From Gulosibacter chungangensis (GTDB lineage: Bacteria > Actinomycetota > Actinomycetes > Actinomycetales > Microbacteriaceae), in the NCBI RefSeq assembly GCF_008831155.1, contig NZ_WBKB01000008.1:62001-126000 (forward strand): a DNA stretch of 64,000 bases, read 5' to 3'. The notes under the pieces were generated by a model. That model saw nothing but the letters and a program-made list of their open reading frames with translations, searched no databases and was not told the DNA's origin. The position numbers and the translations under genes were made by a program. Shown here piece after piece: positions 1 through 64,000 of the stretch; position 1 is the stretch's first letter, and each line of letters opens with the position of its first letter.

Positions 1-63
1 GATGGCGGCTTGCTGCTGGTGCTTACCGTCGTCCGTGGTCACGTGGCCCGCGTTCTTTGTGCC

Positions 64-2490
64 TTAGAGCTTTTCGAGGGGTGCGACCTTGATCAGCAGC
101 TTCTTGCGGCCGACCTCATCAAATTCCACTTCGGCGATGCGCTTGGCTTTCATGCCAGTCACGGCGCGCACGGTGCCCTCACCGAAGTCGGTGTGCTTGA
201 CCCGGTCCCCCGTCTCCAGCACGAGGTCGGCGTTGTCCTTCATCGCCCCGGTGATCTGATTGTCGAAGGTGCGGTTGCCGCGAGTGGGTTTGAATTCGCT
301 TTTGAGCCCGGCGCCCTGCGGCATATCGCCATAGGAGCGCGAGCCCACCGCCCGCCGGCCGCCAAACCCGCCACCATTCCCGTAGCCCGAGCCGTAGCCC
401 GTCGCGTTGAGCGCCCGCGGCCGCTCGCCACCGCGTGAGGTGGCGATGCCGGGCGACTGCCGCCAGGCGATGAGCGCTTCTGGAATTTCCTGCAGGAAGC
501 GGCTCGGCATCGCGACCGAGGATTCCCCGTACTGCGTGCGAGTCAGCGCGAGCGAGAGGTGCAGGATCTTCCGCGCGCGGGTGATGCCCACGTAGAAGAG
601 GCGACGTTCTTCGGCGAGCCCGCCCGGTTCATCCGCGCTCATCTTGTGCGGCAGCAGCTCTTCTTCCACGCCGGTGATCCAGACCGCGTCGTATTCGAGG
701 CCCTTCGCGGTGTGGAGTGTCATGAGCGACACCGCACCCGATTCGTCATCGAGTTCGTCGGCGGCTGCAACCAGCGCCACCTCCGTGAGGAAATCAACGA
801 GCGTACCGTCCGGGTGCTGCTTGTCGAATTCCTTCGCGACGTTGATGAGTTCTTCAACGTTTTCGGCGCGCGCGTCATCCTGCGGGTTGTTCGTGGCGCG
901 CAGCTTTTCAATGTAGCCGACGCGCTCGACGAGTTTCGCAAGCATGTCGGAGACCGGCACGGCGCCGGTGTTCCGCGCCGGGTCAATCGACTGTTCTGCC
1001 TCGACGAGCACGTGTTCCAAGTCGAGGATGGCGTTCGTCACCTTCGGACCGAGGCCGAGTTCGCGAGCGCGGCCCATCGCCTCGCGGAAGGTGATGTCAT
1101 TGTCCTGCGCGAACAGCGAGATCGCCGTCTCCGTCGAGGGCCCGATCCCTCGCTTGGGTGAGTTAATAATGCGTCGCACCGAGAGCTCATCCGCGGGGTT
1201 CGCGATCGACATCAGGTAGGCGACGATGTCCTTCACCTCGGCACGCTCATAGAACTTCGTGCCGCCGATCAGCCGGTAGGGCACGGCCGAACGGATCAAA
1301 ATTTCTTCCAGCGCACGGGTCTGCGCGTTGGTGCGGTAGAACACCGCCATGTCGTTGAAGTTCGTGCCCTGATCGTGCAGTTTGTGAATCTCATCCGCCA
1401 CAAACTGCGCTTCATCGTGCGCCGAGTAGCCGGTATAGCCGACGATCTTCGCGCCCTCCCCCGCGGCGGTCCACAGGTTTTTCGGACGGCGATCGAAGTT
1501 GTTGCCGATGACGGCGTTCGCGGCATCGAGGATGTGCTGGGTCGAGCGGTAGTTCTGCTCGAGCAGGATCGTTTCGGCGCCCGGGAAGTCCTTCTCAAAC
1601 TCGGTGATATTGCGAATATCGGCACCGCGGAAGGCGTAAATCGACTGATCCGAGTCACCCACGACGGTGAGCGAGGCGGGCGGGATCGACCCATCTGCAG
1701 CGAGCCGGATGCGGGTATCAGCGGGCACGTGCTGCGGCTCGCTGCCGCGGGTGAGTTCGCGAATCAACGCGTACTGCGCGTGGTTCGTGTCCTGATACTC
1801 GTCGACGAGGATGTGCCGGAAGCGACGCTGATAGAGCGCGGCGATCTCCGGATAGGCACGGAAGAGCCACACGGTCTGGGCGATGAGGTCATCGAAGTCG
1901 AAGGCCTTATTGCGTTCGAGCTGTCGCTGATACTGGCGATAGATTTCCAGGATGAGCTGATCGCGCGGGTTCGTGGAATCCACCTGGCGCGCAAAGCCGT
2001 CCGGGTCGATGAGTTCGTTCTTGAGGCCCGAAATCCGATTCTGCGCGGTCGAGACCGTCACCCCCATCGACTCGGCTTCGAGCGCCTTGACGATGCGCTT
2101 GATGAGTGCCTTCGAGTCGGCCGAATCATAGATCGTGAAGCCCTGGGTGTAACCAAATTTCTCGGCTTCGCGGCGCAGGATGCGCACGCAGGCCGAGTGG
2201 AAGGTGGAGATCCACATCCCCTCCACGGCCTCGCCCAGCAGCTGCCCGACGCGCTCGCGCATCTCGGCAGCCGCTTTATTGGTAAAGGTGATCGCCAGAA
2301 TCTGGCTCGGCCAGGCTTCGTGCGTGGCGATCAGCGATGCGATGCGGTGCGTAAGCACGCGGGTCTTTCCCGACCCCGCACCGGCAATGATCAGCAGCGC
2401 ATCGCCGCGATACTCGACGGCGGCGCGCTGGGGCGGATTCAGACCCTCGACGAGGTCGGCAGGAATGGCAGTGGGAGGCAAGAACGTCAT
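64..2490 (-). CDS. pcrA: ATP-dependent DNA helicase PcrA/UvrD (superfamily 1A)
   Basis: A 3'-5' DNA helicase for nucleotide excision repair and for clearing proteins or R-loops from DNA, acting in the cytoplasm. Seen: Walker A GAGSGKT at about residues 37-43, a DExx box of the form VDEYQDT near 230, the QNYRSTQ motif, the late SF1 motif VGITRARK, and a C-terminal Tudor-like segment HTDFGEGTVRAVTG that is typical of PcrA and binds RNA polymerase. At 808 residues it is full length for the family. The ATG has no spaced Shine-Dalgarno (GGAG is only 2 nt away) but a TAGGAT -10 lies 9 nt upstream, so the transcript may be leaderless. It stands alone; nothing upstream in the window is co-directional. 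Confidence 0.97.
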   Translation of the reverse strand: MTFLPPTAIPADLVEGLNPPQRAAVEYRGDALLIIAGAGSGKTRVLTHRIASLIATHEAWPSQILAITFTNKAAAEMRERVGQLLGEAVEGMWISTFHSACVRILRREAEKFGYTQGFTIYDSADSKALIKRIVKALEAESMGVTVSTAQNRISGLKNELIDPDGFARQVDSTNPRDQLILEIYRQYQRQLERNKAFDFDDLIAQTVWLFRAYPEIAALYQRRFRHILVDEYQDTNHAQYALIRELTRGSEPQHVPADTRIRLAADGSIPPASLTVVGDSDQSIYAFRGADIRNITEFEKDFPGAETILLEQNYRSTQHILDAANAVIGNNFDRRPKNLWTAAGEGAKIVGYTGYSAHDEAQFVADEIHKLHDQGTNFNDMAVFYRTNAQTRALEEILIRSAVPYRLIGGTKFYERAEVKDIVAYLMSIANPADELSVRRIINSPKRGIGPSTETAISLFAQDNDITFREAMGRARELGLGPKVTNAILDLEHVLVEAEQSIDPARNTGAVPVSDMLAKLVERVGYIEKLRATNNPQDDARAENVEELINVAKEFDKQHPDGTLVDFLTEVALVAAADELDDESGAVSLMTLHTAKGLEYDAVWITGVEEELLPHKMSADEPGGLAEERRLFYVGITRARKILHLSLALTRTQYGESSVAMPSRFLQEIPEALIAWRQSPGIATSRGGERPRALNATGYGSGYGNGGGFGGRRAVGSRSYGDMPQGAGLKSEFKPTRGNRTFDNQITGAMKDNADLVLETGDRVKHTDFGEGTVRAVTGMKAKRIAEVEFDEVGRKKLLIKVAPLEKL

Positions 2491-2499
2491 GGCTCCACC

Positions 2500-2505
2500 A
2501 TCCTA
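2500..2505 (-). promoter_or_regulatory. -10 box of pcrA (TAGGAT), probable leaderless promoter
   Basis: TAGGAT on the minus strand fits the actinobacterial TAnnnT consensus and lies 9 nt before the pcrA ATG. No clear -35 box is visible. Confidence 0.45.
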
Positions 2506-2762
2506 AGCCGCACCACCGACATCCGTGCTGGCGTCGATCTTGCCCTAATCCGCCTCGCTGGTGAGTCCATGACCGCGGCGGATGCTGTCCCGTGGCACAC
2601 CCGCAAGGATTCATTGGTAGGGCCCGGGAATCTCCTGAATTACAGCGTTAGCGGTACCCACTGTGCGCAAGGCTGCAACATTCCTGCTTGCCGCAGCCAC
2701 AGACTGAGACGAATCACCGGTGGAAGCTGCCGCGGCTTCCTGCTGAGCAAAGGGGCTTAGAG

Positions 2763-3125
2763 ATGAGTTCAACCGCATATGACATGGATGGCGACGGCTA
2801 CAACGAGACGCTAGCGCAAGACACCAATGGAGACGGATACGACGACACCGTACACGTCGATACGGACGCCGACGGGTATATCGACACCACCTACGTCGAC
2901 ACCGACGGTGACGGCATCACGGATGTGAAGGGTATTGACGCGAACCAGAACGGCTACTACGAAACCATCGCCGAGGACACCAATGCTGATGGGTATCTCG
3001 AAACGGTCTACACCGACACGAATGAGGACGGCTATTACGAGACCACTCAGGTGGATACGGATGCGGACGGCTTCATCGACCAGACGTTTATGGACACCGA
3101 CGGCGATGGAGTGCTCGACACCTAA
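2763..3125 (+). CDS. Small acidic protein of nine 13-residue calcium-loop repeats
   Basis: A 120-residue protein made almost entirely of about nine tandem 13-residue units of the form D-x-[DN]-x-[DN]-G-[YFIV]-x-[ED]-T-x-x-x. This loop pattern resembles dockerin, EF-hand and thrombospondin type 3 Ca2+-binding repeats, so Ca2+ binding is inferred. The start chosen is the ATG at 2763 behind an AAAGGGG ribosome binding site about 7 nt upstream; the open frame extends further upstream but with no better start. There is no signal peptide, membrane segment or anchor, so it looks cytoplasmic, unlike most proteins with such repeats. It converges with the next gene, whose stop codon directly abuts it. 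No function is recognised beyond likely metal binding. Confidence 0.75.
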   Translation: MSSTAYDMDGDGYNETLAQDTNGDGYDDTVHVDTDADGYIDTTYVDTDGDGITDVKGIDANQNGYYETIAEDTNADGYLETVYTDTNEDGYYETTQVDTDADGFIDQTFMDTDGDGVLDT

Positions 3126-4034
3126 TCACACGCGGTCCTCACGCTCCAGCAGCGCGCGCACGCGATCGGGCGCATCGGCGAAGACACCGTCCACTCCCGT
3201 CGCGATGATGGCGCGCCAATAGTCCTCAGGGCGGCCCAGATAGGCGGGCGGTAGAAACTCGTCCTCGGCTCGAAGTGTGTAGGTGAACACTTCGAGCCCA
3301 CGGGCGTGCGCAGCCGTGACGAGTGGAGCGTCGAGGAGCGAAGCGCGCACCGAGATCCCGTCGAAGCGTTTCGCGGCGTCATCGAGGCCCGCGGCAGTCA
3401 GCCGCTCTGGGCCTTCTTCCCCGGGCAGTACCTCTTCGGCGGCTGCGACGAGCAGGATGCGCGTCCCGGGGAATCCTGCCTCGCGGAGCCGATCGAGGGC
3501 CGAGGCTTCAAAGCTTTCGATGCGCAGATCGCGCAGGCTCTCGAGGTGCCACAGCCCGTCGAGTTCTTGCGCGAGTAAGTCGACAAAATCGAAGCCCAGG
3601 GTGAGGCAGCGGGCATCGTGCTTCAGCTCGATCACGAGCCCGCAATGTCTCCCGCAGACCTCCGATTCTTCGGCCACGATTCGCACCAGGTCGCGCAGCC
3701 GCAGGATGACCTCCTCCCCCGAGTGCGCGGCGGAGGTGAGGCGAAGCTGTGGGATGCGCTCGACCGCACGCAGCCGCTGCAGTTCAGCCCAGGTAAAGTC
3801 TTCCGCGAACCAGTCTGTGTCCCGCCGCCTGTCGGCAAACTCGGGATGTTCGGCAATATCGGTGGTGGATGCGAGCTGCGGCTCGTGCCGCACGAGCAGC
3901 ACGCCGTCGCGGGTCGGCACGACATCGGGCTCCACAAGATCGGCGCCCTGACGGATCGCGAGGCGATAGCTCGATTCGGTGTGCTCAGGCAAATATGCCG
4001 GCGCACCCCGGTGGCCGATGATCAGCGGTGACAT
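3126..4034 (-). CDS. Glycerophosphodiester phosphodiesterase family protein
   Basis: Predicted TIM-barrel enzyme cleaving glycerophosphodiesters to sn-glycerol 3-phosphate and an alcohol. Seen: N-terminal IIGHRGAPAYLPEHTESSY (catalytic HRG and E-N/H-T region), then VEPDVVPTRDGVLLVRHE around residues 36-52, the metal-binding and second catalytic His region of the family, and a late GVDGVFADAPDRV. The length, 302 residues, is normal. There is no signal peptide from the ATG at 4034; a longer frame to 4124 would add about 30 residues but GHRG is normally near the N-terminus. The stop codon abuts the convergent repeat-protein gene. Minus-strand bases 4062-4041, just upstream of the start, carry a GTTCACC-like sequence resembling the Pho-box candidates of the two surface phosphatases. 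Confidence 0.9.
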   Translation of the reverse strand: MSPLIIGHRGAPAYLPEHTESSYRLAIRQGADLVEPDVVPTRDGVLLVRHEPQLASTTDIAEHPEFADRRRDTDWFAEDFTWAELQRLRAVERIPQLRLTSAAHSGEEVILRLRDLVRIVAEESEVCGRHCGLVIELKHDARCLTLGFDFVDLLAQELDGLWHLESLRDLRIESFEASALDRLREAGFPGTRILLVAAAEEVLPGEEGPERLTAAGLDDAAKRFDGISVRASLLDAPLVTAAHARGLEVFTYTLRAEDEFLPPAYLGRPEDYWRAIIATGVDGVFADAPDRVRALLEREDRV

Positions 4035-4104
4035 GCTGCCATGGTGCCTGTGGCCGGTGAACGCGAGCCGAGCATCCAGCGCCGAGACAACAATGAAGGC
4101 GGGA

Positions 4105-4154
4105 AACGCTGAAGGCGGGGCCACCGTTCAAGGTGACCCCGCCTTCAGAGCGTT
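4105..4154 (-). terminator. Hairpin terminator downstream of the Bax-inhibitor-1 gene
   Basis: Arms at 4105-4125 and 4132-4154 form a long GC-rich stem (core CTGAAGGCGGGG) around a 6-nt loop with a few mismatches. It lies 11 nt past the stop of the gene at 4165. No T-run follows, as is common in high-GC actinobacteria. Confidence 0.65.
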
Positions 4155-4164
4155 GGTAGAACTC

Positions 4165-5088
4165 CTAGTCGTTGCCGCGCAGGATGGCGATCAGGCGCAG
4201 GATCTCGATGTAGATGAACACCACGGTCGAGACGACCGCGTAGGCCGCGATCCAGCCGTACTTGCGCGGTGCACCCGAGCGGGCACCGTTCTCGATGTAC
4301 TCGAAGTCACCGATGAGCATGTAGGCGCCCATCACCACTGCGAAGATACCGAGGAGAACACCGAGCGGGATGCCGAAGATCTCCACACCGGTGCGCAGAC
4401 CCCATGGGTCCTGCGAGACGCCGGTGAGCATGAGTCCGACGTTCACGAGCGAGAACACGAGGTATGCGGCACCCGCGATCAGGAAGAACTTCGTCACCTT
4501 CGGCGAGGTGCGTACCTTGCCCGAGGTGAACAGCGCCAGCGTCACACCAACCACGATCAAGGTCGCCAGCACCGCCTGTACGACGATCCCCGGGTACAGC
4601 GATTCGAGGGCGACCGAGAAACCACCCACGAGCAGACCCTCGGCGACACCGAAGATCATGATCAGTGGCACGCTCGGTTCCTTCTTGAACGCGAGAATGA
4701 TGCCGAGCACCAACGCGGTAACCGAACCGGCAAGGGCGAGCATCATGCCGATGCTCGGGCCGAGGAACCAGGTGATCGCCGCGACGACCAGAACCACACC
4801 GAAGAGCGTGGCGCTCTTGGCGATCGAGTCCTCCACGGTCATCCGCCCAAGCTGATCCTGCGAGGGGGAAGGCATGTTGTACTGGTGGTCCATCGCCTGC
4901 GGCGAGGGCATCTGCTGGTACTGGCCCTGGTACGTGCCCTGCACGTACTGCCCGTTCTGGCCGTAACCCTGCTGCGGGTAACCCTGCTGAGGCTGCTGTC
5001 CGTAGCCCTGTTGCTGCTGTCCGTAGCCCTGTTGCTGCTGCGCCTGGCCGTTAAAGTATGGATTTCGTTGTAGTGCTGAACTCGCCAT
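4165..5088 (-). CDS. Bax inhibitor-1/YccA family membrane protein
   Basis: A 307-residue integral membrane protein of the TMBIM/Bax inhibitor-1 (YccA-like) family; bacterial members have been linked to Ca2+ leak and to membrane protease control, but the role here is unknown. Seen: an N-terminal 75-residue cytosolic low-complexity segment rich in Q, G and Y (repeats of QQGYGQ), then seven hydrophobic segments from about residue 95 to the C-terminus. The ATG at 5088 has a GGAGA ribosome binding site 9 nt upstream, better than the upstream in-frame starts. It is monocistronic, with a hairpin downstream. The QGY-rich tail is unusually long; a similar composition occurs in the DUF2510-Ltp protein at 19722. 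Confidence 0.9.
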   Translation of the reverse strand: MASSALQRNPYFNGQAQQQQGYGQQQQGYGQQPQQGYPQQGYGQNGQYVQGTYQGQYQQMPSPQAMDHQYNMPSPSQDQLGRMTVEDSIAKSATLFGVVLVVAAITWFLGPSIGMMLALAGSVTALVLGIILAFKKEPSVPLIMIFGVAEGLLVGGFSVALESLYPGIVVQAVLATLIVVGVTLALFTSGKVRTSPKVTKFFLIAGAAYLVFSLVNVGLMLTGVSQDPWGLRTGVEIFGIPLGVLLGIFAVVMGAYMLIGDFEYIENGARSGAPRKYGWIAAYAVVSTVVFIYIEILRLIAILRGND

Positions 5089-5251
5089 ATGAGTAAGTCT
5101 CCGGTCTCGTGTCATGCGACACACGTTGGCCGCGTTCCCGACAGTCTAGAGAGGGAACGAGACGCGCGCTCGCAGCATTCCTCCCACAGCGTGAAACATC
5201 ACGAAAATTGTCTGTGAATTAGCCAGATCGCGTGTGCTATTTGGGCGTGTG

Positions 5252-5644
5252 CTAATCGATCGCTTCGACCTCGCGCTTCGCGTGCAGCAGCAGTCGCGGC
5301 AGGATGAGGAAGACGGCCAGTACGCCCGCGGTCACCAAAATGAACGGCAGCGCCGCGGTCGCACCGAAGAGGATGCGCAGGGCCAGGCCGCTCGTGACCG
5401 TCACGGCAAAGATGAGGATGCCGGTGGGCCAGGGTGCCGAGGGCTGCATTTTCGTGAGCTTCACGATCAGCCAGGCGATGAGGAGTGCCCCGAGGAACGG
5501 TCCCGCCGTCACAAACACCTCGATGACGCCGAGGGTTTGTGCGTGGCTTGATCGTCCGGCGATCGCGAACACAATCACGAGCACGACATCCACCACAAAG
5601 GGAATCCACGAATTGCGCGTGTAGGCGCGGCGAAGCTTCTGCAT
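5252..5644 (-). CDS. DUF3054 domain-containing membrane protein
   Basis: A 130-residue protein with four hydrophobic segments. The motif F-V-x-D-V-x-L-V-x-x-F-A-x-x-G-R-S-S-H near residues 16-34 is characteristic of DUF3054, a family of small actinobacterial and haloarchaeal membrane proteins of unknown function. Length is normal. It is divergent from the alkaline phosphatase gene. The ATG lacks a Shine-Dalgarno but a TAGCAT -10 sits exactly 6 nt upstream, so translation probably starts on a leaderless mRNA. No substrate or partner can be assigned. Confidence 0.82.
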   Translation of the reverse strand: MQKLRRAYTRNSWIPFVVDVVLVIVFAIAGRSSHAQTLGVIEVFVTAGPFLGALLIAWLIVKLTKMQPSAPWPTGILIFAVTVTSGLALRILFGATAALPFILVTAGVLAVFLILPRLLLHAKREVEAID

Positions 5645-5650
5645 CCCGCA

Positions 5651-5656
5651 ATGCTA
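5651..5656 (-). promoter_or_regulatory. -10 box of the DUF3054 gene (TAGCAT), probable leaderless promoter
   Basis: TAGCAT on the minus strand, 6 nt before the ATG at 5644, matches TAnnnT at leaderless spacing. Confidence 0.45.
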
Positions 5657-5691
5657 TCGAGTCTCACCGATGCCCCGACTCGCAACCGGGG

Positions 5692-5713
5692 GTTCACCTC
5701 CCGGCCACCCATT
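5692..5713 (+). promoter_or_regulatory. Pho-box-like direct repeat upstream of the alkaline phosphatase
   Basis: Two adjacent 11-nt units, GTTCACCTCCC and GGCCACCCATT, resemble the 11-nt direct repeat units (GTTCACC core) bound by PhoP in actinobacteria such as Streptomyces. A nearly identical pair lies upstream of the other wall-anchored phosphatase (13692-13713). A TTGAAA at 5712-5717 may be the -35 box. Binding is inferred from similarity only. Confidence 0.5.
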
Positions 5714-5821
5714 GAAACGTTTTGGTGCCGAGTCTTCTCTATGTTGAGGCGCGAATTGCACATCAGATGCGTTCTCCACAAACAACTGAGAGTTCGGTTA
5801 AGAACACTGAAAGGTTTCGAC

Positions 5822-7489
5822 TTGAAGTCAAACAAGTTTGGCAAGGCTCTCGCGGCAACCGGCGTCGCAGCGTGCATGGCAATGGCAGGCACCGCGTTCG
5901 CCGCCCCCGCGATCGCGGCGGACGTTTCCCCCAAGAACGTCATCGTGCTCATCGGTGACGGTATGGGCTACAACCACCTCGACCTGATGAACGCATCGAA
6001 CACCGGCGAGACCTACTGGCAGGTGCAGCGCGGTGGCGACCAGAAGGTGATCCTCTCCGGCGAAAACGCCGCCCCAACCGGCTGGCAGGCCTGGGACCAC
6101 GTTGGCCAGTCCACCCACTCGGCCAATAGCAACGCCTACGACAGCAACGCATCCTGGACCGACTTCTCCTGGAACGCCGCCTCGGCAACTGACTCGGCTG
6201 CCGCGGGTACCGCAATGGCCACCGGCGTGAAGACCAACAACGGCATGCTCGGCTTCGACCCCGAGAACAACGAACTCGAAAACCTCACCCAGCGCGCGGA
6301 ACAGCTCGACAAGAGCACCGGCGTAGTCTCCTCAGTGCCGTACTCGCACGCGACCCCCGCGGCATACTCCTCGCACAACGAGAACCGCAACGCCTACGGC
6401 GAGATCGCCAACGAGCAGATCTACGGCGACCTCGAAGTGGTCTTCGGTGTAGCTCACCCCCACTACGACAACGACGGTCAGCCGCGCGAAAACGGCAACT
6501 TTACCTACATCAACGAAGCCGACTGGGAAGCCGTCTCAAACGGTGAAACCGACCGCACCTTCATCGAAACCACCGAAGACTTCGAGGCACTCACCACCGG
6601 TGAGACCCCCGAGACCGTCTTCGGCACCCCGCAGGTGGGCGACACCCTCCAGCAGGGTCGCAGCGAGGGCGCACCGATGAACGACGTTGTGGACCTCAAG
6701 ACCATGACCGAGGGTGCCCTCAACGTTCTCGACAACAACGACAACGGCTTCTTCCTGATGGTTGAAGGCGGCGCGATCGACTGGGCCGGCCACGCCAACC
6801 AGACCGACCGCGATCTCGAAGAACTCCAGGACTTTGACCAGACCGTTGACGCAGTCATCGACTGGGTTGAGACCAACTCGAACTGGGATGACACCCTCGT
6901 GGTCATCACCGCCGACCACGAAACCGGCTACCTCTACGGTGAGACCGAGGGCGACTACAGCTCGATGGTCCCCAACGCCGAAGCAGCCGGCGGCTCGCTC
7001 CACACCTGGAACAGCGGCGACCACACGAACCAGCTCGTACCGTTCTTCTACAAGGGCGCCGGTTCGGAGGTCATCGCTTCGATGGCCGCGGCAAACAACG
7101 ACCGCGTGCGTGGCGACTACCTCGACAACACCGACATGGCCGCGTGGCTGCTCGACGAGGCCTGGGTAGTTCCGGCCGAGGGCGGCAACGATGACGAGGA
7201 ACCCACCGAGACCGACGACAACTCGGCCACCGACCCGGTTGACACCGAGGACCCGGCAGACACCGAAGAGCCGACCGAAACCGATGATGCTACCTCCCCC
7301 ACCACAGACAAGGATGGCGACAAGAACGGCAACAAGGGTAACGGCACCTCGACCGACGCCGACAAGGGCGACAAGCTCGCCCAGACCGGTGCGGATGCAT
7401 TCCTCCCGATCGGCATTGCAGCCGGCACGCTGCTGCTGGCCGGCGCCGGATTCGCACTGAAGGGCTGGCGTAAGGCAGCCGCCGAATAG
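5822..7489 (+). CDS. Secreted, wall-anchored alkaline phosphatase
   Basis: Extracellular phosphomonoesterase releasing inorganic phosphate. Seen: signal peptide at residues 1-33 (basic N-terminus, hydrophobic core, AFA-AP); VLIGDGMGYNH (first metal site, residues 42-52); TDSAAAGTAMATG around 121-133 with the nucleophilic Ser; VEGGAIDWAGHAN and VVITADHETGY metal-binding motifs; an acidic Pro/Thr-rich stalk; then LAQTG at about 518, a hydrophobic helix and a basic tail, which is a class E-type sortase signal. The start is a TTG with GAAAGG 7 nt upstream; it begins directly at the signal peptide, whereas upstream in-frame starts add non-signal residues. 555 residues. A strong terminator follows. 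Phosphate control is suggested by the upstream Pho-box-like repeat. Confidence 0.93.
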   Translation: MKSNKFGKALAATGVAACMAMAGTAFAAPAIAADVSPKNVIVLIGDGMGYNHLDLMNASNTGETYWQVQRGGDQKVILSGENAAPTGWQAWDHVGQSTHSANSNAYDSNASWTDFSWNAASATDSAAAGTAMATGVKTNNGMLGFDPENNELENLTQRAEQLDKSTGVVSSVPYSHATPAAYSSHNENRNAYGEIANEQIYGDLEVVFGVAHPHYDNDGQPRENGNFTYINEADWEAVSNGETDRTFIETTEDFEALTTGETPETVFGTPQVGDTLQQGRSEGAPMNDVVDLKTMTEGALNVLDNNDNGFFLMVEGGAIDWAGHANQTDRDLEELQDFDQTVDAVIDWVETNSNWDDTLVVITADHETGYLYGETEGDYSSMVPNAEAAGGSLHTWNSGDHTNQLVPFFYKGAGSEVIASMAAANNDRVRGDYLDNTDMAAWLLDEAWVVPAEGGNDDEEPTETDDNSATDPVDTEDPADTEEPTETDDATSPTTDKDGDKNGNKGNGTSTDADKGDKLAQTGADAFLPIGIAAGTLLLAGAGFALKGWRKAAAE

Positions 7490-7506
7490 GCAGCTCACCA
7501 AGATTG

Positions 7507-7550
7507 TGGCCCCGCAGTTCTCCCTTTCGAACTGCGGGGCCACTTACTTT
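7507..7550 (+). terminator. Rho-independent terminator after the alkaline phosphatase
   Basis: A perfect 14-bp stem (7507-7520 with 7529-7542, TGGCCCCGCAGTTC) closes an 8-nt loop and is followed by CTTACTTTT. Confidence 0.9.
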
Positions 7551-7610
7551 TGGCAGACCACACCCGCGCATCCGTCCCGGCGCATCCTGAACGAACCCCG
7601 CGAGAAATTT

Positions 7611-7648
7611 ATGTCCTATTGACATGACATATAGACTGGGCATAGGTT
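7611..7648 (+). promoter_or_regulatory. Promoter with overlapping palindromic operator for the 7713-9205 operon
   Basis: TTGACA (7619-7624) and TAGGTT (7643-7648) are separated by 18 nt. A perfect palindrome ATGTC-CTATT-GACAT at 7611-7625 overlaps the -35 box, as expected for a repressor site. The regulator is unknown. Confidence 0.6.
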
Positions 7649-7712
7649 CTGTCGCGAGCGACGAACGTCGCAACACCAGACCTACGCCGAACCCGCGATC
7701 AAGGAGGACCCG

Positions 7713-8210
7713 ATGCTCGATCAGGCAACGCGATATACCGGAATGATGCCCACTGAGGCGCATAACTACCTACTGGCCGAGGAATACGGCCTCAAGTTCG
7801 ACAGCTTTGGCCTCGACGACGCCTGGGCCATCGGCACCTGGCTGCGTGACTACGCCGTCGAACACGACCTCTCGATTGCCATCGCAATCAAGCTCGGCGA
7901 GCAGCGCGCCTTCCACGCCGCCACTGGCAGCGCGGATGCCGAAAATGATGCTTGGCTCGAGCGGAAGTTCCGCATCGTCAATCGCTATGGCCACTCCTCC
8001 CTCGCAGTGCGCTACGACTTCCTTGCCAATGGGCAGGCCGCCGACGAACACTCAGACGCAGACGCCGAGGGCTATGCCGCACCCGGCGGTGGGTTCCCGA
8101 TCCGTGTGGGGCTCAACGTCATCGGCGCGATCGGCGTGAGCGGTCTGGAAATGCACGAAGATCACGCGCTCATCGTGAAGGCGCTCCAGGAATACCGCGG
8201 CCGCGCATGA
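7713..8210 (+). CDS. GlcG/HbpS-like (heme-degrading domain, UPF0303 type) protein
   Basis: A 165-residue single-domain cytoplasmic protein resembling the GlcG/HbpS superfamily (PF03928, annotated as heme-degrading domain or UPF0303). Seen: the N-terminal helix region, the strand LSIAIAIKLGEQRAFHAA near residues 52-69, the W-L-E-R-K-F stretch, and the C-terminal GGGFPIRV-G-IGVSGL-DHALIVKAL segment typical of the fold. An AAGGAGG ribosome binding site lies 5-6 nt before the ATG. It is the first gene of a two-gene operon, with its stop overlapping the ATG of the next gene (ATGA). Members of this family occur beside diverse dehydrogenases, so a cofactor or small-molecule binding role is as likely as heme breakdown. 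Confidence 0.8.
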   Translation: MLDQATRYTGMMPTEAHNYLLAEEYGLKFDSFGLDDAWAIGTWLRDYAVEHDLSIAIAIKLGEQRAFHAATGSADAENDAWLERKFRIVNRYGHSSLAVRYDFLANGQAADEHSDADAEGYAAPGGGFPIRVGLNVIGAIGVSGLEMHEDHALIVKALQEYRGRA

Positions 8211-9205
8211 GCCGCCAGCGGGAGGTGCGGATCGCGCTGCTCGGCGCGGGCAAGATGGCGCGCGTCCACGCGCTGAACATCGCCCAGACTCCGGGGGCTC
8301 GTCTCGCGATTGTCGCGGGCGGCTCGAAAGCCCCGGAGCTCGCCGAGCGGTACGGTGCCGCCACGGCCGCCGTCGAAGCGGCCTGCGCGAGCAGCGAAGT
8401 CGACGCGGTGGTGATCGCCTCCCCCAACGGCGTGCACGCCGACCACATTGAGCTCGCGGCTCGCCACGACAAGGCGATCCTGGTAGAAAAGCCGGTGGAC
8501 CTCGACCTCGCGCGGGTGGATGCGTGCATCACCAATGTCGGTTCGGCCACCGAACGCTGCGTGGTCGCCTTCAACCGCCGGTTCGACCCGTCCTTCGCGG
8601 CACTGCGACAGCGCGTGCACGCCGGCGAAATCGGGGCCCTGCAGCAGCTGACGATCACGAGCCGCGACCCGGCCCGGCCGCCACTGGAATATGTCCCCAC
8701 TTCCGGTGGGCTCTTCCGCGACATGACCATCCATGATTTCGATATGTCCCGCTATATCGCGGGCGAGATCACGAAGGTGTATGCCTTCGGGCAACGCCTC
8801 GATCCAGACCTTGCGGAGCTCGGCGACTACTCCGGAGCGCTCGTGACGCTGGAAACCGCCACCGGCGCATCCGTGGTGATTCAAAACTCGCGGCACAACC
8901 CGAGCGGTTTCGATCAACGCGTGGAGGCCTTCGGCGCCGCAGGCACCCTCGCGCTGACCAACCCCACACCAACACTGGTGCGCTCTTCGGGACCTGACCA
9001 CAGCGGTGCCGGTGATGCGTTCATCCGCCCGTATGCCGAACGCTATGCCGCCTCCTACCGGGCCGAAATCGAGCACCTCGTCGCCGTCACGCGAGGGGAT
9101 GCTGCCCCACTCGCGAACCTGCACGACGGTCGGCACGCACTGGCGCTTGCCCTGGCCGCCGCGGAATCCGCACGGCGTGGGGTGGCAGTATCGCTGGAAC
9201 AATAA
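8207..9205 (+). CDS. Gfo/Idh/MocA family NAD(P)-dependent oxidoreductase (inositol 2-dehydrogenase-like)
   Basis: Predicted NAD(P)-dependent sugar or inositol dehydrogenase. Seen: N-terminal Rossmann motif LLGAGKMARVH (residues 9-19), the lysine motif EKPVDLDL near 93-100, FNRRFDPSF, and the C-terminal RDMTIHDFDMSRY with the catalytic Asp/His pair (HDFD) at about 173-176. At 332 residues it is a normal length. The ATG overlaps the stop of the upstream gene, indicating translational coupling; the open frame runs further upstream but within that gene. The closest functional match by motifs is IolG (myo-inositol 2-dehydrogenase), but there are no other iol genes nearby, so the substrate is unassigned. 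Confidence 0.88.
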   Translation: MSRQREVRIALLGAGKMARVHALNIAQTPGARLAIVAGGSKAPELAERYGAATAAVEAACASSEVDAVVIASPNGVHADHIELAARHDKAILVEKPVDLDLARVDACITNVGSATERCVVAFNRRFDPSFAALRQRVHAGEIGALQQLTITSRDPARPPLEYVPTSGGLFRDMTIHDFDMSRYIAGEITKVYAFGQRLDPDLAELGDYSGALVTLETATGASVVIQNSRHNPSGFDQRVEAFGAAGTLALTNPTPTLVRSSGPDHSGAGDAFIRPYAERYAASYRAEIEHLVAVTRGDAAPLANLHDGRHALALALAAAESARRGVAVSLEQ

Positions 9206-9220
9206 CGCCGCTCGACCGAC

Positions 9221-9271
9221 AAAAATCCCCGTTCCCAGGTGCATCCAAGTACATAGGGAACGGGGATTTTT
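9221..9271. terminator. Bidirectional terminator between the oxidoreductase gene and guaA
   Basis: A perfect 16-bp inverted repeat (9221-9236 and 9256-9271; AAAAATCCCCGTTCCC) with a 19-nt loop, flanked by A-runs and T-runs so that it can serve both convergent genes. Confidence 0.9.
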
Positions 9272-9296
9272 TGTTACCGCAGAAGCAGCTGCATAG

Positions 9297-10895
9297 CTAC
9301 TCCCACTCGATGGTCCCCGGCGGCTTCGAAGTCACGTCGAGCACGACGCGGTTGACCTCTTCAACCTCATTGGTAATGCGGTTCGAAATCTTCGCGAGCA
9401 CGTCATAGGGGATGCGCGACCAGTCGGCCGTCATCGCATCCTCACTCGAGACCGGGCGCAGCACGATCGGGTGACCGTAGGTGCGGCCATCACCCTGCAC
9501 GCCCACCGAGCGCACATCCGCGAGGAGCACGACCGGGCACTGCCAAATCTCGCTGTCGAGACCGGCGGCGGTGAGCTCTTCGCGAGCAATCGCATCCGCC
9601 TCGCGCAGGATCGCGAGCCGCTCCTCGTTGACCGCACCGATGATGCGGATGCCGAGGCCCGGGCCCGGGAAGGGCTGGCGGGAGACGATGACCTCGGGGA
9701 CGCCGAGTTCGCGACCCACTGCGCGGACCTCGTCCTTGAAGAGGGCACGAAGGGGCTCGACGAGTTCGAACTTCATGTCCTCGGGAAGGCCGCCGACATT
9801 GTGGTGGGATTTGATGTTCGCGGTGCCGGTGCCGCCGCCGGATTCGACGACGTCCGGGTAGAGGGTGCCCTGCACGAGGAACTTAATCTCGCCGGGAATG
9901 TCATCGGTGCGGGACTCTTCCACGAGGCGAGCCGCGGTGGACTCGAAGACGCGGATGAACTCGCGGCCGATGATCTTGCGCTTTTCTTCCGGGTCGGTGA
10001 CCCCCTCGAGGTGCCCCAGGAACTGCTCCCGCGCATCCACGGTCACGAGGCGCACGCCGGTCGCGGCCACGAAATCTTCCTCAACCTGGCGGCGCTCGTC
10101 CTTGCGAAGCAGGCCGTGGTCCACGAAGACGCAGGTGAGCTGCTCCCCCACCGCGCGCTGCACGAGCGCCGCGGCAACGGCCGAGTCAACCCCACCCGAC
10201 AGGCCACAGATGACCTCATCGCCGCCGATCTGCTCGCGGATGCGGGCGACCTGCTCTTCGATGATCGAGCCGGGATTCCAGTCATTCGGGATGCCCGCGG
10301 CGCGGTGCAGGAAGGCGGCAAGCACTTCCTGGCCGTGCTCGGAGTGCAGCACCTCGGGGTGCCACTGCACGCCGTAGAGCTTCCGCTCTTCGTTGGCGAA
10401 TGCGGCCACCGGGGTGTCGTCGGTGGATGCGAGCACCTGGAAGCCCTCGGGGGCCTTCGCGACCGAGTCGCCGTGGCTCATCCAGACGATCTGGTTGCCG
10501 GGCTGCTCGGCGAGGATGCTCGAGGAGGAAGCCTGGTCGGAGAGGACCACGTGTGTGGAGCCGTATTCGCGCTTACCGGTGCGAGCTACCTCGCCACCGA
10601 GCGCGACGGCCATGGTCTGGAAGCCGTAGCAAATGCCGAAGGTCGGGACACCGAGCGAAAAGATTTCGGAGTCGAAGTTAGGCGCATCCTCGGCGTACAC
10701 GCTCGAGGGGCCACCCGACAGCACAATGGCAAGCGGTTGCTTGGCGGCAACCTCGGCGGCGCTAATGGTGTGCGGAACGATTTCGGAGTACACGTTCGCC
10801 TCGCGCACCCGTCGGGCAATCAGCTGGGCGTACTGCGCGCCGAAATCGACAACGAGTACCGGCCGAACTGCGGTCGAAGAAGATTCATCTGTCAC
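9297..10895 (-). CDS. guaA: GMP synthase (glutamine-hydrolysing)
   Basis: Converts XMP, ATP and glutamine to GMP in the last step of guanine nucleotide synthesis. Seen: class I glutamine amidotransferase domain (residues 10-205) with nucleophile Cys89 in FGICYGFQ and the H-P-E pair in VQWHPEV; ATP pyrophosphatase P-loop LSGGVDSA near 240; GMP synthetase dimerisation domain ending in the conserved PPGTIEWE. At 532 residues it is full length. The start is GTG, with TAGACT only 7 nt upstream and no Shine-Dalgarno, suggesting a leaderless message. With guaB3 (12502) and guaB (33764) this covers the purine branch. Confidence 0.97.
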
Positions 10896-10902
10896 CCGAC
10901 CA

Positions 10903-10908
10903 AGTCTA
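10903..10908 (-). promoter_or_regulatory. -10 box of guaA (TAGACT), probable leaderless promoter
   Basis: TAGACT on the minus strand, 7 nt before the GTG start of guaA. Confidence 0.5.
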
Positions 10909-10945
10909 GGGCACTGAGCACGTCACCCTGGCACCGCGCACGCGA

Positions 10946-11482
10946 CTACTCCCCGTCGGTGCGGCGCTTCACCTCGGCGTCCACCTCGGCGTCGAGCGCG
11001 GCGCGCTGCTCGGCGCTGAGCGAGTCCTCAACCGCCGCAAGCTTCGCGTCTTCCTCAACCCGCGCATCCCACATCAGCTGCGCCTCAGCAAGCTCGCGGT
11101 GGGCGCGCTTGGCCATCTGGTGCTCAGTAATGAAGGACAGGAACGGCACCACACCGCCGCCGGCCATCGCCAGCAGCCAGATGAGCTCCCACCGCATCTT
11201 GAGCCACACGAGGTACGACGCGATCAGGTACACCACGTAGAACCAACCGTGGATGATCAGAATCCAGCGCGAGAGGTTGAAGGCGGTGACCGTTCCCTCT
11301 TGCACGAGCGCCATGAAACCAAACGGCCCAAACATTTCGATCTCGAGATGGAAGGCGTACTTCAAGACCATTTCGACCACGAGCAACAGCAGCAAGATAC
11401 CGGTGATCCAGGCGGTCACCTTGTAGAAGCGCAGTCGCGCGTGGATGCCGGGGAACTCTTCGGGGCGAGGGATTCTGCTCAT
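10946..11482 (-). CDS. DUF3817 domain-containing membrane protein
   Basis: A protein of 178 residues with three hydrophobic segments in the first 130 residues and a charged, coiled-coil-like C-terminal tail rich in Glu, Ala and Asp. The ITGILLLLLVVEMVLKY, the HGWFYVVYLIASYLVWLKM-type segment and the GGGVVPFLSFI segment match DUF3817, an actinobacterial family often near guaA and SURF1. The ATG at 11482 follows the SURF1 stop by 8 nt; a TTG two codons upstream (11488) is an alternative. It has no Shine-Dalgarno and is probably coupled to SURF1 translation. Function unknown. Confidence 0.85.
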   Translation of the reverse strand: MSRIPRPEEFPGIHARLRFYKVTAWITGILLLLLVVEMVLKYAFHLEIEMFGPFGFMALVQEGTVTAFNLSRWILIIHGWFYVVYLIASYLVWLKMRWELIWLLAMAGGGVVPFLSFITEHQMAKRAHRELAEAQLMWDARVEEDAKLAAVEDSLSAEQRAALDAEVDAEVKRRTDGE

Positions 11483-11490
11483 CGTCAAAC

Positions 11491-12432
11491 TCAGTTTCGT
11501 TCGGGGGCGGGCTTGTCTTGGGGTGCACGCTCGGCGGCAAGCGCGCGGAGTTTCTCGCGACGGATTTCTTCCGCGAGGTCGGCGACCGGGTCTTCCGCGA
11601 GCTCTGCCTGATAGTCATCGCGCACGAGGCGCCACCAAATGTAGATCGCCATGATCGCGAACACGAGCCATTCGATGGCGTAGAAGATATTGAGCAGGTC
11701 GAGCTGGAAACTATCGTCAATCGCGACCACCGCGATCGGTTGCAGCCCGGCCGGCAGCTCGACGCCGGTTTCGACGAGGCTCCAGGCCGCGTAGTAACTC
11801 ACCGCCGGTGCCTGCCAGGTGTTGATGAGCTGGCCCGCGCTCATCGAATTCACCTGGGCCGGGTTCTGGCCATCGCGGTCAATGACCGGTTCCTGCAGCG
11901 CTTCCAGCTTGCCGACAATGTTCAGCGGCGCTGCCTGTTCGGCAATCTGTGGGGTGGATGCATTGAGCTCGGCAGCGGCCGCGAGGGCTTCGTCTTCGGT
12001 CGCGGCCCAGCCGAACGCTACCACCAGGCCCGGGTATTCGGAGGCGGTGCCGGTCTCGGTCTCCTCAGTAACTACCGGGCTACTGGGGAGAAATTCCGAG
12101 ACCCCGTCATCCGCAACCGCGAGGTGCCCGACCACCCACCAGCCGGTTTCACCGTTCTGAATGCGGTTTGAGACGATCGTGAAATCCCCCGGCACCAGCC
12201 AGCCCGACATGGTGATCGAACGGGCTACCGTCTCTTCGGTCACGCCCCCACCGGGCTGGATCAGCTCTCCGAGCGGCACGACTTCCTCGTACTGTTCGCT
12301 GTCCACCGCGGTGGTCGACGAGTCGAAGGCGGCGTTCAGCTGCCAGCGTCCCAGCAGCAGAAACAGTACGACCACGAGGAGCGCACCACCGAGCAGGGCG
12401 AGCCATTTCGGCTTCACCATGGTCTTGAGCAA
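11491..12432 (-). CDS. SURF1 family cytochrome oxidase biogenesis protein
   Basis: SURF1/Shy1 proteins assist insertion of heme a and assembly of aa3-type cytochrome c oxidase. Seen: N-terminal transmembrane helix (about residues 10-30) followed by GRWQLNA, an extracytoplasmic beta-rich domain with QVNSMSAGQLIN, and a second helix near residue 250 (LLNIFYAIEWLVFAIMAIYIWW), then a cytosolic charged tail. At 313 residues it fits actinobacterial members. The TTG start at 12432 has GAGGA 5 nt upstream; an ATG at 12420 is the alternative. It forms an operon with the DUF3817 gene downstream. Confidence 0.9.
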   Translation of the reverse strand: MLKTMVKPKWLALLGGALLVVVLFLLLGRWQLNAAFDSSTTAVDSEQYEEVVPLGELIQPGGGVTEETVARSITMSGWLVPGDFTIVSNRIQNGETGWWVVGHLAVADDGVSEFLPSSPVVTEETETGTASEYPGLVVAFGWAATEDEALAAAAELNASTPQIAEQAAPLNIVGKLEALQEPVIDRDGQNPAQVNSMSAGQLINTWQAPAVSYYAAWSLVETGVELPAGLQPIAVVAIDDSFQLDLLNIFYAIEWLVFAIMAIYIWWRLVRDDYQAELAEDPVADLAEEIRREKLRALAAERAPQDKPAPERN

Positions 12433-12501
12433 TGCAGTCCTCGGGTTGTTGTTTGGGCGGGGGTGGTGTTTGGGGTCTGCGCTTGGCGCGGTCGAGCGCG
12501 A

Positions 12502-13626
12502 CTAGCGCTGGTCGCCGTGCGGGATGACCGAAATATTCGACTTCTGGAAGGACTTGAGGTCGGTGTACCCGGTCGTGGCCATCGCGTAGCGCAGCGCACC
12601 CAAAAGGTTCTCGGTGCCGTCAGCCTGGTGTGCCGGGCCGCGAACGATCTCCTCGAGCGTGCCAACCTGGCCGATCTCCACGCGGTTGCCGCGCGGCAGC
12701 CGGTCGTGGCGCGCTTCCGCACCCCAGTGCCAGCCGCGACCCGGTGCGTTTGTGGCGCGAGCGAGCGCTGCGCCGAGCATCACCGCATCCGCACCGAGGG
12801 CGAGTGCCTTGACAATGTCACCCGAGGTGCCGAAGCCGCCGTCGGGAATCACGTGCACGTAGCGGCCGCCGGATTCGTCCATGTAGTCGCGGCGTGCCCC
12901 GGCAACATCCGCGATGGCGGTGGCGATCGAGGCCTGAATGCCGAGCACGCGTCGAGTGGTGGAGGCCGCTCCCCCGCCGAAGCCAACGAGCACACCGGCG
13001 GCGCCGGTGCGCATCAGGTGCAGCGCCGAGGTGTAGCTTGCCGCACCGCCGACGATCACAGGGGTGTCGAGTTCGTAAATGAACTTCTTGAGGTTGAGGG
13101 GTTCGCGGTTTTCCGAGACGTGTTCCGCCGAGACGGTCGAGCCGCGGATCACGAAAATATCCGCTCCGGCTTCGAGCACATCCTCGTAGTGGTCCTGGGT
13201 GCGCTGCGGCGAGAGTGCGCCGGCGACAACCACGCCCGCGTCGCGGATCTCCTGCAGGCGCGCCTTGATCAGCTCGCCCTTGATCGGCTCACGATAAATC
13301 TCTTGGATTCGCGTGGTCGCCTGGGCTGCGGGCAGGTCGGCGATCTCCGCGAGCAGGGGCTCGGGGTCTTCGTAGCGGGTCCACAGCCCCTCGAGGTCGA
13401 GGACACCGAGGCCACCGAGCTTGCTGAATTCGATGACGGTGCTCGGGCTCATCACCGAGTCCATCGGTGCGGCAACCAGCGGTGTCTCGAACTCAAACGC
13501 GTCGATCTTCCACGTCGTCGACACGTCCTCGGGGTCACGAGTTCGACGCGAGGGAATGATGGCAACGTCGTCGAGCGAATACACCTGTCGCGCGCGCTTT
13601 GCACGGCCAATCTCAAATTCAGTCAC
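12502..13626 (-). CDS. guaB3: GuaB3 family IMP dehydrogenase-related protein
   Basis: A TIM-barrel paralogue of IMP dehydrogenase without CBS domains, widespread in actinobacteria. Seen: the IMPDH-type N-terminus (SLDDVAIIPSRRTRDP), PLVAAPMDSVMSP, a GGAASYTSALHLMRTGAAGVLVGFGGG phosphate-binding segment and VIPDGGFGTSGDIVKALALGADAVMLG. The canonical catalytic GSICTTR loop of GuaB is not present; the equivalent region reads GGGAASTTRRVLG. At 374 residues it is a normal length. The start is GTG, with TAGGCT 6 nt upstream and no Shine-Dalgarno. The GuaB3 reaction has been debated; GMP reductase-like or IMPDH-like activity cannot be settled from sequence. Confidence 0.93.
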   Translation of the reverse strand: MTEFEIGRAKRARQVYSLDDVAIIPSRRTRDPEDVSTTWKIDAFEFETPLVAAPMDSVMSPSTVIEFSKLGGLGVLDLEGLWTRYEDPEPLLAEIADLPAAQATTRIQEIYREPIKGELIKARLQEIRDAGVVVAGALSPQRTQDHYEDVLEAGADIFVIRGSTVSAEHVSENREPLNLKKFIYELDTPVIVGGAASYTSALHLMRTGAAGVLVGFGGGAASTTRRVLGIQASIATAIADVAGARRDYMDESGGRYVHVIPDGGFGTSGDIVKALALGADAVMLGAALARATNAPGRGWHWGAEARHDRLPRGNRVEIGQVGTLEEIVRGPAHQADGTENLLGALRYAMATTGYTDLKSFQKSNISVIPHGDQR

Positions 13627-13632
13627 CAGCTA

Positions 13633-13638
13633 AGCCTA
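13633..13638 (-). promoter_or_regulatory. -10 box of guaB3 (TAGGCT), probable leaderless promoter
   Basis: TAGGCT on the minus strand, 6 nt before the GTG start. Confidence 0.5.
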
Positions 13639-13691
13639 TCGGGCTCTGGCTGGATGCGCCTATCGCGGCGCCACGCCGGTTACTGAACGAA

Positions 13692-13713
13692 CTTCACTTA
13701 CCGGCCACCTCGG
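13692..13713 (+). promoter_or_regulatory. Pho-box-like direct repeat upstream of the lamin-tail phosphoesterase
   Basis: Adjacent 11-nt units CTTCACTTACC and GGCCACCTCGG match the pair upstream of the alkaline phosphatase at 5692-5713 over TTCAC-T-CCGGCCACC. The end of the motif lies 107 nt before the start codon here and 108 nt before it there. A PhoP site is inferred. Confidence 0.5.
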
Positions 13714-13820
13714 CGTCAAGTGTCGGCAACCCTGTTCAGCGAAGGTCAGCTTGCGCGACCAATTACTTGGTCAGAGCGCACCGAAAATAAAAGAACTCAA
13801 TCCGAGAAGGACGCGATTCC

Positions 13821-16800
13821 GTGCTGCCATTCCAGCCCGCAGAACCAATACGCGGCCGCCACCATCGACGAAAGCGCATCGGCCAATTCGGCCGAGCCGC
13901 TGCCGTCGCCGTGGTTGCCGCCGCCCTGACAACCCCGACCGCCGCATTCGCGGCCGACCTGGCTCCACAAAAATACGATGTGGAACCCGACGGTTCCGGC
14001 GTGCTCATTAGCGAAATCGCGGCCGGTGGCGCGGGTGCCACCCCACAAGCCAACCGCGACGGCAACCAGAACTTCATCGAGTTGACGAACTACGGCGACG
14101 CCGCCGTCGACCTCTCGGGGTGGAAGGTCTTCCGCTGCGGCCAGACCGGCGGCGGCTACGGCCCACAGACGGTCATCGCCGATGGCACCGTGCTCCAACC
14201 GGGTGACCAGTACACGACGGCGGCCGCCGCATCGAAGTACGAGGTCGATGGTTCCTACGACACCAGCCTGCACGCCTTTGGCTTCGGCGCCTTTATTGAG
14301 GATGCATCCGGCCAGCGACTCGACGCGATCGGGTTCTATCACGAGAATGTCTCCACCGACTGCGCCACCGCATCGGGCGAGTGGTCGCAAAACACGCTGC
14401 AGCACCGACTCGATGAATCGCACCAGCGAGTGGACAACACCGGCGATATCGACAAGGACTGGGTGGTCGCACCCCGCACCGTGGATGCGCCGAACGCGAC
14501 CGAGTGGGATGTCCCCCGCGTAGACAACGGCCTGCGCATCACTGAGCTGTCCAATAGCGGCGCGGTCACGAGCGCCGACCAGTACGTGGAGATCACGAAC
14601 TTTGGCGATGCTGCCGTAAACGTCGGCGGCTACCAGTACTTCCGCTGCGGCGACAACGGTTCGCAGTACCTGATGAACGGGAACCTGCCGGATGCTGAAA
14701 TTCAGCCCGGTGAGAGCTTCCTGATCAGCCACAGCGGTGCCACCGACGAAGGCATCAAGGCGAACTCGGATGCGACCTTCTCGAGCGGCATGCACCACCT
14801 CAACTACGGTGCGATCATCTACACGCCGAACGAGGAAATCGTTGACCGCGTGGCCGTTTACGGAAACCGCAATAGCCCCTGCATGGACACGCGCCCCCTG
14901 GCTACCCAGCCGAATGCTTTCCACGGCGAGGTCATCGTGCGCGTGGACGACACCGGCGACAACAGCGTCGACTTCTCGCTCACCACGACCCGCACCCCGG
15001 GCGAGCATGACGCGAACCCTGCCGTCACCGCATCCCCCGTCTCAGAATTCACCGACATCAAGATCAGTGAGCTGACGGGGGCCGGCCCCCAGGGCGGCAA
15101 TGACGAGTTCGTGGAACTCGCGAACTACGGCACCGAGACGGTGAACCTCTCGGGCTGGACCGCCTACCGCTGCTACGGCACCGGACAGCCGGGCATCGGC
15201 TCGAACGCGCAGGTGGCCGACCTCGGCAATGTCGACCTCGCTCCGGGCGAAACCTACCTGATGGTCGCCTCCGGCGCACCGGCAGAGCTCCGCGACATCG
15301 CGGACGCAACCTACTCGACCGGCCTCAACCAGACCGACGGCTTCGGCATGTACATCACCGACGGCACCGGCGCGAAGGTGGACGCCGTCGCGGTCTACGA
15401 CGTGAACCAGGATGTGTACACCCCCTGCCGCGAAGGCGAAGAGGTTCGCAACTACGTCAAGAACGACGAGGGTGAGTCGATCACCCGCGCGCAGGATACC
15501 GGCGACAACGAACTGGACTTCCAGATCGTCGCCGACCGCACCCCGGGCGAGCTGATTGATGCCCCGCTGATCGACCCGACGCAGCCGCTTGACGGCGAAC
15601 TCGACCCGGTCGAGGTGGACACGAACCACGTGCCCGGTACCCCGACCGCTGCCCTGGACGACACCGGTTTTAATGCATCCGTCACCGTGAGCGACGAGGA
15701 CGGCACGACCGTCTCCATGTCGGCATTCCAGGCCGAAAAGCGCGATGAAGCCGGCGTGAAGGTGTACGCGGGCACGACGAACGAGGCGATCCCCGCATCC
15801 CTCGAAATCGACGGCGAAGCCGAAATCGACACCGCTCAGGCGCTCGAGACCATCGGTACCGGGGGCGAATTCCCCTTCCAGCGTTTTGAGGTGCCGGTGA
15901 CCGAAGGTGCCACGGGTGAGCAGTTCCTGTGGAGCGGCACCACCGCGTCCCGCAACGAAATCCAGCTGCTGGCGTGGAACACCGAGACCTCGGCCTGGGA
16001 GATTCTCACGACCGCCGTGCCATCTGCGGATGGCGACCTGTCGCTGATCGCCGAAATCCCCGCATCCGCCAGCAACGGCGGCACCGCGAACCTGCTCGTG
16101 ATCGACGGGCCGCGCACCGAGGGCGGGCTGATCGATGAAATCGGCGTCACCGACCAGGCGTTCGCGAACCCCAGCAGCTACGACTTCGCGCTCAACCACA
16201 TGACCGACACGCAGTTCTACTCCGAAGGCTACCGCGACGTGTTCCGCGAAATGGCCACCTGGGTGGTCGCGAACGCTGACGACCGCAAGATCGCGTACAA
16301 CTCGCTCACCGGTGACATCATCGAGAACTGGATCAACGGCAATAACTCACCCGAGCGTGCCGAGCGGGAATACGCTGCGGCAGCCGAGATCATGTCGTAC
16401 ATCAACGACGCTGGGATTCCGAACGGCGTCCTGCCGGGCAACCACGACAACAAGTGGGGCTACGACAACGAGATGTACAACGAGTACTTCCCGGTCGATA
16501 TGTACTCCTCGAAGGACTGGTACGGCGAATCCTGGCGCGAGGGTGACAACTCGGCACACACCGACTTCTTCTCGCACGAAGGTGTCGATTTCATGGTGAT
16601 CAGCCTGCAGTACCGCCCCTCGATGGAGCAGATGGAATGGGCCTCCGAGCAGGCCGCTTCGCACCCGGACCACAATGTCATCATCGCGACGCACTCGTAC
16701 CTGCACACCTCGGATGTTCGCGACAGCACCGAGCTGCGCTACACGGGTAACGCTGACGACATTTGGAAGTACGTGATCGCCCCGAACGACAACGTGTTCC

Positions 16801-17903
16801 TCGTCTTCGGTGGTCACTACCACGGTATTTCAACGCAGTACGCCGACCCGGTAACGGGTGAACAAGTGGATGCAACCGAGATCGCCGACGCCACCTACGC
16901 GCACACCAATGTGGGCGCAACCGGCCGCACGGTTGTCGAAATGCTCGCTGACTACCAGGGCTACCGTTCGACCCAGGTTGACGGCAACCCCAACGCGACC
17001 CGCGACGACCTGCTCGACCGCGACACCGGATTCCAGCGCCTGCTGCAGTTCGACCTCGACGCGAGCCTGATGGCCATCAACACCTACTCGCCACACCTCG
17101 ACTCCTTCGAGGCATGGAAGTACGACGAGCCCGCATTCCGCGGCGACGCCGCCCGCTACGACGAGACTGACGAGGAATTCGTCGCGAACATCTCGCTCGT
17201 GCGCAACACGACGCTGTCGTCCACCGGCTGGGCTGTCACCGGCGCCCCGACCGAGGTCGCTTCGGTGACGGATGCTGCGGTTGGGGATGCGCTCGAGGTC
17301 GCCTTGACCGCGGGCGAGACCGACCAGGTTTGGTACGTCACGGCCACGGATGCGGACGGTAACTCGGTTGCTACCAAGCCGCTCGCGCTGACTGTGGAGG
17401 GTGCAGAAGAGCCTACTGAGCCTGAACCCACTGACCCAGAGCCCGGTGAGGGTGATGAGGATGCGAACGGTTCGGCTGACTCGTCGGGTGACGACAACGC
17501 TTCCGGTGACACCGCTGCCGAAGGTGACCAGGAAGCTTCCGGCGACACCAGCGCCGAAGGTGACCAAGAAGCCTCGGGCGACGCTGGCGCTGCCGGTTCG
17601 GCAAACGCTGAAGGCGACGCCGACGGCGAGCAGACACCGATCCCGTCAACCCCTGCCGAGGCTGACTCGGAAGCAAACGCTGCGGCCACTGGCTCCGACA
17701 ATGGTTCCGCTGACGCCAACGACAGTGCAAACAACGCTGGCGGGTCGAAGGACTCCTCCGCAAACGAAGCTGACGGCACGGACGACGGGCTCGCGCAAAC
17801 CGGCGCGAACGCGACCGTACCGCTCTTCATCGCCGGTGCACTCATCGCGCTCGGTGTCGCGGTACTCGTGATCCGACGCAAGCAGCAGGGCGTAGAGCTC
17901 TAA
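13821..17903 (+). CDS. Wall-anchored lamin-tail / metallophosphoesterase surface protein
   Basis: A 1360-residue secreted protein. Order: signal peptide with a long basic N-region (to about 44, AFAA-DL); three lamin-tail domains at about 55-200, 236-390 and 413-570, each with ITE/ISEL...ELxNYG...LSGW and a paired Cys; a linker; a calcineurin-like phosphoesterase at about 790-1090 with MTDTQF, LTGDIIENW, GNHDN (near 873), ATHSYLH and GGHYHG (near 997) metal ligands; a beta-sandwich; an acidic repeat stalk (ASGDTSAEGDQE-type units); LAQTG near 1324, a membrane helix and RRK tail. The GTG start has GAGAAGGA 9 nt upstream. Likely cleaves an extracellular phosphoester or nucleic acid; the substrate is unknown. 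The Pho-box-like motif and shared LAQTG link it to the alkaline phosphatase. Confidence 0.9.
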   Translation: MLPFQPAEPIRGRHHRRKRIGQFGRAAAVAVVAAALTTPTAAFAADLAPQKYDVEPDGSGVLISEIAAGGAGATPQANRDGNQNFIELTNYGDAAVDLSGWKVFRCGQTGGGYGPQTVIADGTVLQPGDQYTTAAAASKYEVDGSYDTSLHAFGFGAFIEDASGQRLDAIGFYHENVSTDCATASGEWSQNTLQHRLDESHQRVDNTGDIDKDWVVAPRTVDAPNATEWDVPRVDNGLRITELSNSGAVTSADQYVEITNFGDAAVNVGGYQYFRCGDNGSQYLMNGNLPDAEIQPGESFLISHSGATDEGIKANSDATFSSGMHHLNYGAIIYTPNEEIVDRVAVYGNRNSPCMDTRPLATQPNAFHGEVIVRVDDTGDNSVDFSLTTTRTPGEHDANPAVTASPVSEFTDIKISELTGAGPQGGNDEFVELANYGTETVNLSGWTAYRCYGTGQPGIGSNAQVADLGNVDLAPGETYLMVASGAPAELRDIADATYSTGLNQTDGFGMYITDGTGAKVDAVAVYDVNQDVYTPCREGEEVRNYVKNDEGESITRAQDTGDNELDFQIVADRTPGELIDAPLIDPTQPLDGELDPVEVDTNHVPGTPTAALDDTGFNASVTVSDEDGTTVSMSAFQAEKRDEAGVKVYAGTTNEAIPASLEIDGEAEIDTAQALETIGTGGEFPFQRFEVPVTEGATGEQFLWSGTTASRNEIQLLAWNTETSAWEILTTAVPSADGDLSLIAEIPASASNGGTANLLVIDGPRTEGGLIDEIGVTDQAFANPSSYDFALNHMTDTQFYSEGYRDVFREMATWVVANADDRKIAYNSLTGDIIENWINGNNSPERAEREYAAAAEIMSYINDAGIPNGVLPGNHDNKWGYDNEMYNEYFPVDMYSSKDWYGESWREGDNSAHTDFFSHEGVDFMVISLQYRPSMEQMEWASEQAASHPDHNVIIATHSYLHTSDVRDSTELRYTGNADDIWKYVIAPNDNVFLVFGGHYHGISTQYADPVTGEQVDATEIADATYAHTNVGATGRTVVEMLADYQGYRSTQVDGNPNATRDDLLDRDTGFQRLLQFDLDASLMAINTYSPHLDSFEAWKYDEPAFRGDAARYDETDEEFVANISLVRNTTLSSTGWAVTGAPTEVASVTDAAVGDALEVALTAGETDQVWYVTATDADGNSVATKPLALTVEGAEEPTEPEPTDPEPGEGDEDANGSADSSGDDNASGDTAAEGDQEASGDTSAEGDQEASGDAGAAGSANAEGDADGEQTPIPSTPAEADSEANAAATGSDNGSADANDSANNAGGSKDSSANEADGTDDGLAQTGANATVPLFIAGALIALGVAVLVIRRKQQGVEL

Positions 17904-17925
17904 ATCCCCTAGTCACAACCAGAAT

Positions 17926-17958
17926 GTGGGAGTCGGCCAGCCGGTCGGCTCCCACTTT
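17926..17958 (+). terminator. Terminator hairpin after the lamin-tail phosphoesterase gene
   Basis: A stem of 13 pairs with two G-T wobbles (17926-17938 with 17943-17955, outer arm GTGGGAG/CTCCCAC), a 4-nt loop, then TTT. Confidence 0.75.
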
Positions 17959-17999
17959 GGGTCTCCTGACGGGATCTCAGCTGGGTTCTTACTGCGAAG

Positions 18000-18095
18000 C
18001 TGGTTTCGATACGCGACCCTGCGGGCCGCACTCAACCAGCGGTAGGTTGGGACTGGTTTCGATATGCGGCCCAGCGTGCCGCACTCAACCAGCGG
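18000..18095. repeat. Two tandem 43-bp copies of the GAGT...ATCGA intergenic repeat
   Basis: Copies at 18000-18042 and 18053-18095, each beginning CTGGTTTCGATA and ending CACTCAACCAGCGG, differ at a few positions in the central GC-rich hairpin. They belong to the family of palindromic repeats found throughout this window. Confidence 0.85.
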
Positions 18096-18122
18096 CGGAA
18101 TTTACAACGAATGTGAGGCAGC

Positions 18123-19634
18123 GTGGCCGACTACATCCTCTCCCTCGATCAGGGCACCACCTCAACACGAGCGATCGTCTTCGACCGTGCCGGAAGCATC
18201 CTCGCAACCGCACAGCGCGAGCACACACAGTACTTCCCGCAGCCGGGTTGGGTGGAGCACGACGCGGACGAGATTTGGCGCAATGCCCGCAATTGCATCG
18301 GTCTGGTGCTCGCCGACGCGCAGCTCACCGCGACCGATATCGTCGCGGTCGGAATCACCAACCAGCGCGAGACCACGATCTGCTGGGACCGCAAGACCGG
18401 CAAACCCCTGCATCCAGCCATCGTTTGGCAGGACACTCGCACCCAGGAGATCGTTGACCGGATCGCTGAAGAAGGGGCTGAGCAGGGCGGCGTCGACCGG
18501 TTCCGCGAGCGCACCGGCCTGCCACTGAACGCCTATTTCACGGCCACCAAAATCGCTTGGCTGCTCGAGCACGTGGAGAGGATCCGCGAGCGCGCCGAGC
18601 GCGGCGAGGTACTCTTCGGCACGGTCGATTCCTGGCTCACCTGGCACCTGACCGGCGGCCCGAACGGCGGGGTGCACATCACCGACGTGACCAATGCATC
18701 CCGCAGCTTGCTGATGCGGCTCGACACCTGCCAGTGGGATGACGAGCTGCTGGAAGCCTTCGATATTCCGCGCGCCTGCCTGCCAGAGATTCGCTCCTCC
18801 AGCGAGGTCTACGGCCGCTGTTCGGTGCGCTCGCCGCTACCGGGTGTGCCGGTGGCCGGGATCCTCGGCGACCAGCAGGCGGCGACCTTCGGGCAGGCTG
18901 CGTTCGACATGGGCGAGGCGAAAAACACCTATGGCACCGGATCATTCCTCGTTTACGGCACCGGCACGAAGCCCGTGCAAAGCGAACATGGGCTGCTCAC
19001 CACGGTCGCCTATCGGCTCGGGGATGGACCCACCCACTATGCGCTCGAGGGTTCGATCGCAGTCACGGGTTCGCTCGTGCAGTGGCTGCGCGACAACCTC
19101 GGGATGATCAAGTCTTCGGCCGAGATCGAACCGCTCGCTCAGACGGTCGAAGACAATGGCGGATGCTATATCGTCCCGGCGTTCTCGGGACTATACGCGC
19201 CCTGGTGGCGGCCGGATGCGCGCGGGGTGATCGTGGGCCTGACCCGTTTCATCAATAAGGGACACATTGCCCGCGCGGCGCTCGAGTCGACCGCTTTCCA
19301 GTCGGCAGACGTGCTGGATGCGTGCAACGCCGATGCGCCCGAACCATTGACCGAACTGCGCGTGGATGGCGGCATGACGGTGAACGACTCACTCATGCAG
19401 TTCCAGGCGGATGTGCTGGGAGTCCCAGTCGTGCGGCCTGTCGTTACCGAGACCACGGCGCTTGGTGCCGCGTTCGTCGCGGGGCTAGCGGTCGGATTCT
19501 GGTCGGGGCTCGACGAGCTTCGCAGTCTTTGGCAGGAGGACCGCCGCTTCTACCCTTCAATGCCGGAGGATGCGCGGGAAGCGCTCCGTGGCAAGTGGCG
19601 GGAAGCAGTCTCCCGTAGTTTCGATTTGGCCTAG
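18123..19634 (+). CDS. glpK: Glycerol kinase
   Basis: Phosphorylates glycerol to sn-glycerol 3-phosphate with ATP in the cytoplasm. Seen: FGGY-kinase N-terminal ATP/phosphate motif [12 protein letters not shown] (residues 6-17), W-V-E-H-D after it, TNQRETT, the substrate-binding GSFLVYGTG region, and the FGGY C-terminal signature around [13 protein letters not shown] and the [16 protein letters not shown]-type stretch. At 503 residues it is full length. The GTG start has GTGAGG upstream. No glpF or glpD is adjacent. Glycerol released by the glycerophosphodiesterase and phosphatase route could feed this enzyme. Confidence 0.96.
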
Positions 19635-19652
19635 CGGCCTGGCCTCGCAATA

Positions 19653-19691
19653 ACGCGTTCGCCCCGACTGATTCAGTCGGGGCGAACGCGT
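19653..19691. terminator. Hairpin between glpK and the DUF2510-Ltp gene
   Basis: A perfect 19-bp inverted repeat (19653-19671 and 19673-19691; core CGTTCGCCCCGACTGA) around a single central base. No T-run. It serves two convergent genes. Confidence 0.8.
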
Positions 19692-19721
19692 GTAATGATC
19701 TCGGCGTAATGAGTTCAGCGG

Positions 19722-21152
19722 TTAGGGGAACTTCACGTTATCCACGCCGTACTGCGCCTGTTCTTCGGTGAATTCCTCATAGATGAGCTGGTCGTAGAGC
19801 TCGTCCTTAGTCATGTCCGGAATCGCGCTGAGGTAGGACTCGGCGGATTCCACAGCCTGTGCGTTCCAGTCAATGTCCATCGAGGCGACGGCGGCTTCTG
19901 CTTCATCAGAAGTGAAGCCGTCATAGATCAGGATGTCGATCAGGCCCTGCTCGGAGTATCCACCGACGTATTTGAGGAAGTCTTCGGCCGAGAGCACTGC
20001 CTGCTCGGTCCAGTCCACGTCGAGTTGTTCGACGGCCCAGGTGGCGTCTTCCGTCGAGAATTTTTCGTACTCGAGCTGATCGATGAGACCTTCCTTCGAG
20101 AAGGCCATCGTGTCGAGGTAGGACTCAGCCTTTTCCAGCGCATCCTGCTGGCTCTGCGTCGGGTTCGACGTGTTCGGCTTCGGGGCCTCGTTCGTCTCCT
20201 CAGTGGGCTCTTCCGCCTTGGTCTCTTCGGTCGGCTCTTCCGCAGTCTCCTGCGTCGTCGACTCGGCTACCGGCTCTTCCGCTTCGTCGGACTTTGAGCC
20301 CGAGTTGCTGACGGCAATACCAATGGCAATTGCCGCGATGATCACGACACCGACCCCACCGCCAATCCAGGCGATCAGCTTGTTGCGCTTGGACTTCGCG
20401 GCCTGCTGCGGGTCCTGCCCGTTCGGGCCGAACTGCCCGGCACCGTATCCCCCAGCACCGTAGCCGCCATCGCCGTATCCACCCTGGCCGCCGCCGTACT
20501 GCTGCGCACCAGCCTGGCCGGTGCCATACTGCGGCGCACCATAAGGGTCAGTACCGTACTGACTCGACTGGCCCTGGTCACCACCAAACTGCTGGGTGTT
20601 GTACATCTGGGTCGGTGCATCCGCCGCACTAAATTGCTGCGTCGGCGCGTCACCATACTGGCCAGCGCCTTGCTGGCCGGCACCGTACTGGTCCGAGCCG
20701 TACCGATCCGAACCGTACTGCCCTGAACCGGATTGTCCGCCGCCGTACTGCCCGGCATCGCCGCCGCCCGAAACGTACTGTCCCGAACCATCCGGCTGCG
20801 GCACCCCGTAGGAGCCAGTGGCGCCGTACTGTTCGGTCGGTGCGTCGCTCCCGAACTGGGATGCGTTGTACTGCTGCGTGGGAGCGTCACCAGAGCCGTA
20901 CTGCCCGCCGCCGAAGCTATTGGAGTTCTGGTCACCTGAGCCGTACTGCCCGGAACCATACTGGTCGGAGCCGTACTGGCCCGCACCAAACTGGCCGGTG
21001 CCATACTGCTGCGTCGGTGCATCCCCTGCCCCACCCGACACCGGGCGGTAGTCGGAAGTCCAGGCGACGCCATCGAAGTAGCGCTCCTGCCCGGGCTGCT
21101 GCGAGTCTGGATACCAGCCCGCGGAGGGCGGATTCTGCCAAGAGTTATTCAT
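19722..21152 (-). CDS. DUF2510 membrane protein with three C-terminal Ltp repeats
   Basis: About 476 residues. Order: DUF2510 at the N-terminus (PPSAGWYPD...ERYFDGVAWT); a long low-complexity segment of QYGSG/QYGSD repeats (about 45-260); a transmembrane helix (IAWIGGGVGVVIIAAIAIGIAV); an acidic Thr/Glu/Pro linker; three 48-residue repeats of the host cell surface-exposed lipoprotein family (PF07553, Ltp), each with A-E-S-Y-L...GLIDQLxYExF...AxxxVxxxDIDW. The best start is the ATG at 21152, immediately before the DUF2510 motif. In the lactic phage TP-J34 the Ltp domain mediates superinfection exclusion; here the repeats follow the membrane helix and are probably extracellular. The biological role is not known. 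Paralogue of the next gene. Confidence 0.85.
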   Translation of the reverse strand: MNNSWQNPPSAGWYPDSQQPGQERYFDGVAWTSDYRPVSGGAGDAPTQQYGTGQFGAGQYGSDQYGSGQYGSGDQNSNSFGGGQYGSGDAPTQQYNASQFGSDAPTEQYGATGSYGVPQPDGSGQYVSGGGDAGQYGGGQSGSGQYGSDRYGSDQYGAGQQGAGQYGDAPTQQFSAADAPTQMYNTQQFGGDQGQSSQYGTDPYGAPQYGTGQAGAQQYGGGQGGYGDGGYGAGGYGAGQFGPNGQDPQQAAKSKRNKLIAWIGGGVGVVIIAAIAIGIAVSNSGSKSDEAEEPVAESTTQETAEEPTEETKAEEPTEETNEAPKPNTSNPTQSQQDALEKAESYLDTMAFSKEGLIDQLEYEKFSTEDATWAVEQLDVDWTEQAVLSAEDFLKYVGGYSEQGLIDILIYDGFTSDEAEAAVASMDIDWNAQAVESAESYLSAIPDMTKDELYDQLIYEEFTEEQAQYGVDNVKFP

Positions 21153-21321
21153 TAACGATCCCATTCGTAGAGACAGTGCCGAACGTATCGCCACTCATAA
21201 ACCAGGGAGAAGCTTATCTACCCTGCAAAAACACAACCAGAGTTGCGGCCATATTAATGTCTGCTGCACGCACAATAAAGAGTAATCGGTTTGGTCCGCA
21301 AGGGCCTCAATATTGAGTTCA

Positions 21322-23115
21322 CTACGGGGTCAGTTGGTCGAGTGCGTACTGGATTTCGTCCTCGGTGAACTGCTCGTACTCGAGCTGAGTGCGTAGGTCT
21401 TCGTACTCCAGGATGTTCTCATCGAGATAGCTTTCTGCCTGCAGGTACGCCTGTTCGTTCCAGTCAACGTTGGCGCCGTCCACCGCCGCCTCGGCGTCTT
21501 CCTGAGTGAAACCATCGCGAACAAGTCGTTCGATCAGCCCGTCGCGTGAGTAGTTTGAATACTCGAGGATGTCGTCAACTTTGAGGTGCGCTTGCTCGGT
21601 TTCGTCAATGTTGAGGAGCTCTACCGCTGCGGTGGCTTGCTCTGTAGTGAAACCGCGGCTTTCCAAACGCTCTATGAGATCAGTCTCAGAGTATGCGCCG
21701 TAGTCCAACGCGTCGACCGCGGCAAGCCAAGCTTGTTCGTCCCAGTCGACGTCGAGGTTCGCGACGGTTTCTTCCGCCACGTCACGATCAAAGCCTTCAT
21801 ATTCGAGCTGATCTATGAGTTCGTCCGGACTCATCGGAATCGAGTCGAGGTACCACCAGGCCACCTCGACCGGATCTTCCTCGTCATGGGAGCTATAGGA
21901 GTAGCCGCTGTCGGAATCCGTGTCGGTACTGCTGTCGCTGTCGTTGCCGAGATTGCTACCCCAAATGACAAGGCCGATGATGAAAATCACAATGACCCAA
22001 ATGCACCCAGCGCCGGTCTTCTTTGCCGTCTTGGCGGCGTTCGCGGTGGCTTTTCCTGCCTTATGTTGAGCCTGTTGCTTGGTGCGCTCGGCTTTCGCTT
22101 TCACGGATGAGGCGAACTGCTCGCGAGCCTGGGCGTTCGCCTGCTCCTGCGCTTGCGAGAAGGTCATGCCGCCGGACGCGGTGGCGCGGGCCTGATCATA
22201 GGCTTGCCGCGGGTCATAGTTCGTTTGTGGGGTGTAGTGCTGTTGCGGCGTGTAGTGCTGTTGCGGGTTGTAGTTCTGCTGCGCGTTATAGCTCGCGGTG
22301 TGGCTGGATGTAGTGGCCGAGTCGGATGCAGAAATCTGGGATTCGGCATTGGTTTGGGCGGATGCCGAGGTCTGGTTGGATGCAGAGGCCTGACTGGTTG
22401 CAGGAGTTTGGGCATCTTGAGCCGCTGCGTTGGGTTGCTGTTGTTTGGCACCGCGCCCCGCGACAAGTCCGGCTCCCGCTGCGAGCCCGGCGGCACCTGC
22501 GAGCGCCGCACCTGCGGCTTGTGTCATGCCGCTCGCACCGGTTTTCTCTGCGGCCTCCCGAATCCAGGGCTGGTCTTTCAGATCCGAAATCAGCTCGGAA
22601 GCATCGAGACCAGCGGTCGGCGCGTGACCGAGTGTCGGTGTAACACCGATTGTCGGTTCAACCTCGAGCGCAGGCTCCGCCCCAAGTGATGGAATCAATC
22701 CCTGCACAATTTCGGCGCTCAGCGAGGGCTCCGACCTCAGTGACCCAATGGGACGTGGTGCTCGCCCAGCCGCGGCCTGCGGATCCTCCGATTCTGCAGC
22801 CGAGTCGGAGCGAAAGAGCGAGCTGGCACTAAGTAGCCCAGCACTGAGCGAACCTCCGGCGCTTAAGGAAAACTTGGCAGGATCGCGAAGCGCAGGTTCC
22901 GCATCGCCCGAGGGCTGAAGCAACTCACGCGCTTCGCGACGCCGCGTATCCCACCGCGATGCGCGCCCAGACCCAGACCCAGACCCAGCATCCTGCCCAC
23001 CGGTCGACCGTGATTCACCCGTCCAGGCCGCGCCATCGAAATACCGCTCGACGCCGCGTTTCAGCGGGTCGGGATACCACCCAGTAGAGGTTGGGTTGGC
23101 CCATGGGTTCGACAT
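21322..23115 (-). CDS. DUF2510 membrane protein with four C-terminal Ltp repeats
   Basis: About 597 residues, a divergent paralogue of the 19722 protein. Order: DUF2510 (NPTSTGWYPDP...ERYFDGAAWTG); a Ser/Ala/Leu-rich variable region with an A/G-rich stretch near 215-235; QQHYTPQ repeats near 290; a basic Lys/Ala/Gln helix; a transmembrane segment (CIWVIVIFIIGLVIWG); an Asp/Ser stalk; four 47-48-residue Ltp repeats (PF07553). The ATG at 23115 has an AGAGGA ribosome binding site 4-5 nt upstream, clearly better than the upstream in-frame start. It is co-directional with the HNH gene upstream and the paralogue downstream, separated by AT-richer gaps, so each may have its own promoter. Confidence 0.85.
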   Translation of the reverse strand: MSNPWANPTSTGWYPDPLKRGVERYFDGAAWTGESRSTGGQDAGSGSGSGRASRWDTRRREARELLQPSGDAEPALRDPAKFSLSAGGSLSAGLLSASSLFRSDSAAESEDPQAAAGRAPRPIGSLRSEPSLSAEIVQGLIPSLGAEPALEVEPTIGVTPTLGHAPTAGLDASELISDLKDQPWIREAAEKTGASGMTQAAGAALAGAAGLAAGAGLVAGRGAKQQQPNAAAQDAQTPATSQASASNQTSASAQTNAESQISASDSATTSSHTASYNAQQNYNPQQHYTPQQHYTPQTNYDPRQAYDQARATASGGMTFSQAQEQANAQAREQFASSVKAKAERTKQQAQHKAGKATANAAKTAKKTGAGCIWVIVIFIIGLVIWGSNLGNDSDSSTDTDSDSGYSYSSHDEEDPVEVAWWYLDSIPMSPDELIDQLEYEGFDRDVAEETVANLDVDWDEQAWLAAVDALDYGAYSETDLIERLESRGFTTEQATAAVELLNIDETEQAHLKVDDILEYSNYSRDGLIERLVRDGFTQEDAEAAVDGANVDWNEQAYLQAESYLDENILEYEDLRTQLEYEQFTEDEIQYALDQLTP

Positions 23116-23332
23116 TGGTCCTCTTTTTTGAGCTCGCGATGGATGCAATGTATTGCGCATTCATGGCACAACTTCTGGCTGGGCGACAGTTTGCAAACCT
23201 GACCCGTGAATGCTGCAAAAAGCATAGCCATTCGGTAGCGCTTGCCCAGCGGTCAGCGCCTAATTCAATCGCCAGGCTGACGAACGCTGCCGATAAAGAG
23301 CGATGGCACACCACGTAACGATGTCGCGACTC

Positions 23333-25303
23333 TTAGAACGGGGGCGGCCCGTATTCACCAACCGGCACAAACACCGGACCGTGAGGAATCGGGCTCGTCG
23401 TTGCCACTTGCCCCAATGGGGTGCGCCATTCCAAAACCCCTCCACCCAAGTTCGTTACTGTCCAAGGTTTGCGGTGTTTCTGGACATGGTGGGCACGACA
23501 TAAGTGCGCAAGATTATCCACATCGGTGGGGCCATCTTCGCTGTATGGATGCGTGTGATCGGCATCACAATATTGCGCTGGTCGGACGCAACCCGGGAAT
23601 CTGCAGGTGCGATCTCGGACCTCCAAGAATCGACGCATCCCGATAGACATTTCGTATTTGTCGACAGCCGTGACTTGCCCGGTTACCGGGTGGATGAGGA
23701 TGCGCTCAAGGAAGGAAGCATCGCTCGCGAACTGGCGAGCCTGTTCAATACTCATTGGCTGCGTCCCGTTCAAGAGTGCGGGCCCATGCCCGTCTGCACG
23801 CCAGCCGGAGCATTGTGTAGTGGCCCCGCCCTTGTTGGCATCGCCCGCAGCGGCTTCCTTGGCAGTCTTCTCGACCATGCGTTCTGCATCCAGCAACGAA
23901 AATGCGGGCACAGTTACGCTCACGGTCGTCTTTACCCGTGATTCTCCAGGAGCCGAACACAGCAAAGTCTCGATAAGCAAATCAGCGCGCATCTGTGGCA
24001 ACGTTCGGGTGTCTGGCTGGAACGGTTCCGGCTCCGGCAAGCCCTGCTCGCGGGCTCGCTTAACCTCCGAAGCATGTTCGGCAGCGGCCTTGGCGTCTAT
24101 TTCCCGCAGCTCCCGAGCACCAAGTTCGAGCAATTGCATAGCTGGTGCGAGCAACTCACTCGGCAAATATGCGTCCAATCGCGCCATCCCAAAGCCGTCG
24201 TGTCGGTAGGAGACGCTTCGACTCTGCCGCGCTCGGGCATGGGCCTCTTCAAACGCCATGGCCGCGATTGTTGCTGCGGCTTCTTCGGCAAAGGTGCCTG
24301 TCTGACCTGGCGTGTGACCTACCGCAAATTCAAGCGTGACCGCGCCATACTCGGCGACATGCTCTTCGGACAGTTGCCGTCCATGTCGCAACATCGTATT
24401 GACATGGCGCAGATCGACTTTCCCCTGTTCGAGAGCTGTCAGCCAGTCGGGGAGCTTTGTGGTCAGAAGGCGTGCATCGCCCGCACGGTTGCGAAGCGTT
24501 GCGTCGCTCTCATTGGTGGAGATTGCAAACTCACCCACTATCGACGTGAGATGCCAGGAAAACACGCGCTGTTCACTCTCGGTGTCGAACCGGATATCGC
24601 GAATCTTTCGCGGCGTTGTCGACCCACCAGCGATACTCATCAACGCGCGCTCTAAGGCAATGTCATATGCCACTGCGAGTGCCCGGATTTGGGCTGCATC
24701 TGCTGCGGCTCGTGCCCGGAATGCGTCATTAAATCTCGTGACTGAAGCAAGCACCTCGTCGTGCCGCACTTCGTCCGCTTCGCACGACGCACCAAAATTT
24801 GCACGCGGACGACGCTTACCCCTTACCGAACTTTGAGCACCCGTGGGCGTTTGTCTGCCTGTGGGCTTTGATAAATTGCGATTTGGCCCACCCCAGGAGA
24901 GGCCTGATGGAGTGACATCCTCACCATTCGACGGCAACGAACTCGTCGCACCGGTCTTCGGAATGTTGTTAGCAGTATCGGGAGCGAGGAACGCTCCCCC
25001 AGTGCCCCCTTCCAGGTTGCCGCCCTTGTGAGACGTGGTTGCTACCTTCTTCGCTTCTTTCTCAGCCTCGAGTTTCTCTTTACGAGCCGCGCGGAGGTTT
25101 TCAATGGTCCGCTTGTAACGCGTCCGCTTGGCTGGGCGCGAGGCCGGGACTGCTTGAGTCGCAATGGGATCGCCATACGGAGGCAGATCAAGAAACTCGG
25201 ACGTATTCAAGATTCGACCGTCCGTTGGACGAACGACAAAGGCAGCACCGGGTACAGCAGCACCCGAGACCGAAGAATGATCATCAACGATAGTCATGAG
25301 CAC
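23333..25303 (-). CDS. DUF222 / HNH endonuclease signature protein
   Basis: About 656 residues of the DUF222-HNH family that is strongly expanded in actinobacteria. Seen: a variable N-terminal 180 residues, a DUF222 helical region (about 190-440, with LRHVNTMLRHGRQLSEEHV), and a C-terminal HNH motif: CRFPGC...CDADHTHPYSEDGPTDVDNLAHLCRAHH split across about 40 residues, with all metal-binding and catalytic His/Asn present. The start is one of GTG 25309, GTG 25303 or ATG 25297; the GGGGAGG site is best spaced (5 nt) for 25303. Codon use is less GC-biased than in neighbours, consistent with transfer. Nuclease activity is inferred; the role of the family is unsettled. Confidence 0.87.
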   Translation of the reverse strand: MLMTIVDDHSSVSGAAVPGAAFVVRPTDGRILNTSEFLDLPPYGDPIATQAVPASRPAKRTRYKRTIENLRAARKEKLEAEKEAKKVATTSHKGGNLEGGTGGAFLAPDTANNIPKTGATSSLPSNGEDVTPSGLSWGGPNRNLSKPTGRQTPTGAQSSVRGKRRPRANFGASCEADEVRHDEVLASVTRFNDAFRARAAADAAQIRALAVAYDIALERALMSIAGGSTTPRKIRDIRFDTESEQRVFSWHLTSIVGEFAISTNESDATLRNRAGDARLLTTKLPDWLTALEQGKVDLRHVNTMLRHGRQLSEEHVAEYGAVTLEFAVGHTPGQTGTFAEEAAATIAAMAFEEAHARARQSRSVSYRHDGFGMARLDAYLPSELLAPAMQLLELGARELREIDAKAAAEHASEVKRAREQGLPEPEPFQPDTRTLPQMRADLLIETLLCSAPGESRVKTTVSVTVPAFSLLDAERMVEKTAKEAAAGDANKGGATTQCSGWRADGHGPALLNGTQPMSIEQARQFASDASFLERILIHPVTGQVTAVDKYEMSIGMRRFLEVRDRTCRFPGCVRPAQYCDADHTHPYSEDGPTDVDNLAHLCRAHHVQKHRKPWTVTNLGGGVLEWRTPLGQVATTSPIPHGPVFVPVGEYGPPPF

Positions 25304-27964
<2,661 letters not shown>

Positions 27965-28000
27965 GGGTCGTCGTGCGGGCTGAATAATCCCGCGAGTTTT

Positions 28001-28062
28001 ATGCCGCCAGCGTGGGGTCCACGGTTATCTGACCACCGACTCCACGCTGGCGGCATATTTTT
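28001..28062 (+). terminator. Rho-independent terminator after icd
   Basis: A perfect 15-bp stem (28001-28015 with 28042-28056; ATGCCGCCAGCGTGG) followed by ATTTTT. Confidence 0.9.
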
Positions 28063-28158
28063 CCGCGTCGCGGTGCACCGGGTCCTCGGAAGGCGCATCC
28101 ACCCACCCCGACGCGCACCAGCTCCTCGCGAGGCGCGTCAAGATCAAAAATCGGAAAG
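28063..28158. other. Gap between two hairpins upstream of the siderophore operon
   Basis: Part of a 359-bp stretch between icd and the siderophore operon. Apart from the two hairpins and the iron box listed separately, I see no gene or motif here. Confidence 0.5.
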
Positions 28159-28209
28159 CAATCGGCGGGTCAATGCCTGGGTAGAGGTGCATTGACCCGC
28201 CGATTGTTT
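28159..28209. terminator. Second hairpin upstream of the siderophore operon
   Basis: A perfect 18-bp inverted repeat (28159-28176 and 28189-28206; CAATCGGCGGGTCAATGC) with a 12-nt loop and TTT after it. It may insulate the iron operon or block transcription coming from upstream. Confidence 0.75.
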
Positions 28210-28257
28210 ATGCGAGAGAATTTTTCCGACATCGCTTGCAGTGAACGCTGTCAGTAG

Positions 28258-28276
28258 TAAGGTTAGCCTCCCCTAA
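28258..28276. promoter_or_regulatory. DtxR/IdeR-type iron box
   Basis: The 19-mer TAAGGTTAGCCTCCCCTAA matches the DtxR/IdeR consensus TTAGGTTAGGCTAACCTAA at 15 of 19 positions. It lies 47 nt upstream of the substrate-binding-protein start, predicting iron-dependent repression of the five-gene operon. Confidence 0.88.
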
Positions 28277-28323
28277 TAGTTTCGACAAGGGGTCGGAACA
28301 AAATCTTCTCGAAAGGCAACTTC

Positions 28324-29352
28324 ATGCGCCTGAAGCGCTTCGCTGCAGCCGCAATCGCGGCAGCCCTCATGACCTCACTCGCCGCTTGTGCGAGCGATTC
28401 CCCCAACAACACCGAGGAAACCAGCGGTGCCGCATCCGACGGTGAATTCCCCATCACCATCGAGCACGCCTTCGGCGAGACCGTAATCCCCGAAAAACCC
28501 GAAAACGTTGCGACCATTGCTTGGTCGAACCAGGATGTTCCCCTCGCACTTGGCGTCTCCCCTGTCGGCTTCCCCGCCGCTAGCTGGGGCGTAGAAGACG
28601 GCAGCGGCATGCTCGAGTGGACCAAAGCCGCCGTAGACGAACTCGGCGCCGAGCCGGTGCTCTTCGATGAAACCGACGGCCTCGACTTCGACGCCATTGC
28701 GAATACGCAGCCGGATGTCATCCTCGCCGCCTACTCGGGGATCACCGAAGAGGAATACAACACCCTCAGCCAGATCGCCCCAACCGTCGCTTATCCCGAA
28801 ATTGCCTGGACGACCACCTGGCGTGACGTGATCAAGGTCAACTCGACCGCACTCGGTATGGCCCAGGAAGGCGAGGCCCTGGCCGCCGACCTCGAGGACC
28901 TGCTCGCTGAAAAGCGTGCCGAGCATCCCGATATCGAAGGCCTGACAGCAGGCTTCTTCTACGGTGGCGACGCGACCGATCTGTCCACGGTGGGCTTCTA
29001 CAACACCAGCGACCCTCGTTCCGCATACCTCGAGGACCTCGGCCTTGCGGTCCCCGAGAGCATCGCTGCGACCCAAGACCAGAGCCAGTTCTACACCTCG
29101 ATCAGCGCCGAGAACGTCGACCAGCTCAACGACGTCGACATCATCGTCTTCTACGGTGACCAGGCTGCGCTGGATGCTTGGAAGGCCGATCCGCTGCTCA
29201 GCCAGATCCGTGCCGTGCAGAACGACTCAGTCGTGCTGCTTGGTACCGACGGCGCGTTTGCGGCTTCGGCAAGCCCCTCGCCGCTGTCGATCCCGGCATA
29301 CCTCGACGACTACCTCACGTTGATCTCTGAGGCTGCCGCGAAGGTCCAGTGA
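28324..29352 (+). CDS. Iron-siderophore ABC transporter substrate-binding lipoprotein
   Basis: Captures ferric-siderophore outside the cell for the permeases downstream. Seen: lipoprotein signal peptide ending LAAC with the lipidated Cys at residue 22, a short acidic Ser/Asn/Thr linker, then the class III (FepB/FecB/BtuF-like) periplasmic binding fold: ITIEHAFGETVIPEKPENVATIAW, LALGVSPVGFPA, DFDAIANTQPDVILAAYSGITEEEY, and the long connecting helix. 342 residues. GAAAGG lies before the ATG. The last codons overlap the GTG of the first permease (GTGA), so the five genes are coupled. Iron control is predicted from the box at 28258. Confidence 0.94.
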   Translation: MRLKRFAAAAIAAALMTSLAACASDSPNNTEETSGAASDGEFPITIEHAFGETVIPEKPENVATIAWSNQDVPLALGVSPVGFPAASWGVEDGSGMLEWTKAAVDELGAEPVLFDETDGLDFDAIANTQPDVILAAYSGITEEEYNTLSQIAPTVAYPEIAWTTTWRDVIKVNSTALGMAQEGEALAADLEDLLAEKRAEHPDIEGLTAGFFYGGDATDLSTVGFYNTSDPRSAYLEDLGLAVPESIAATQDQSQFYTSISAENVDQLNDVDIIVFYGDQAALDAWKADPLLSQIRAVQNDSVVLLGTDGAFAASASPSPLSIPAYLDDYLTLISEAAAKVQ

Positions 29353-30404
29353 CCACTGCATCCATCCCCCGGACCATAGGTCCGGATAACGCTCCAACTG
29401 CGCCGCGCGTGCGGGTGCCGAGGGCCCTCATTGCCCTCGGCATCTGCCTCGCGCTGGTCGCGATTTCAGTCGTACTCTCCGTGGCGTTTGGCGCGCGGCA
29501 GGTCAGCTGGGAAGAAATCTTCGTCGGTCTGTTTGGCGAACCATCCAGCCTCGGCGAGATCGCAGTGCACGAGCGGGTACCGCGCACCGTGTTCGCACTC
29601 ATCGCCGGTGCCGCGCTCTCGGTCTCGGGAGCGCTCATGCAGGCCATCACCCGCAATCCGATCGCTGACCCGGGTGTGCTCGGGATCAACACCGGCTCGT
29701 CGCTCTTTGTTGTGGTTGGCATTGTCTTTTTCGGGATTGTCACGATCGACCAGTACATCTGGCTGGCGATCATCGGCGGCGCAGCCACCGCGGTGTTCGT
29801 CTACGTGATCGGCTCAGTAGGCCCGGGCGGAACGACCCCCATCAAGCTCGCCCTTGCGGGTGTTGCCACCGCCGCCGCCCTCACCTCAATCATCACCGCA
29901 ATCGTGCTCCCCCGCCCGAACGCGATGGACACCTACCGGTTCTGGCAAATCGGCAGCGCCGGCCGCGGCGACTGGGACAATATGCTCACGATCGCACCCT
30001 TCCTGATCGCAGGTGCCCTCATCGCGCTGCTTTCCGTCGGCGCACTCAATGCCCTCGCACTCGGCGATGAGGCCGCCACCGGCCTCGGCGTCAACGTCAC
30101 CCTAACTCGCGCTGCCGTCGCCGTCGCTGGCGTGCTGCTCTGTACGAGCATCACGGCCGTCGCCGGGCCGATCGGGTTTGTCGGGTTGATGGTCCCGCAT
30201 GTGATTCGGATGCTCGTGGGGCCGGACCAGCGCTGGTTACTGCCGCTTTCAGCCCTGGGAGGTGCGGCCCTCCTCACCTTCGCCGACACCCTCGGCCGGG
30301 TGCTTGGCCGGCCATCAGAGATCAACGTGAGCATCCTCACCGCGATCCTCGGGGCACCGATTCTCATCTTCATCGCCCGGCAAGCAAAGGTGCGTGAACT
30401 GTGA
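29349..30404 (+). CDS. FecCD family siderophore ABC permease (first subunit)
   Basis: Inner-membrane permease of the iron-siderophore importer; about nine to ten transmembrane helices in 351 residues. Seen: FecCD hallmarks such as VHERVPRTVFALIAGAALSVSGALMQAITRNPIADPGVLGIN split over residues 76-118, and LCTSITAVAGPIGFVGLMVPHVIRML near 250-290, where the EAA-like loop contacts the ATPase. The GTG start overlaps the stop of the binding-protein gene. It pairs with the next subunit to form a heterodimeric channel. Confidence 0.95.
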   Translation: MTTASIPRTIGPDNAPTAPRVRVPRALIALGICLALVAISVVLSVAFGARQVSWEEIFVGLFGEPSSLGEIAVHERVPRTVFALIAGAALSVSGALMQAITRNPIADPGVLGINTGSSLFVVVGIVFFGIVTIDQYIWLAIIGGAATAVFVYVIGSVGPGGTTPIKLALAGVATAAALTSIITAIVLPRPNAMDTYRFWQIGSAGRGDWDNMLTIAPFLIAGALIALLSVGALNALALGDEAATGLGVNVTLTRAAVAVAGVLLCTSITAVAGPIGFVGLMVPHVIRMLVGPDQRWLLPLSALGGAALLTFADTLGRVLGRPSEINVSILTAILGAPILIFIARQAKVREL

Positions 30405-31465
30405 CCGACGACACCAACCACGGCATCCAGGCACCGTCGACGCTCGAACGCCTCCAGGCCGGCCGTCGCGCCCGCACCGCACGCTTCCTCACCGTGACGA
30501 TCATCCTCGGCGTGATTGCGATCGCGCTGTGGTGGACCATGGTGCTCGTCGGCGATGTGATCTATTCCTTCGGGGAAGTCTTCGCCGTGATGCGCGGTGA
30601 ACAGGTGGCTGGCGCGAGCTTCTCTATCGGAACCCTGCGCATCCCCCGCGCCACCGCGGGACTGCTCGCGGGCCTCGCCTTCGGGGCTGGCGGGTATCTC
30701 TTCCAAACCATTTTGCGCAACTCCCTCGCGAGCCCGGATGTGATCGGCATCACCTCCGGAGCGAGCGCCTCGGCGGTCTTCGCGATCCTCGTCCTCGGGC
30801 TCAGCGGTGCCGCAGTCTCGGCGATCTCGGTCATCTGCGGCCTCGCAACGGCGCTGGTGATCTACCTGCTGTCGTCCGGACGCGGCGGGCTCGGATCGCG
30901 ACTGATCCTGATCGGTATCGGGGTCGCGGCGATGTTCAACGCGGTGATTTCCTACCTGATGCTGCAGGGCGACGCCTACGACCTGCCCAAGGCCCTGCGC
31001 TGGCTCTCCGGCAGCCTCAATGGCATCAGCTGGGACAGCATCCCGATGCTCGCGATCGCGGTGGTCGTGTTTGGCGGTATTCTGCTCGCCAATGCCTCGA
31101 AGCTCGGTCCCCTCGAGCTGGGTGAGGATGCGGCGGTCGCCTTGGGTGTGCCGGTCAACCGCACCCGTCTCTCGCTGATTCTCGCCGGCGTCGCGCTCGT
31201 CGCGTTCGCGACCGCCACCACCGGGCCGATCGCCTTCGTGGCGTTTCTGTCCGGACCGATTGTGACTCGGCTCGTGCGGCATACCGGCCGATCGCTGCTG
31301 GTGCCGTCGGCGTTCATGGGCGCGATTTTGGTACTCGCGAGCGACCTGATTGGCCAGTTCGCGTTCACCACCAACTTCCCGGTCGGGGTGATCACCGGCG
31401 TACTCGGAGCCCCGTACCTGATCTATCTGCTCGTCCGTCAAAACGCTCAAGGAGCATCCACATGA
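30401..31465 (+). CDS. FecCD family siderophore ABC permease (second subunit)
   Basis: Second permease subunit, 354 residues, with an N-terminal cytosolic segment of about 30 residues, then the FecCD fold: GTLRIPRATAGLLAGLAFGAGGYLFQTILRNSLASPDVIGIT split over residues 76-117 and FATATTGPIAFVAFLSGPIVTRLVRH near 270-295. The GTG start overlaps the upstream stop codon; its own stop overlaps the ATG of the ATPase gene. It shares only modest similarity with the first subunit, as usual for FepD/FepG-type pairs. Confidence 0.95.
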   Translation: MTDDTNHGIQAPSTLERLQAGRRARTARFLTVTIILGVIAIALWWTMVLVGDVIYSFGEVFAVMRGEQVAGASFSIGTLRIPRATAGLLAGLAFGAGGYLFQTILRNSLASPDVIGITSGASASAVFAILVLGLSGAAVSAISVICGLATALVIYLLSSGRGGLGSRLILIGIGVAAMFNAVISYLMLQGDAYDLPKALRWLSGSLNGISWDSIPMLAIAVVVFGGILLANASKLGPLELGEDAAVALGVPVNRTRLSLILAGVALVAFATATTGPIAFVAFLSGPIVTRLVRHTGRSLLVPSAFMGAILVLASDLIGQFAFTTNFPVGVITGVLGAPYLIYLLVRQNAQGAST

Positions 31466-32685
31466 CCCGCAAACCGTTCACCGGTCGCGGTGCTAAACCC
31501 GAAAAACCAGCGGCTCCGAGGCTTCTCTCGACCGCCGAGGAAGCTCCTGGTGAGTCCGCCTTTTCGTCCCTCACTCAAGCTCGCGGGGAGTCCGCTGTTT
31601 CATTGCCCGCACAAACTACCGGTGAGGCCGCCGTTTCATCCCCCGCGCAGTCGGGTGCTTCGGCACGCCGGCAGGCTGTGGCTCGCGAGCTGCAGGCGGT
31701 CGAGCTCGCGACCGGCTATGGCAAAAAGACCATTAGCGAGAAAGTCGATCTGCGCATCCCGGTCGGGAAGATCTCGACGATCGTGGGCGCCAATGCCTGC
31801 GGGAAGTCGACGCTGCTGAAGACCCTGGCGCGCATCCAGCAGCCACTGTCAGGATCGGTGCTGCTCGATGGCAGATCGATCCGCGAAATCCCCACCAAGC
31901 GACTCGCCACAAAACTGGGGCTCCTCCCCCAACAGCCGATCGCGCCCGAGGGGATGGCGGTCGCTGATCTCGTGGGCCGGGGTCGGCATCCGCACAAGAA
32001 ACTGCTGCAGAGCCAGAATCGTGAGGATGCGCAGATCATCGCCGAAGCGCTCGACGTCACCGGCACTTCGGCGCTCGCCGACCGGCCGGTGGATGAGCTC
32101 TCGGGCGGGCAGCGGCAGCGCGTGTGGATTGCGATGGCGCTCGCGCAGCAGACCGATGTGCTGCTGCTCGACGAGCCGACCACGTTTCTGGACCTCGCTA
32201 ACCAAGTGGAGGTGCTGGATCTGCTGACCGATCTCAACCGATCACGTGGGACCACCGTGGTGATGGTGCTGCACGATATTAATCTCGCGGCGCGCTATTC
32301 CGACCACATGATTGCGATGCGCGGCGGACAGGTCGTGGCTGCTGGCGCTCCTGCCGAGGTGGTTACCGAAGAGCGGGTGCGCGAAGTGTTTGGGCTCGAG
32401 GCCCAGGTGGTGGTTGATCCGGTTTCGGGTGGGCCGCTGATCGTCCCTCGTGGACGCCACCATGCGCGATCGGCTGCGGATTCTGCGGCTGCTGCTGCGG
32501 CGGAGAATGCTGCGGCGCACGCTGCCGAACGTGCTGCCGGTGCTGCTGCTGCCGGTGCTCCAGGTGTTCCCGAAGCTGCCGAAGCTGCCGAAGCTGCCGA
32601 AGCTGCCGACCATGCTGCTGCACGCGCGAAGCGCATCGATCCTGTTGAAGTTATTGCCGATTCTGTTGCTGAGGAGATTCCATGA
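31462..32685 (+). CDS. Siderophore ABC transporter ATP-binding protein with repeat extensions
   Basis: Energises ferric-siderophore import (FepC-like). Seen: Walker A GANACGKST near 108, Q-loop LLPQQP, signature LSGGQRQR near 212, Walker B VLLLDEPTT near 232 and switch His in VLHDINLAARYSDH. The usual length is about 260-280 residues; this one has 407. The extra N-terminal 75 residues contain three 12-residue repeats (GESAFSSLTQAR, GESAVSLPAQTT, GEAAVSSPAQSG; DNA 31549-31656). The extra C-terminal 80 residues are Ala-rich with an EAA run encoded by four GAAGCTGCC units (32572-32607). The tail may be a helix or coiled coil. The function of the tails is unknown. Confidence 0.93.
   Translation: MTRKPFTGRGAKPEKPAAPRLLSTAEEAPGESAFSSLTQARGESAVSLPAQTTGEAAVSSPAQSGASARRQAVARELQAVELATGYGKKTISEKVDLRIPVGKISTIVGANACGKSTLLKTLARIQQPLSGSVLLDGRSIREIPTKRLATKLGLLPQQPIAPEGMAVADLVGRGRHPHKKLLQSQNREDAQIIAEALDVTGTSALADRPVDELSGGQRQRVWIAMALAQQTDVLLLDEPTTFLDLANQVEVLDLLTDLNRSRGTTVVMVLHDINLAARYSDHMIAMRGGQVVAAGAPAEVVTEERVREVFGLEAQVVVDPVSGGPLIVPRGRHHARSAADSAAAAAAENAAAHAAERAAGAAAAGAPGVPEAAEAAEAAEAADHAAARAKRIDPVEVIADSVAEEIP
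31549..31656 (+). repeat. Three 36-bp tandem coding repeats (12-residue units)
   Basis: Imperfect 36-bp units beginning GG(T/G)GAG(T/G)CCGC, encoding GES/GEA...AVS...PAQ units in the N-terminal tail of the siderophore ATPase. Confidence 0.8.
32572..32607 (+). repeat. Four perfect 9-bp tandem repeats in the ATPase C-terminal tail
   Basis: GAAGCTGCC x4, encoding Glu-Ala-Ala units. The 9-nt unit is a multiple of three, so slippage would change tail length without a frameshift. Confidence 0.85.
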
Positions 32686-33614
32686 CCCAACCGTTCAAGT
32701 TCTTCCCCGTTCGAGTGAGCGCGATCCAGGATCTGTCTTCGGGGTTCCGCCGGTTCACGTTCACCGACCCCTCACTCGCGACCTTTGCCGACCCAGGTTT
32801 TGATCAGCGAATCAAGCTCGTGTTCCCGCTTGCCGGCGTGGACTATTCGGAGCTGCTCGAGACCACCGACTGGTACGACACCTGGCGGCAGCTGCCTGAC
32901 GAACGTCGTCATCCACTGCGCACCTACACCACTCGCTATGTCCGAGCGGCCGACTGCGAGCTCGACGTGGATGTCGTGGTGCACGGTGAAGCAGAAAGTG
33001 CTGTGGCGGCGAGCGAGGCGACCGTAGGCCCTGCATCCAGCTGGATCGCGAATGCCAAGATCGGTGACGAACTGTTGATCCTCGGGCCGAATGCCGAGTA
33101 TGACGGTGAGCCCGGCGGTGTCGATTTCGTGCCGCCCGCGCAAACCGAGCAATTCCTCATCGCCGGCGATGAGACCGCGGCGCCTGCGATATCGGTGATT
33201 CTCGAACAGCTCCCGCGGGAGGCGCGCGGGATCGCCGTGCTCGAAGTTCCATCGGTGGATGATGCTGGGTATCTGCCGGAGCATCCGGGAATTGAGGTGC
33301 GAGTGGTGCCGCGTGCGGATGCCGCGCACGGTTCGGCGCTAGTCGCCGCGACCCGCGAGGCCGTGGCCGAGATCGCGCCGGAGGGCACCCCGCAATCGGT
33401 CGAAGAAATCGATGTGGACTCTGACTTGCTGTGGGAGGTTCCGCGTCACGCCAAGGGCGGGGCAGCACTCAAACGCACCACGCTGTACGCCTGGCTGGCG
33501 GGCGAGGCCGGTGCCGTCAAAACGCTCCGGCGTCACCTGGTGTCGGAACGCGGCATCGACCGCCGCACCGTCGCCTTCATGGGCTACTGGCGCCTCGGCA
33601 AGTCCGAAAACTAG
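32682..33614 (+). CDS. Siderophore-interacting protein (FAD/NAD(P)H flavoreductase, ViuB-like)
   Basis: Predicted cytosolic ferric-siderophore reductase that frees iron after import. Seen: FAD-binding N-terminal domain with RTYTTRYV near residue 79-86 (the R-x-Y-T/S motif that contacts FAD), a DVVVHGE segment, then the SIP C-terminal domain FLIAGDETAAPAISVILEQLP near 165 (NAD(P)-binding) and AFMGYWRLGKSEN at the C-terminus, a signature of the family (YWR-G). 310 residues. The ATG overlaps the ATPase stop (ATGA). Last gene of the operon; a palindromic element lies downstream. Confidence 0.95.
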   Translation: MTQPFKFFPVRVSAIQDLSSGFRRFTFTDPSLATFADPGFDQRIKLVFPLAGVDYSELLETTDWYDTWRQLPDERRHPLRTYTTRYVRAADCELDVDVVVHGEAESAVAASEATVGPASSWIANAKIGDELLILGPNAEYDGEPGGVDFVPPAQTEQFLIAGDETAAPAISVILEQLPREARGIAVLEVPSVDDAGYLPEHPGIEVRVVPRADAAHGSALVAATREAVAEIAPEGTPQSVEEIDVDSDLLWEVPRHAKGGAALKRTTLYAWLAGEAGAVKTLRRHLVSERGIDRRTVAFMGYWRLGKSEN

Positions 33615-33651
33615 CTGCCGGGTGTGGCGCATACGCCCCACCCCACACCAA

Positions 33652-33713
33652 ATACCACCGAAAATATAGTCGACCACTTTCCTGAGAGTGGTCGACTATA
33701 TTCTCGGTGGTAT
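33652..33713. repeat. 62-bp palindromic element, copy 1 (near-perfect hairpin)
   Basis: Arms of 27 nt (33652-33678 and 33687-33713) with one mismatch surround an 8-nt loop; the ends read ATACCACCGA and TCGGTGGTAT. It lies between the convergent SIP and guaB genes and may act as a bidirectional terminator. A second copy of exactly the same length is at 38973-39034. A 16-bp direct repeat GGTGGTATCGCGTCGA at 33707 and 33729 flanks its right end. Confidence 0.85.
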
Positions 33714-33763
33714 CGCGTCGAGGCTGGGGGTGGTATCGCGTCGAAGCAGGCGGCGAAAACCGA

Positions 33764-35371
<1,608 letters not shown>

Positions 35372-35525
35372 TCATCCTACGCGCCGATTGCACTTTCGGC
35401 ACGCGGGAGCGATTACGCTGCGGGCAGGATGCGCTCGGGAATATTCTCCTCCCACCGCTCCATTTTTCCCTGCGCGCTAACTCGTCGATGGATCTACCCC
35501 GGCACACGGTCGGCACGCGACCAAC

Positions 35526-35531
35526 TACGGT
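35526..35531 (+). promoter_or_regulatory. -10 box of the THUMP-like methyltransferase gene (TACGGT)
   Basis: TACGGT lies 7 nt before the ATG at 35539 and supports that start and a leaderless transcript. Confidence 0.45.
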
Positions 35532-35538
35532 AGAGCGC

Positions 35539-36753
35539 ATGGATCGCGAAGACTTGACCGCCTTGCTCACCACCGAGTCGATGGCGCTACTCGAGCAATT
35601 CGCGGAACTCGACACCGCCCGCGATGCGCTCGGCGCGGTCACGGCCCTGCGCAAGGCGGGGGCGGATACCCGCACGAGCGCCGCGATCCTCACCCAGCTG
35701 AAGTTCCGTCGCAAGGCGCGCGGCAAGTTCGGCGAGTTCGCAAACCGAATGCTCTTCACCGAAGACGGCCTCGCCCAGGCAACCAGGCTCACCGTCGCGG
35801 CGCACCACGGCAATCGATTCCGGCAGGCAGGCACAAGGCGCATCGCGGATCTCGGTTGCGGAATCGGCGCGGACGCAATGACGTTCGCTGCACTCGGGTT
35901 CGAGGTCGTGGCGGTCGAGATGGATGAGGTCACCGCCGCGATCGCCACCCACAATCTCGCACCCTTCCCGAACGCCGAGGTGCGTCACGGCCGCGCGGAG
36001 GAAACAGACCTGTCCGAATTCGACGGAGTCTTCCTCGACCCCGCCCGCCGAACCGCTCGGGAAGGTGCCACCGAACGCGGCGCATCCAGGCGGCTCGCGA
36101 ATCCGGCCGATTGGTCGCCCTCCCTCGATTTCGCATTCGGCTGCGCGCAATTCGATAGGTCGGTCGGCGTCAAACTCGGCCCGGCAATCCCCCACGAGCT
36201 GCTCCCCGACGATGGCGAGGCGCAGTGGGTGTCGGTCGGCGGCGAACTCGTGGAGTGCGCGGTGTGGCTCGGTCCGGCCGCGCGCGAGGGAATACGCCGC
36301 TCGGTACTCAGCATCCGCGATGGCGCAAGTCACGAAATCTCCTCGCGCACCACGGCAGCGGATGCGGTGGATGCGCCGGTCGGCGAGCTCGGTTCCTGGC
36401 TCCACGAGCCCGATCCGGCGATCATCCGCGCACGGTTTATTGGGGATCTCGCCCGGCAGCTCGGCGGTCGGATGATCGCACCCGAAATTGCTTGGATCAC
36501 CACCTACGAGGAAGTCTCCTCGCCATTCGCGCAGTCCTTCCGGATCGTCGAGCAGTTCAAACTCGACAAGTCGCTGCTCAAGCGCGAGCTGAGGTCCCGC
36601 GGGATCGGCACCCTCGAAATCAAGGTGCGCGGCGTCGACATCGACCCGGCAGAGTTCCGCAAGCAGCTGAGCCTCAAGGGGGATGCATCTGCCACCTTGA
36701 TTTGCACCCGCGTGGGTGATCGCCGGGTCGCCATCCTCGCCGAACGCGCCTAA
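35539..36753 (+). CDS. Class I SAM-dependent methyltransferase with THUMP-like C-terminal domain
   Basis: A 404-residue protein. Seen: helical N-terminal region, the SAM-binding motif I RIADLGCGIGADAMTFA near 98-114, motif II VVAVEMDE, the motif VFLDPARRT near 170 (DPAR, a catalytic-type DPPY variant) and a C-terminal domain with IKVRGVDIDPAEFRKQL and a RxGDRRVAIL ending, annotated as THUMP-like in actinobacteria. Probable RNA methyltransferase; the substrate is not assigned. The ATG at 35539 is chosen because a TACGGT -10 lies 7 nt upstream; the frame continues back to 35488. Confidence 0.85.
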   Translation: MDREDLTALLTTESMALLEQFAELDTARDALGAVTALRKAGADTRTSAAILTQLKFRRKARGKFGEFANRMLFTEDGLAQATRLTVAAHHGNRFRQAGTRRIADLGCGIGADAMTFAALGFEVVAVEMDEVTAAIATHNLAPFPNAEVRHGRAEETDLSEFDGVFLDPARRTAREGATERGASRRLANPADWSPSLDFAFGCAQFDRSVGVKLGPAIPHELLPDDGEAQWVSVGGELVECAVWLGPAAREGIRRSVLSIRDGASHEISSRTTAADAVDAPVGELGSWLHEPDPAIIRARFIGDLARQLGGRMIAPEIAWITTYEEVSSPFAQSFRIVEQFKLDKSLLKRELRSRGIGTLEIKVRGVDIDPAEFRKQLSLKGDASATLICTRVGDRRVAILAERA

Positions 36754-36759
36754 CCCGCC

Positions 36760-36885
36760 CGATCGTTGATTACGATGAGCCCGCTCGTTGAGTGCGATTA
36801 GCCCGCTCGTTGAGTGCCGACCGCAGGTCAACTCCTGCCCGTCCGTTGGGCGCCGGCCGGAGGCCGGTGTATCGAAACGAACGCG
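36760..36885. repeat. Cluster of degenerate GTTGAGTGC/GTATCGAAACG intergenic repeats
   Basis: Three CGTTGAGTGC-type half elements (from about 36765) followed by a hairpin CGGCCGGAGGCCG and GTATCGAAACGAACG. A decayed cluster of the intergenic repeat family. It fills the gap before the GH15 gene. Confidence 0.7.
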
Positions 36886-36917
36886 CGCCCAACCTGCGGG
36901 CGCTCAGATCTGAGGAA

Positions 36918-36923
36918 TACACT
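36918..36923 (+). promoter_or_regulatory. -10 box of the GH15 gene (TACACT)
   Basis: TACACT lies 6 nt before the GTG at 36930; the sequence TACACTCGC is also found upstream of the histidine kinase at 51750. This fixes the start after the repeat cluster. Confidence 0.5.
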
Positions 36924-36929
36924 CGCCTC

Positions 36930-38891
<1,962 letters not shown>

Positions 38892-38972
38892 CGCCCCGCT
38901 GCTGGCGCCCCACTGCCCGCCGCCCCGCTGCCTGCCGCGCCGCCGCGCATCCCGCACATCACTCTCGCCGGA

Positions 38973-39034
38973 ATACCACCGAAACTTTAGTCGACTACTT
39001 TCGTGAAAATAGCCGAATGCATTCTCGGTGGTAT
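38973..39034. repeat. 62-bp palindromic element, copy 2 (decayed hairpin)
   Basis: Same length and same ends (ATACCACCGA / TCGGTGGTAT) as the element at 33652. The left arm TAGTCGACTACT is kept, but the inner right arm has diverged, so the inner stem is imperfect. Confidence 0.85.
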
Positions 39035-39068
39035 TTCGTGAGGGATGACGGAGGCAGCGAGCCCGCCC

Positions 39069-39099
39069 CTCGATACGGCACTACGTGCCTACTCGGGGA
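39069..39099. repeat. Short GTATCGA/GAGTAG-type intergenic repeat
   Basis: CCTCGATACGGCACTACGTGCC then TACTCGGGG (split here): a hairpin GGCAC-TAC-GTGCC bounded by CGATAC and TACTC, matching the repeat family in inverse orientation. Confidence 0.65.
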
Positions 39100-39111
39100 A
39101 GGGAGCGACCG

Positions 39112-39150
39112 GAAAAAGATGTGGGCCCCGACCGGAGTCGGGGCCCACAT
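39112..39150 (-). terminator. Rho-independent terminator of groES
   Basis: A perfect stem (39119-39132 with 39137-39150; GTGGGCCCCGAC core) with a CGGA loop; on the minus strand it is followed by CTTTTTCC. Confidence 0.92.
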
Positions 39151-39167
39151 CAACGACTGCGAAAGGT

Positions 39168-39461
39168 TTAGAGCACCTTTGCGAGCACGTCGCGTGCCGA
39201 GAGGATGAGGTACTCGTTGCCGGAGTACTTAACCTCGGTGCCGCCGTACTTCGAGTAGATGACCTTGTCGCCTACTGCAACGTCCATGGGGATGCGCTCG
39301 CCTTCGTCGTCGAAGCGACCCGGACCAACGGCTACAACTTCGCCCTCCTGGGGCTTCTCTGCAGCGGTGTCTGGGATGACGAGACCCGAGGCAGTGGTCT
39401 GCTCTGCCTGGACCTGCTGGATGACAATGCGATCTTCGAGCGGCTGGATGTTCACCGACAC
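39168..39461 (-). CDS. groES: Co-chaperonin GroES (10 kDa)
   Basis: Forms the heptameric lid of the GroEL chamber. Seen: the N-terminal [12 protein letters not shown], the mobile loop [27 protein letters not shown] and the C-terminal [24 protein letters not shown] split over the last 30 residues. 97 residues. The GTG at 39461 has AGAGG 6 nt upstream; upstream in-frame extension runs into the CIRCE operator and is not plausible. A terminator immediately follows, so groES is monocistronic and groEL must lie elsewhere. HrcA repression is predicted from CIRCE. Confidence 0.97.
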
Positions 39462-39505
39462 TGTTGACCTCTTTCTAGGCGTAACGATGTGTATAAGTTC
39501 GAAAG

Positions 39506-39532
39506 TTAGCACTCTCACCCTGAGGGTGCTAA
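39506..39532. promoter_or_regulatory. CIRCE element (HrcA operator) upstream of groES
   Basis: TTAGCACTC-N9-GGGTGCTAA matches the CIRCE consensus (TTAGCACTC-N9-GAGTGCTAA) at 17 of 18 positions. It lies 45-71 nt upstream of the groES start. Confidence 0.95.
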
Positions 39533-39604
39533 CTCGAGTCTATGCGTCGAAGGCTGATGGTGCCACCCGAAGCGATCCTCGCTGTACGCGGATAGCGTAC
39601 GGAC

Positions 39605-40432
39605 TCAGATCACATACACCAGCACGGCCGTCGCCACCGCGATGATCACCGCGAGGCAACCGGTGACCACACCGAGGATGCCAAAAGTCCGGCTCGGTCC
39701 ATGCATCCGCATTGCGCCGAGGACGACCGCAAGAATGCCGAGCACACCACCGGCCATATAGGACCAGCTCGGCAGCAGCATCAACAGCAGTGCGAGCACA
39801 CCGACCGCGAGCGCCGAAATCGCCAGCACATCCGCCCCTGGCTTCGCCTCCGGAGCCGCACCGAACTGCGGCGGCGCCATCGCTGGAGTCCCCGCGGGCG
39901 GTGAAAACGCACCGAACTCGCCCTGCCCAAAGCCGGGCTGCGCGGCACCAAAATTCTCGCCGTAGGGGGCGGCGTTCGGGTGCCCATCGACCGATTGATA
40001 GCCCGATTCGTCGTGCTGGACTCCGAAGGTACCGCCATCGGCTGGCACCGCGGATGCACCGTTCCCGTCGGCGTTGAAGTCGCGATCGATATCGCTCAGG
40101 TCAATGCTGCTGTCGTAACCCACACCATTGCTCTGGCTAGGAACCTCCGTGCCGGTGGGGTCGATCTCGACCTCACCAATGGATAGATCGCTCGCAGCTT
40201 CTTCCGGGCGGCCGGCCTGCGCATCCGCACCGGCCTGGGCATCCGCACCGGCCTGGGCACCAGCATCCGCTCCGCCATCAACGCCCGCTTCGCCCGGCAG
40301 CGGATGCTGCCCGAAGCCCGACTGATCACCGTCGACCCCGAAAGTGCCACCGCTGGCGGGGACGACGTCGTGTTCGGTCGGGTCTTCCGGCGTTAGACGA
40401 GTCTCGTCTTTCGCACCGTTCGTGTCGGTCAT
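39605..40432 (-). CDS. DUF4190 domain-containing membrane protein
   Basis: A 275-residue protein. The first 190 residues are acidic and low-complexity, with repeats AGADAQAGADAQAG near 60-75 and two GGTFGV(D/Q) units. They are followed by a Pro/Gly/Phe-rich linker and a C-terminal DUF4190 domain of three transmembrane helices (about 203-275: ADVLAISALAVGVLALLLML, GGVLGILAVVLGAM, TFGILGVVTGCLAVIIAVA). The ATG at 40432 has GGAG about 10 nt upstream. It lies between groES and tsaD. Function unknown. Confidence 0.85.
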   Translation of the reverse strand: MTDTNGAKDETRLTPEDPTEHDVVPASGGTFGVDGDQSGFGQHPLPGEAGVDGGADAGAQAGADAQAGADAQAGRPEEAASDLSIGEVEIDPTGTEVPSQSNGVGYDSSIDLSDIDRDFNADGNGASAVPADGGTFGVQHDESGYQSVDGHPNAAPYGENFGAAQPGFGQGEFGAFSPPAGTPAMAPPQFGAAPEAKPGADVLAISALAVGVLALLLMLLPSWSYMAGGVLGILAVVLGAMRMHGPSRTFGILGVVTGCLAVIIAVATAVLVYVI

Positions 40433-40493
40433 AGTGCCGAGGCTCCTCCCCTGATGGATGCGATCATCCTAAGGTCTCCCAGTTGCGGATTGA

Positions 40494-42077
40494 CTAACTA
40501 GCTACTGAAGTCGCAGATTCTTCGAAGGCCTCGTCAACCTGCGCGGTAGTCATCGGCAGCGTCGAGTCGGCACCGATTTCTAGAGTCGACGGTTCGCGGC
40601 CCGACATCACCAGTTGTGCTCCGAGCGCGGCGATCATCGCGCCATTGTCGGTGCAGAGTTTCAGCGGTGGGATGTGCAGCGAGATTCTCTCGGCGGCGCA
40701 GCGTTCGGCCGCGAGTTCGCGCACTCGTGCGTTCGCGGCGACGCCGCCACCGAGCAGCAGCCGGGGCGTGTCGAATTCCTTGCAGGCGTCGATGGCTTTG
40801 GTGAGCAGGACATCCGCCACCGCTTCGCGGAAGGATGCGGCGATATCGGCCACCGGGACCGGCTCGCCCGCATCCTCGAATTTCTCGACCTGCCGGGCGA
40901 CGGAGGTCTTCAGTCCTGAGAATGAGAAGTCGAAGCGGTGCTTGGCTTGGTCCTTGGGGTGGGTGAGCCCGCGCGGGAAGCGGAAGGCTTTCGGGTCGCC
41001 GTCGGCCGCGACCCTGTCGATGGATGGGCCGCCCGGGTAGGGCAGGCCGAGCACGCGCGCGACCTTGTCGAAGGCTTCGCCGGCGGCGTCGTCGATGGTT
41101 TCGCCGATGAGTTCGGATGCGCCGGTGAGTGATTCCGAGCGCAGCAGACTCGTGTGGCCACCCGAGACGAGGAGCGAGATCGCCGGGAACTCGATCGGTT
41201 CGCCGTCTTCGCGCAACAGGTCGGCGCTGACGTGGCCGACGAGGTGGTTGACGCCGTAGAGCGGTTTGTCGGCGGCGATGGCGAGTGCTTTCGCGGCGCC
41301 CACGCCGACCATGAGCGCTCCCGCGAGGCCGGGACCTGCGGTGACAGCGATCGCGTCGAGGTCCTCGAGGGCGACCCCCGCGGTGTCGAGCGCTTCACGC
41401 AGCACCGGCACCATCGAGTCGACGTGTGCGCGGGCGGCAACTTCGGGGACGACACCGCCGTACTTCGCCTGCTCGTCCATTGAGGAGGCGACGGCGTTCG
41501 CGAGCAGCGTCGTGCCGCGAACGATCCCGACTCCGGTTTCATCGCAGCTGGTCTCAATGCCGAGGACGAGCGGCTCCAGCGGAAACGGTGGCAGGAGTTT
41601 CGCGGCTGCTGTGGTGAGCACCCGGTCGATTTGGCCGCGCATGAGTATGGCCGCTTCGCCACTGCCGGCGTAGTAGCCCTCGCGGCGACCGATGGCTTCG
41701 AAGCTCAGTCGTTCGTACATCGCGCGCGCACCTACATTGCTTTCCCGCACCTCGAGAAAAACGAGCTTTGCGCCGCGTTCTTTCGCCCATTCGAGGGCGG
41801 TCTGCAGGAGCCTTGTGCCCCAACTATCGCGGCGCACCTGCGGGTCAACGACGATGGTCTGCACATCAGCCTCGCCCGAACCCTGCCCGGCGAGCACTCC
41901 GACATAGCCGAAGATTCGCTCACCGTCGGTGAGGGTCCAGTAGCCGGTGTGTTCGCTTTCCACCTCCGAGCGGATGGTCGCTTCATTCCACGCGTCGGCC
42001 GGGAACGCTTCGCGTTCGAGCTTCGAGATCCCGCGGATATCCTCAATTTCTGCGGGCCGCATCACAATCTTGTTCAA
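40494..42077 (-). CDS. tsaD: RimI-TsaD fusion: ribosomal S18 N-acetyltransferase plus tRNA t6A37 threonylcarbamoyltransferase
   Basis: A 527-residue fusion. Residues 1-150 are a GNAT acetyltransferase of the RimI type ([17 protein letters not shown]; acetyl-CoA loop [35 protein letters not shown]). Residues about 168-510 are TsaD/Kae1: [13 protein letters not shown], the metal-binding NHLVGH near 278-283, [20 protein letters not shown] and CTDNGAMIA. TsaD transfers the threonylcarbamoyl group to A37 of ANN-decoding tRNAs with TsaB and TsaE. Separate rimI and tsaD genes are the rule, so this is a real fusion with no frameshift signs. Start: TTG 42077 overlaps the tsaB stop (TTGA); ATG 42062 is an alternative. 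Confidence 0.95.
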
Positions 42078-42697
42078 CCTGTCACCCGTTTCGGTACTGC
42101 GCCCGGTTTCGCGTCGGGCGCACGCAAGTAGAGCACTTCATCCGGCGCGGCATCGATGCCGGCGGTTTCGCGGTCGAGCCAGGCCAGCGCGAGGTGCGCG
42201 GCTGAGACCTGCGTTGCGGCAACGTGCGTGGCGCCGGACGTTTCGGCGAGTTCGGCGACCGCGTCGGGCGCGATGAGTTCGAAGTCCCCCGCGAGCGTCT
42301 CGCCTGCGGCGAAGCGCGTGAGCGCAAGTTCGCGGCGCTTGGCGTCGGTGGTTACGTAGATGGCGCCGTTGTGGTCGGGATTCGCGGCTCGCCACTCGTG
42401 GGCGATGGCCTCGTGGCTGGGCATCGGGTTCAGCGGCAGGCTGCGGGCGAAGGCGAAGGTGCGGGCCGCGGCGATGCCGACGCGCAGGCCGGTGAAGGAA
42501 CCTGGGCCCATGCCGCTGACGACCTGGGTGATGTGCTGGGGGCCGATTCCGGCCTCGCGCAGCACGAAACTGATGCTGGGGCCAATGATTTCGGCGTGGC
42601 GACGGGTATCGACGGTACGCGACTGCGCAAGAACTCGTCCTCCCTCAGACACCACGGCGACATCGGTCCCAGCGGACGTGTCAATTGCGAGGAGCAT
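42074..42697 (-). CDS. tsaB: tRNA t6A biosynthesis dimerisation subunit TsaB
   Basis: An ASKHA-fold partner of TsaD in the t6A37 modification complex. Seen: [15 protein letters not shown], a histidine-bearing [35 protein letters not shown] split near 60-85, and a degenerate C-terminal half with no ATP-binding site, as expected for TsaB. 207 residues. The ATG at 42697 is preceded at 7 nt by TAGACT, suggesting its own leaderless promoter in addition to read-through from tsaE. The stop overlaps the rimI-tsaD start. Confidence 0.95.
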
Positions 42698-42704
42698 ACC
42701 CGCC

Positions 42705-42710
42705 AGTCTA
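42705..42710 (-). promoter_or_regulatory. -10 box of tsaB (TAGACT)
   Basis: TAGACT on the minus strand, 7 nt before the tsaB ATG. It lies next to an intergenic repeat that separates tsaE from tsaB. Confidence 0.45.
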
Positions 42711-42730
42711 CGTTGCCTCACGAACGCCCG

Positions 42731-42807
42731 GCTCCCTGAGTAGGCGCAGCCGTATCGAAGGGCGTAGCGCAACGGGCTCCTTTCGATACGATGCCTACCG
42801 CGTCGGC
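42731..42807. repeat. GAGTAG...GTATCGA intergenic repeat between tsaE and tsaB
   Basis: CCCTGAGTAGGCGCAGCC then GTATCGAAGGG, followed by an inverted partner with TTTCGATACGATGCC. A member of the window-wide repeat family inserted within the tsa operon. Confidence 0.75.
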
Positions 42808-43329
42808 TCAAGGAGTGAGAATTGCATCGAGGGGGGCGTCTGCCCAACGCTGGCCAGTGCCCCGGAGGAGCACGCGGCGAGGTTCGTCAGCCTCATCTTC
42901 GTGGGCTTCAGCACCGGCACCAGCACCAGCTGCGTCCCCCGCCCGCGGCCGCCCAATCACAATCTCCAGCCAGGAGTCCGCAATCGCCGAAACGAATTCA
43001 CTGCCCCATTCGATCACCGTCACCGAGGCCTCAAAGTCGAGGTCGAGATCGTCCAGTTCGAGTGCCGAGCCCAGCCGATATGCGTCCACGTGAATCAGCG
43101 CGGGCCCGCCGCTCACCGAAGGGTGCGTGCGTGCGATCACGAAGGTCGGGCTCGCAACGGTCCCACGCACGCCAAGCGCAGCACCGAGCCCGCGCACGAG
43201 GGTGGTCTTCCCCGCGCCGAGCGGCCCCGTCAACACGAGCACGTCGCCCGCCCGCAGCTGGGATGCGAGCCGTTCACCGAAGGCTTCCATGTCGGCCGCG
43301 GTGCGGATGCTGCCGGTTACTTCGCTCAT
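42808..43329 (-). CDS. tsaE: tRNA t6A biosynthesis ATPase TsaE
   Basis: P-loop ATPase that resets the TsaB-TsaD complex. Seen: Walker A TGPLGAGKTTLVRGLG near residues 34-49, SPTFVIARTHPS (Thr/Ser switch region), Walker B-like IHVDAYRL and VIEWGSEF. 173 residues, slightly longer than usual because of an Ala/Gly/Glu-rich insertion near 130-150. The ATG overlaps the alanine racemase stop (ATGA), so the two are translationally coupled. Confidence 0.95.
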   Translation of the reverse strand: MSEVTGSIRTAADMEAFGERLASQLRAGDVLVLTGPLGAGKTTLVRGLGAALGVRGTVASPTFVIARTHPSVSGGPALIHVDAYRLGSALELDDLDLDFEASVTVIEWGSEFVSAIADSWLEIVIGRPRAGDAAGAGAGAEAHEDEADEPRRVLLRGTGQRWADAPLDAILTP

Positions 43330-45230
43330 GCTGAGTCTCCTTGGTCGCTCGACATCATGCCGTCGCTGGAAATCACCCGGACCGCGGGCAGCCCGAACCC
43401 AGCGGACTCATAGGGTTCGCGCGTGACATACACCCGGTTCACGCGCTGCCCAAGCGTGGCGCACAGTGCGGCGGGTGTGAGATCAGTCCAGGACGCCCAG
43501 TCGTGGAGGCTCACATCGCCGGTCGCCGAACCCCAAATGTGCACCGGCATCCCCGGCCAGCAGTCATTGTCCCCGAGGTCGATCACGACCTGGTCCATCG
43601 CCACTCGCCCCACAATGGGCGCGGTTGCGCCGCCCACGCTCACATAGGCGCGTTCGAAGGCCACGCGAGGAATCGCATCCGCATAGCCAATCGGCACGAG
43701 CCCGAGGGTCGTGTGCTCCGCTGCCCGCCATCGATAGCCGTAGCTGACGGCCTGACCGGGCGCGACCCGCTTGACGTGAATGAGTTCTGAGCGCAGCGCG
43801 AGCGCCGCATGCCGCGTATCGCCGCTGAGGCCGTAGAACGTCCGGGTCGCTTCGGGAGCATTGGCATAGAGCTGCACGTGCTTGGCACCGAGTTCCCGCA
43901 GCCGCGCCACATCCGCATAGGTGCGCGCAACCACCTCGAGGCCCTCTTCGAGCACGAGCGGCAGCAGTTCCGCCGCACCGTGCCCGTAAGCATCGGCGCT
44001 GAGGTCGACGGGCGCATACTGCTCTTGCAGCCCGACGCGCAGTTTGTCCAGATCAATCACCGCTTTCCGAAGCGGCGCCACGCGACGGTCGCTACCGGCG
44101 GCCATCGTGTCGGCCGCCCGCAGCCGCTCCGGCGCCAAATACGCCCGATCGATTCGGCCCGACAAACGCGTCGTAATCTCGTAGTTGATTGTCTCGGCGG
44201 CTGCCGCCCAATCATCCGCCGTGGTCTGCGGACCAATTGCGGTGAGGATGCGCCGGTCACCTCGACCGTCCGGGCTCGGCTCAGTGAGGTCCCCATAGGG
44301 CTCAACGATGCTGTGGTTCTCTTCGATGAGTTCGATCTGCCAGCGGTCACCGAAGTTATCGACCAGCGGCGGCAAGGCTTCCAGCCCGGCTATCTCCAGC
44401 GGCGGCAGACCGTCGGCAGAGCCGATGTCGATCCGCCAACTGTGGCTGTGTTCTTCTTCCGAGGTGAATCCGTGCGCGAGCGGCGCTCGCAGCGAGAGGG
44501 CGGGTCGTAGCGGGATGCCGGGGTCCTCCCCCGCATCGAAGGGCGAGAGGCCGTATATTCCGATGCCAATTCGTACTGCGTCGTAACGCGCCTGCGGATA
44601 CTTCAGGGCCGCGCCGGTCGCGCAGAGATGCACGAGTTCAGGCTGTAACCCGACCTGTTCAGCCAGTGTGAGGCCGCGCTCGAACCTCGCGATCTGCGCA
44701 AGGTCATCAGTCTCGCTCGCCCCGGAGATGTGACTCATGATGCCGACGACCTTGAGCTGCCCGGTTCTCTCGAGGTCGCGTGCCTGTGCAAAGAGTGCCA
44801 GCCAGTCGACCTCGCGAGCACCATTTCGGCCGAGCCCGGTATCAAGTTTCAGGTGGATGCGCAGCGGCCCGGTTTTCTGCGAGCTCACGCGGTTGCGTGC
44901 TCGCTCGCCAACACGGGCGAGCATATCGAAGGAGGAGATGCCGAGTTCGAGATCGGCGGCGAAAGTAGCGTCCCAGTCCTGCATCGGCGAGTGGAGCCAG
45001 GCAAGAATCGGCACTTCGATGCCCGCATCCCGCAGCGCGATCGCTTCGCGTGCATCCGCGACACCGATCATTGGAGCACCCGCACCGACGACGGCCTGCG
45101 CGACCGCAAGCGCACCGTGCCCGTAGGCTTCGGCCTTGACGACGGGGATCACCGCGACACCGAGCGTGTCGCGGAACGTGCGATAGTTCTCGCGAATCGC
45201 GTCGAGATCCACCTCGATGAGGGGCTTCAC
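43326..45230 (-). CDS. alr: Two-module fused alanine racemase with complementary catalytic-residue loss
   Basis: Makes D-alanine for peptidoglycan (PLP-dependent). The family is about 370-400 residues; this protein has 634. Numbering from GTG 45230 (AAAGGAG 7 nt upstream): a complete N-terminal barrel with the PLP Lys32 (VVKAEAYGHG); a degenerate C-terminal domain where the catalytic IGYADG motif reads IGSADG (Ser271) and the MDQ motif is gone, but ending in the conserved TINYEITTRL; a shortened barrel remnant of about 100 residues in which the Lys motif reads LSADAYGHG (Ser411); and an intact C-terminal domain with SYGYRW, IGYADAIPR (Tyr516) and GRVAMDQVVIDLG. One composite active site is inferred. 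It sits between acpS and tsaE, the usual place for alr. Confidence 0.93.
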   Translation of the reverse strand: MKPLIEVDLDAIRENYRTFRDTLGVAVIPVVKAEAYGHGALAVAQAVVGAGAPMIGVADAREAIALRDAGIEVPILAWLHSPMQDWDATFAADLELGISSFDMLARVGERARNRVSSQKTGPLRIHLKLDTGLGRNGAREVDWLALFAQARDLERTGQLKVVGIMSHISGASETDDLAQIARFERGLTLAEQVGLQPELVHLCATGAALKYPQARYDAVRIGIGIYGLSPFDAGEDPGIPLRPALSLRAPLAHGFTSEEEHSHSWRIDIGSADGLPPLEIAGLEALPPLVDNFGDRWQIELIEENHSIVEPYGDLTEPSPDGRGDRRILTAIGPQTTADDWAAAAETINYEITTRLSGRIDRAYLAPERLRAADTMAAGSDRRVAPLRKAVIDLDKLRVGLQEQYAPVDLSADAYGHGAAELLPLVLEEGLEVVARTYADVARLRELGAKHVQLYANAPEATRTFYGLSGDTRHAALALRSELIHVKRVAPGQAVSYGYRWRAAEHTTLGLVPIGYADAIPRVAFERAYVSVGGATAPIVGRVAMDQVVIDLGDNDCWPGMPVHIWGSATGDVSLHDWASWTDLTPAALCATLGQRVNRVYVTREPYESAGFGLPAVRVISSDGMMSSDQGDSA

Positions 45231-45260
45231 TGGCAATCTCCTTTCTTCCACAAGGAGTCG

Positions 45261-45352
45261 GTCATTGAGTAGCGGCCAAAGGCCGCGTATCGAAATGACC
45301 GACACGGCGCGAGTTCGTTTCGATACGTCGCTTCGCTCCTACTCAACGAGCG
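45261..45352. repeat. Pair of opposed GAGTAG...GTATCGA intergenic repeats upstream of alr
   Basis: Copy 1 (45261-45299) reads GTCATTGAGTAGCGGCC then AAAGGCCGCGTATCGAAATGAC; copy 2 (45316-45352) is inverted, CGTTTCGATACG...CTACTCAACGAGCG. Each forms a hairpin. Confidence 0.85.
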
Positions 45353-45357
45353 TAATG

Positions 45358-45714
45358 TCACGACAGCCGGCCTTCGGCGATGACGAATGCGGTGGCGTAC
45401 TCGCGATCGTGCGAAAGCGAAAGGTGCAGCCGTTTGACGCCCAGTGAGGTGAGCACCGCATCCAGCTTCGTATTGCGTGCGAACTCGGGCGCCTGCAGGT
45501 GATTGCGGTGCACCGCGAGGTCCCGCAGCGTCAGTCCGTGCAGACCGCGCAGCGCTTTGACCGCCGCCTCGCGCGCGGCGAAGCGTGCCGCGATCGAGGA
45601 CAGTGGCAGCGCGAGTTCTTCCGGTGCAAACACGCGCTCGCCAAACTTTGGGTTGGCGAGCGCGTGTTCCACACGGCTGAGCTCGACGGTGTCTACTCCG
45701 ATGCCGTGGATCAC
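45358..45714 (-). CDS. acpS: Holo-[acyl-carrier-protein] synthase
   Basis: Transfers 4'-phosphopantetheine from CoA to the Ser of acyl carrier protein. Seen: GIGVDTVELSRVE with the metal-binding Asp8, FAAREAAVKAL with the catalytic Glu near 48, and HLSLSHDREYATAFVIAE. 118 residues, normal. The GTG start follows the glmS stop by 6 nt with no Shine-Dalgarno, suggesting coupling. CoaA, the CoA pathway kinase, is encoded just beyond glmS. Confidence 0.94.
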   Translation of the reverse strand: MIHGIGVDTVELSRVEHALANPKFGERVFAPEELALPLSSIAARFAAREAAVKALRGLHGLTLRDLAVHRNHLQAPEFARNTKLDAVLTSLGVKRLHLSLSHDREYATAFVIAEGRLS

Positions 45715-45720
45715 TGTAAT

Positions 45721-47571
45721 TTATTCGACGGTGACGGACTTCGCGAGGTTACGCGGCTGGTCGACGTCGAGGCCCTTTGCGGTGGACAGCTCGAGCGCGA
45801 AGATCTGCAGCGGCACCACCTTGAGGAAAGGTTCGAAGAAGACAGAGGTCGGTGGGGTCGCGAACACGGCTTCCGTGTACGGCATGACCGAGGCGTCGCC
45901 ACCTTCGGCCACCGCGAGCACGTGCGCACCGCGAGCCCGGATCTCCTCGATATTCGAGACGATCTTGGCGTGCAGCCCGTTGTCGTGACGCGGGCTCGGC
46001 ACCATCACAAACACCGGCTGGCCGGGTTCGATCAGCGCAATCGGGCCGTGCTTGAGCTCACCGGCGGCAAAACCTTCGGCGTGGATGTACGCAATCTCCT
46101 TGAGCTTGAGCGCACCCTCGAGTGCGATCGGGTATCCGGTGTGGCGCCCGAGGAACAGCACCGAGCGGGTGTCGGCCATCCAGCCAGCGAGTTCCTTGAT
46201 GCTCTCGTGATGCGTGAGGGTTTCGCGCAACTTGTCCGGGATGGTCTGGAACTCGGTGGTCTCAACCCGAATTTCTTCGTCGGTGAGGGTCTCGCGGACC
46301 TTCGCGATGTGCAGACCGAGCAGGTAGATCGCGGCGATCTGCGCGACGAAGGCCTTGGTCGACGCCACGGCAACCTCGGGGCCGGCGTAGGTGTAAACAA
46401 CCGAGTCGGATTCGCGCGGGATGGTCGCACCCTGGGTGTTGCAGATCGAGATGGTCTTCGCACCGGCTTCGCGCGCGAAGCGCACGGCCAAGAGCGTGTC
46501 CATCGTCTCACCGGACTGCGACAGGGAGACCACGAGGGTGCGCTCAGTGATGACCGGCTCACGGTAGCGGAACTCGTGGGCAAGTTCGACAGCGACCGGC
46601 ACACCAGTCCACTGCTCGAGGGCGTAGGCCCCGGTGAGGCCCGAGTAGTAGGCGGTGCCGCAAGCGATCAGCAGGATGCGGTCGATGTCGCGGAAGTACT
46701 CGTCGCTGAGCGCTTCGAGGTCCGGCAACCGCACCGTGCCGTCGGTGATGCGACCGCGGATGGTGTCCTCCACGGCCTGCGGGTCTTCCGCGATTTCCTT
46801 TGCCATGAACGACGACCAACCGCCCTTGTCAGCGGCCGCTGCATCCCAGTCAACATCGAAAGCTTCGCCTTCGGCGGGCTGACCGTCGAAGGTGGTGATC
46901 TCTACCGATTCCTTGCGAACCACGACCATCTGGGCCTGGCCCACCGCGATTGCCTTCTGAGTGTGCTCGACGAAAGCCGCGACATCCGAACCGAGGAAGT
47001 TCTCCCCCTCACCCAGGCCAATGACCAGTGGCGAGTTGAGTCGGGCGGCGACGATCACATCCGGCTGGTCCTGGTGCACGGCCACGAGACTGAACGCGCC
47101 GTCAAGGCGGGTAACAACGTTCCGGAAAGCCTGCTCGAGGTTGCCGACCTTGCGGTACTCGCGGCCGAGCAGGTGTGCTGCGACCTCGGTGTCGGTCTCG
47201 GACAGCAGGGTCACGCCGTCGGCGAGCAGTTCTGCGCGCAGGGCAGTGAAGTTCTCAATGATGCCGTTGTGCACGACCGCGAGCTTGCCGTCATCCGCCA
47301 GGTGCGGGTGCGCGTTCGCGTCGGTCGGGGCGCCGTGGGTTGCCCAGCGCGTGTGCCCGATTCCGATATTGCCGTCAGGCAGGGGCGTTTCGGCCAGGTC
47401 ATCGCGGAGCACCTGTAGCTTGCCGGCACGCTTGCGGTGGTGAAGCTGACCTTCACCATCCACCACAGCGATACCGGCGGAGTCATAGCCTCGATATTCG
47501 AGGCGGCCAAGGCCACCGAGAAGGATGTCCTGGCTGAGTCGGTCTCCGACATATCCAACAATTCCACACAT
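45721..47571 (-). CDS. glmS: Glutamine-fructose-6-phosphate aminotransferase (isomerising)
   Basis: Makes glucosamine 6-phosphate for cell-wall amino sugars. Seen: N-terminal nucleophile glutaminase domain starting [11 protein letters not shown] (Cys2), [18 protein letters not shown], then two SIS domains with [23 protein letters not shown] and the C-terminal LAKSVTVE. 616 residues from the ATG at 47571; the frame runs further upstream but Cys must be the first mature residue. No Shine-Dalgarno is seen. It is divergent from coaA, 108 bp apart. No glmS ribozyme-like structure was recognised. Confidence 0.96.
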
Positions 47572-47665
47572 GCGGATAAGTATTGCGCATACAACCGACA
47601 TCACCCGCACATCCGCACAAAAAAGCTGCAATTTTTGGTCGAATTCGCGAGCCGCGGATACCAAG

Positions 47666-47671
47666 TAGACT
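47666..47671 (+). promoter_or_regulatory. -10 box of coaA (TAGACT)
   Basis: TAGACT, 8 nt before the coaA ATG, consistent with a leaderless transcript; there is no Shine-Dalgarno. Confidence 0.5.
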
Positions 47672-47679
47672 CGCTGATT

Positions 47680-48630
47680 ATGCCTGTTCCCGGCCGAAGT
47701 GACGAGACACAGTGGTCGACGCCATTTGTTGAAATTGCGCGTGCGGACTGGGCCGAATTGGCGCCCACGACCCCGCTCACGCTTGATGAATCGGACGTCA
47801 ATCGACTGCGTGGACTCGGCGACCCCATGAACGTGGCCGAGGTTCGCGAAGTGTTCGTGCCGCTCTCCCGACTGCTCAATATCTACATTGCAAACGCCCG
47901 GGAACTGCGTCGCTCAACGACCTCGTTCCTCGGCGAGCGAAGTGCCCCGACGCCGTTTGTGATCGGGGTGGCCGGTTCGGTGGCGGTGGGTAAGTCCACG
48001 GTCGCGCGTTTGCTGCGTGAGCTACTGCGGCGCTGGGAAGACACGCCCCGGGTCGAGCTGATCACCACCGATGGCTTCCTCTACTCCAATGAGGAACTAG
48101 CCCGGCGCGGGCTGATGGAGCGCAAAGGCTTCCCGGAATCCTATGACCGTCGCGCGTTGCTGCGGTTTGTCACGCAGGTGAAGTCGGGGGCGCCCGAGGT
48201 GCGCGCGCCGTTCTATTCGCACATGGTCTACAACATTGTGCCGAATGCCGAAATCGTCGTGAACGCACCGGATGTGCTGATCGTTGAGGGCCTGAATGTG
48301 CTGCAGCCGCCGGGGTCAAACTCGCTCGCGCTGAGCGACATGTTCGATTTCTCGATTTATGTGGATGCGCGTACCCAAGACATCACGCGTTGGTACCAGG
48401 AACGCTTCCTGCGGCTGCAGCAGGGCGCTTTCTCGAATCCCTCCTCGTACTTCCGCCGCTACGCGGACCTCTCCCGTGAAGAGGCGATCGAGACTTCGAA
48501 GGGAATCTGGGAGTCCATCAACCTCCCGAACCTCGAGGAGAACATCCTCCCCACGCGTTCCCGCGCCCGCCTGATCCTGCGCAAAGCCTCCGACCACACC
48601 GTCGACCGCGTCCTCCTCCGCAAGGTCTAG
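47680..48630 (+). CDS. coaA: Type I pantothenate kinase
   Basis: First step of CoA synthesis, phosphorylating pantothenate. Seen: P-loop [17 protein letters not shown] near residues 94-110, [12 protein letters not shown] (Walker B-like region), [25 protein letters not shown] and [10 protein letters not shown]. 316 residues, normal for prokaryotic type I (CoaA) enzymes. The ATG at 47680 is supported by the TAGACT -10 box 8 nt upstream; the longer frame would overlap the divergent glmS gene. Confidence 0.96.
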
Positions 48631-48647
48631 TCCCGCCCGCCGCATCC

Positions 48648-48769
48648 GGTCACTGAGCATCGAGCGCAGCATCGGTCGCTGAGTAGGAGCGGCAACGACG
48701 TATCGAAGCGTCCCGCCACGCCCACCTCGCTCGCTGAGTAGGAGCGGCAGCGACGTATCGAAGCGCCCC
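48648..48769. repeat. Two direct GAGTAGGAGCGGC...GTATCGAAGCG intergenic repeats
   Basis: Copies near 48674-48710 and 48728-48767 share CGCTGAGTAGGAGCGGCA then CGACGTATCGAAGCG, with a degenerate partial copy at 48652. They lie between coaA and the LCP gene. Confidence 0.85.
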
Positions 48770-48792
48770 AATCTCATGTGAGAATTAGCGTC

Positions 48793-49791
48793 ATGTCTAC
48801 TGGCAAAACGGCAACCAAGGGCCGCGGCAAGAAAATAGTTCTGATCAGCATCGCTTCAGTGCTCGTCCTACTACTGGTCGCCGTCGGACTGGTCTGGTGG
48901 AACATCCAGACCAAACTCAACGAGATCGAGCAAATCGAAAACGCTTTCCCGGATGACTCGAAGCGACCGGCCCCGTTCGACGGTGAGGATGCTCCGCTCA
49001 ATATCTTGCTGCTGGGTTCCGATTCCCGCGCTGACTCGTCCGAGTCGCTGCTCACCGATCTCGGTAGCCGTGCCGACACGATCATCGTGGCGCATATTTC
49101 GGGAGACCGTGAAAGCATCCAGCTGATGTCGATCATGCGCGACTCTTGGGTGGAAATCCCCGGCCACGGCGAGATGAAGATCAATGCCGCGCTCTCGCTC
49201 GGTGGAGTGCCGCTGATGGTAGAGACCGTGGAGTCGCTGATCGACCAGCGCATCGACCACGTTGCGATGATCGACTTCAACGGTTTCAAGGGCGTAACAG
49301 ATGCTCTGGGCGGCGTGACCGTGCACAACCAGTACGCTTTCTCTTCGGGTGGTCATGACTTCCCGGTTGGCCCGATCACGCTTTCGGGCGATCAGGCGCT
49401 GGTGTTTGTCCGCGAACGCTATTCCTTCGAGGATGGTGACTATCAGCGTGTGGCGAATCAGCAGCTGTTCCTGAAGGCAGCTATGTCGCAGTTGATTTCG
49501 CGGGACACCCTCACGAACCCGGGGAAGCTCAATGAGCTGCTCGGCGCGGTGACTCCGTACGTTGCGACGGATTCTTCTCTGAACGGTCAGGCGATGTTCA
49601 ATCTCGGGACCTCGATGACCTCAGTCCGCACGCGCGATGTCAATAACTTCACGCTGCCCACCGACGGCACCGGGATGATCGGCGACGAGTCGGTCGTCTA
49701 CGTGAACTGGGATGAACTGGAAACGCTCCGCGAGAAGTTCGCGACCGACGACCTGACGAACTATCACCCACCCGCCAAGCCCGAAGGCTAA
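48793..49791 (+). CDS. LCP family (LytR-CpsA-Psr) wall-polymer ligase
   Basis: Membrane-anchored phosphotransferase that attaches secondary wall polymers to peptidoglycan. Seen: cytosolic basic N-terminus, one transmembrane helix (about residues 16-37), then the LCP domain: NILLLGSDSR, SRADTIIVAHI, SIMRDSWVEIPGHGEMKINAAL (catalytic Arg/Asp cluster), MIDFNGFKGVTDALGGVTV and LSGDQALVFVRERY. 332 residues. A GTG at 48778 adds 5 residues; the ATG is preferred, with a GAGAAT-like -10 7 nt upstream. No wall-polymer genes lie adjacent. Confidence 0.94.
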   Translation: MSTGKTATKGRGKKIVLISIASVLVLLLVAVGLVWWNIQTKLNEIEQIENAFPDDSKRPAPFDGEDAPLNILLLGSDSRADSSESLLTDLGSRADTIIVAHISGDRESIQLMSIMRDSWVEIPGHGEMKINAALSLGGVPLMVETVESLIDQRIDHVAMIDFNGFKGVTDALGGVTVHNQYAFSSGGHDFPVGPITLSGDQALVFVRERYSFEDGDYQRVANQQLFLKAAMSQLISRDTLTNPGKLNELLGAVTPYVATDSSLNGQAMFNLGTSMTSVRTRDVNNFTLPTDGTGMIGDESVVYVNWDELETLREKFATDDLTNYHPPAKPEG

Positions 49792-49846
49792 CCTGCCACT
49801 CACCGCGCACCCCCGCCCATCCTCCAAGAAGCGGCGCCCCACCCAG

Positions 49847-49880
49847 TTCTCCGAGTAGCGCGAAGCGCGTATCGAGGACC
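49847..49880. repeat. Short GAGTAGCGCGAAGCGCGTATCGA repeat (single hairpin)
   Basis: CCGAGTAGCGCGAAGCGCG followed by TATCGAGG: minimal member of the intergenic repeat family, with a GCGC hairpin. Confidence 0.75.
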
Positions 49881-49885
49881 CCCAC

Positions 49886-50443
49886 CTAATTACACAGCCC
49901 AATCGCCCCGGCCTTGTACCAAGCAAACGTCTCATAAAAGAACGAGAACACCCGCCCCAGCACAGACCGATCACGCTCGGCCATGATGAAGCTGTACTCA
50001 ATCCCCGACGTGCAGGTTTCGAAGTACATCCGCGTACGGTTCAGGTGACTCCGATCAGTGACCACCGCCGCCGACTCCCAACCGTGGGCTTCAGCTACCT
50101 CGGCGAAGGACAGTGCCTCCCCCTGCGTGGTTGACGGCACCGGCTCGAAACACACGATCGTGACCGGCCGCTCGATCTCGACCGACGCATCCTGCGCGCA
50201 GAGCCAGCCCGGGTACTCGATCAGCGGCGCCGAGATCGCGAGCCTGTCGCTGTAACCGGCGTCGATGAGGTCGACGCCCGCGTGCAGACGGTAGGTCTGC
50301 GGCGCGAGCACCACGACAACATCAACCGGTTTCTGCGCATCCGTCTTCGGCAAGAACACGATGAACAGTTGCACGACGAACATCGCGGCAAGGATGCTGC
50401 CGGTGATTATTACCGTACGGTTGCGCAGCTGCTGATAGTTCAT
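49886..50443 (-). CDS. YdcF/SanA/ElyC family membrane protein (DUF218)
   Basis: A 185-residue protein with an N-terminal signal anchor (about residues 10-31) and an extracytoplasmic DUF218 domain. Seen: VDVVVVLAPQTYRLHAGVDLIDAGYSDRLAIS split near 39-70 (substrate-binding first motif), VPSTTQGEALSFAEVAEAHGWESAAVVTDRSHLNRTRMY split near 105-145 with the T-x-x-E and S-H-x-x-R-x motifs of the family. Such proteins are linked to envelope integrity and polysaccharide metabolism; the exact reaction is unknown. 12 bp separate it from the phosphatase gene upstream, so they are probably co-transcribed. Confidence 0.82.
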   Translation of the reverse strand: MNYQQLRNRTVIITGSILAAMFVVQLFIVFLPKTDAQKPVDVVVVLAPQTYRLHAGVDLIDAGYSDRLAISAPLIEYPGWLCAQDASVEIERPVTIVCFEPVPSTTQGEALSFAEVAEAHGWESAAVVTDRSHLNRTRMYFETCTSGIEYSFIMAERDRSVLGRVFSFFYETFAWYKAGAIGLCN

Positions 50444-50455
50444 CCGGCGCGGACA

Positions 50456-51049
50456 TTACTCCTGGGTGCTCAGCCAGCGGGCGCGTTGGAAATACGCGAC
50501 GATGACGCTGACGGCCCCGGTGATTGCCTGCGCGGAAGCTTCGTAGACCTCGAATTCGCGGCGATACGGGTCAGTAATGTCGAGATCGCTCTGCGATTCT
50601 GGCGGCGGCACGATCCCCCGCAGCTCGCTCAGCGTCTGGAACGCCGCGCGCTCGACATTGCGGCGCCCGGCAACGCCCTCGCGCAGTTCGTCTTCCGGAA
50701 TCGCGCGCGCGATCCGGGCGAATTCGATCAGCGTGAAGGTGTACCGATTCGCACGAGGATGCATTTGCACCACTTGGCTGCGATGCTCACGCGACAACGC
50801 GAAGATCAGGTCTGAGTCGACGATGAGCTCTTCGGTGAGCTGCTGGCCGCGGTGTTCCGGCGCGCCTTCAATCCCATTGCGCGCAGCGATTTCCAGCAGT
50901 TCGTCGGGCATCGGATGGCCCACCAAAGCGCCAGTACCTGCGCTGTCGACCTCAAAACGGGAAGCATCAAGCTTTTCGCGAAGCAGCAGCTCCGCGTACG
51001 GGGAACGACAAATATTTCCGGTGCAGACCGTGAGCAGTTTGAAAGCCAT
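50456..51049 (-). CDS. Low molecular weight protein-tyrosine phosphatase
   Basis: Dephosphorylates phosphotyrosine, commonly on bacterial tyrosine kinases that control capsule or exopolysaccharide. Seen: the P-loop VCTGNICRSPYAE with nucleophile Cys9 and Arg15, SAGTGALVGHPMPD and the general-acid ITDPYRRE (Asp-Pro) near 160. 197 residues, longer than the 150-residue norm because of an insertion before the DP motif, common in actinobacteria. TACAAT lies 8 nt before the ATG. It is upstream of the YdcF-like gene. Confidence 0.93.
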   Translation of the reverse strand: MAFKLLTVCTGNICRSPYAELLLREKLDASRFEVDSAGTGALVGHPMPDELLEIAARNGIEGAPEHRGQQLTEELIVDSDLIFALSREHRSQVVQMHPRANRYTFTLIEFARIARAIPEDELREGVAGRRNVERAAFQTLSELRGIVPPPESQSDLDITDPYRREFEVYEASAQAITGAVSVIVAYFQRARWLSTQE

Positions 51050-51057
51050 CGAGCCCG

Positions 51058-51063
51058 ATTGTA
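51058..51063 (-). promoter_or_regulatory. -10 box of the phosphatase gene (TACAAT)
   Basis: TACAAT on the minus strand, 8 nt before the ATG at 51049; leaderless spacing. Confidence 0.5.
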
Positions 51064-51109
51064 TGCTGCTTCACCCACCAATGAGTGGAAGCGCAGCAAA
51101 CCATTAGAC

Positions 51110-51595
51110 CTACGCGAATGCCAACATCCCCATCGTGGCGAGCGTCGCGAAGATGCCGCCCCAGAGGATGATCGAAACAACCTGCCAACCGATGACGCGG
51201 TTGCGCTTCGCACCGAGCGACACCATGGTGCCCGCGACAATCTGGCTTGGCAGTACCGTCTGGCCCGCGAGGCTCACCACCGGTACGCCCCAGCGATCGA
51301 GCATCCGGCGGATGCGCTCCTGGCGACGCGAAGGCTCGACCGGAGCCCGGTTCGCCGTAGCTCGCTGACGGACCGCACTGGCCCCGAAAACCATCAGCAG
51401 CATCGTCGTCAGGTTCCCCACGACCGCCGCCGACACCGCCAACGGCGCCGGAAGCCCGGCGAGCACACCCACCGCCGAGCCAAAGTACGATTCGACGAAC
51501 GGAATGGCACTAATCAACGCCACCCCGAGGAACTGGACGACCGGCGGCAGCCCCTCGACGAATGCCTGGAGTTGGGGAACGAAGTCGCTAAACAT
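51110..51595 (-). CDS. Small multidrug export family membrane protein (PF06695-like)
   Basis: A 161-residue membrane protein with four hydrophobic segments. Seen: LGVALISAIPFVESYFGSAVGVLAG (split near 22-46; E-S-Y/R helix typical of the family), then VGNLTTMLLMVFGASAV, a basic cytosolic loop, and WGVPVVSLAGQTVLPSQIVAGTMVSLGA with a final helix. This matches the putative small multidrug export protein family; transport activity is a family annotation rather than proven here. AAAGGA lies 8-9 nt before the ATG at 51595, so this start is preferred over the long upstream frame. Divergent from the two-component system. Confidence 0.8.
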   Translation of the reverse strand: MFSDFVPQLQAFVEGLPPVVQFLGVALISAIPFVESYFGSAVGVLAGLPAPLAVSAAVVGNLTTMLLMVFGASAVRQRATANRAPVEPSRRQERIRRMLDRWGVPVVSLAGQTVLPSQIVAGTMVSLGAKRNRVIGWQVVSIILWGGIFATLATMGMLAFA

Positions 51596-51715
51596 GGTGT
51601 GGTTCCTTTCGTTGGGGTGTGTTCTTGTTGCCGCGTCTTCCGCGGTGTTGATACAAGGTTCCCGGAATCGCGCGCTGCCCAGTAGCGCCAGAATCACACC
51701 TCTTCGCAGTGCGCC

Positions 51716-51744
51716 TGTCACGCGACATTCGTGACATTTGTCAC
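51716..51744. promoter_or_regulatory. Overlapping TGTCAC/GTGACA palindromes upstream of the histidine kinase gene
   Basis: TGTCACG (51716-51722) and CGTGACA (51730-51736) form an inverted repeat with a 7-nt spacer; GTGACA-TT-TGTCAC (51731-51744) is a perfect second palindrome sharing the middle half-site. It ends 6 nt before the TACACT -10 box and could be a site for autoregulation or a CRP-like factor. Confidence 0.6.
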
Positions 51745-51749
51745 TGCCG

Positions 51750-51755
51750 TACACT
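51750..51755 (+). promoter_or_regulatory. -10 box of the histidine kinase gene (TACACT)
   Basis: TACACT lies 7 nt before the ATG at 51763; no Shine-Dalgarno, so leaderless translation is likely. Confidence 0.5.
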
Positions 51756-51762
51756 CGCGATC

Positions 51763-53103
51763 ATGTCGCCAGGATCCACACCGACCGCTGCCTCCGCAGC
51801 CGACCAAGCGCACGCTTCAGCAACCAGCGCCACGGCCACGTCCGGCCAGCAAGTCGACAATCAGGCCCGTATCAACCCCGCCCGCGGCGTGCTCGCGAGC
51901 TGGCTGTACACGGTCATCACCTTCGTGTGCATGTTCATCTTCGGCGCGATCATCACGCTGGGGAATGCGGCGCAGGTTCGCGCCGACGAGTGGGTCACGG
52001 TGCCGGTGCTCGGGATGCTCGTGGGGCTCTGCGTTGGCGTCACGTTGATGCGCCGCGGGCTTCACAGCGGGTTGGTCGGGCATCCGGTGCAGCAAGCTGG
52101 CATCGGGCTCGCGCTGGTGAGCTCGCTCGTCGTTTTCGCCTACACCTTGATCGCGAAACCAGATTTCGGGATGGGCACCTTCCCACTCGCGGTCACCCTC
52201 TCCGCGGTCGCGTGTCTGCTTCCCCGCCGCATCGGGCTCACGGTGATCGCCGTCGCGGTCGTGCTCCCGATCCTGCAGCACGTCCTATTCGAGCCCACGG
52301 GTTCGCTCCTCGCGATCTATATGGCCGCGTTTTTCGCATTCACGCTGTATCTGTCGATGTGGGCATTCAACCTCATGCTGCAGCTCGACGACGCCCGCAA
52401 GACCGAGAAGGATCTCGCCCTTGCCCGCGAGCGCCTGCGGTTCGCGAATGAGCTGCATGACGCGCAGGGACACACGCTGCAGGTGCTGGCGCTGAAAACC
52501 GAACTCGCAGAGCGCCTGCTCGATGTGGATATCGAAGCGGCCCGCGAGCAGTTGCGGGATGCGCGGCAGCTCGCGGCGGATGCGCTGGCCAACACTCGCT
52601 CGATCGCCCGCGGCTACCGAAAGGTGTCGCTTGAAGATGAGCTGCGCAACGCCGTCGACGTCCTCGAGGCCGCAGGCACGACCTGTGCTCTGCAGATCCA
52701 CACGACCCCGGAGGAGGGCCCGGAGAAGGAACTCATCGCCCGCCTCGTACGCGAAGGAACGACCAATCTTCTGCGGCATGCGACCGAGGCCACCCAGGCG
52801 TCGATCGAGGTGGCCGCGGATTCTTCCAGCTGGGTGGTGCGGATGCGCAACAACGGTGCTGCCCCGGATACGCTGGCCTCGGCGAATGGCTCGGCGACCG
52901 ACCCGATTCAGGCCGAAGCGACCAATCTCGACCGTGGATCTGCCGCGGGAGGTTCCGGGAATCACGAGCCTGCTGCGAGAGCTTCCGCGAGCACTGGCAC
53001 CGGCATCGAGAGCCTACGGTCCGCGTTCCGTGAGGCGGGCGGCGAAGTCGAAAGCACGCTCGCTGGAGAAGAATTCACCCTGACTGGAAGGTTGCCGCGA
53101 TGA
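51763..53103 (+). CDS. Two-component sensor histidine kinase (NarL-partner, HisKA_3 type)
   Basis: A 446-residue membrane sensor. Seen: a Ser/Ala/Thr-rich cytosolic N-terminus (1-40), about six transmembrane helices (45-215), the HisKA_3 dimerisation helix with phospho-acceptor His near 230 in FANELHDAQGHTLQ, and a HATPase_c domain with N-box REGTTNLLRHA, RMRNNGAAPD and GTGIESLRSAF. Between the D-like and G boxes lies an unusual Ala/Ser/Gly-rich insertion of about 40 residues that lengthens the ATP lid. The stimulus is not evident. The stop overlaps the regulator ATG (ATGA). Confidence 0.93.
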   Translation: MSPGSTPTAASAADQAHASATSATATSGQQVDNQARINPARGVLASWLYTVITFVCMFIFGAIITLGNAAQVRADEWVTVPVLGMLVGLCVGVTLMRRGLHSGLVGHPVQQAGIGLALVSSLVVFAYTLIAKPDFGMGTFPLAVTLSAVACLLPRRIGLTVIAVAVVLPILQHVLFEPTGSLLAIYMAAFFAFTLYLSMWAFNLMLQLDDARKTEKDLALARERLRFANELHDAQGHTLQVLALKTELAERLLDVDIEAAREQLRDARQLAADALANTRSIARGYRKVSLEDELRNAVDVLEAAGTTCALQIHTTPEEGPEKELIARLVREGTTNLLRHATEATQASIEVAADSSSWVVRMRNNGAAPDTLASANGSATDPIQAEATNLDRGSAAGGSGNHEPAARASASTGTGIESLRSAFREAGGEVESTLAGEEFTLTGRLPR

Positions 53104-53702
53104 TCCGCGTCCTGTTCGCTGATGATGAGGAACTCATTCGCACGGCCCTCGAGACGCTGTTGAATCTCGAAGAGGATATCGAGATCGTGGCCAGCTGCGA
53201 TAACGGCAAAAATGCTGTCCGGCTCGCCACCGAACTCCAGCCCGACGTCTGCCTCTTCGATCTCGAAATGCCCGGAATGGACGGGGTCGAAGCTGCCGAA
53301 CGGATCCTGCGTGAGGTCCCCACTCGCGTGATCATCGTCACTCGCCATGCACGCCCAGGAGTGTTGCGCCGAGCGCTCGCCACAAAGGTCTCCGGCTTCA
53401 CACCCAAGTCAGTTTCCGCACAACAGCTCGCCGAGATCATTCGTAAGGTCGCCGCGGGCGGCCGCTGGGTCGACCCCGAGATCGCCGCGGGTGCCCTCGT
53501 CGGCGAGCGCTCGCCCCTAACCGCACGCGAGTCCGGCGTCCTACGGGTGAGCCGCAGCACCGCCACCGTCGAAGAGATCGCCCGAGAACTCAAGCTTGCG
53601 CCCGGCACCGTGCGCAACTACCTCTCGCAAGCGATGACCAAGCTTGACGCCCGCACCCGCCATGAAGCCGCCGCCCGCGCCTATGAGCAAGGCTGGATCT
53701 AG
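53100..53702 (+). CDS. NarL/FixJ family response regulator
   Basis: A 200-residue partner of the kinase. Seen: receiver domain with acidic pocket FADDEE, phospho-acceptor Asp54 in DVCLFDLEMPGMDG, Thr in IIVTRHA and Lys in FTPKS; C-terminal LuxR-type HTH with LTARESGVLRVSRSTATVEEIARELKLAPGTVRNYLSQAMTKLDARTR split over residues 138-186. The ATG overlaps the kinase stop. No obvious target operon follows; the palindromes at 51716-51744 are candidate binding sites. Downstream is a cluster of intergenic repeats. Confidence 0.95.
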   Translation: MIRVLFADDEELIRTALETLLNLEEDIEIVASCDNGKNAVRLATELQPDVCLFDLEMPGMDGVEAAERILREVPTRVIIVTRHARPGVLRRALATKVSGFTPKSVSAQQLAEIIRKVAAGGRWVDPEIAAGALVGERSPLTARESGVLRVSRSTATVEEIARELKLAPGTVRNYLSQAMTKLDARTRHEAAARAYEQGWI

Positions 53703-53710
53703 GACTTCCG

Positions 53711-53927
53711 TTCACCGAGTAGGAGCGTAGCGAATCCTCCCGCTCACCGAGTAGGAGCGCAGCGACGTATCGAGGTGCCTAACGAGGCTTCGATACGGTC
53801 GCTACGCTCCCTACTCAGCCAACGACACAAAGAGCATGAGCGAAGCGAGTTCCGTGGGGCTTTCGATACGGTCGCTACGCTCCCTACTCAGCCAACGACA
53901 AATACAGCACGAGCGCAGCGAATTCCT
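53711..53927. repeat. Cluster of four intergenic repeats including two identical 39-bp copies
   Basis: Two CACCGAGTAGGAGCG units (about 53713 and 53745) are followed by two inverted copies sharing an identical 39-bp core (53789-53827 and 53862-53900) at 73-bp spacing. The cluster lies between the convergent response regulator and mtlD genes. Confidence 0.88.
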
Positions 53928-53931
53928 GCCG

Positions 53932-55074
53932 CTAGACGAGGTCGTTTTTCGCTGCCAAAACGACCTTCACGAGCTCGTCGTAGAGCGGGTCGCCCTGGTC
54001 GAGGCTGAAGACGCGTTCCAGCACGCTCTCGGCAGTGCATCCGATCAGCAGTTTGTACAGCTCCTGAGATTGCGGGTCTGTATCGACCCGGAATCTCAGT
54101 GCCGCCGATATCGCCCGGATCAGCGCGTCGTAGCTCATTTCGCGTTCGGCGAGTTCGTACGCGGGTTGCACGAACCGGTCGTGACGCCCGAGCTTCCGTA
54201 TCGGCTGTCGGCCAATGCGCACCGGGGTGTCCGGCAATTCGGGGTTCTCAAACCGCTGAATCGTACGGTCCACATACGCCTGGTGCTCTTCGCGCGAGAA
54301 GCCATACTTGGCGATCAGCAGCGCACTCGTCTCCGCCAGCACCGCGTCAACTTCGGCCCGAACCTTGGGGTTCGCGAGCGCCGAGGCAATCGACCGCTCC
54401 CCTTCGAGGTGCCCCCAATATGCCGCGGTCGCGTGGCCGGTGTTCACCGTAAACAGCTTCCGCTCGATATACGGCGCGAGGTCGTCGACGTAGTGCGCGC
54501 CCGCAAGCTCGGGCTCCTCACCGGCAAACGGCCCGCGTTCGATGGCCCACTCCGAGAAGTCCTCCACCACCACGTCCACGCCCTTGGCGTCAACGGCCGG
54601 AATGATCCGGTCCACCGCGGTGTTCGCGAACACCGCACGAGATGCCACCGAGGGGTCGGCCTCGAGCACCAGTTCGCGTAGCTGGTCAGTCGCGTTGATC
54701 GCGTTCTCGCAAGCCATCACGACGGCTTTCGGCAAATCTTCGGAACGTGCCGCCAGCCCCTTCGCGATCACCGGCGCAATGAACTTCAAGATCCCGACCC
54801 CGACCGCGCAGGTGACGATGTCGGCGGCAGCGACCGCAGCCACCGCCTCCGCCTCGTTCTCGGCCGAATTCACCGCACGATATCGGTCGACCACATGCGT
54901 CTTCGCCTCGGCACCCACCTCGTGAACCTCGTAGGTACCGGCCGCATTCAACTCATCAACCAGCGCCGCGTTGACGTCGGAAAAGACCACGTCATAGCCG
55001 GACTCGTGCAGCACGAGCCCGATGAATCCGCGACCGATATTGCCCGCACCAAAGTGGACAGCGCTCTTCGTCAT
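53932..55074 (-). CDS. mtlD: Mannitol-1-phosphate 5-dehydrogenase
   Basis: Oxidises mannitol 1-phosphate to fructose 6-phosphate with NAD+. Seen: N-terminal Rossmann motif KSAVHFGAGNIGRGFIG, FSDVNAALVDELN, the C-terminal domain with KLFTVNTGHATAAYWGH (Lys/His catalytic region) and GRQPIRKLGRHDRFVQPA. 380 residues, normal. The ATG overlaps the stop of the PTS IIA gene (ATGA). Last gene of the mtlA-mtlF-mtlD operon. Confidence 0.96.
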   Translation of the reverse strand: MTKSAVHFGAGNIGRGFIGLVLHESGYDVVFSDVNAALVDELNAAGTYEVHEVGAEAKTHVVDRYRAVNSAENEAEAVAAVAAADIVTCAVGVGILKFIAPVIAKGLAARSEDLPKAVVMACENAINATDQLRELVLEADPSVASRAVFANTAVDRIIPAVDAKGVDVVVEDFSEWAIERGPFAGEEPELAGAHYVDDLAPYIERKLFTVNTGHATAAYWGHLEGERSIASALANPKVRAEVDAVLAETSALLIAKYGFSREEHQAYVDRTIQRFENPELPDTPVRIGRQPIRKLGRHDRFVQPAYELAEREMSYDALIRAISAALRFRVDTDPQSQELYKLLIGCTAESVLERVFSLDQGDPLYDELVKVVLAAKNDLV

Positions 55075-55505
55075 TCTTCGTTCACCGACCCCAGCAGTGC
55101 GTAGAGCGCCTCAGCATCCGGCGCCGCCAGGAGCTTCTCAACCTCTTCTTCCTCCGAGAAAATCAGCGCGATCTTCGAGAGAATCTCCAGGTGGCCGCCG
55201 TCTTTTCCGGCGATGCCGACGACGAACCGCACCTCGTTGCCGTCCCAGTCGATAGGCGCTGCGGTGCGAATGAATACGAGCGCCGAATCGAGGACCTCAT
55301 CCTTCGCCTCGTTCGTGCCGTGTGGAATCGCGAGGAAATTACCCATGTAGGTGGACAGGGTTTTCTCCCGATCAAACATGGCGTCGACATAGGAGTCCGT
55401 CACCGCACCAGCGCCAACGAGTTGACGGCCCGCCTCGCGAATGGCTTCGTCTTTGTCGGTGATCGGGCTGCTGGCGAATACGCGATCTGGGGTTAGCACG
55501 GACAT
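55071..55505 (-). CDS. mtlF: PTS mannitol-type EIIA component
   Basis: Accepts phosphate from HPr on a His and passes it to EIIB. Seen: PTS_EIIA type 2 fold with phospho-acceptor His62 in GNFLAIPHGTNEAK, and FVVGIAGKDGGHLEILSKIALIF. 144 residues, a stand-alone EIIA of the mannitol/fructose class. AAGGAG lies 7-8 nt before the ATG. It lies between mtlA and mtlD with an 18-bp gap and a 4-bp overlap, respectively. Confidence 0.94.
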   Translation of the reverse strand: MSVLTPDRVFASSPITDKDEAIREAGRQLVGAGAVTDSYVDAMFDREKTLSTYMGNFLAIPHGTNEAKDEVLDSALVFIRTAAPIDWDGNEVRFVVGIAGKDGGHLEILSKIALIFSEEEEVEKLLAAPDAEALYALLGSVNEE

Positions 55506-55522
55506 GCGGTTCTCCTTAGTTG

Positions 55523-57169
55523 TTATTCGCTATCGGCGCTGCGTTGTTCGCGGATCATTTCCACGACCTCGTCATAGCGTGGTGAGTTCATGAAATTATC
55601 AACCGAAACATGAGTTGCGTCTGGGTTTTTCTGCTGGGCTCGGTTAGTGAGTTCTTTTTGCGTGATGATCAGGTCTGCGGATGCATCAAGGTTCGCGATC
55701 GCGAGGTTGATCACCTCAATGCCGTCGAACCCGGCCTTCTTGATCTTGTTGCGCATCACGCTCGCGCCCATCGCGCTCGAGCCCATTCCGGCATCGCAGG
55801 CGAAGACGATCTTCTTGATCTCGCGGTCGCTGGATGCGCCACCCGCTCCGGCGCTCGCTTCACCTTCGCTCGTCGCATCGGTGGCATACGGGGATGCGCC
55901 TGTCGCGGCTCCCGAGGCGCCTTCCACTAACGGATACCCCGCCGCCGCGCTCGTCTCAGCACCGGCCGCGGCCAGCCCGGACAGCGCATCCGACTTTTTG
56001 CCCTTATGTGCCTCGGTCTGCGCAATGGCCTTGGCCAGCGCATCCTCTGTCTCAAGGTCTCGCTTGCGCGAGAGCCGCAGGATGAACGCGGCCACCAGGA
56101 ACGAAACCGCGGCGGAGAGGATGACCGAGAGAATCACGCCGAGGTAGCTGTCGCTCGCGGTTTGGGCCATCACTGCGATGAAGGAGCCCGGGGATGCGGG
56201 GGCTCGCAGGCCCGCGTCGAAGATCATGTTGGTGCCGACGCCGGTGGCGCCGCCGAGGACCACGGCGATCAGCAGGGCTGGCTTCATGAGCACGTACGGG
56301 AAGTAGATCTCGTGAATACCGCCGAAGAAGTGGATGATGATCGCACCGGGGGCGGTGGCCTTCGCGACGCCGACACCGAAGAAGGTGAAGGCGAGGAGGA
56401 TGCCGAGACCCGGTCCCGGGTTTGCTTCGAGGAGGAAGAGGATTGATTTGCCGTCGGTCGCGGCCATCTGGGTGCCAAGCGGGGTGAGCACACCGTGGTT
56501 GATGGCATTGTTGAGGAAGAAGACCTTCGCGGGTTCGATCAGGACGCTCACGAGCGGCAGGTAGCCGGTGTCGATCAGCCAACTCACGCCGAGGCTGAGG
56601 ACGTCCATGATCCAGTTGACGATGCGGGCGAGGATGTAGAACCCGAAGATCGCCATGATCAGCGCGAGAATACCCGCGGAGAACATGTTGACGAGCATCT
56701 CGAAGCCCGCCTTGATCTTGCCGTCCCAGAGTTTGTCGAGTTGTTTCATTACCCAGGCAGCGAGCGGGCCCATGATCATCGCACCGATGAACATGTGGAC
56801 GTGACCGAGTTCGCTTTCGCCGGCAGGGAGGGTCGCGTTGAACTGGTCGATGAGGAAGTCAGAGCCTGCGATCACACCCATGGTCGCGACGGTTGCGACC
56901 ACGCCACCGCGTTCCTTGTAGACCATTCGCCCACCGGTATTGGCGATCAGCAGCGGCAGCAGGTAGTGGATGGTCGGGCCCACGAGAGTTGCCAGCCCCT
57001 CGTTCGGGGTCCAGCCGTCGGGTATGAAGAATGCCGTGATCAAACCCCACGCGATCAAGGCGGGGATGTTCGGCATAATCATGCCGGAGAGGAACGTGCC
57101 AAACTTTTGGACCGCGACCCGAGCGCCAAGGTTGGACGACTCGTCGGTGGCCGCTGCTGAGTGAGTCAA
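55523..57169 (-). CDS. mtlA: PTS mannitol transporter EIICB component
   Basis: Transports and phosphorylates mannitol. Seen: EIIC membrane domain (about residues 15-360) with VQKFGTFLSGMIMPNIPALIAWG, GNTGGRMVYKERGG-like and FFGGIHEIYFPYVLMKP; a cytosolic Ala/Ser/Gly-rich linker (about 375-445) ; EIIB domain with the phospho-acceptor Cys near 458 in VFACDAGMGSSAMGASVMR. 548 residues; the EIIA domain is on a separate gene. The start is a TTG with AGGAGG 6 nt upstream. A palindrome TCACGAGATCGTGA upstream may be an operator. ptsH, ptsI and a mannitol regulator are not in the window. Confidence 0.96.
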   Translation of the reverse strand: MTHSAAATDESSNLGARVAVQKFGTFLSGMIMPNIPALIAWGLITAFFIPDGWTPNEGLATLVGPTIHYLLPLLIANTGGRMVYKERGGVVATVATMGVIAGSDFLIDQFNATLPAGESELGHVHMFIGAMIMGPLAAWVMKQLDKLWDGKIKAGFEMLVNMFSAGILALIMAIFGFYILARIVNWIMDVLSLGVSWLIDTGYLPLVSVLIEPAKVFFLNNAINHGVLTPLGTQMAATDGKSILFLLEANPGPGLGILLAFTFFGVGVAKATAPGAIIIHFFGGIHEIYFPYVLMKPALLIAVVLGGATGVGTNMIFDAGLRAPASPGSFIAVMAQTASDSYLGVILSVILSAAVSFLVAAFILRLSRKRDLETEDALAKAIAQTEAHKGKKSDALSGLAAAGAETSAAAGYPLVEGASGAATGASPYATDATSEGEASAGAGGASSDREIKKIVFACDAGMGSSAMGASVMRNKIKKAGFDGIEVINLAIANLDASADLIITQKELTNRAQQKNPDATHVSVDNFMNSPRYDEVVEMIREQRSADSE

Positions 57170-57261
57170 AACTGCCTCCTAGAACAGGGCGTCATTGCAC
57201 CGCCTAATTCCGCTCACAGTACGCCTTGATCTGGGGAAACAACAGAAAATCCGCCACATTG

Positions 57262-57275
57262 TCACGAGATCGTGA
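57262..57275. promoter_or_regulatory. Palindrome TCACGA-GA-TCGTGA upstream of mtlA
   Basis: A perfect 6-bp-arm inverted repeat 93-106 nt upstream of the mtlA start. On the minus strand a TACTGT (57217-57222) could be a -10 box downstream of it. Candidate operator for an activator of the mannitol operon. Confidence 0.4.
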
Positions 57276-57298
57276 GGGGGTGGATGCCCGGCTCAACG

Positions 57299-57348
57299 CC
57301 CCGGCCATTTCGATAAACGGCCCTACGGGCCGCACTCAATGACCGGGG
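57299..57348. terminator. Repeat-derived hairpin downstream of rhaB
   Basis: Outer arms CCCCGGCCATT and AATGACCGGGG (one mismatch) enclose TTCGATA, a GGCCC-TAC-GGGCC hairpin and CACTCAA. It is a member of the intergenic repeat family lying 10 nt past the rhaB stop and probably acts as its terminator. Confidence 0.7.
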
Positions 57349-57357
57349 CAGCGAACC

Positions 57358-58818
57358 TCAGTGCACCACCACCGCTCCCCGCGGCACGTAGCGCACCACC
57401 TCGACCGAGGCCGCCACCACCGCACGCAGCGCGGCAAGGTCGCCCCCAACAAGTCCCCGCGCGCGTGCCTGCACGAGTAGGTTGCCCATTGCGGTGGCTT
57501 CGACGGGCCCGGCGAGCACGGTGAGCCCGGAGCGGTCGGCTAGGCGCTGGCACAGCAGGGTGTTCTGCGAGCCGCCGCCGACGATGTGAATCACGTTCAC
57601 CTCGTGATCGGCCAGGCGGGATGCATCCGCCACGGCCCGCGCGAAAGCTTCGGCGAGGCTCTCGATAATCGTTCGGAGGATCTCTGCGGGCGTGGAGGGC
57701 ACAGGCTCGCCATGCGCCCGGCACCATTCCTGCACCCGGCCGGGAATATCACCCGGGGGCGAGAACACCGGATCGTTGACGTCGATGATCGCGACCGGCG
57801 CATCCACCAGGTCGGCAGCCCGCAGCAGCTCCTGCAGCGTGGCCGACCGTTCCGCGTCGCTCGCGGCGGGATACCAGTGCCGCAGCGATTCGCTCAGCAG
57901 CCACATCCCCATCACATTGTGCAGGAAGCGGATGCGCCCATCCACACCGCCCTCATTCGTGAAGTTCGCCAGCCGCGCGGCTTCGGTCATCACCGGCTCA
58001 TCGAGTTCGAGCCCGACGAGCCCCCAGGTGCCGCAGGAAATGTACGCAAAATCACGCCCGGGGTTCGGGATTGCAACCACGGCGCTGGCGGTATCGTGCG
58101 AACCGACCGCGGTTACCTCGATCTCCCGCCCGACGACCTCCGCTGCCCGGCCGCGAAGCACACCGAGCGAGGCTCCCGCATCCACCAACGGCGGCAGGAT
58201 GCGCGGGGGCAGTCCCAGCGCAGCCATCAGTTCGCGGTCCCAGTCGCGACGGCGCGGGTCGTAGACCCCGGTGGTGGATGCATTGGTCCGCTCGGCGACT
58301 TCGGCGCCGGTCAGCCAGTGGGCGAAGAGGTCCGGGATGAGCAGCATCCGGTCGGCGATCGAGAGCAGGTCGCCTTCGGCGGCGAGCTGAAAGACGGTGT
58401 TGAAGTCGAGGTGCTGCAGGCCATTTCGAGCATAGAGCTCGGCGGCTGAGACCCGGGCGTGGACCGGCTCCACGGCCCGGGAGCCGCGCGGATCCCGATA
58501 GTGGAAGGGCACTCCGAGCAAGCGCCCGCCGCGCAGCAGCCCGTAGTCCACTGCCCAGGAGTCGATGCCGATGCTCGCGATCTCGCCGGGTGCCTCGCGT
58601 TCAGCGGTCGCGAGTCCCGCGAGCACCTGCCGGTAGAGCTCGACGATGTTCCAGTGCAGGCCGTCACCGAGATCGACGGGGTTGTTCGGGAAACGGGCGA
58701 TGTGCCGCATCCGCAGCCGCCCGTCAGCCACCTGCCCGAGGATCACCCGGCCGCTCGTCGCCCCGAGGTCGACCGCGGCCACGGTCCGCCCGGCAGCACC
58801 CGCAATTCCCCCGCTCAT
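57358..58818 (-). CDS. rhaB: Rhamnulokinase
   Basis: Phosphorylates L-rhamnulose to L-rhamnulose 1-phosphate. Seen: FGGY-kinase N-terminus AAVDLGATSGRVILG near residues 14-28, GIDSWAVDYGLL, the VGSHDTASAVVAIP region, ISCGTWGLVGLEL and HIVGGGSQNTLLCQRLADRSGL split near 395-420. 486 residues, normal. The ATG overlaps the stop of the bifunctional aldolase gene (ATGA). Last gene of the rhamnose operon; context confirms sugar specificity. Confidence 0.95.
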   Translation of the reverse strand: MSGGIAGAAGRTVAAVDLGATSGRVILGQVADGRLRMRHIARFPNNPVDLGDGLHWNIVELYRQVLAGLATAEREAPGEIASIGIDSWAVDYGLLRGGRLLGVPFHYRDPRGSRAVEPVHARVSAAELYARNGLQHLDFNTVFQLAAEGDLLSIADRMLLIPDLFAHWLTGAEVAERTNASTTGVYDPRRRDWDRELMAALGLPPRILPPLVDAGASLGVLRGRAAEVVGREIEVTAVGSHDTASAVVAIPNPGRDFAYISCGTWGLVGLELDEPVMTEAARLANFTNEGGVDGRIRFLHNVMGMWLLSESLRHWYPAASDAERSATLQELLRAADLVDAPVAIIDVNDPVFSPPGDIPGRVQEWCRAHGEPVPSTPAEILRTIIESLAEAFARAVADASRLADHEVNVIHIVGGGSQNTLLCQRLADRSGLTVLAGPVEATAMGNLLVQARARGLVGGDLAALRAVVAASVEVVRYVPRGAVVVH

Positions 58819-60914
58819 CGCAGGAACGCCGCCGCGACGCCGGAGTCAACCGGAATGTGCAGGCCCGTGGTGCGGCTGAGCTCCGGCCCCGTCAGCACGT
58901 ACACCGCATCCGCCACGTTCTCGGGCACGACCTCGCGCTTCAGGATGGTGCGGTTCGCGTAGAACTGGCCGAGGTCCTCTTCCTTGACGCCGTAGGTCGC
59001 GGCGCGGTTCGCGCCCCAGCCCGAGGCGAAGATACCCGAGCCACGCACGACACCGTCGGGGTTGATGCCGTTCACGCGAATCCCGTGCTCGCCGAGTTCG
59101 ACCGCGAGCAGCCGCACTTGGTGCGCCTGGTCGGCTTTGGTCGCCGAATAGGCAATGTTATTGGGCCCCGCGAACACCGAGTTCTTCGAAGAGATATAGA
59201 CGATGTCGCCCCCGAGCCGCTGCTCAATGAGCACCTTCGCGGCCGCCTTCGAGACGAGGAAGGAGCCCTTCGCCATCACGTCGTGCTGCAGGTCCCAGTC
59301 CTGCTCGGTGGTCTCCAGCAGCGGCTTCGACAGCGAGAGGCCGGCGTTGTTCACGACGAGGTCCACCCCACCAAAGGAGAGCACGGCGTCGTTCAGCGCC
59401 TGCTGCACCGCGGCAGCATCCGCAACATTCGCCGCCACGCCGACCGCGACATCCGGCCCACCGAGTTCGGCGGCCGCCGCGGCAGCCTTCTCCAAGTCGA
59501 GATCCGCCACGATCACGCAGGCACCTTCGGCAGCGAGGCGCGTCGCGATCGCCTTGCCGATCCCGGATGCCGCGCCGGTCACGAACGCGATTCGCCCCTG
59601 GTGGCTCTTCGGTTTCGGCATGCGCTGCAATTTTGCTTCTTCGAGCGCCCAGTATTCGATACGGAACTTTTCGGCATCGCTGATCGGCTGGTAGCTCGAG
59701 AGCGCCTCGGCTCCGCGCATCACGTTGATCGCGTTGACGTAGAACTCCCCCGCCACCCGCGCGGTCTGCTTATTTGCGCCGTAGGAGAACATGCCGACGC
59801 CCGGGATCAGCACGATCAGCGGGTCGGCGCCGCGAATCGCAGGGCTCTCGGCAGTCGCATGGGCCTCGTAATAGGCCTGGTAGTCGGCACGGTATTCGGC
59901 GTGCAGTTCGTGCAGGCGCGCGATTTGTTCCTCGACGGATGCGGTAGCCGGCAAGTCGAGAATCAGCGGCTTCACCTTGGTGCGCAGGAAGTGGTCCGGG
60001 CAGCTGGTGCCGAGGGCCGCGAGCGCCGGCGCCTTCTCGGAGGCCAGGAACTCGAGCACTTCCTCGCTGTCGGTGAAGTGCCCCACCATCGGTGAGTCGG
60101 TGGATGCGATGCCGCGGATTGTGGGCGCGAGGGCCGCTGCCCGCTCAAGCCGCGCATCCACCGGCAGCGGCTCGTAGCCGGGCCGTACGGCACCGAAGGG
60201 CTCGTCCACCCCGTGTTCGTCGATATAGGCCTGGGCGGTGTCGATGATCCACAGCGAGTTCGCTTCGGATTCTTCCGAGGTCTCGCCCCAGGCGGTGATG
60301 CCGTGTCCGCCGAGAATGCAGCCGACCGCCTGCGGGTTCGCGGCCTTGATTTGCGCGATGTCGAGCCCGAGCTGGAACCCGGGGCGGCGCCAGGGCACCC
60401 AGACGACCTTGTCGCCAAAAATCCTGGAGGTGAGCGCTTCCCCGTCCACGGCGGTGGCGATCGCGATACCCGAGTCGGGATGCAGGTGGTCGACGTGTGC
60501 GGCATCCACAAGCCCGTGCATGGCGGTGTCGATCGAGGGTGCGGCTCCGCCCTTGCCGTGCAGGCAGTAGTCGAAGGCGGCGACCATTTCGTCTTCGCGC
60601 TCGAGGCCCGGGTAGACGTCGACGAGGGCGCGCATCCGGTCGAGGCGCAGCACCGCGAGACCCGATTCTTGCAGGGTTCCGAGGTCGCCCCCGGAGCCCT
60701 TCACCCACAGCAGTTCCACCGGAGTGCCGGTCACGGGGTCGATTTCGGTGCCCTTGGCGGAGGTGTTGCCACCGGCGTAGTTGGTGTTTTTCGGGTCGGC
60801 GCCCAGGCGGTTGCTGCGGGCGATGAGCTGGGCAGGGGTGGTTTCGGTCATCGCGGACTTCTCCGTCGTGGTCGAGGTTGGGTGCGTGGTCGAGGTCGAG
60901 GTTGTGGTGGTCAT
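58815..60914 (-). CDS. rhaD: Bifunctional rhamnulose-1-phosphate aldolase / short-chain alcohol dehydrogenase
   Basis: Cleaves rhamnulose 1-phosphate to dihydroxyacetone phosphate and L-lactaldehyde and is predicted to oxidise or reduce the lactaldehyde. Residues about 25-430 are a class II aldolase (YAGGNTSAKG; metal-binding HVDHLHPDSG near 140; GGHG; WGETSEES). Residues about 440-699 are a classical SDR (VTGAASGIGKAIATRLA; NNAGLSLSKPL; catalytic YSATK near 590). 699 residues from ATG 60914, which has GGGGAG 7 nt upstream and lies 2 nt after the rhaI stop; ATG 60851 is an alternative, because the first 21 residues are a low-complexity Thr/Ser stretch. Confidence 0.94.
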   Translation of the reverse strand: MTTTTSTSTTHPTSTTTEKSAMTETTPAQLIARSNRLGADPKNTNYAGGNTSAKGTEIDPVTGTPVELLWVKGSGGDLGTLQESGLAVLRLDRMRALVDVYPGLEREDEMVAAFDYCLHGKGGAAPSIDTAMHGLVDAAHVDHLHPDSGIAIATAVDGEALTSRIFGDKVVWVPWRRPGFQLGLDIAQIKAANPQAVGCILGGHGITAWGETSEESEANSLWIIDTAQAYIDEHGVDEPFGAVRPGYEPLPVDARLERAAALAPTIRGIASTDSPMVGHFTDSEEVLEFLASEKAPALAALGTSCPDHFLRTKVKPLILDLPATASVEEQIARLHELHAEYRADYQAYYEAHATAESPAIRGADPLIVLIPGVGMFSYGANKQTARVAGEFYVNAINVMRGAEALSSYQPISDAEKFRIEYWALEEAKLQRMPKPKSHQGRIAFVTGAASGIGKAIATRLAAEGACVIVADLDLEKAAAAAAELGGPDVAVGVAANVADAAAVQQALNDAVLSFGGVDLVVNNAGLSLSKPLLETTEQDWDLQHDVMAKGSFLVSKAAAKVLIEQRLGGDIVYISSKNSVFAGPNNIAYSATKADQAHQVRLLAVELGEHGIRVNGINPDGVVRGSGIFASGWGANRAATYGVKEEDLGQFYANRTILKREVVPENVADAVYVLTGPELSRTTGLHIPVDSGVAAAFLR

Positions 60915-60916
60915 GG

Positions 60917-62083
60917 TTAGGCTCCCCAGCTGCTCTGCACGCCACCGACGCGGTCGGCGGCAATCGTGTTTTGGTATCCGGATGCGGCGAAGGCGGCCAT
61001 CGGGTCGGCCGCGAGTCCGCGCGACTCGCGCCACTGGGCAAGTGCCGGGCGCACATCGGTGTAAAACGCATCCATGAACACGGCGTTCGCACCCAACACG
61101 TCGCCCGACCTCTGGGCCGCGGCCAGCGCATCCCGATCAACGAGCAGGGCCCGGGCGGTCATTTCCTGAACGTTCAGCACCGAACGGATCTGCCCGGGGA
61201 TCTTCTCTTCCACGTTGTGGCATTGGTCGAGCATGAAGGCGATCTCGGGGTTGTTCAGTCCCCCACCGCGGATCACTTCGAAGAGAATCCGGAAGAGCTG
61301 GAACGGATCGGCGGCACCGACGATGAGGTCGTCGTCGGCATAGAAGCGCGAGTTGAAGTCGAAGGAGCCGAGCTTTCCGAGGCGCAGCAGCTGCATGACG
61401 ATGAATTCGATATTGGTGCCCGGGGCGTGGTGGCCGGTGTCGAGGCAGACCATCGCCTTCTCGCCGAGGGAGGCGACCTGGGCGTAGGAGGTGCCCCAGT
61501 CGGGCACATCGGTGTGATAAAACGCGGGCTCGAAGAACTTGTATTCGAGGACGAGTCGCTGGTTGTCCCCGAGGCGGTCGTAGATCTGCTGCAGCGATTC
61601 CTGCAAGCGGTCCTGTCGCCCGCGCAAGTCGGCCTGGCCCGGGTAGTTGGAGCCTTCAGCGAGCCAGATCTTTAGGTCGCGCGAACCGGTTTCGTGCATC
61701 ACGTCGATGCATTCGAGGTGGTGGTCGATCGCCTTCTGGCGAACCGCGGCATCCTCGTGGGTGAGGGCGCCGAACTTGTAGTCTTCGTCTTGGAAGGTGT
61801 TGGAGTTGATCGTGCCGAGCTCAACGCCGTGGTCCTCGGCGTGCTTGCGCAGGTCGGCGAAGTTCTCGACCTTGTCCCAGGGGATGTGCAGGGCAACGAC
61901 CGGCGCGAGGCGGGTGTACTTGTGTACCTGCGCGGCGTCGGCGATTTTCTCGAAGGGGTCGCGCGGCGTGCCGGGGGTCTGGAAGACCTTGAAGCGGGTG
62001 CCGGAGTTCCCGAAGGCCCAAGAGGGCAATTCAATTGCCTGCTGCTCGAGCGCGGTGAGAATTTCGGGGCTAAGCGTGGTCAT
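60917..62083 (-). CDS. rhaI: L-rhamnose isomerase
   Basis: Interconverts L-rhamnose and L-rhamnulose. Seen: TIM barrel of the RhaI (L-rhamnose catabolism isomerase) type with PVVALHIPWDKVENFADLRKHAEDHGVELGTINSN split near 65-100, DLKIWLAEGSNYPGQ, VLEYKFFEPAFYHTDVPDWGTSY (metal ligands), CLDTGHHAPGTNIEFI and FDFNSRFYADDDL. 388 residues. The ATG at 62083 matches the usual N-terminus; 15 further in-frame residues upstream lack support. It follows rhaM by about 130 bp. Confidence 0.95.
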   Translation of the reverse strand: MTTLSPEILTALEQQAIELPSWAFGNSGTRFKVFQTPGTPRDPFEKIADAAQVHKYTRLAPVVALHIPWDKVENFADLRKHAEDHGVELGTINSNTFQDEDYKFGALTHEDAAVRQKAIDHHLECIDVMHETGSRDLKIWLAEGSNYPGQADLRGRQDRLQESLQQIYDRLGDNQRLVLEYKFFEPAFYHTDVPDWGTSYAQVASLGEKAMVCLDTGHHAPGTNIEFIVMQLLRLGKLGSFDFNSRFYADDDLIVGAADPFQLFRILFEVIRGGGLNNPEIAFMLDQCHNVEEKIPGQIRSVLNVQEMTARALLVDRDALAAAQRSGDVLGANAVFMDAFYTDVRPALAQWRESRGLAADPMAAFAASGYQNTIAADRVGGVQSSWGA

Positions 62084-62210
62084 GTCGTTCTTTCTGTGGT
62101 GGCTGCGTGAGCTCGGCGGCGAACTCACGTCGGCAAACGTGTGGTTGCGTGGGTGGATGGTCGGGAATCGTTCGGGGTGGATGCGCGGCTAGCGCGTCGT
62201 GGCTGCGCGG

Positions 62211-62561
62211 CTAGCGCTTCGCAGCACCGGATGCGGCGAGCTGGTCCTCGAGGTTGAAGACCTCGGTGAGCAAGGTCGCTGCCTGATCAGGGCGGCCCTC
62301 GAGGTCAGCGAAGAAGGGGGCCATTTCGGCTTCCCAGCGGGCCGCGATTTCTGACTGGGCGAGGTAGGCCTGGGCAGCTTCGTCATCCTCGGTTTCGTAG
62401 TAGCCGTAGAGGGTGCCCGCTTCCCCGAGGAAGAGCGAGTAGTTGCGACGACCAGCGGCCGCGATTTCGGCGAGCATTTCGGGCCAGACCGGGGTGTGCC
62501 TGGCGACGTACTCGTCGACGAGTTCCGGGCGGATCCGGAGCTGGAAGGAGACGCGCTGCAT
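62211..62561 (-). CDS. rhaM: L-rhamnose mutarotase
   Basis: Interconverts the anomers of L-rhamnose so that RhaI receives the beta form. Seen: MQRVSFQLRIRPELVDEYVARHTPVWPEM split over residues 1-29 (catalytic His22 and the W-P-E-M motif), NYSLFLGEAGTLYGYYE and a helical C-terminus. 116 residues, slightly longer than the 104-residue norm. AAAGG lies 6 nt before the ATG. First gene of the operon; two LacI-type boxes lie upstream. Confidence 0.94.
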   Translation of the reverse strand: MQRVSFQLRIRPELVDEYVARHTPVWPEMLAEIAAAGRRNYSLFLGEAGTLYGYYETEDDEAAQAYLAQSEIAARWEAEMAPFFADLEGRPDQAATLLTEVFNLEDQLAASGAAKR

Positions 62562-62623
62562 TGGGTGCCTTTCCTTGGGGTTTGGGGTGCGGTGTCACCA
62601 CCGACATCGCTGTCGCGCCGTGG

Positions 62624-62662
62624 TTGAATCGCTTCACTAAAACTTGAATTGAATCGTTTCAA
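62624..62662. promoter_or_regulatory. Two LacI-family operator boxes upstream of rhaM
   Basis: TTGAATCGCTTCAC (62624-62637) and TTGAATCGTTTCAA (62649-62662, arms AATTGAA/TTCAATT), centre-to-centre 25 nt. Together with the box at 62737 they define TTGAATCGnTTCAn, expected to bind the divergent LacI regulator. Confidence 0.8.
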
Positions 62663-62736
62663 TTGGCTTGCGATAGAGCGTATGCCCCTCGGCTGCCACT
62701 GTCAACAGTCACCACTCAACCTTTCAGGCTTCGAAA

Positions 62737-62767
62737 TTGATTCGTTTCATTTCAGATCACGTAAAGT
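62737..62767. promoter_or_regulatory. Third LacI box and -10 (TAAAGT) of the regulator gene
   Basis: TTGATTCGTTTCAT (62737-62750) is followed by TAAAGT (62762-62767), 6 nt before the ATG at 62774. The operator overlaps where the -35 would be, suggesting autorepression on a leaderless transcript. Confidence 0.65.
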
Positions 62768-62773
62768 GCCAGC

Positions 62774-63793
62774 ATGGGGGTGCGAATGCAGGTTTCAGTG
62801 CGCGATGTCGCGAACGACGCGGGGGTGTCGGTGGGCACGGTGTCGAATGTGCTCAATCACCCGGCGAAGGTCGCCGCGGCTACGGTCGAGCGGGTACAGC
62901 AGTCCATCGAGAAACTCGGGTTCGTGCGCAATGACGCGGCTCGTCAGTTGCGCGCCGGACGCAGTCGCACGATCGGCCTCGTGGTGCTCGACTCCCGCAA
63001 CCCTTTCTTCACCGAACTCGCTCGTGGCGCCGAAGAACGTGCCATCGAAAATGGCTTGTCAGTGCTCCTTGCGAATAGCGATGAGAAGCAGGCCCGCGAA
63101 AACACGCACCTCGCACTATTTGAAGAGCAGCGCGTTACGGGCCTGCTCGTAACCCCGGTCGGCAGCGACCTCAAGCGCCTCCACGCGCTGCGCGATCGCG
63201 GCATCCCGGTGGTACTCATGGATCGCCAGTCGGATGACGACGCCTTCCCCTCCGTCGCGGTGGATGACGTGGAAGGTGGCCGCATAGCCGCCCAGCATTT
63301 GCTCGACATCGGTCGCCGCCAACTCGCGTTCGTGGGTGGCCCGGTGACGCTGCGCCAGGTTGCCGATCGTCTCGAGGGGGCGCAGAACACGACACTCGAA
63401 GCGAAGGCCGCGCTGGAATTTATCGGCACGAGCGCGCTGACCGTGGATGAGGGTCGCCGCGTGGGCTTGCAAATCATTGACCGCTCCCCCGAGCACCGTC
63501 CCGACGCCATCTTCGCCGCGAACGACCTCATCGCCCTCGGCATCCTGCAAAGCTTCGTGATGGAAGGTAGCGTCCGCATCCCCGAGGACATCGCCCTCGT
63601 CGGCTACGACGACATCGATTTCTCGGCGGCGGCAGCAATTCCGCTCACTTCAGTACGGCAGCCCGCGGCACTCATCGGCGCGACCGCCGTGGACCTTCTG
63701 CTTCAGGACCCTGAAGAAGATGACACTTCCCCGAACCACGTCATCTACCAACCCGAACTCGTCGTTCGAGCATCCACGGTGAGGGAGCGTTAG
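62774..63793 (+). CDS. LacI family transcriptional regulator of the rhamnose operon
   Basis: A 339-residue repressor. Seen: LacI HTH and hinge, VSVRDVANDAGVSVGTVSNVLNHPAKVAAATVERVQQSIEKLGF split over residues 6-50, with DAARQLRAGRSRTIGLVV after it; a periplasmic-binding-protein-like effector domain with RGIPVVLMDRQ, VDDVEGGRIAAQHLLDIGRRQLAFVGG and DAIFAANDLIALGILQ; a C-terminal VGYDDIDFSAAAAIPLTSVRQP. The ATG at 62774 follows the TAAAGT box by 6 nt; an ATG four codons on (62786) behind GGGGG is the alternative. Divergent from rhaM, with three matching operators between, so it most likely controls rhamnose use. Confidence 0.93.
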   Translation: MGVRMQVSVRDVANDAGVSVGTVSNVLNHPAKVAAATVERVQQSIEKLGFVRNDAARQLRAGRSRTIGLVVLDSRNPFFTELARGAEERAIENGLSVLLANSDEKQARENTHLALFEEQRVTGLLVTPVGSDLKRLHALRDRGIPVVLMDRQSDDDAFPSVAVDDVEGGRIAAQHLLDIGRRQLAFVGGPVTLRQVADRLEGAQNTTLEAKAALEFIGTSALTVDEGRRVGLQIIDRSPEHRPDAIFAANDLIALGILQSFVMEGSVRIPEDIALVGYDDIDFSAAAAIPLTSVRQPAALIGATAVDLLLQDPEEDDTSPNHVIYQPELVVRASTVRER

Positions 63794-63838
63794 CGCAAAG
63801 GCCTGCCGCCAAGCATCCAGATCAAATACACGAAGATT

Positions 63839-64000
63839 TCAGTCCAGCCCCAGCGTCCCCCGCAACTGCGCGCACGACTCCCGCAGCGGCGCGACCATCG
63901 ACCCCGGCCAGTCTTCCTTGGCGCGAATCGAGGGCATGGTGATGCTCATCGCGACCGAGAGCCCCAGTTCGCGCGGCGTCGCCACCGTCATGGCAACGCA
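63839..64000 (-). CDS. C-terminal end of an IclR family regulator (partial)
   Basis: The last 53 residues of a minus-strand gene cut by the window edge. The tail contains VAMTVATPRELGLSVAMSITMP split by SIRAKEDWPGSMVAPLRESCAQLRGTLGLD, resembling the end of the IclR effector domain (alternating small residues, A-L-S-V/I-P, then a final helix ending in LG). It may regulate a neighbouring sugar pathway. Identity is based on this short tail only. Confidence 0.55.
   Translation of the reverse strand, partial: CVAMTVATPRELGLSVAMSITMPSIRAKEDWPGSMVAPLRESCAQLRGTLGLD

Follow-up and report, generated by a model that had tools for sequence, protein, structure and literature searches.

How is the active site of an alanine racemase (Alr) assembled when a single chain carries two unlike modules, each of them incomplete? 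The question is posed by a gene of Gulosibacter chungangensis, of a genus placed in Microbacteriaceae, found in a stretch of 64,000 nucleotides (the window; positions count from its first letter). D-Alanine is needed for the cell wall, and the normal enzyme pairs two identical subunits and has two active sites.

The gene and its two modules

The gene occupies 43326..45230 on the minus strand, with a GTG start, 634 codons and a stop. Translation of this frame reveals no internal stops, and a likely ribosome binding site (AAAGGAG, 45238..45244, minus strand) is read from the sequence before the GTG. On the minus strand the genes run glmS, acpS, the fused racemase gene, tsaE, tsaB and rimI-tsaD. 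A preliminary description had placed the gene in the normal alr locus with a ribosome binding site and an unbroken frame: the acpS and tsaE neighbours, the AAAGGAG motif and the single open frame bear this out. Assembly artefact or frameshift is ruled out, since a search of the genus matched all 11 genomes and 10 of them carry the two-module gene as a single open frame (in the eleventh, G006, the frame is broken by an unread base).

Some features of the surroundings deserve record. The rimI-tsaD gene is itself a single ORF (window 40494-42077, minus strand), with RimI at residues 15-146 and TsaD at residues 171-489, each above cutoff. The sequence TTTCGATACG – perhaps a dispersed palindromic repeat – occurs five times in the window (18004, 42781, 45286, 45318 and 53861) against an expectation of 0.07, and forms an inverted pair (45286-45344) immediately upstream of the racemase gene. 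At another locus, L177 (G362:C1:1280500-1285000), an ordinary Alr continues in frame into what, read from the sequence, looks like TsaE.

That the 634 residues comprise two fused Alr modules, as the preliminary description had it, is confirmed by Pfam, alignment and predicted folds. Pfam recognises Ala_racemase_N in a single stretch (residues 7-230, E 2.3e-57) and Ala_racemase_C in two, the best at 477-601; the whole protein scores 285.8 bits against the NCBIfam alanine racemase TIGR00492, above the cutoff of 168. Identity with the MurF-Alr fusion (NCBIfam PRK11930) is ruled out: the score of 227 bits falls short of the cutoff, 804, and the Alr part alone is matched.

Module boundaries and gaps were taken from an automatic alignment. 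Module 1 begins with a full PLP barrel (about residues 1-237; 44520..45230, minus strand), recognised from the Pfam N domain and a structure match to 1vfh, and continues into a degenerate C-terminal domain (about 238-366; 44133..44519, minus strand) in which the VSYG hairpin is deleted, Ser271 replaces the entryway tyrosine, the MDQ motif is lost and TINYE is retained. After a linker (about 367-387; 44070..44132, minus strand; pLDDT below 50 at residues 372-383), module 2 consists of a barrel remnant of ~90 residues (about 388-475; 43806..44069, minus strand), where Ser411 replaces the PLP lysine, and an intact C-terminal domain (about 476-603; 43422..43805, minus strand) marked by the Pfam C domain and the structure match of module 2. 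The alignment thus agrees with the earlier statement that module 1 has lost MDQ and that module 2 has an intact C-terminal domain behind a reduced barrel. Neither module qualifies as a homodimer-type repeat unit with both catalytic residues, module 1 being without the VSYG hairpin and module 2 carrying Ser411.

Division of the active site between the modules

Crystal papers give the catalytic pair of Alr as Lys39 and Tyr265' (PMC3245724), with Tyr284', Arg290', Arg309, Met312' and Asp313' as further site or entryway residues; equivalents are Lys40 and Tyr263' (PMC3146814), or Lys40, Tyr268', Tyr287', Arg293' and Met316' (PMC4517790). The prime on residue 309 varies between papers and is here assigned to the partner subunit. 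In the normal enzyme the active site joins both subunits and activity is confined to the dimer (PMC3245724, PMC3146814).

The residues and codons named in the preliminary description are all present as given: Lys32 (45135..45137), the PLP lysine corresponding by alignment to Lys39 of G. stearothermophilus Alr and K in 10/10 fused rows; Ser271 (TCT, 44418-44420) at the lost entryway tyrosine of module 1; Ser411 (AGC, 43998-44000) at the PLP lysine position of module 2; and Tyr516 (43683..43685), all on the minus strand. Two interpretations had to be changed. Tyr516 had been taken for the catalytic tyrosine, which is ruled out: it lies in GYADA and aligns to the entryway position (Tyr284'), facing residue 289 (GYADG) of S. 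lavendulae Alr 1vfh. It is Tyr497 (43740..43742, minus strand), in VSYG in 10/10 fused rows, that stands opposite residue 270 (VSYG) of 1vfh and hence at Tyr265'. The spacing is concordant (497, 516, 522 and 545 in the fused protein vs 268, 287, 293 and 316 in the numbering of PMC4517790), and because the VSYG alignment and the spacing agree, Tyr497 is assigned as the catalytic tyrosine. The tyrosine of module 1, thought to have been lost by a Tyr-to-Ser change at 271, disappeared instead with the VSYG hairpin, which the alignment shows to be deleted there. Two other landmarks are Tyr350 (Tyr354; 44181..44183, minus strand), retained in module 1 only, and Met545-Asp546 (Met312'-Asp313'; 43593..43598, minus strand), located by alignment and codon check.

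The modules were aligned with 56 ordinary Alr sequences, a set that includes four Herbiconiux copies, and scored at 15 positions, catalytic or at the entryway, where ordinary Alr hardly varies. Nine of these belong to the PLP subunit (39, 43, 129, 136, 166, 200, 219, 352 and 354) and six to the partner (265, 284, 290, 309, 312 and 313). Module 1 retains 9/9 PLP-subunit positions and 0/6 partner positions; module 2 retains 6/6 partner positions (Tyr497, Tyr516, Arg522, Arg542, Met545 and Asp546) and 1/9 PLP-subunit positions, namely Tyr43, retained perhaps for structure. Only module 2, then, has a C-terminal domain with equivalents of Tyr265', Tyr284', Arg290', Met312' and Asp313' (Tyr497, Tyr516, Arg522, Met545 and Asp546). 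The pattern extends across 17 non-redundant fused loci. K129, R136, H166, H200 and R219 are found in every first module, K39 and Y43 in 16/17 (one unreadable) and Y354 in 16/17 (one gapped), while Y265' and R309' are gapped in all 17 and position 312' is never M. Every second module has all six partner residues and Tyr43; K129, H166 and H200 are gapped in 17/17, and position 39 is S in 13, T in three and G in one, never K. Reciprocity spans nearly the whole active site, with PLP-subunit residues in module 1 and interface-crossing residues in module 2; the 15-position comparison and the 17 fused loci bear out the reciprocal loss first proposed.

Predicted structures are compatible with this division. 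AlphaFold2 run on nine fused sequences gave a mean pLDDT of 79.5 and a mean pTM of 0.80. Residues 1-373 of the model match 1vfh with Z 37.3 (353 aligned, rmsd 2.9 A); module 2 modelled alone (pLDDT 82.2, pTM 0.76) matches E. coli Alr 4xbj_D with Z 19.4 (206 aligned, rmsd 1.9 A). Each module is thus predicted to resemble an Alr chain in its fold, with most of the barrel missing from module 2, a picture that fits a pseudo-dimer. The top Foldseek rows across both modules cover 607-616 columns at an rmsd of 17-19 A, and the pairing of the modules is not visible from them.

We infer, with a probability of roughly 0.8, that the cell's D-alanine racemase is a single-chain asymmetric pseudo-dimer with one composite site. 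Module 1 would be the PLP-binding half, contributing Lys32 and the residues of the normal enzyme's PLP subunit; module 2 would be a cut-down partner, contributing the residues that cross the homodimer interface. Both would build one composite site, in which Lys32 and Tyr497 would serve as the two catalytic bases, as is usual for the enzyme, and the second site of the homodimer would have been lost on both sides. The residue partition supports the proposal that one chain bears both the Lys and the Tyr portions of a single site. The same partition would fit equally well if two 634-aa chains paired crosswise, each module 1 meeting module 2 of the opposite chain, so that a chain pair had two sites; the normal enzyme does pair two chains, and in split pairs (see below) the halves do exist as separate chains. 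We nevertheless consider such intermolecular pairing unlikely: a pair already fused by a linker needs no second chain, and the mean pTM of the single-chain model, weak evidence though it is, points the same way.

Fused, split and tandem relatives

This division of residues recurs in 59 non-redundant Microbacteriaceae loci: 17 fused (type I, from Gulosibacter, Pseudoclavibacter and their relatives), six Agreia pairs and 36 pairs near parE (type II). Nine loci (L007, L106, L107 and L109-L114) were dropped as genomes already counted, together with L117 (modules identical to L035), one misfiled L147 row, and three Herbiconiux loci, these last since both copies keep both catalytic residues; L108, the same gene as the window's, was omitted. 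Among the 59, L034 is unreadable at Lys39 and L148 stops short of the Tyr265 region. Two-module matches served to choose the type I and Agreia loci, and matches to the truncated Tyr module the type II loci (33 from candidates among the matches listed, plus three from the genus). The real finding is therefore the partner and the residues, not the presence of the module by which a locus was chosen.

Alignment of related alr genes shows the two-module form to be conserved across the genus and in near relatives. The nine other single-frame fused genes are 48-73% identical to the window's, with invariant active-site residues, and the fused form is also found in [Zimmermannella] alba and Pseudoclavibacter. 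In Agreia the two modules are separate genes with a 4-base overlap, Lys module first: in 6/6 loci one module keeps K39 with Y265' gapped, and the other keeps Y265' with K39 replaced by T. The Agreia Lys modules still carry Tyr284, Arg309 and Asp313, and decay is therefore less advanced. Herbiconiux (L049, L064 and L103) has two tandem alr genes, each with K39 and Y265 in 3/3 loci; the second copies have Asp at position 354. Outside the family, three candidates for a two-module case, inspected from among the matches listed in an order-wide search of 347 genomes, were ordinary Alr.

Herbiconiux tandem copies and Agreia pairs look like intermediates toward the fused form. This form probably arose when alr was duplicated in tandem, the copies underwent complementary losses, the Tyr partner was shortened and the two were fused. 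Duplication, fusion and complementary decay had been put forward in the preliminary description, and the residue partition, its conservation and the Agreia and Herbiconiux relatives support it.

Type II pairs have the opposite order – Tyr module first – and a different genomic place from the housekeeping alr. The Lys module adjoins the Tyr module in 36/36 loci; position 39 is K in every one of the 36 Lys modules but never in a Tyr module, and Y265' is Y in 36/36 Tyr modules and in 0/35 informative Lys modules (in the Lys modules of L141, L143 and L147 the region is present but reads A or G). Asp313 is kept in 31/34 readable Lys modules, and position 354 is Asp in 27 and Glu in seven of 34 readable, never Tyr. 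One of the 36, L021 (G005:C1:878084-882148), is a 595-residue frame fused in the reverse order, Tyr-Lys. Another Alr-like locus, L002 (G000:C12:384256-385982; L002:776-2574), is a second, split pair in the genome of the window, outside the window itself: a 227-aa truncated Tyr module (Lys replaced by Arg) has a 4-base overlap with a 372-aa Lys module, which is without the VSYG hairpin and has Asp at 354, and a sugar-transfer-associated ATP-grasp gene follows. Twenty type II neighbourhoods (L156-L175) contain a gyrB/parE-type gene in 20/20 and a sigma factor in 19/20, with a MurT-like gene near in 13/20 and an ATP-grasp gene near in 5/20; neighbour families were scanned on single examples, and the MurT match, at 98.5 bits vs a cutoff of 800, is far below it. 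These neighbours and the acidic residue at 354 suggest that type II is a second racemase, perhaps wall-related.

Trees of the modules bear on the number of origins. In the barrel tree (92 rows, midpoint root for drawing only), the Lys modules of type I cluster together (100/99), as do those of Agreia (100/93), and a branch (100/98) sets both with the first Herbiconiux copies and 27 ordinary rows. Across that branch, 28/35 type II Lys modules join the second Herbiconiux copies (97/83); seven further type II Lys modules branch apart, some of them long-branched and possibly misplaced. In the C-terminal domain tree, a weak one of 84 rows and 133 columns, type I (96/97) and Agreia (100/99) remain groups, with Agreia beside the second Herbiconiux copies at poor support (95/37). 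The trees suggest at least two origins of reciprocally decayed forms, and the intact second copies among type II rows may mean more than two.

A wider reading, to which we give somewhat less than even odds, is that obligate one-site pairs of complementarily dead subunits have at least twice replaced a homodimeric Alr-fold enzyme in Microbacteriaceae: once for the housekeeping alr, whose modules are split in Agreia but fused in Gulosibacter and Pseudoclavibacter, and once for the paralogue near parE. Type II would then be a separate heterodimeric amino-acid racemase, its acidic residue at 354 taking a cationic substrate such as a cell-wall diamino acid.

Cellular role and meaning

A search with PF01168 gave four matches in the genome of the window, namely the fused gene, L002, one YggS and one LysA, with no ordinary alr among them. 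The fused gene is the sole Alr-type PF01168 match in 8/11 genus genomes; the remaining matches in the genus, identified for the window's genome as YggS and LysA, lie in frames of 221-421 residues at E 1e-15 to 1e-19, or are weaker in longer frames. In one relative, G005, the fusion coexists with an ordinary alr and so may be dispensable in that genome. Ddl is above cutoff in 11/11 genus genomes. D-Amino-acid transaminase (TIGR01121, the one model with which D-Ala sources other than Alr were examined) is above cutoff in 0/11, with sub-cutoff matches in 8/11 and none in the window's genome. Since the fused gene is the only Alr-type match in 8/11 genomes, with Ddl in all 11 and the transaminase in none, the fused protein is probably a working, D-Ala-making enzyme. 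Side activities of other PLP enzymes may also be a source of D-Ala, and the split pair L002 might make it in the window's genome. The earlier view of a housekeeping enzyme thus holds as a probability, the gene being conserved across the genus and no ordinary alr having been found in the window's genome; it is qualified by the reciprocally decayed split pair L002, a second Alr-like locus in that same genome, and by the ordinary alr of G005.

If the enzyme is active, its substrate could be other or broader than alanine. Position 354 is tied to substrate choice (PMC4517790), and type II pairs are without Tyr there; the fused form, however, has Tyr at 354 in 16/16 readable cases, keeps the alr gene neighbours and is the sole Alr-type gene in most of the genus, which makes another substrate quite improbable. 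Least credible of all is a decayed or regulatory pseudoenzyme with D-Ala coming from another source: L002, the ordinary alr of G005 and the want of one catalytic residue in either module alone would allow it, but 8/11 genus genomes have no other Alr-type PF01168 match, active-site residues are invariant among genes only 48-73% identical to the window's, and the gene still sits between acpS and tsaE.

The single-chain pseudo-dimer that we favour resembles homodimeric Alr (TIGR00492; 1SFT, 1VFH) in the fold of both modules, in gene neighbourhood and, once both modules are summed, in its full residue set. It differs in having two dissimilar modules per chain, each without half the site, and so one site per module pair vs the homodimer's two. 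The MurF-Alr fusion is likewise a long Alr-containing protein, but there Alr is joined to a different enzyme and here to a second Alr. Mutant Alr subunits served to demonstrate dimerisation in work by Strych and Benedik in 2002, in which inactive ones reportedly complement each other; those were laboratory mutants, whereas here the state has been fixed by evolution and the subunits fused. In trypanosome prozyme pairs, such as AdoMetDC and its dead paralogue (PMC5201418), a dead paralogue is required as partner, as it would be here; there the site lies in one subunit, which is activated, unlike a site that would be shared between two individually dead partners. Among the best-ranked matches listed from the open-licence PMC literature no precedent for a fused reciprocal Alr was found: within the literature searched, the fused, probably one-site Alr is a conserved form of alanine racemase without precedent.

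The family looks like a natural experiment in the passage from a symmetric enzyme to an obligate asymmetric complex. It spans ordinary alr, intact tandem copies, overlapping decayed pairs, and fusions with either module first, and more than one lineage is involved. The idea that complementary loss can build complexity is thereby open to a direct test on an enzyme of cell-wall synthesis, itself a target of antibiotics, and an annotation of alanine racemase in a genome need not mean the textbook enzyme.
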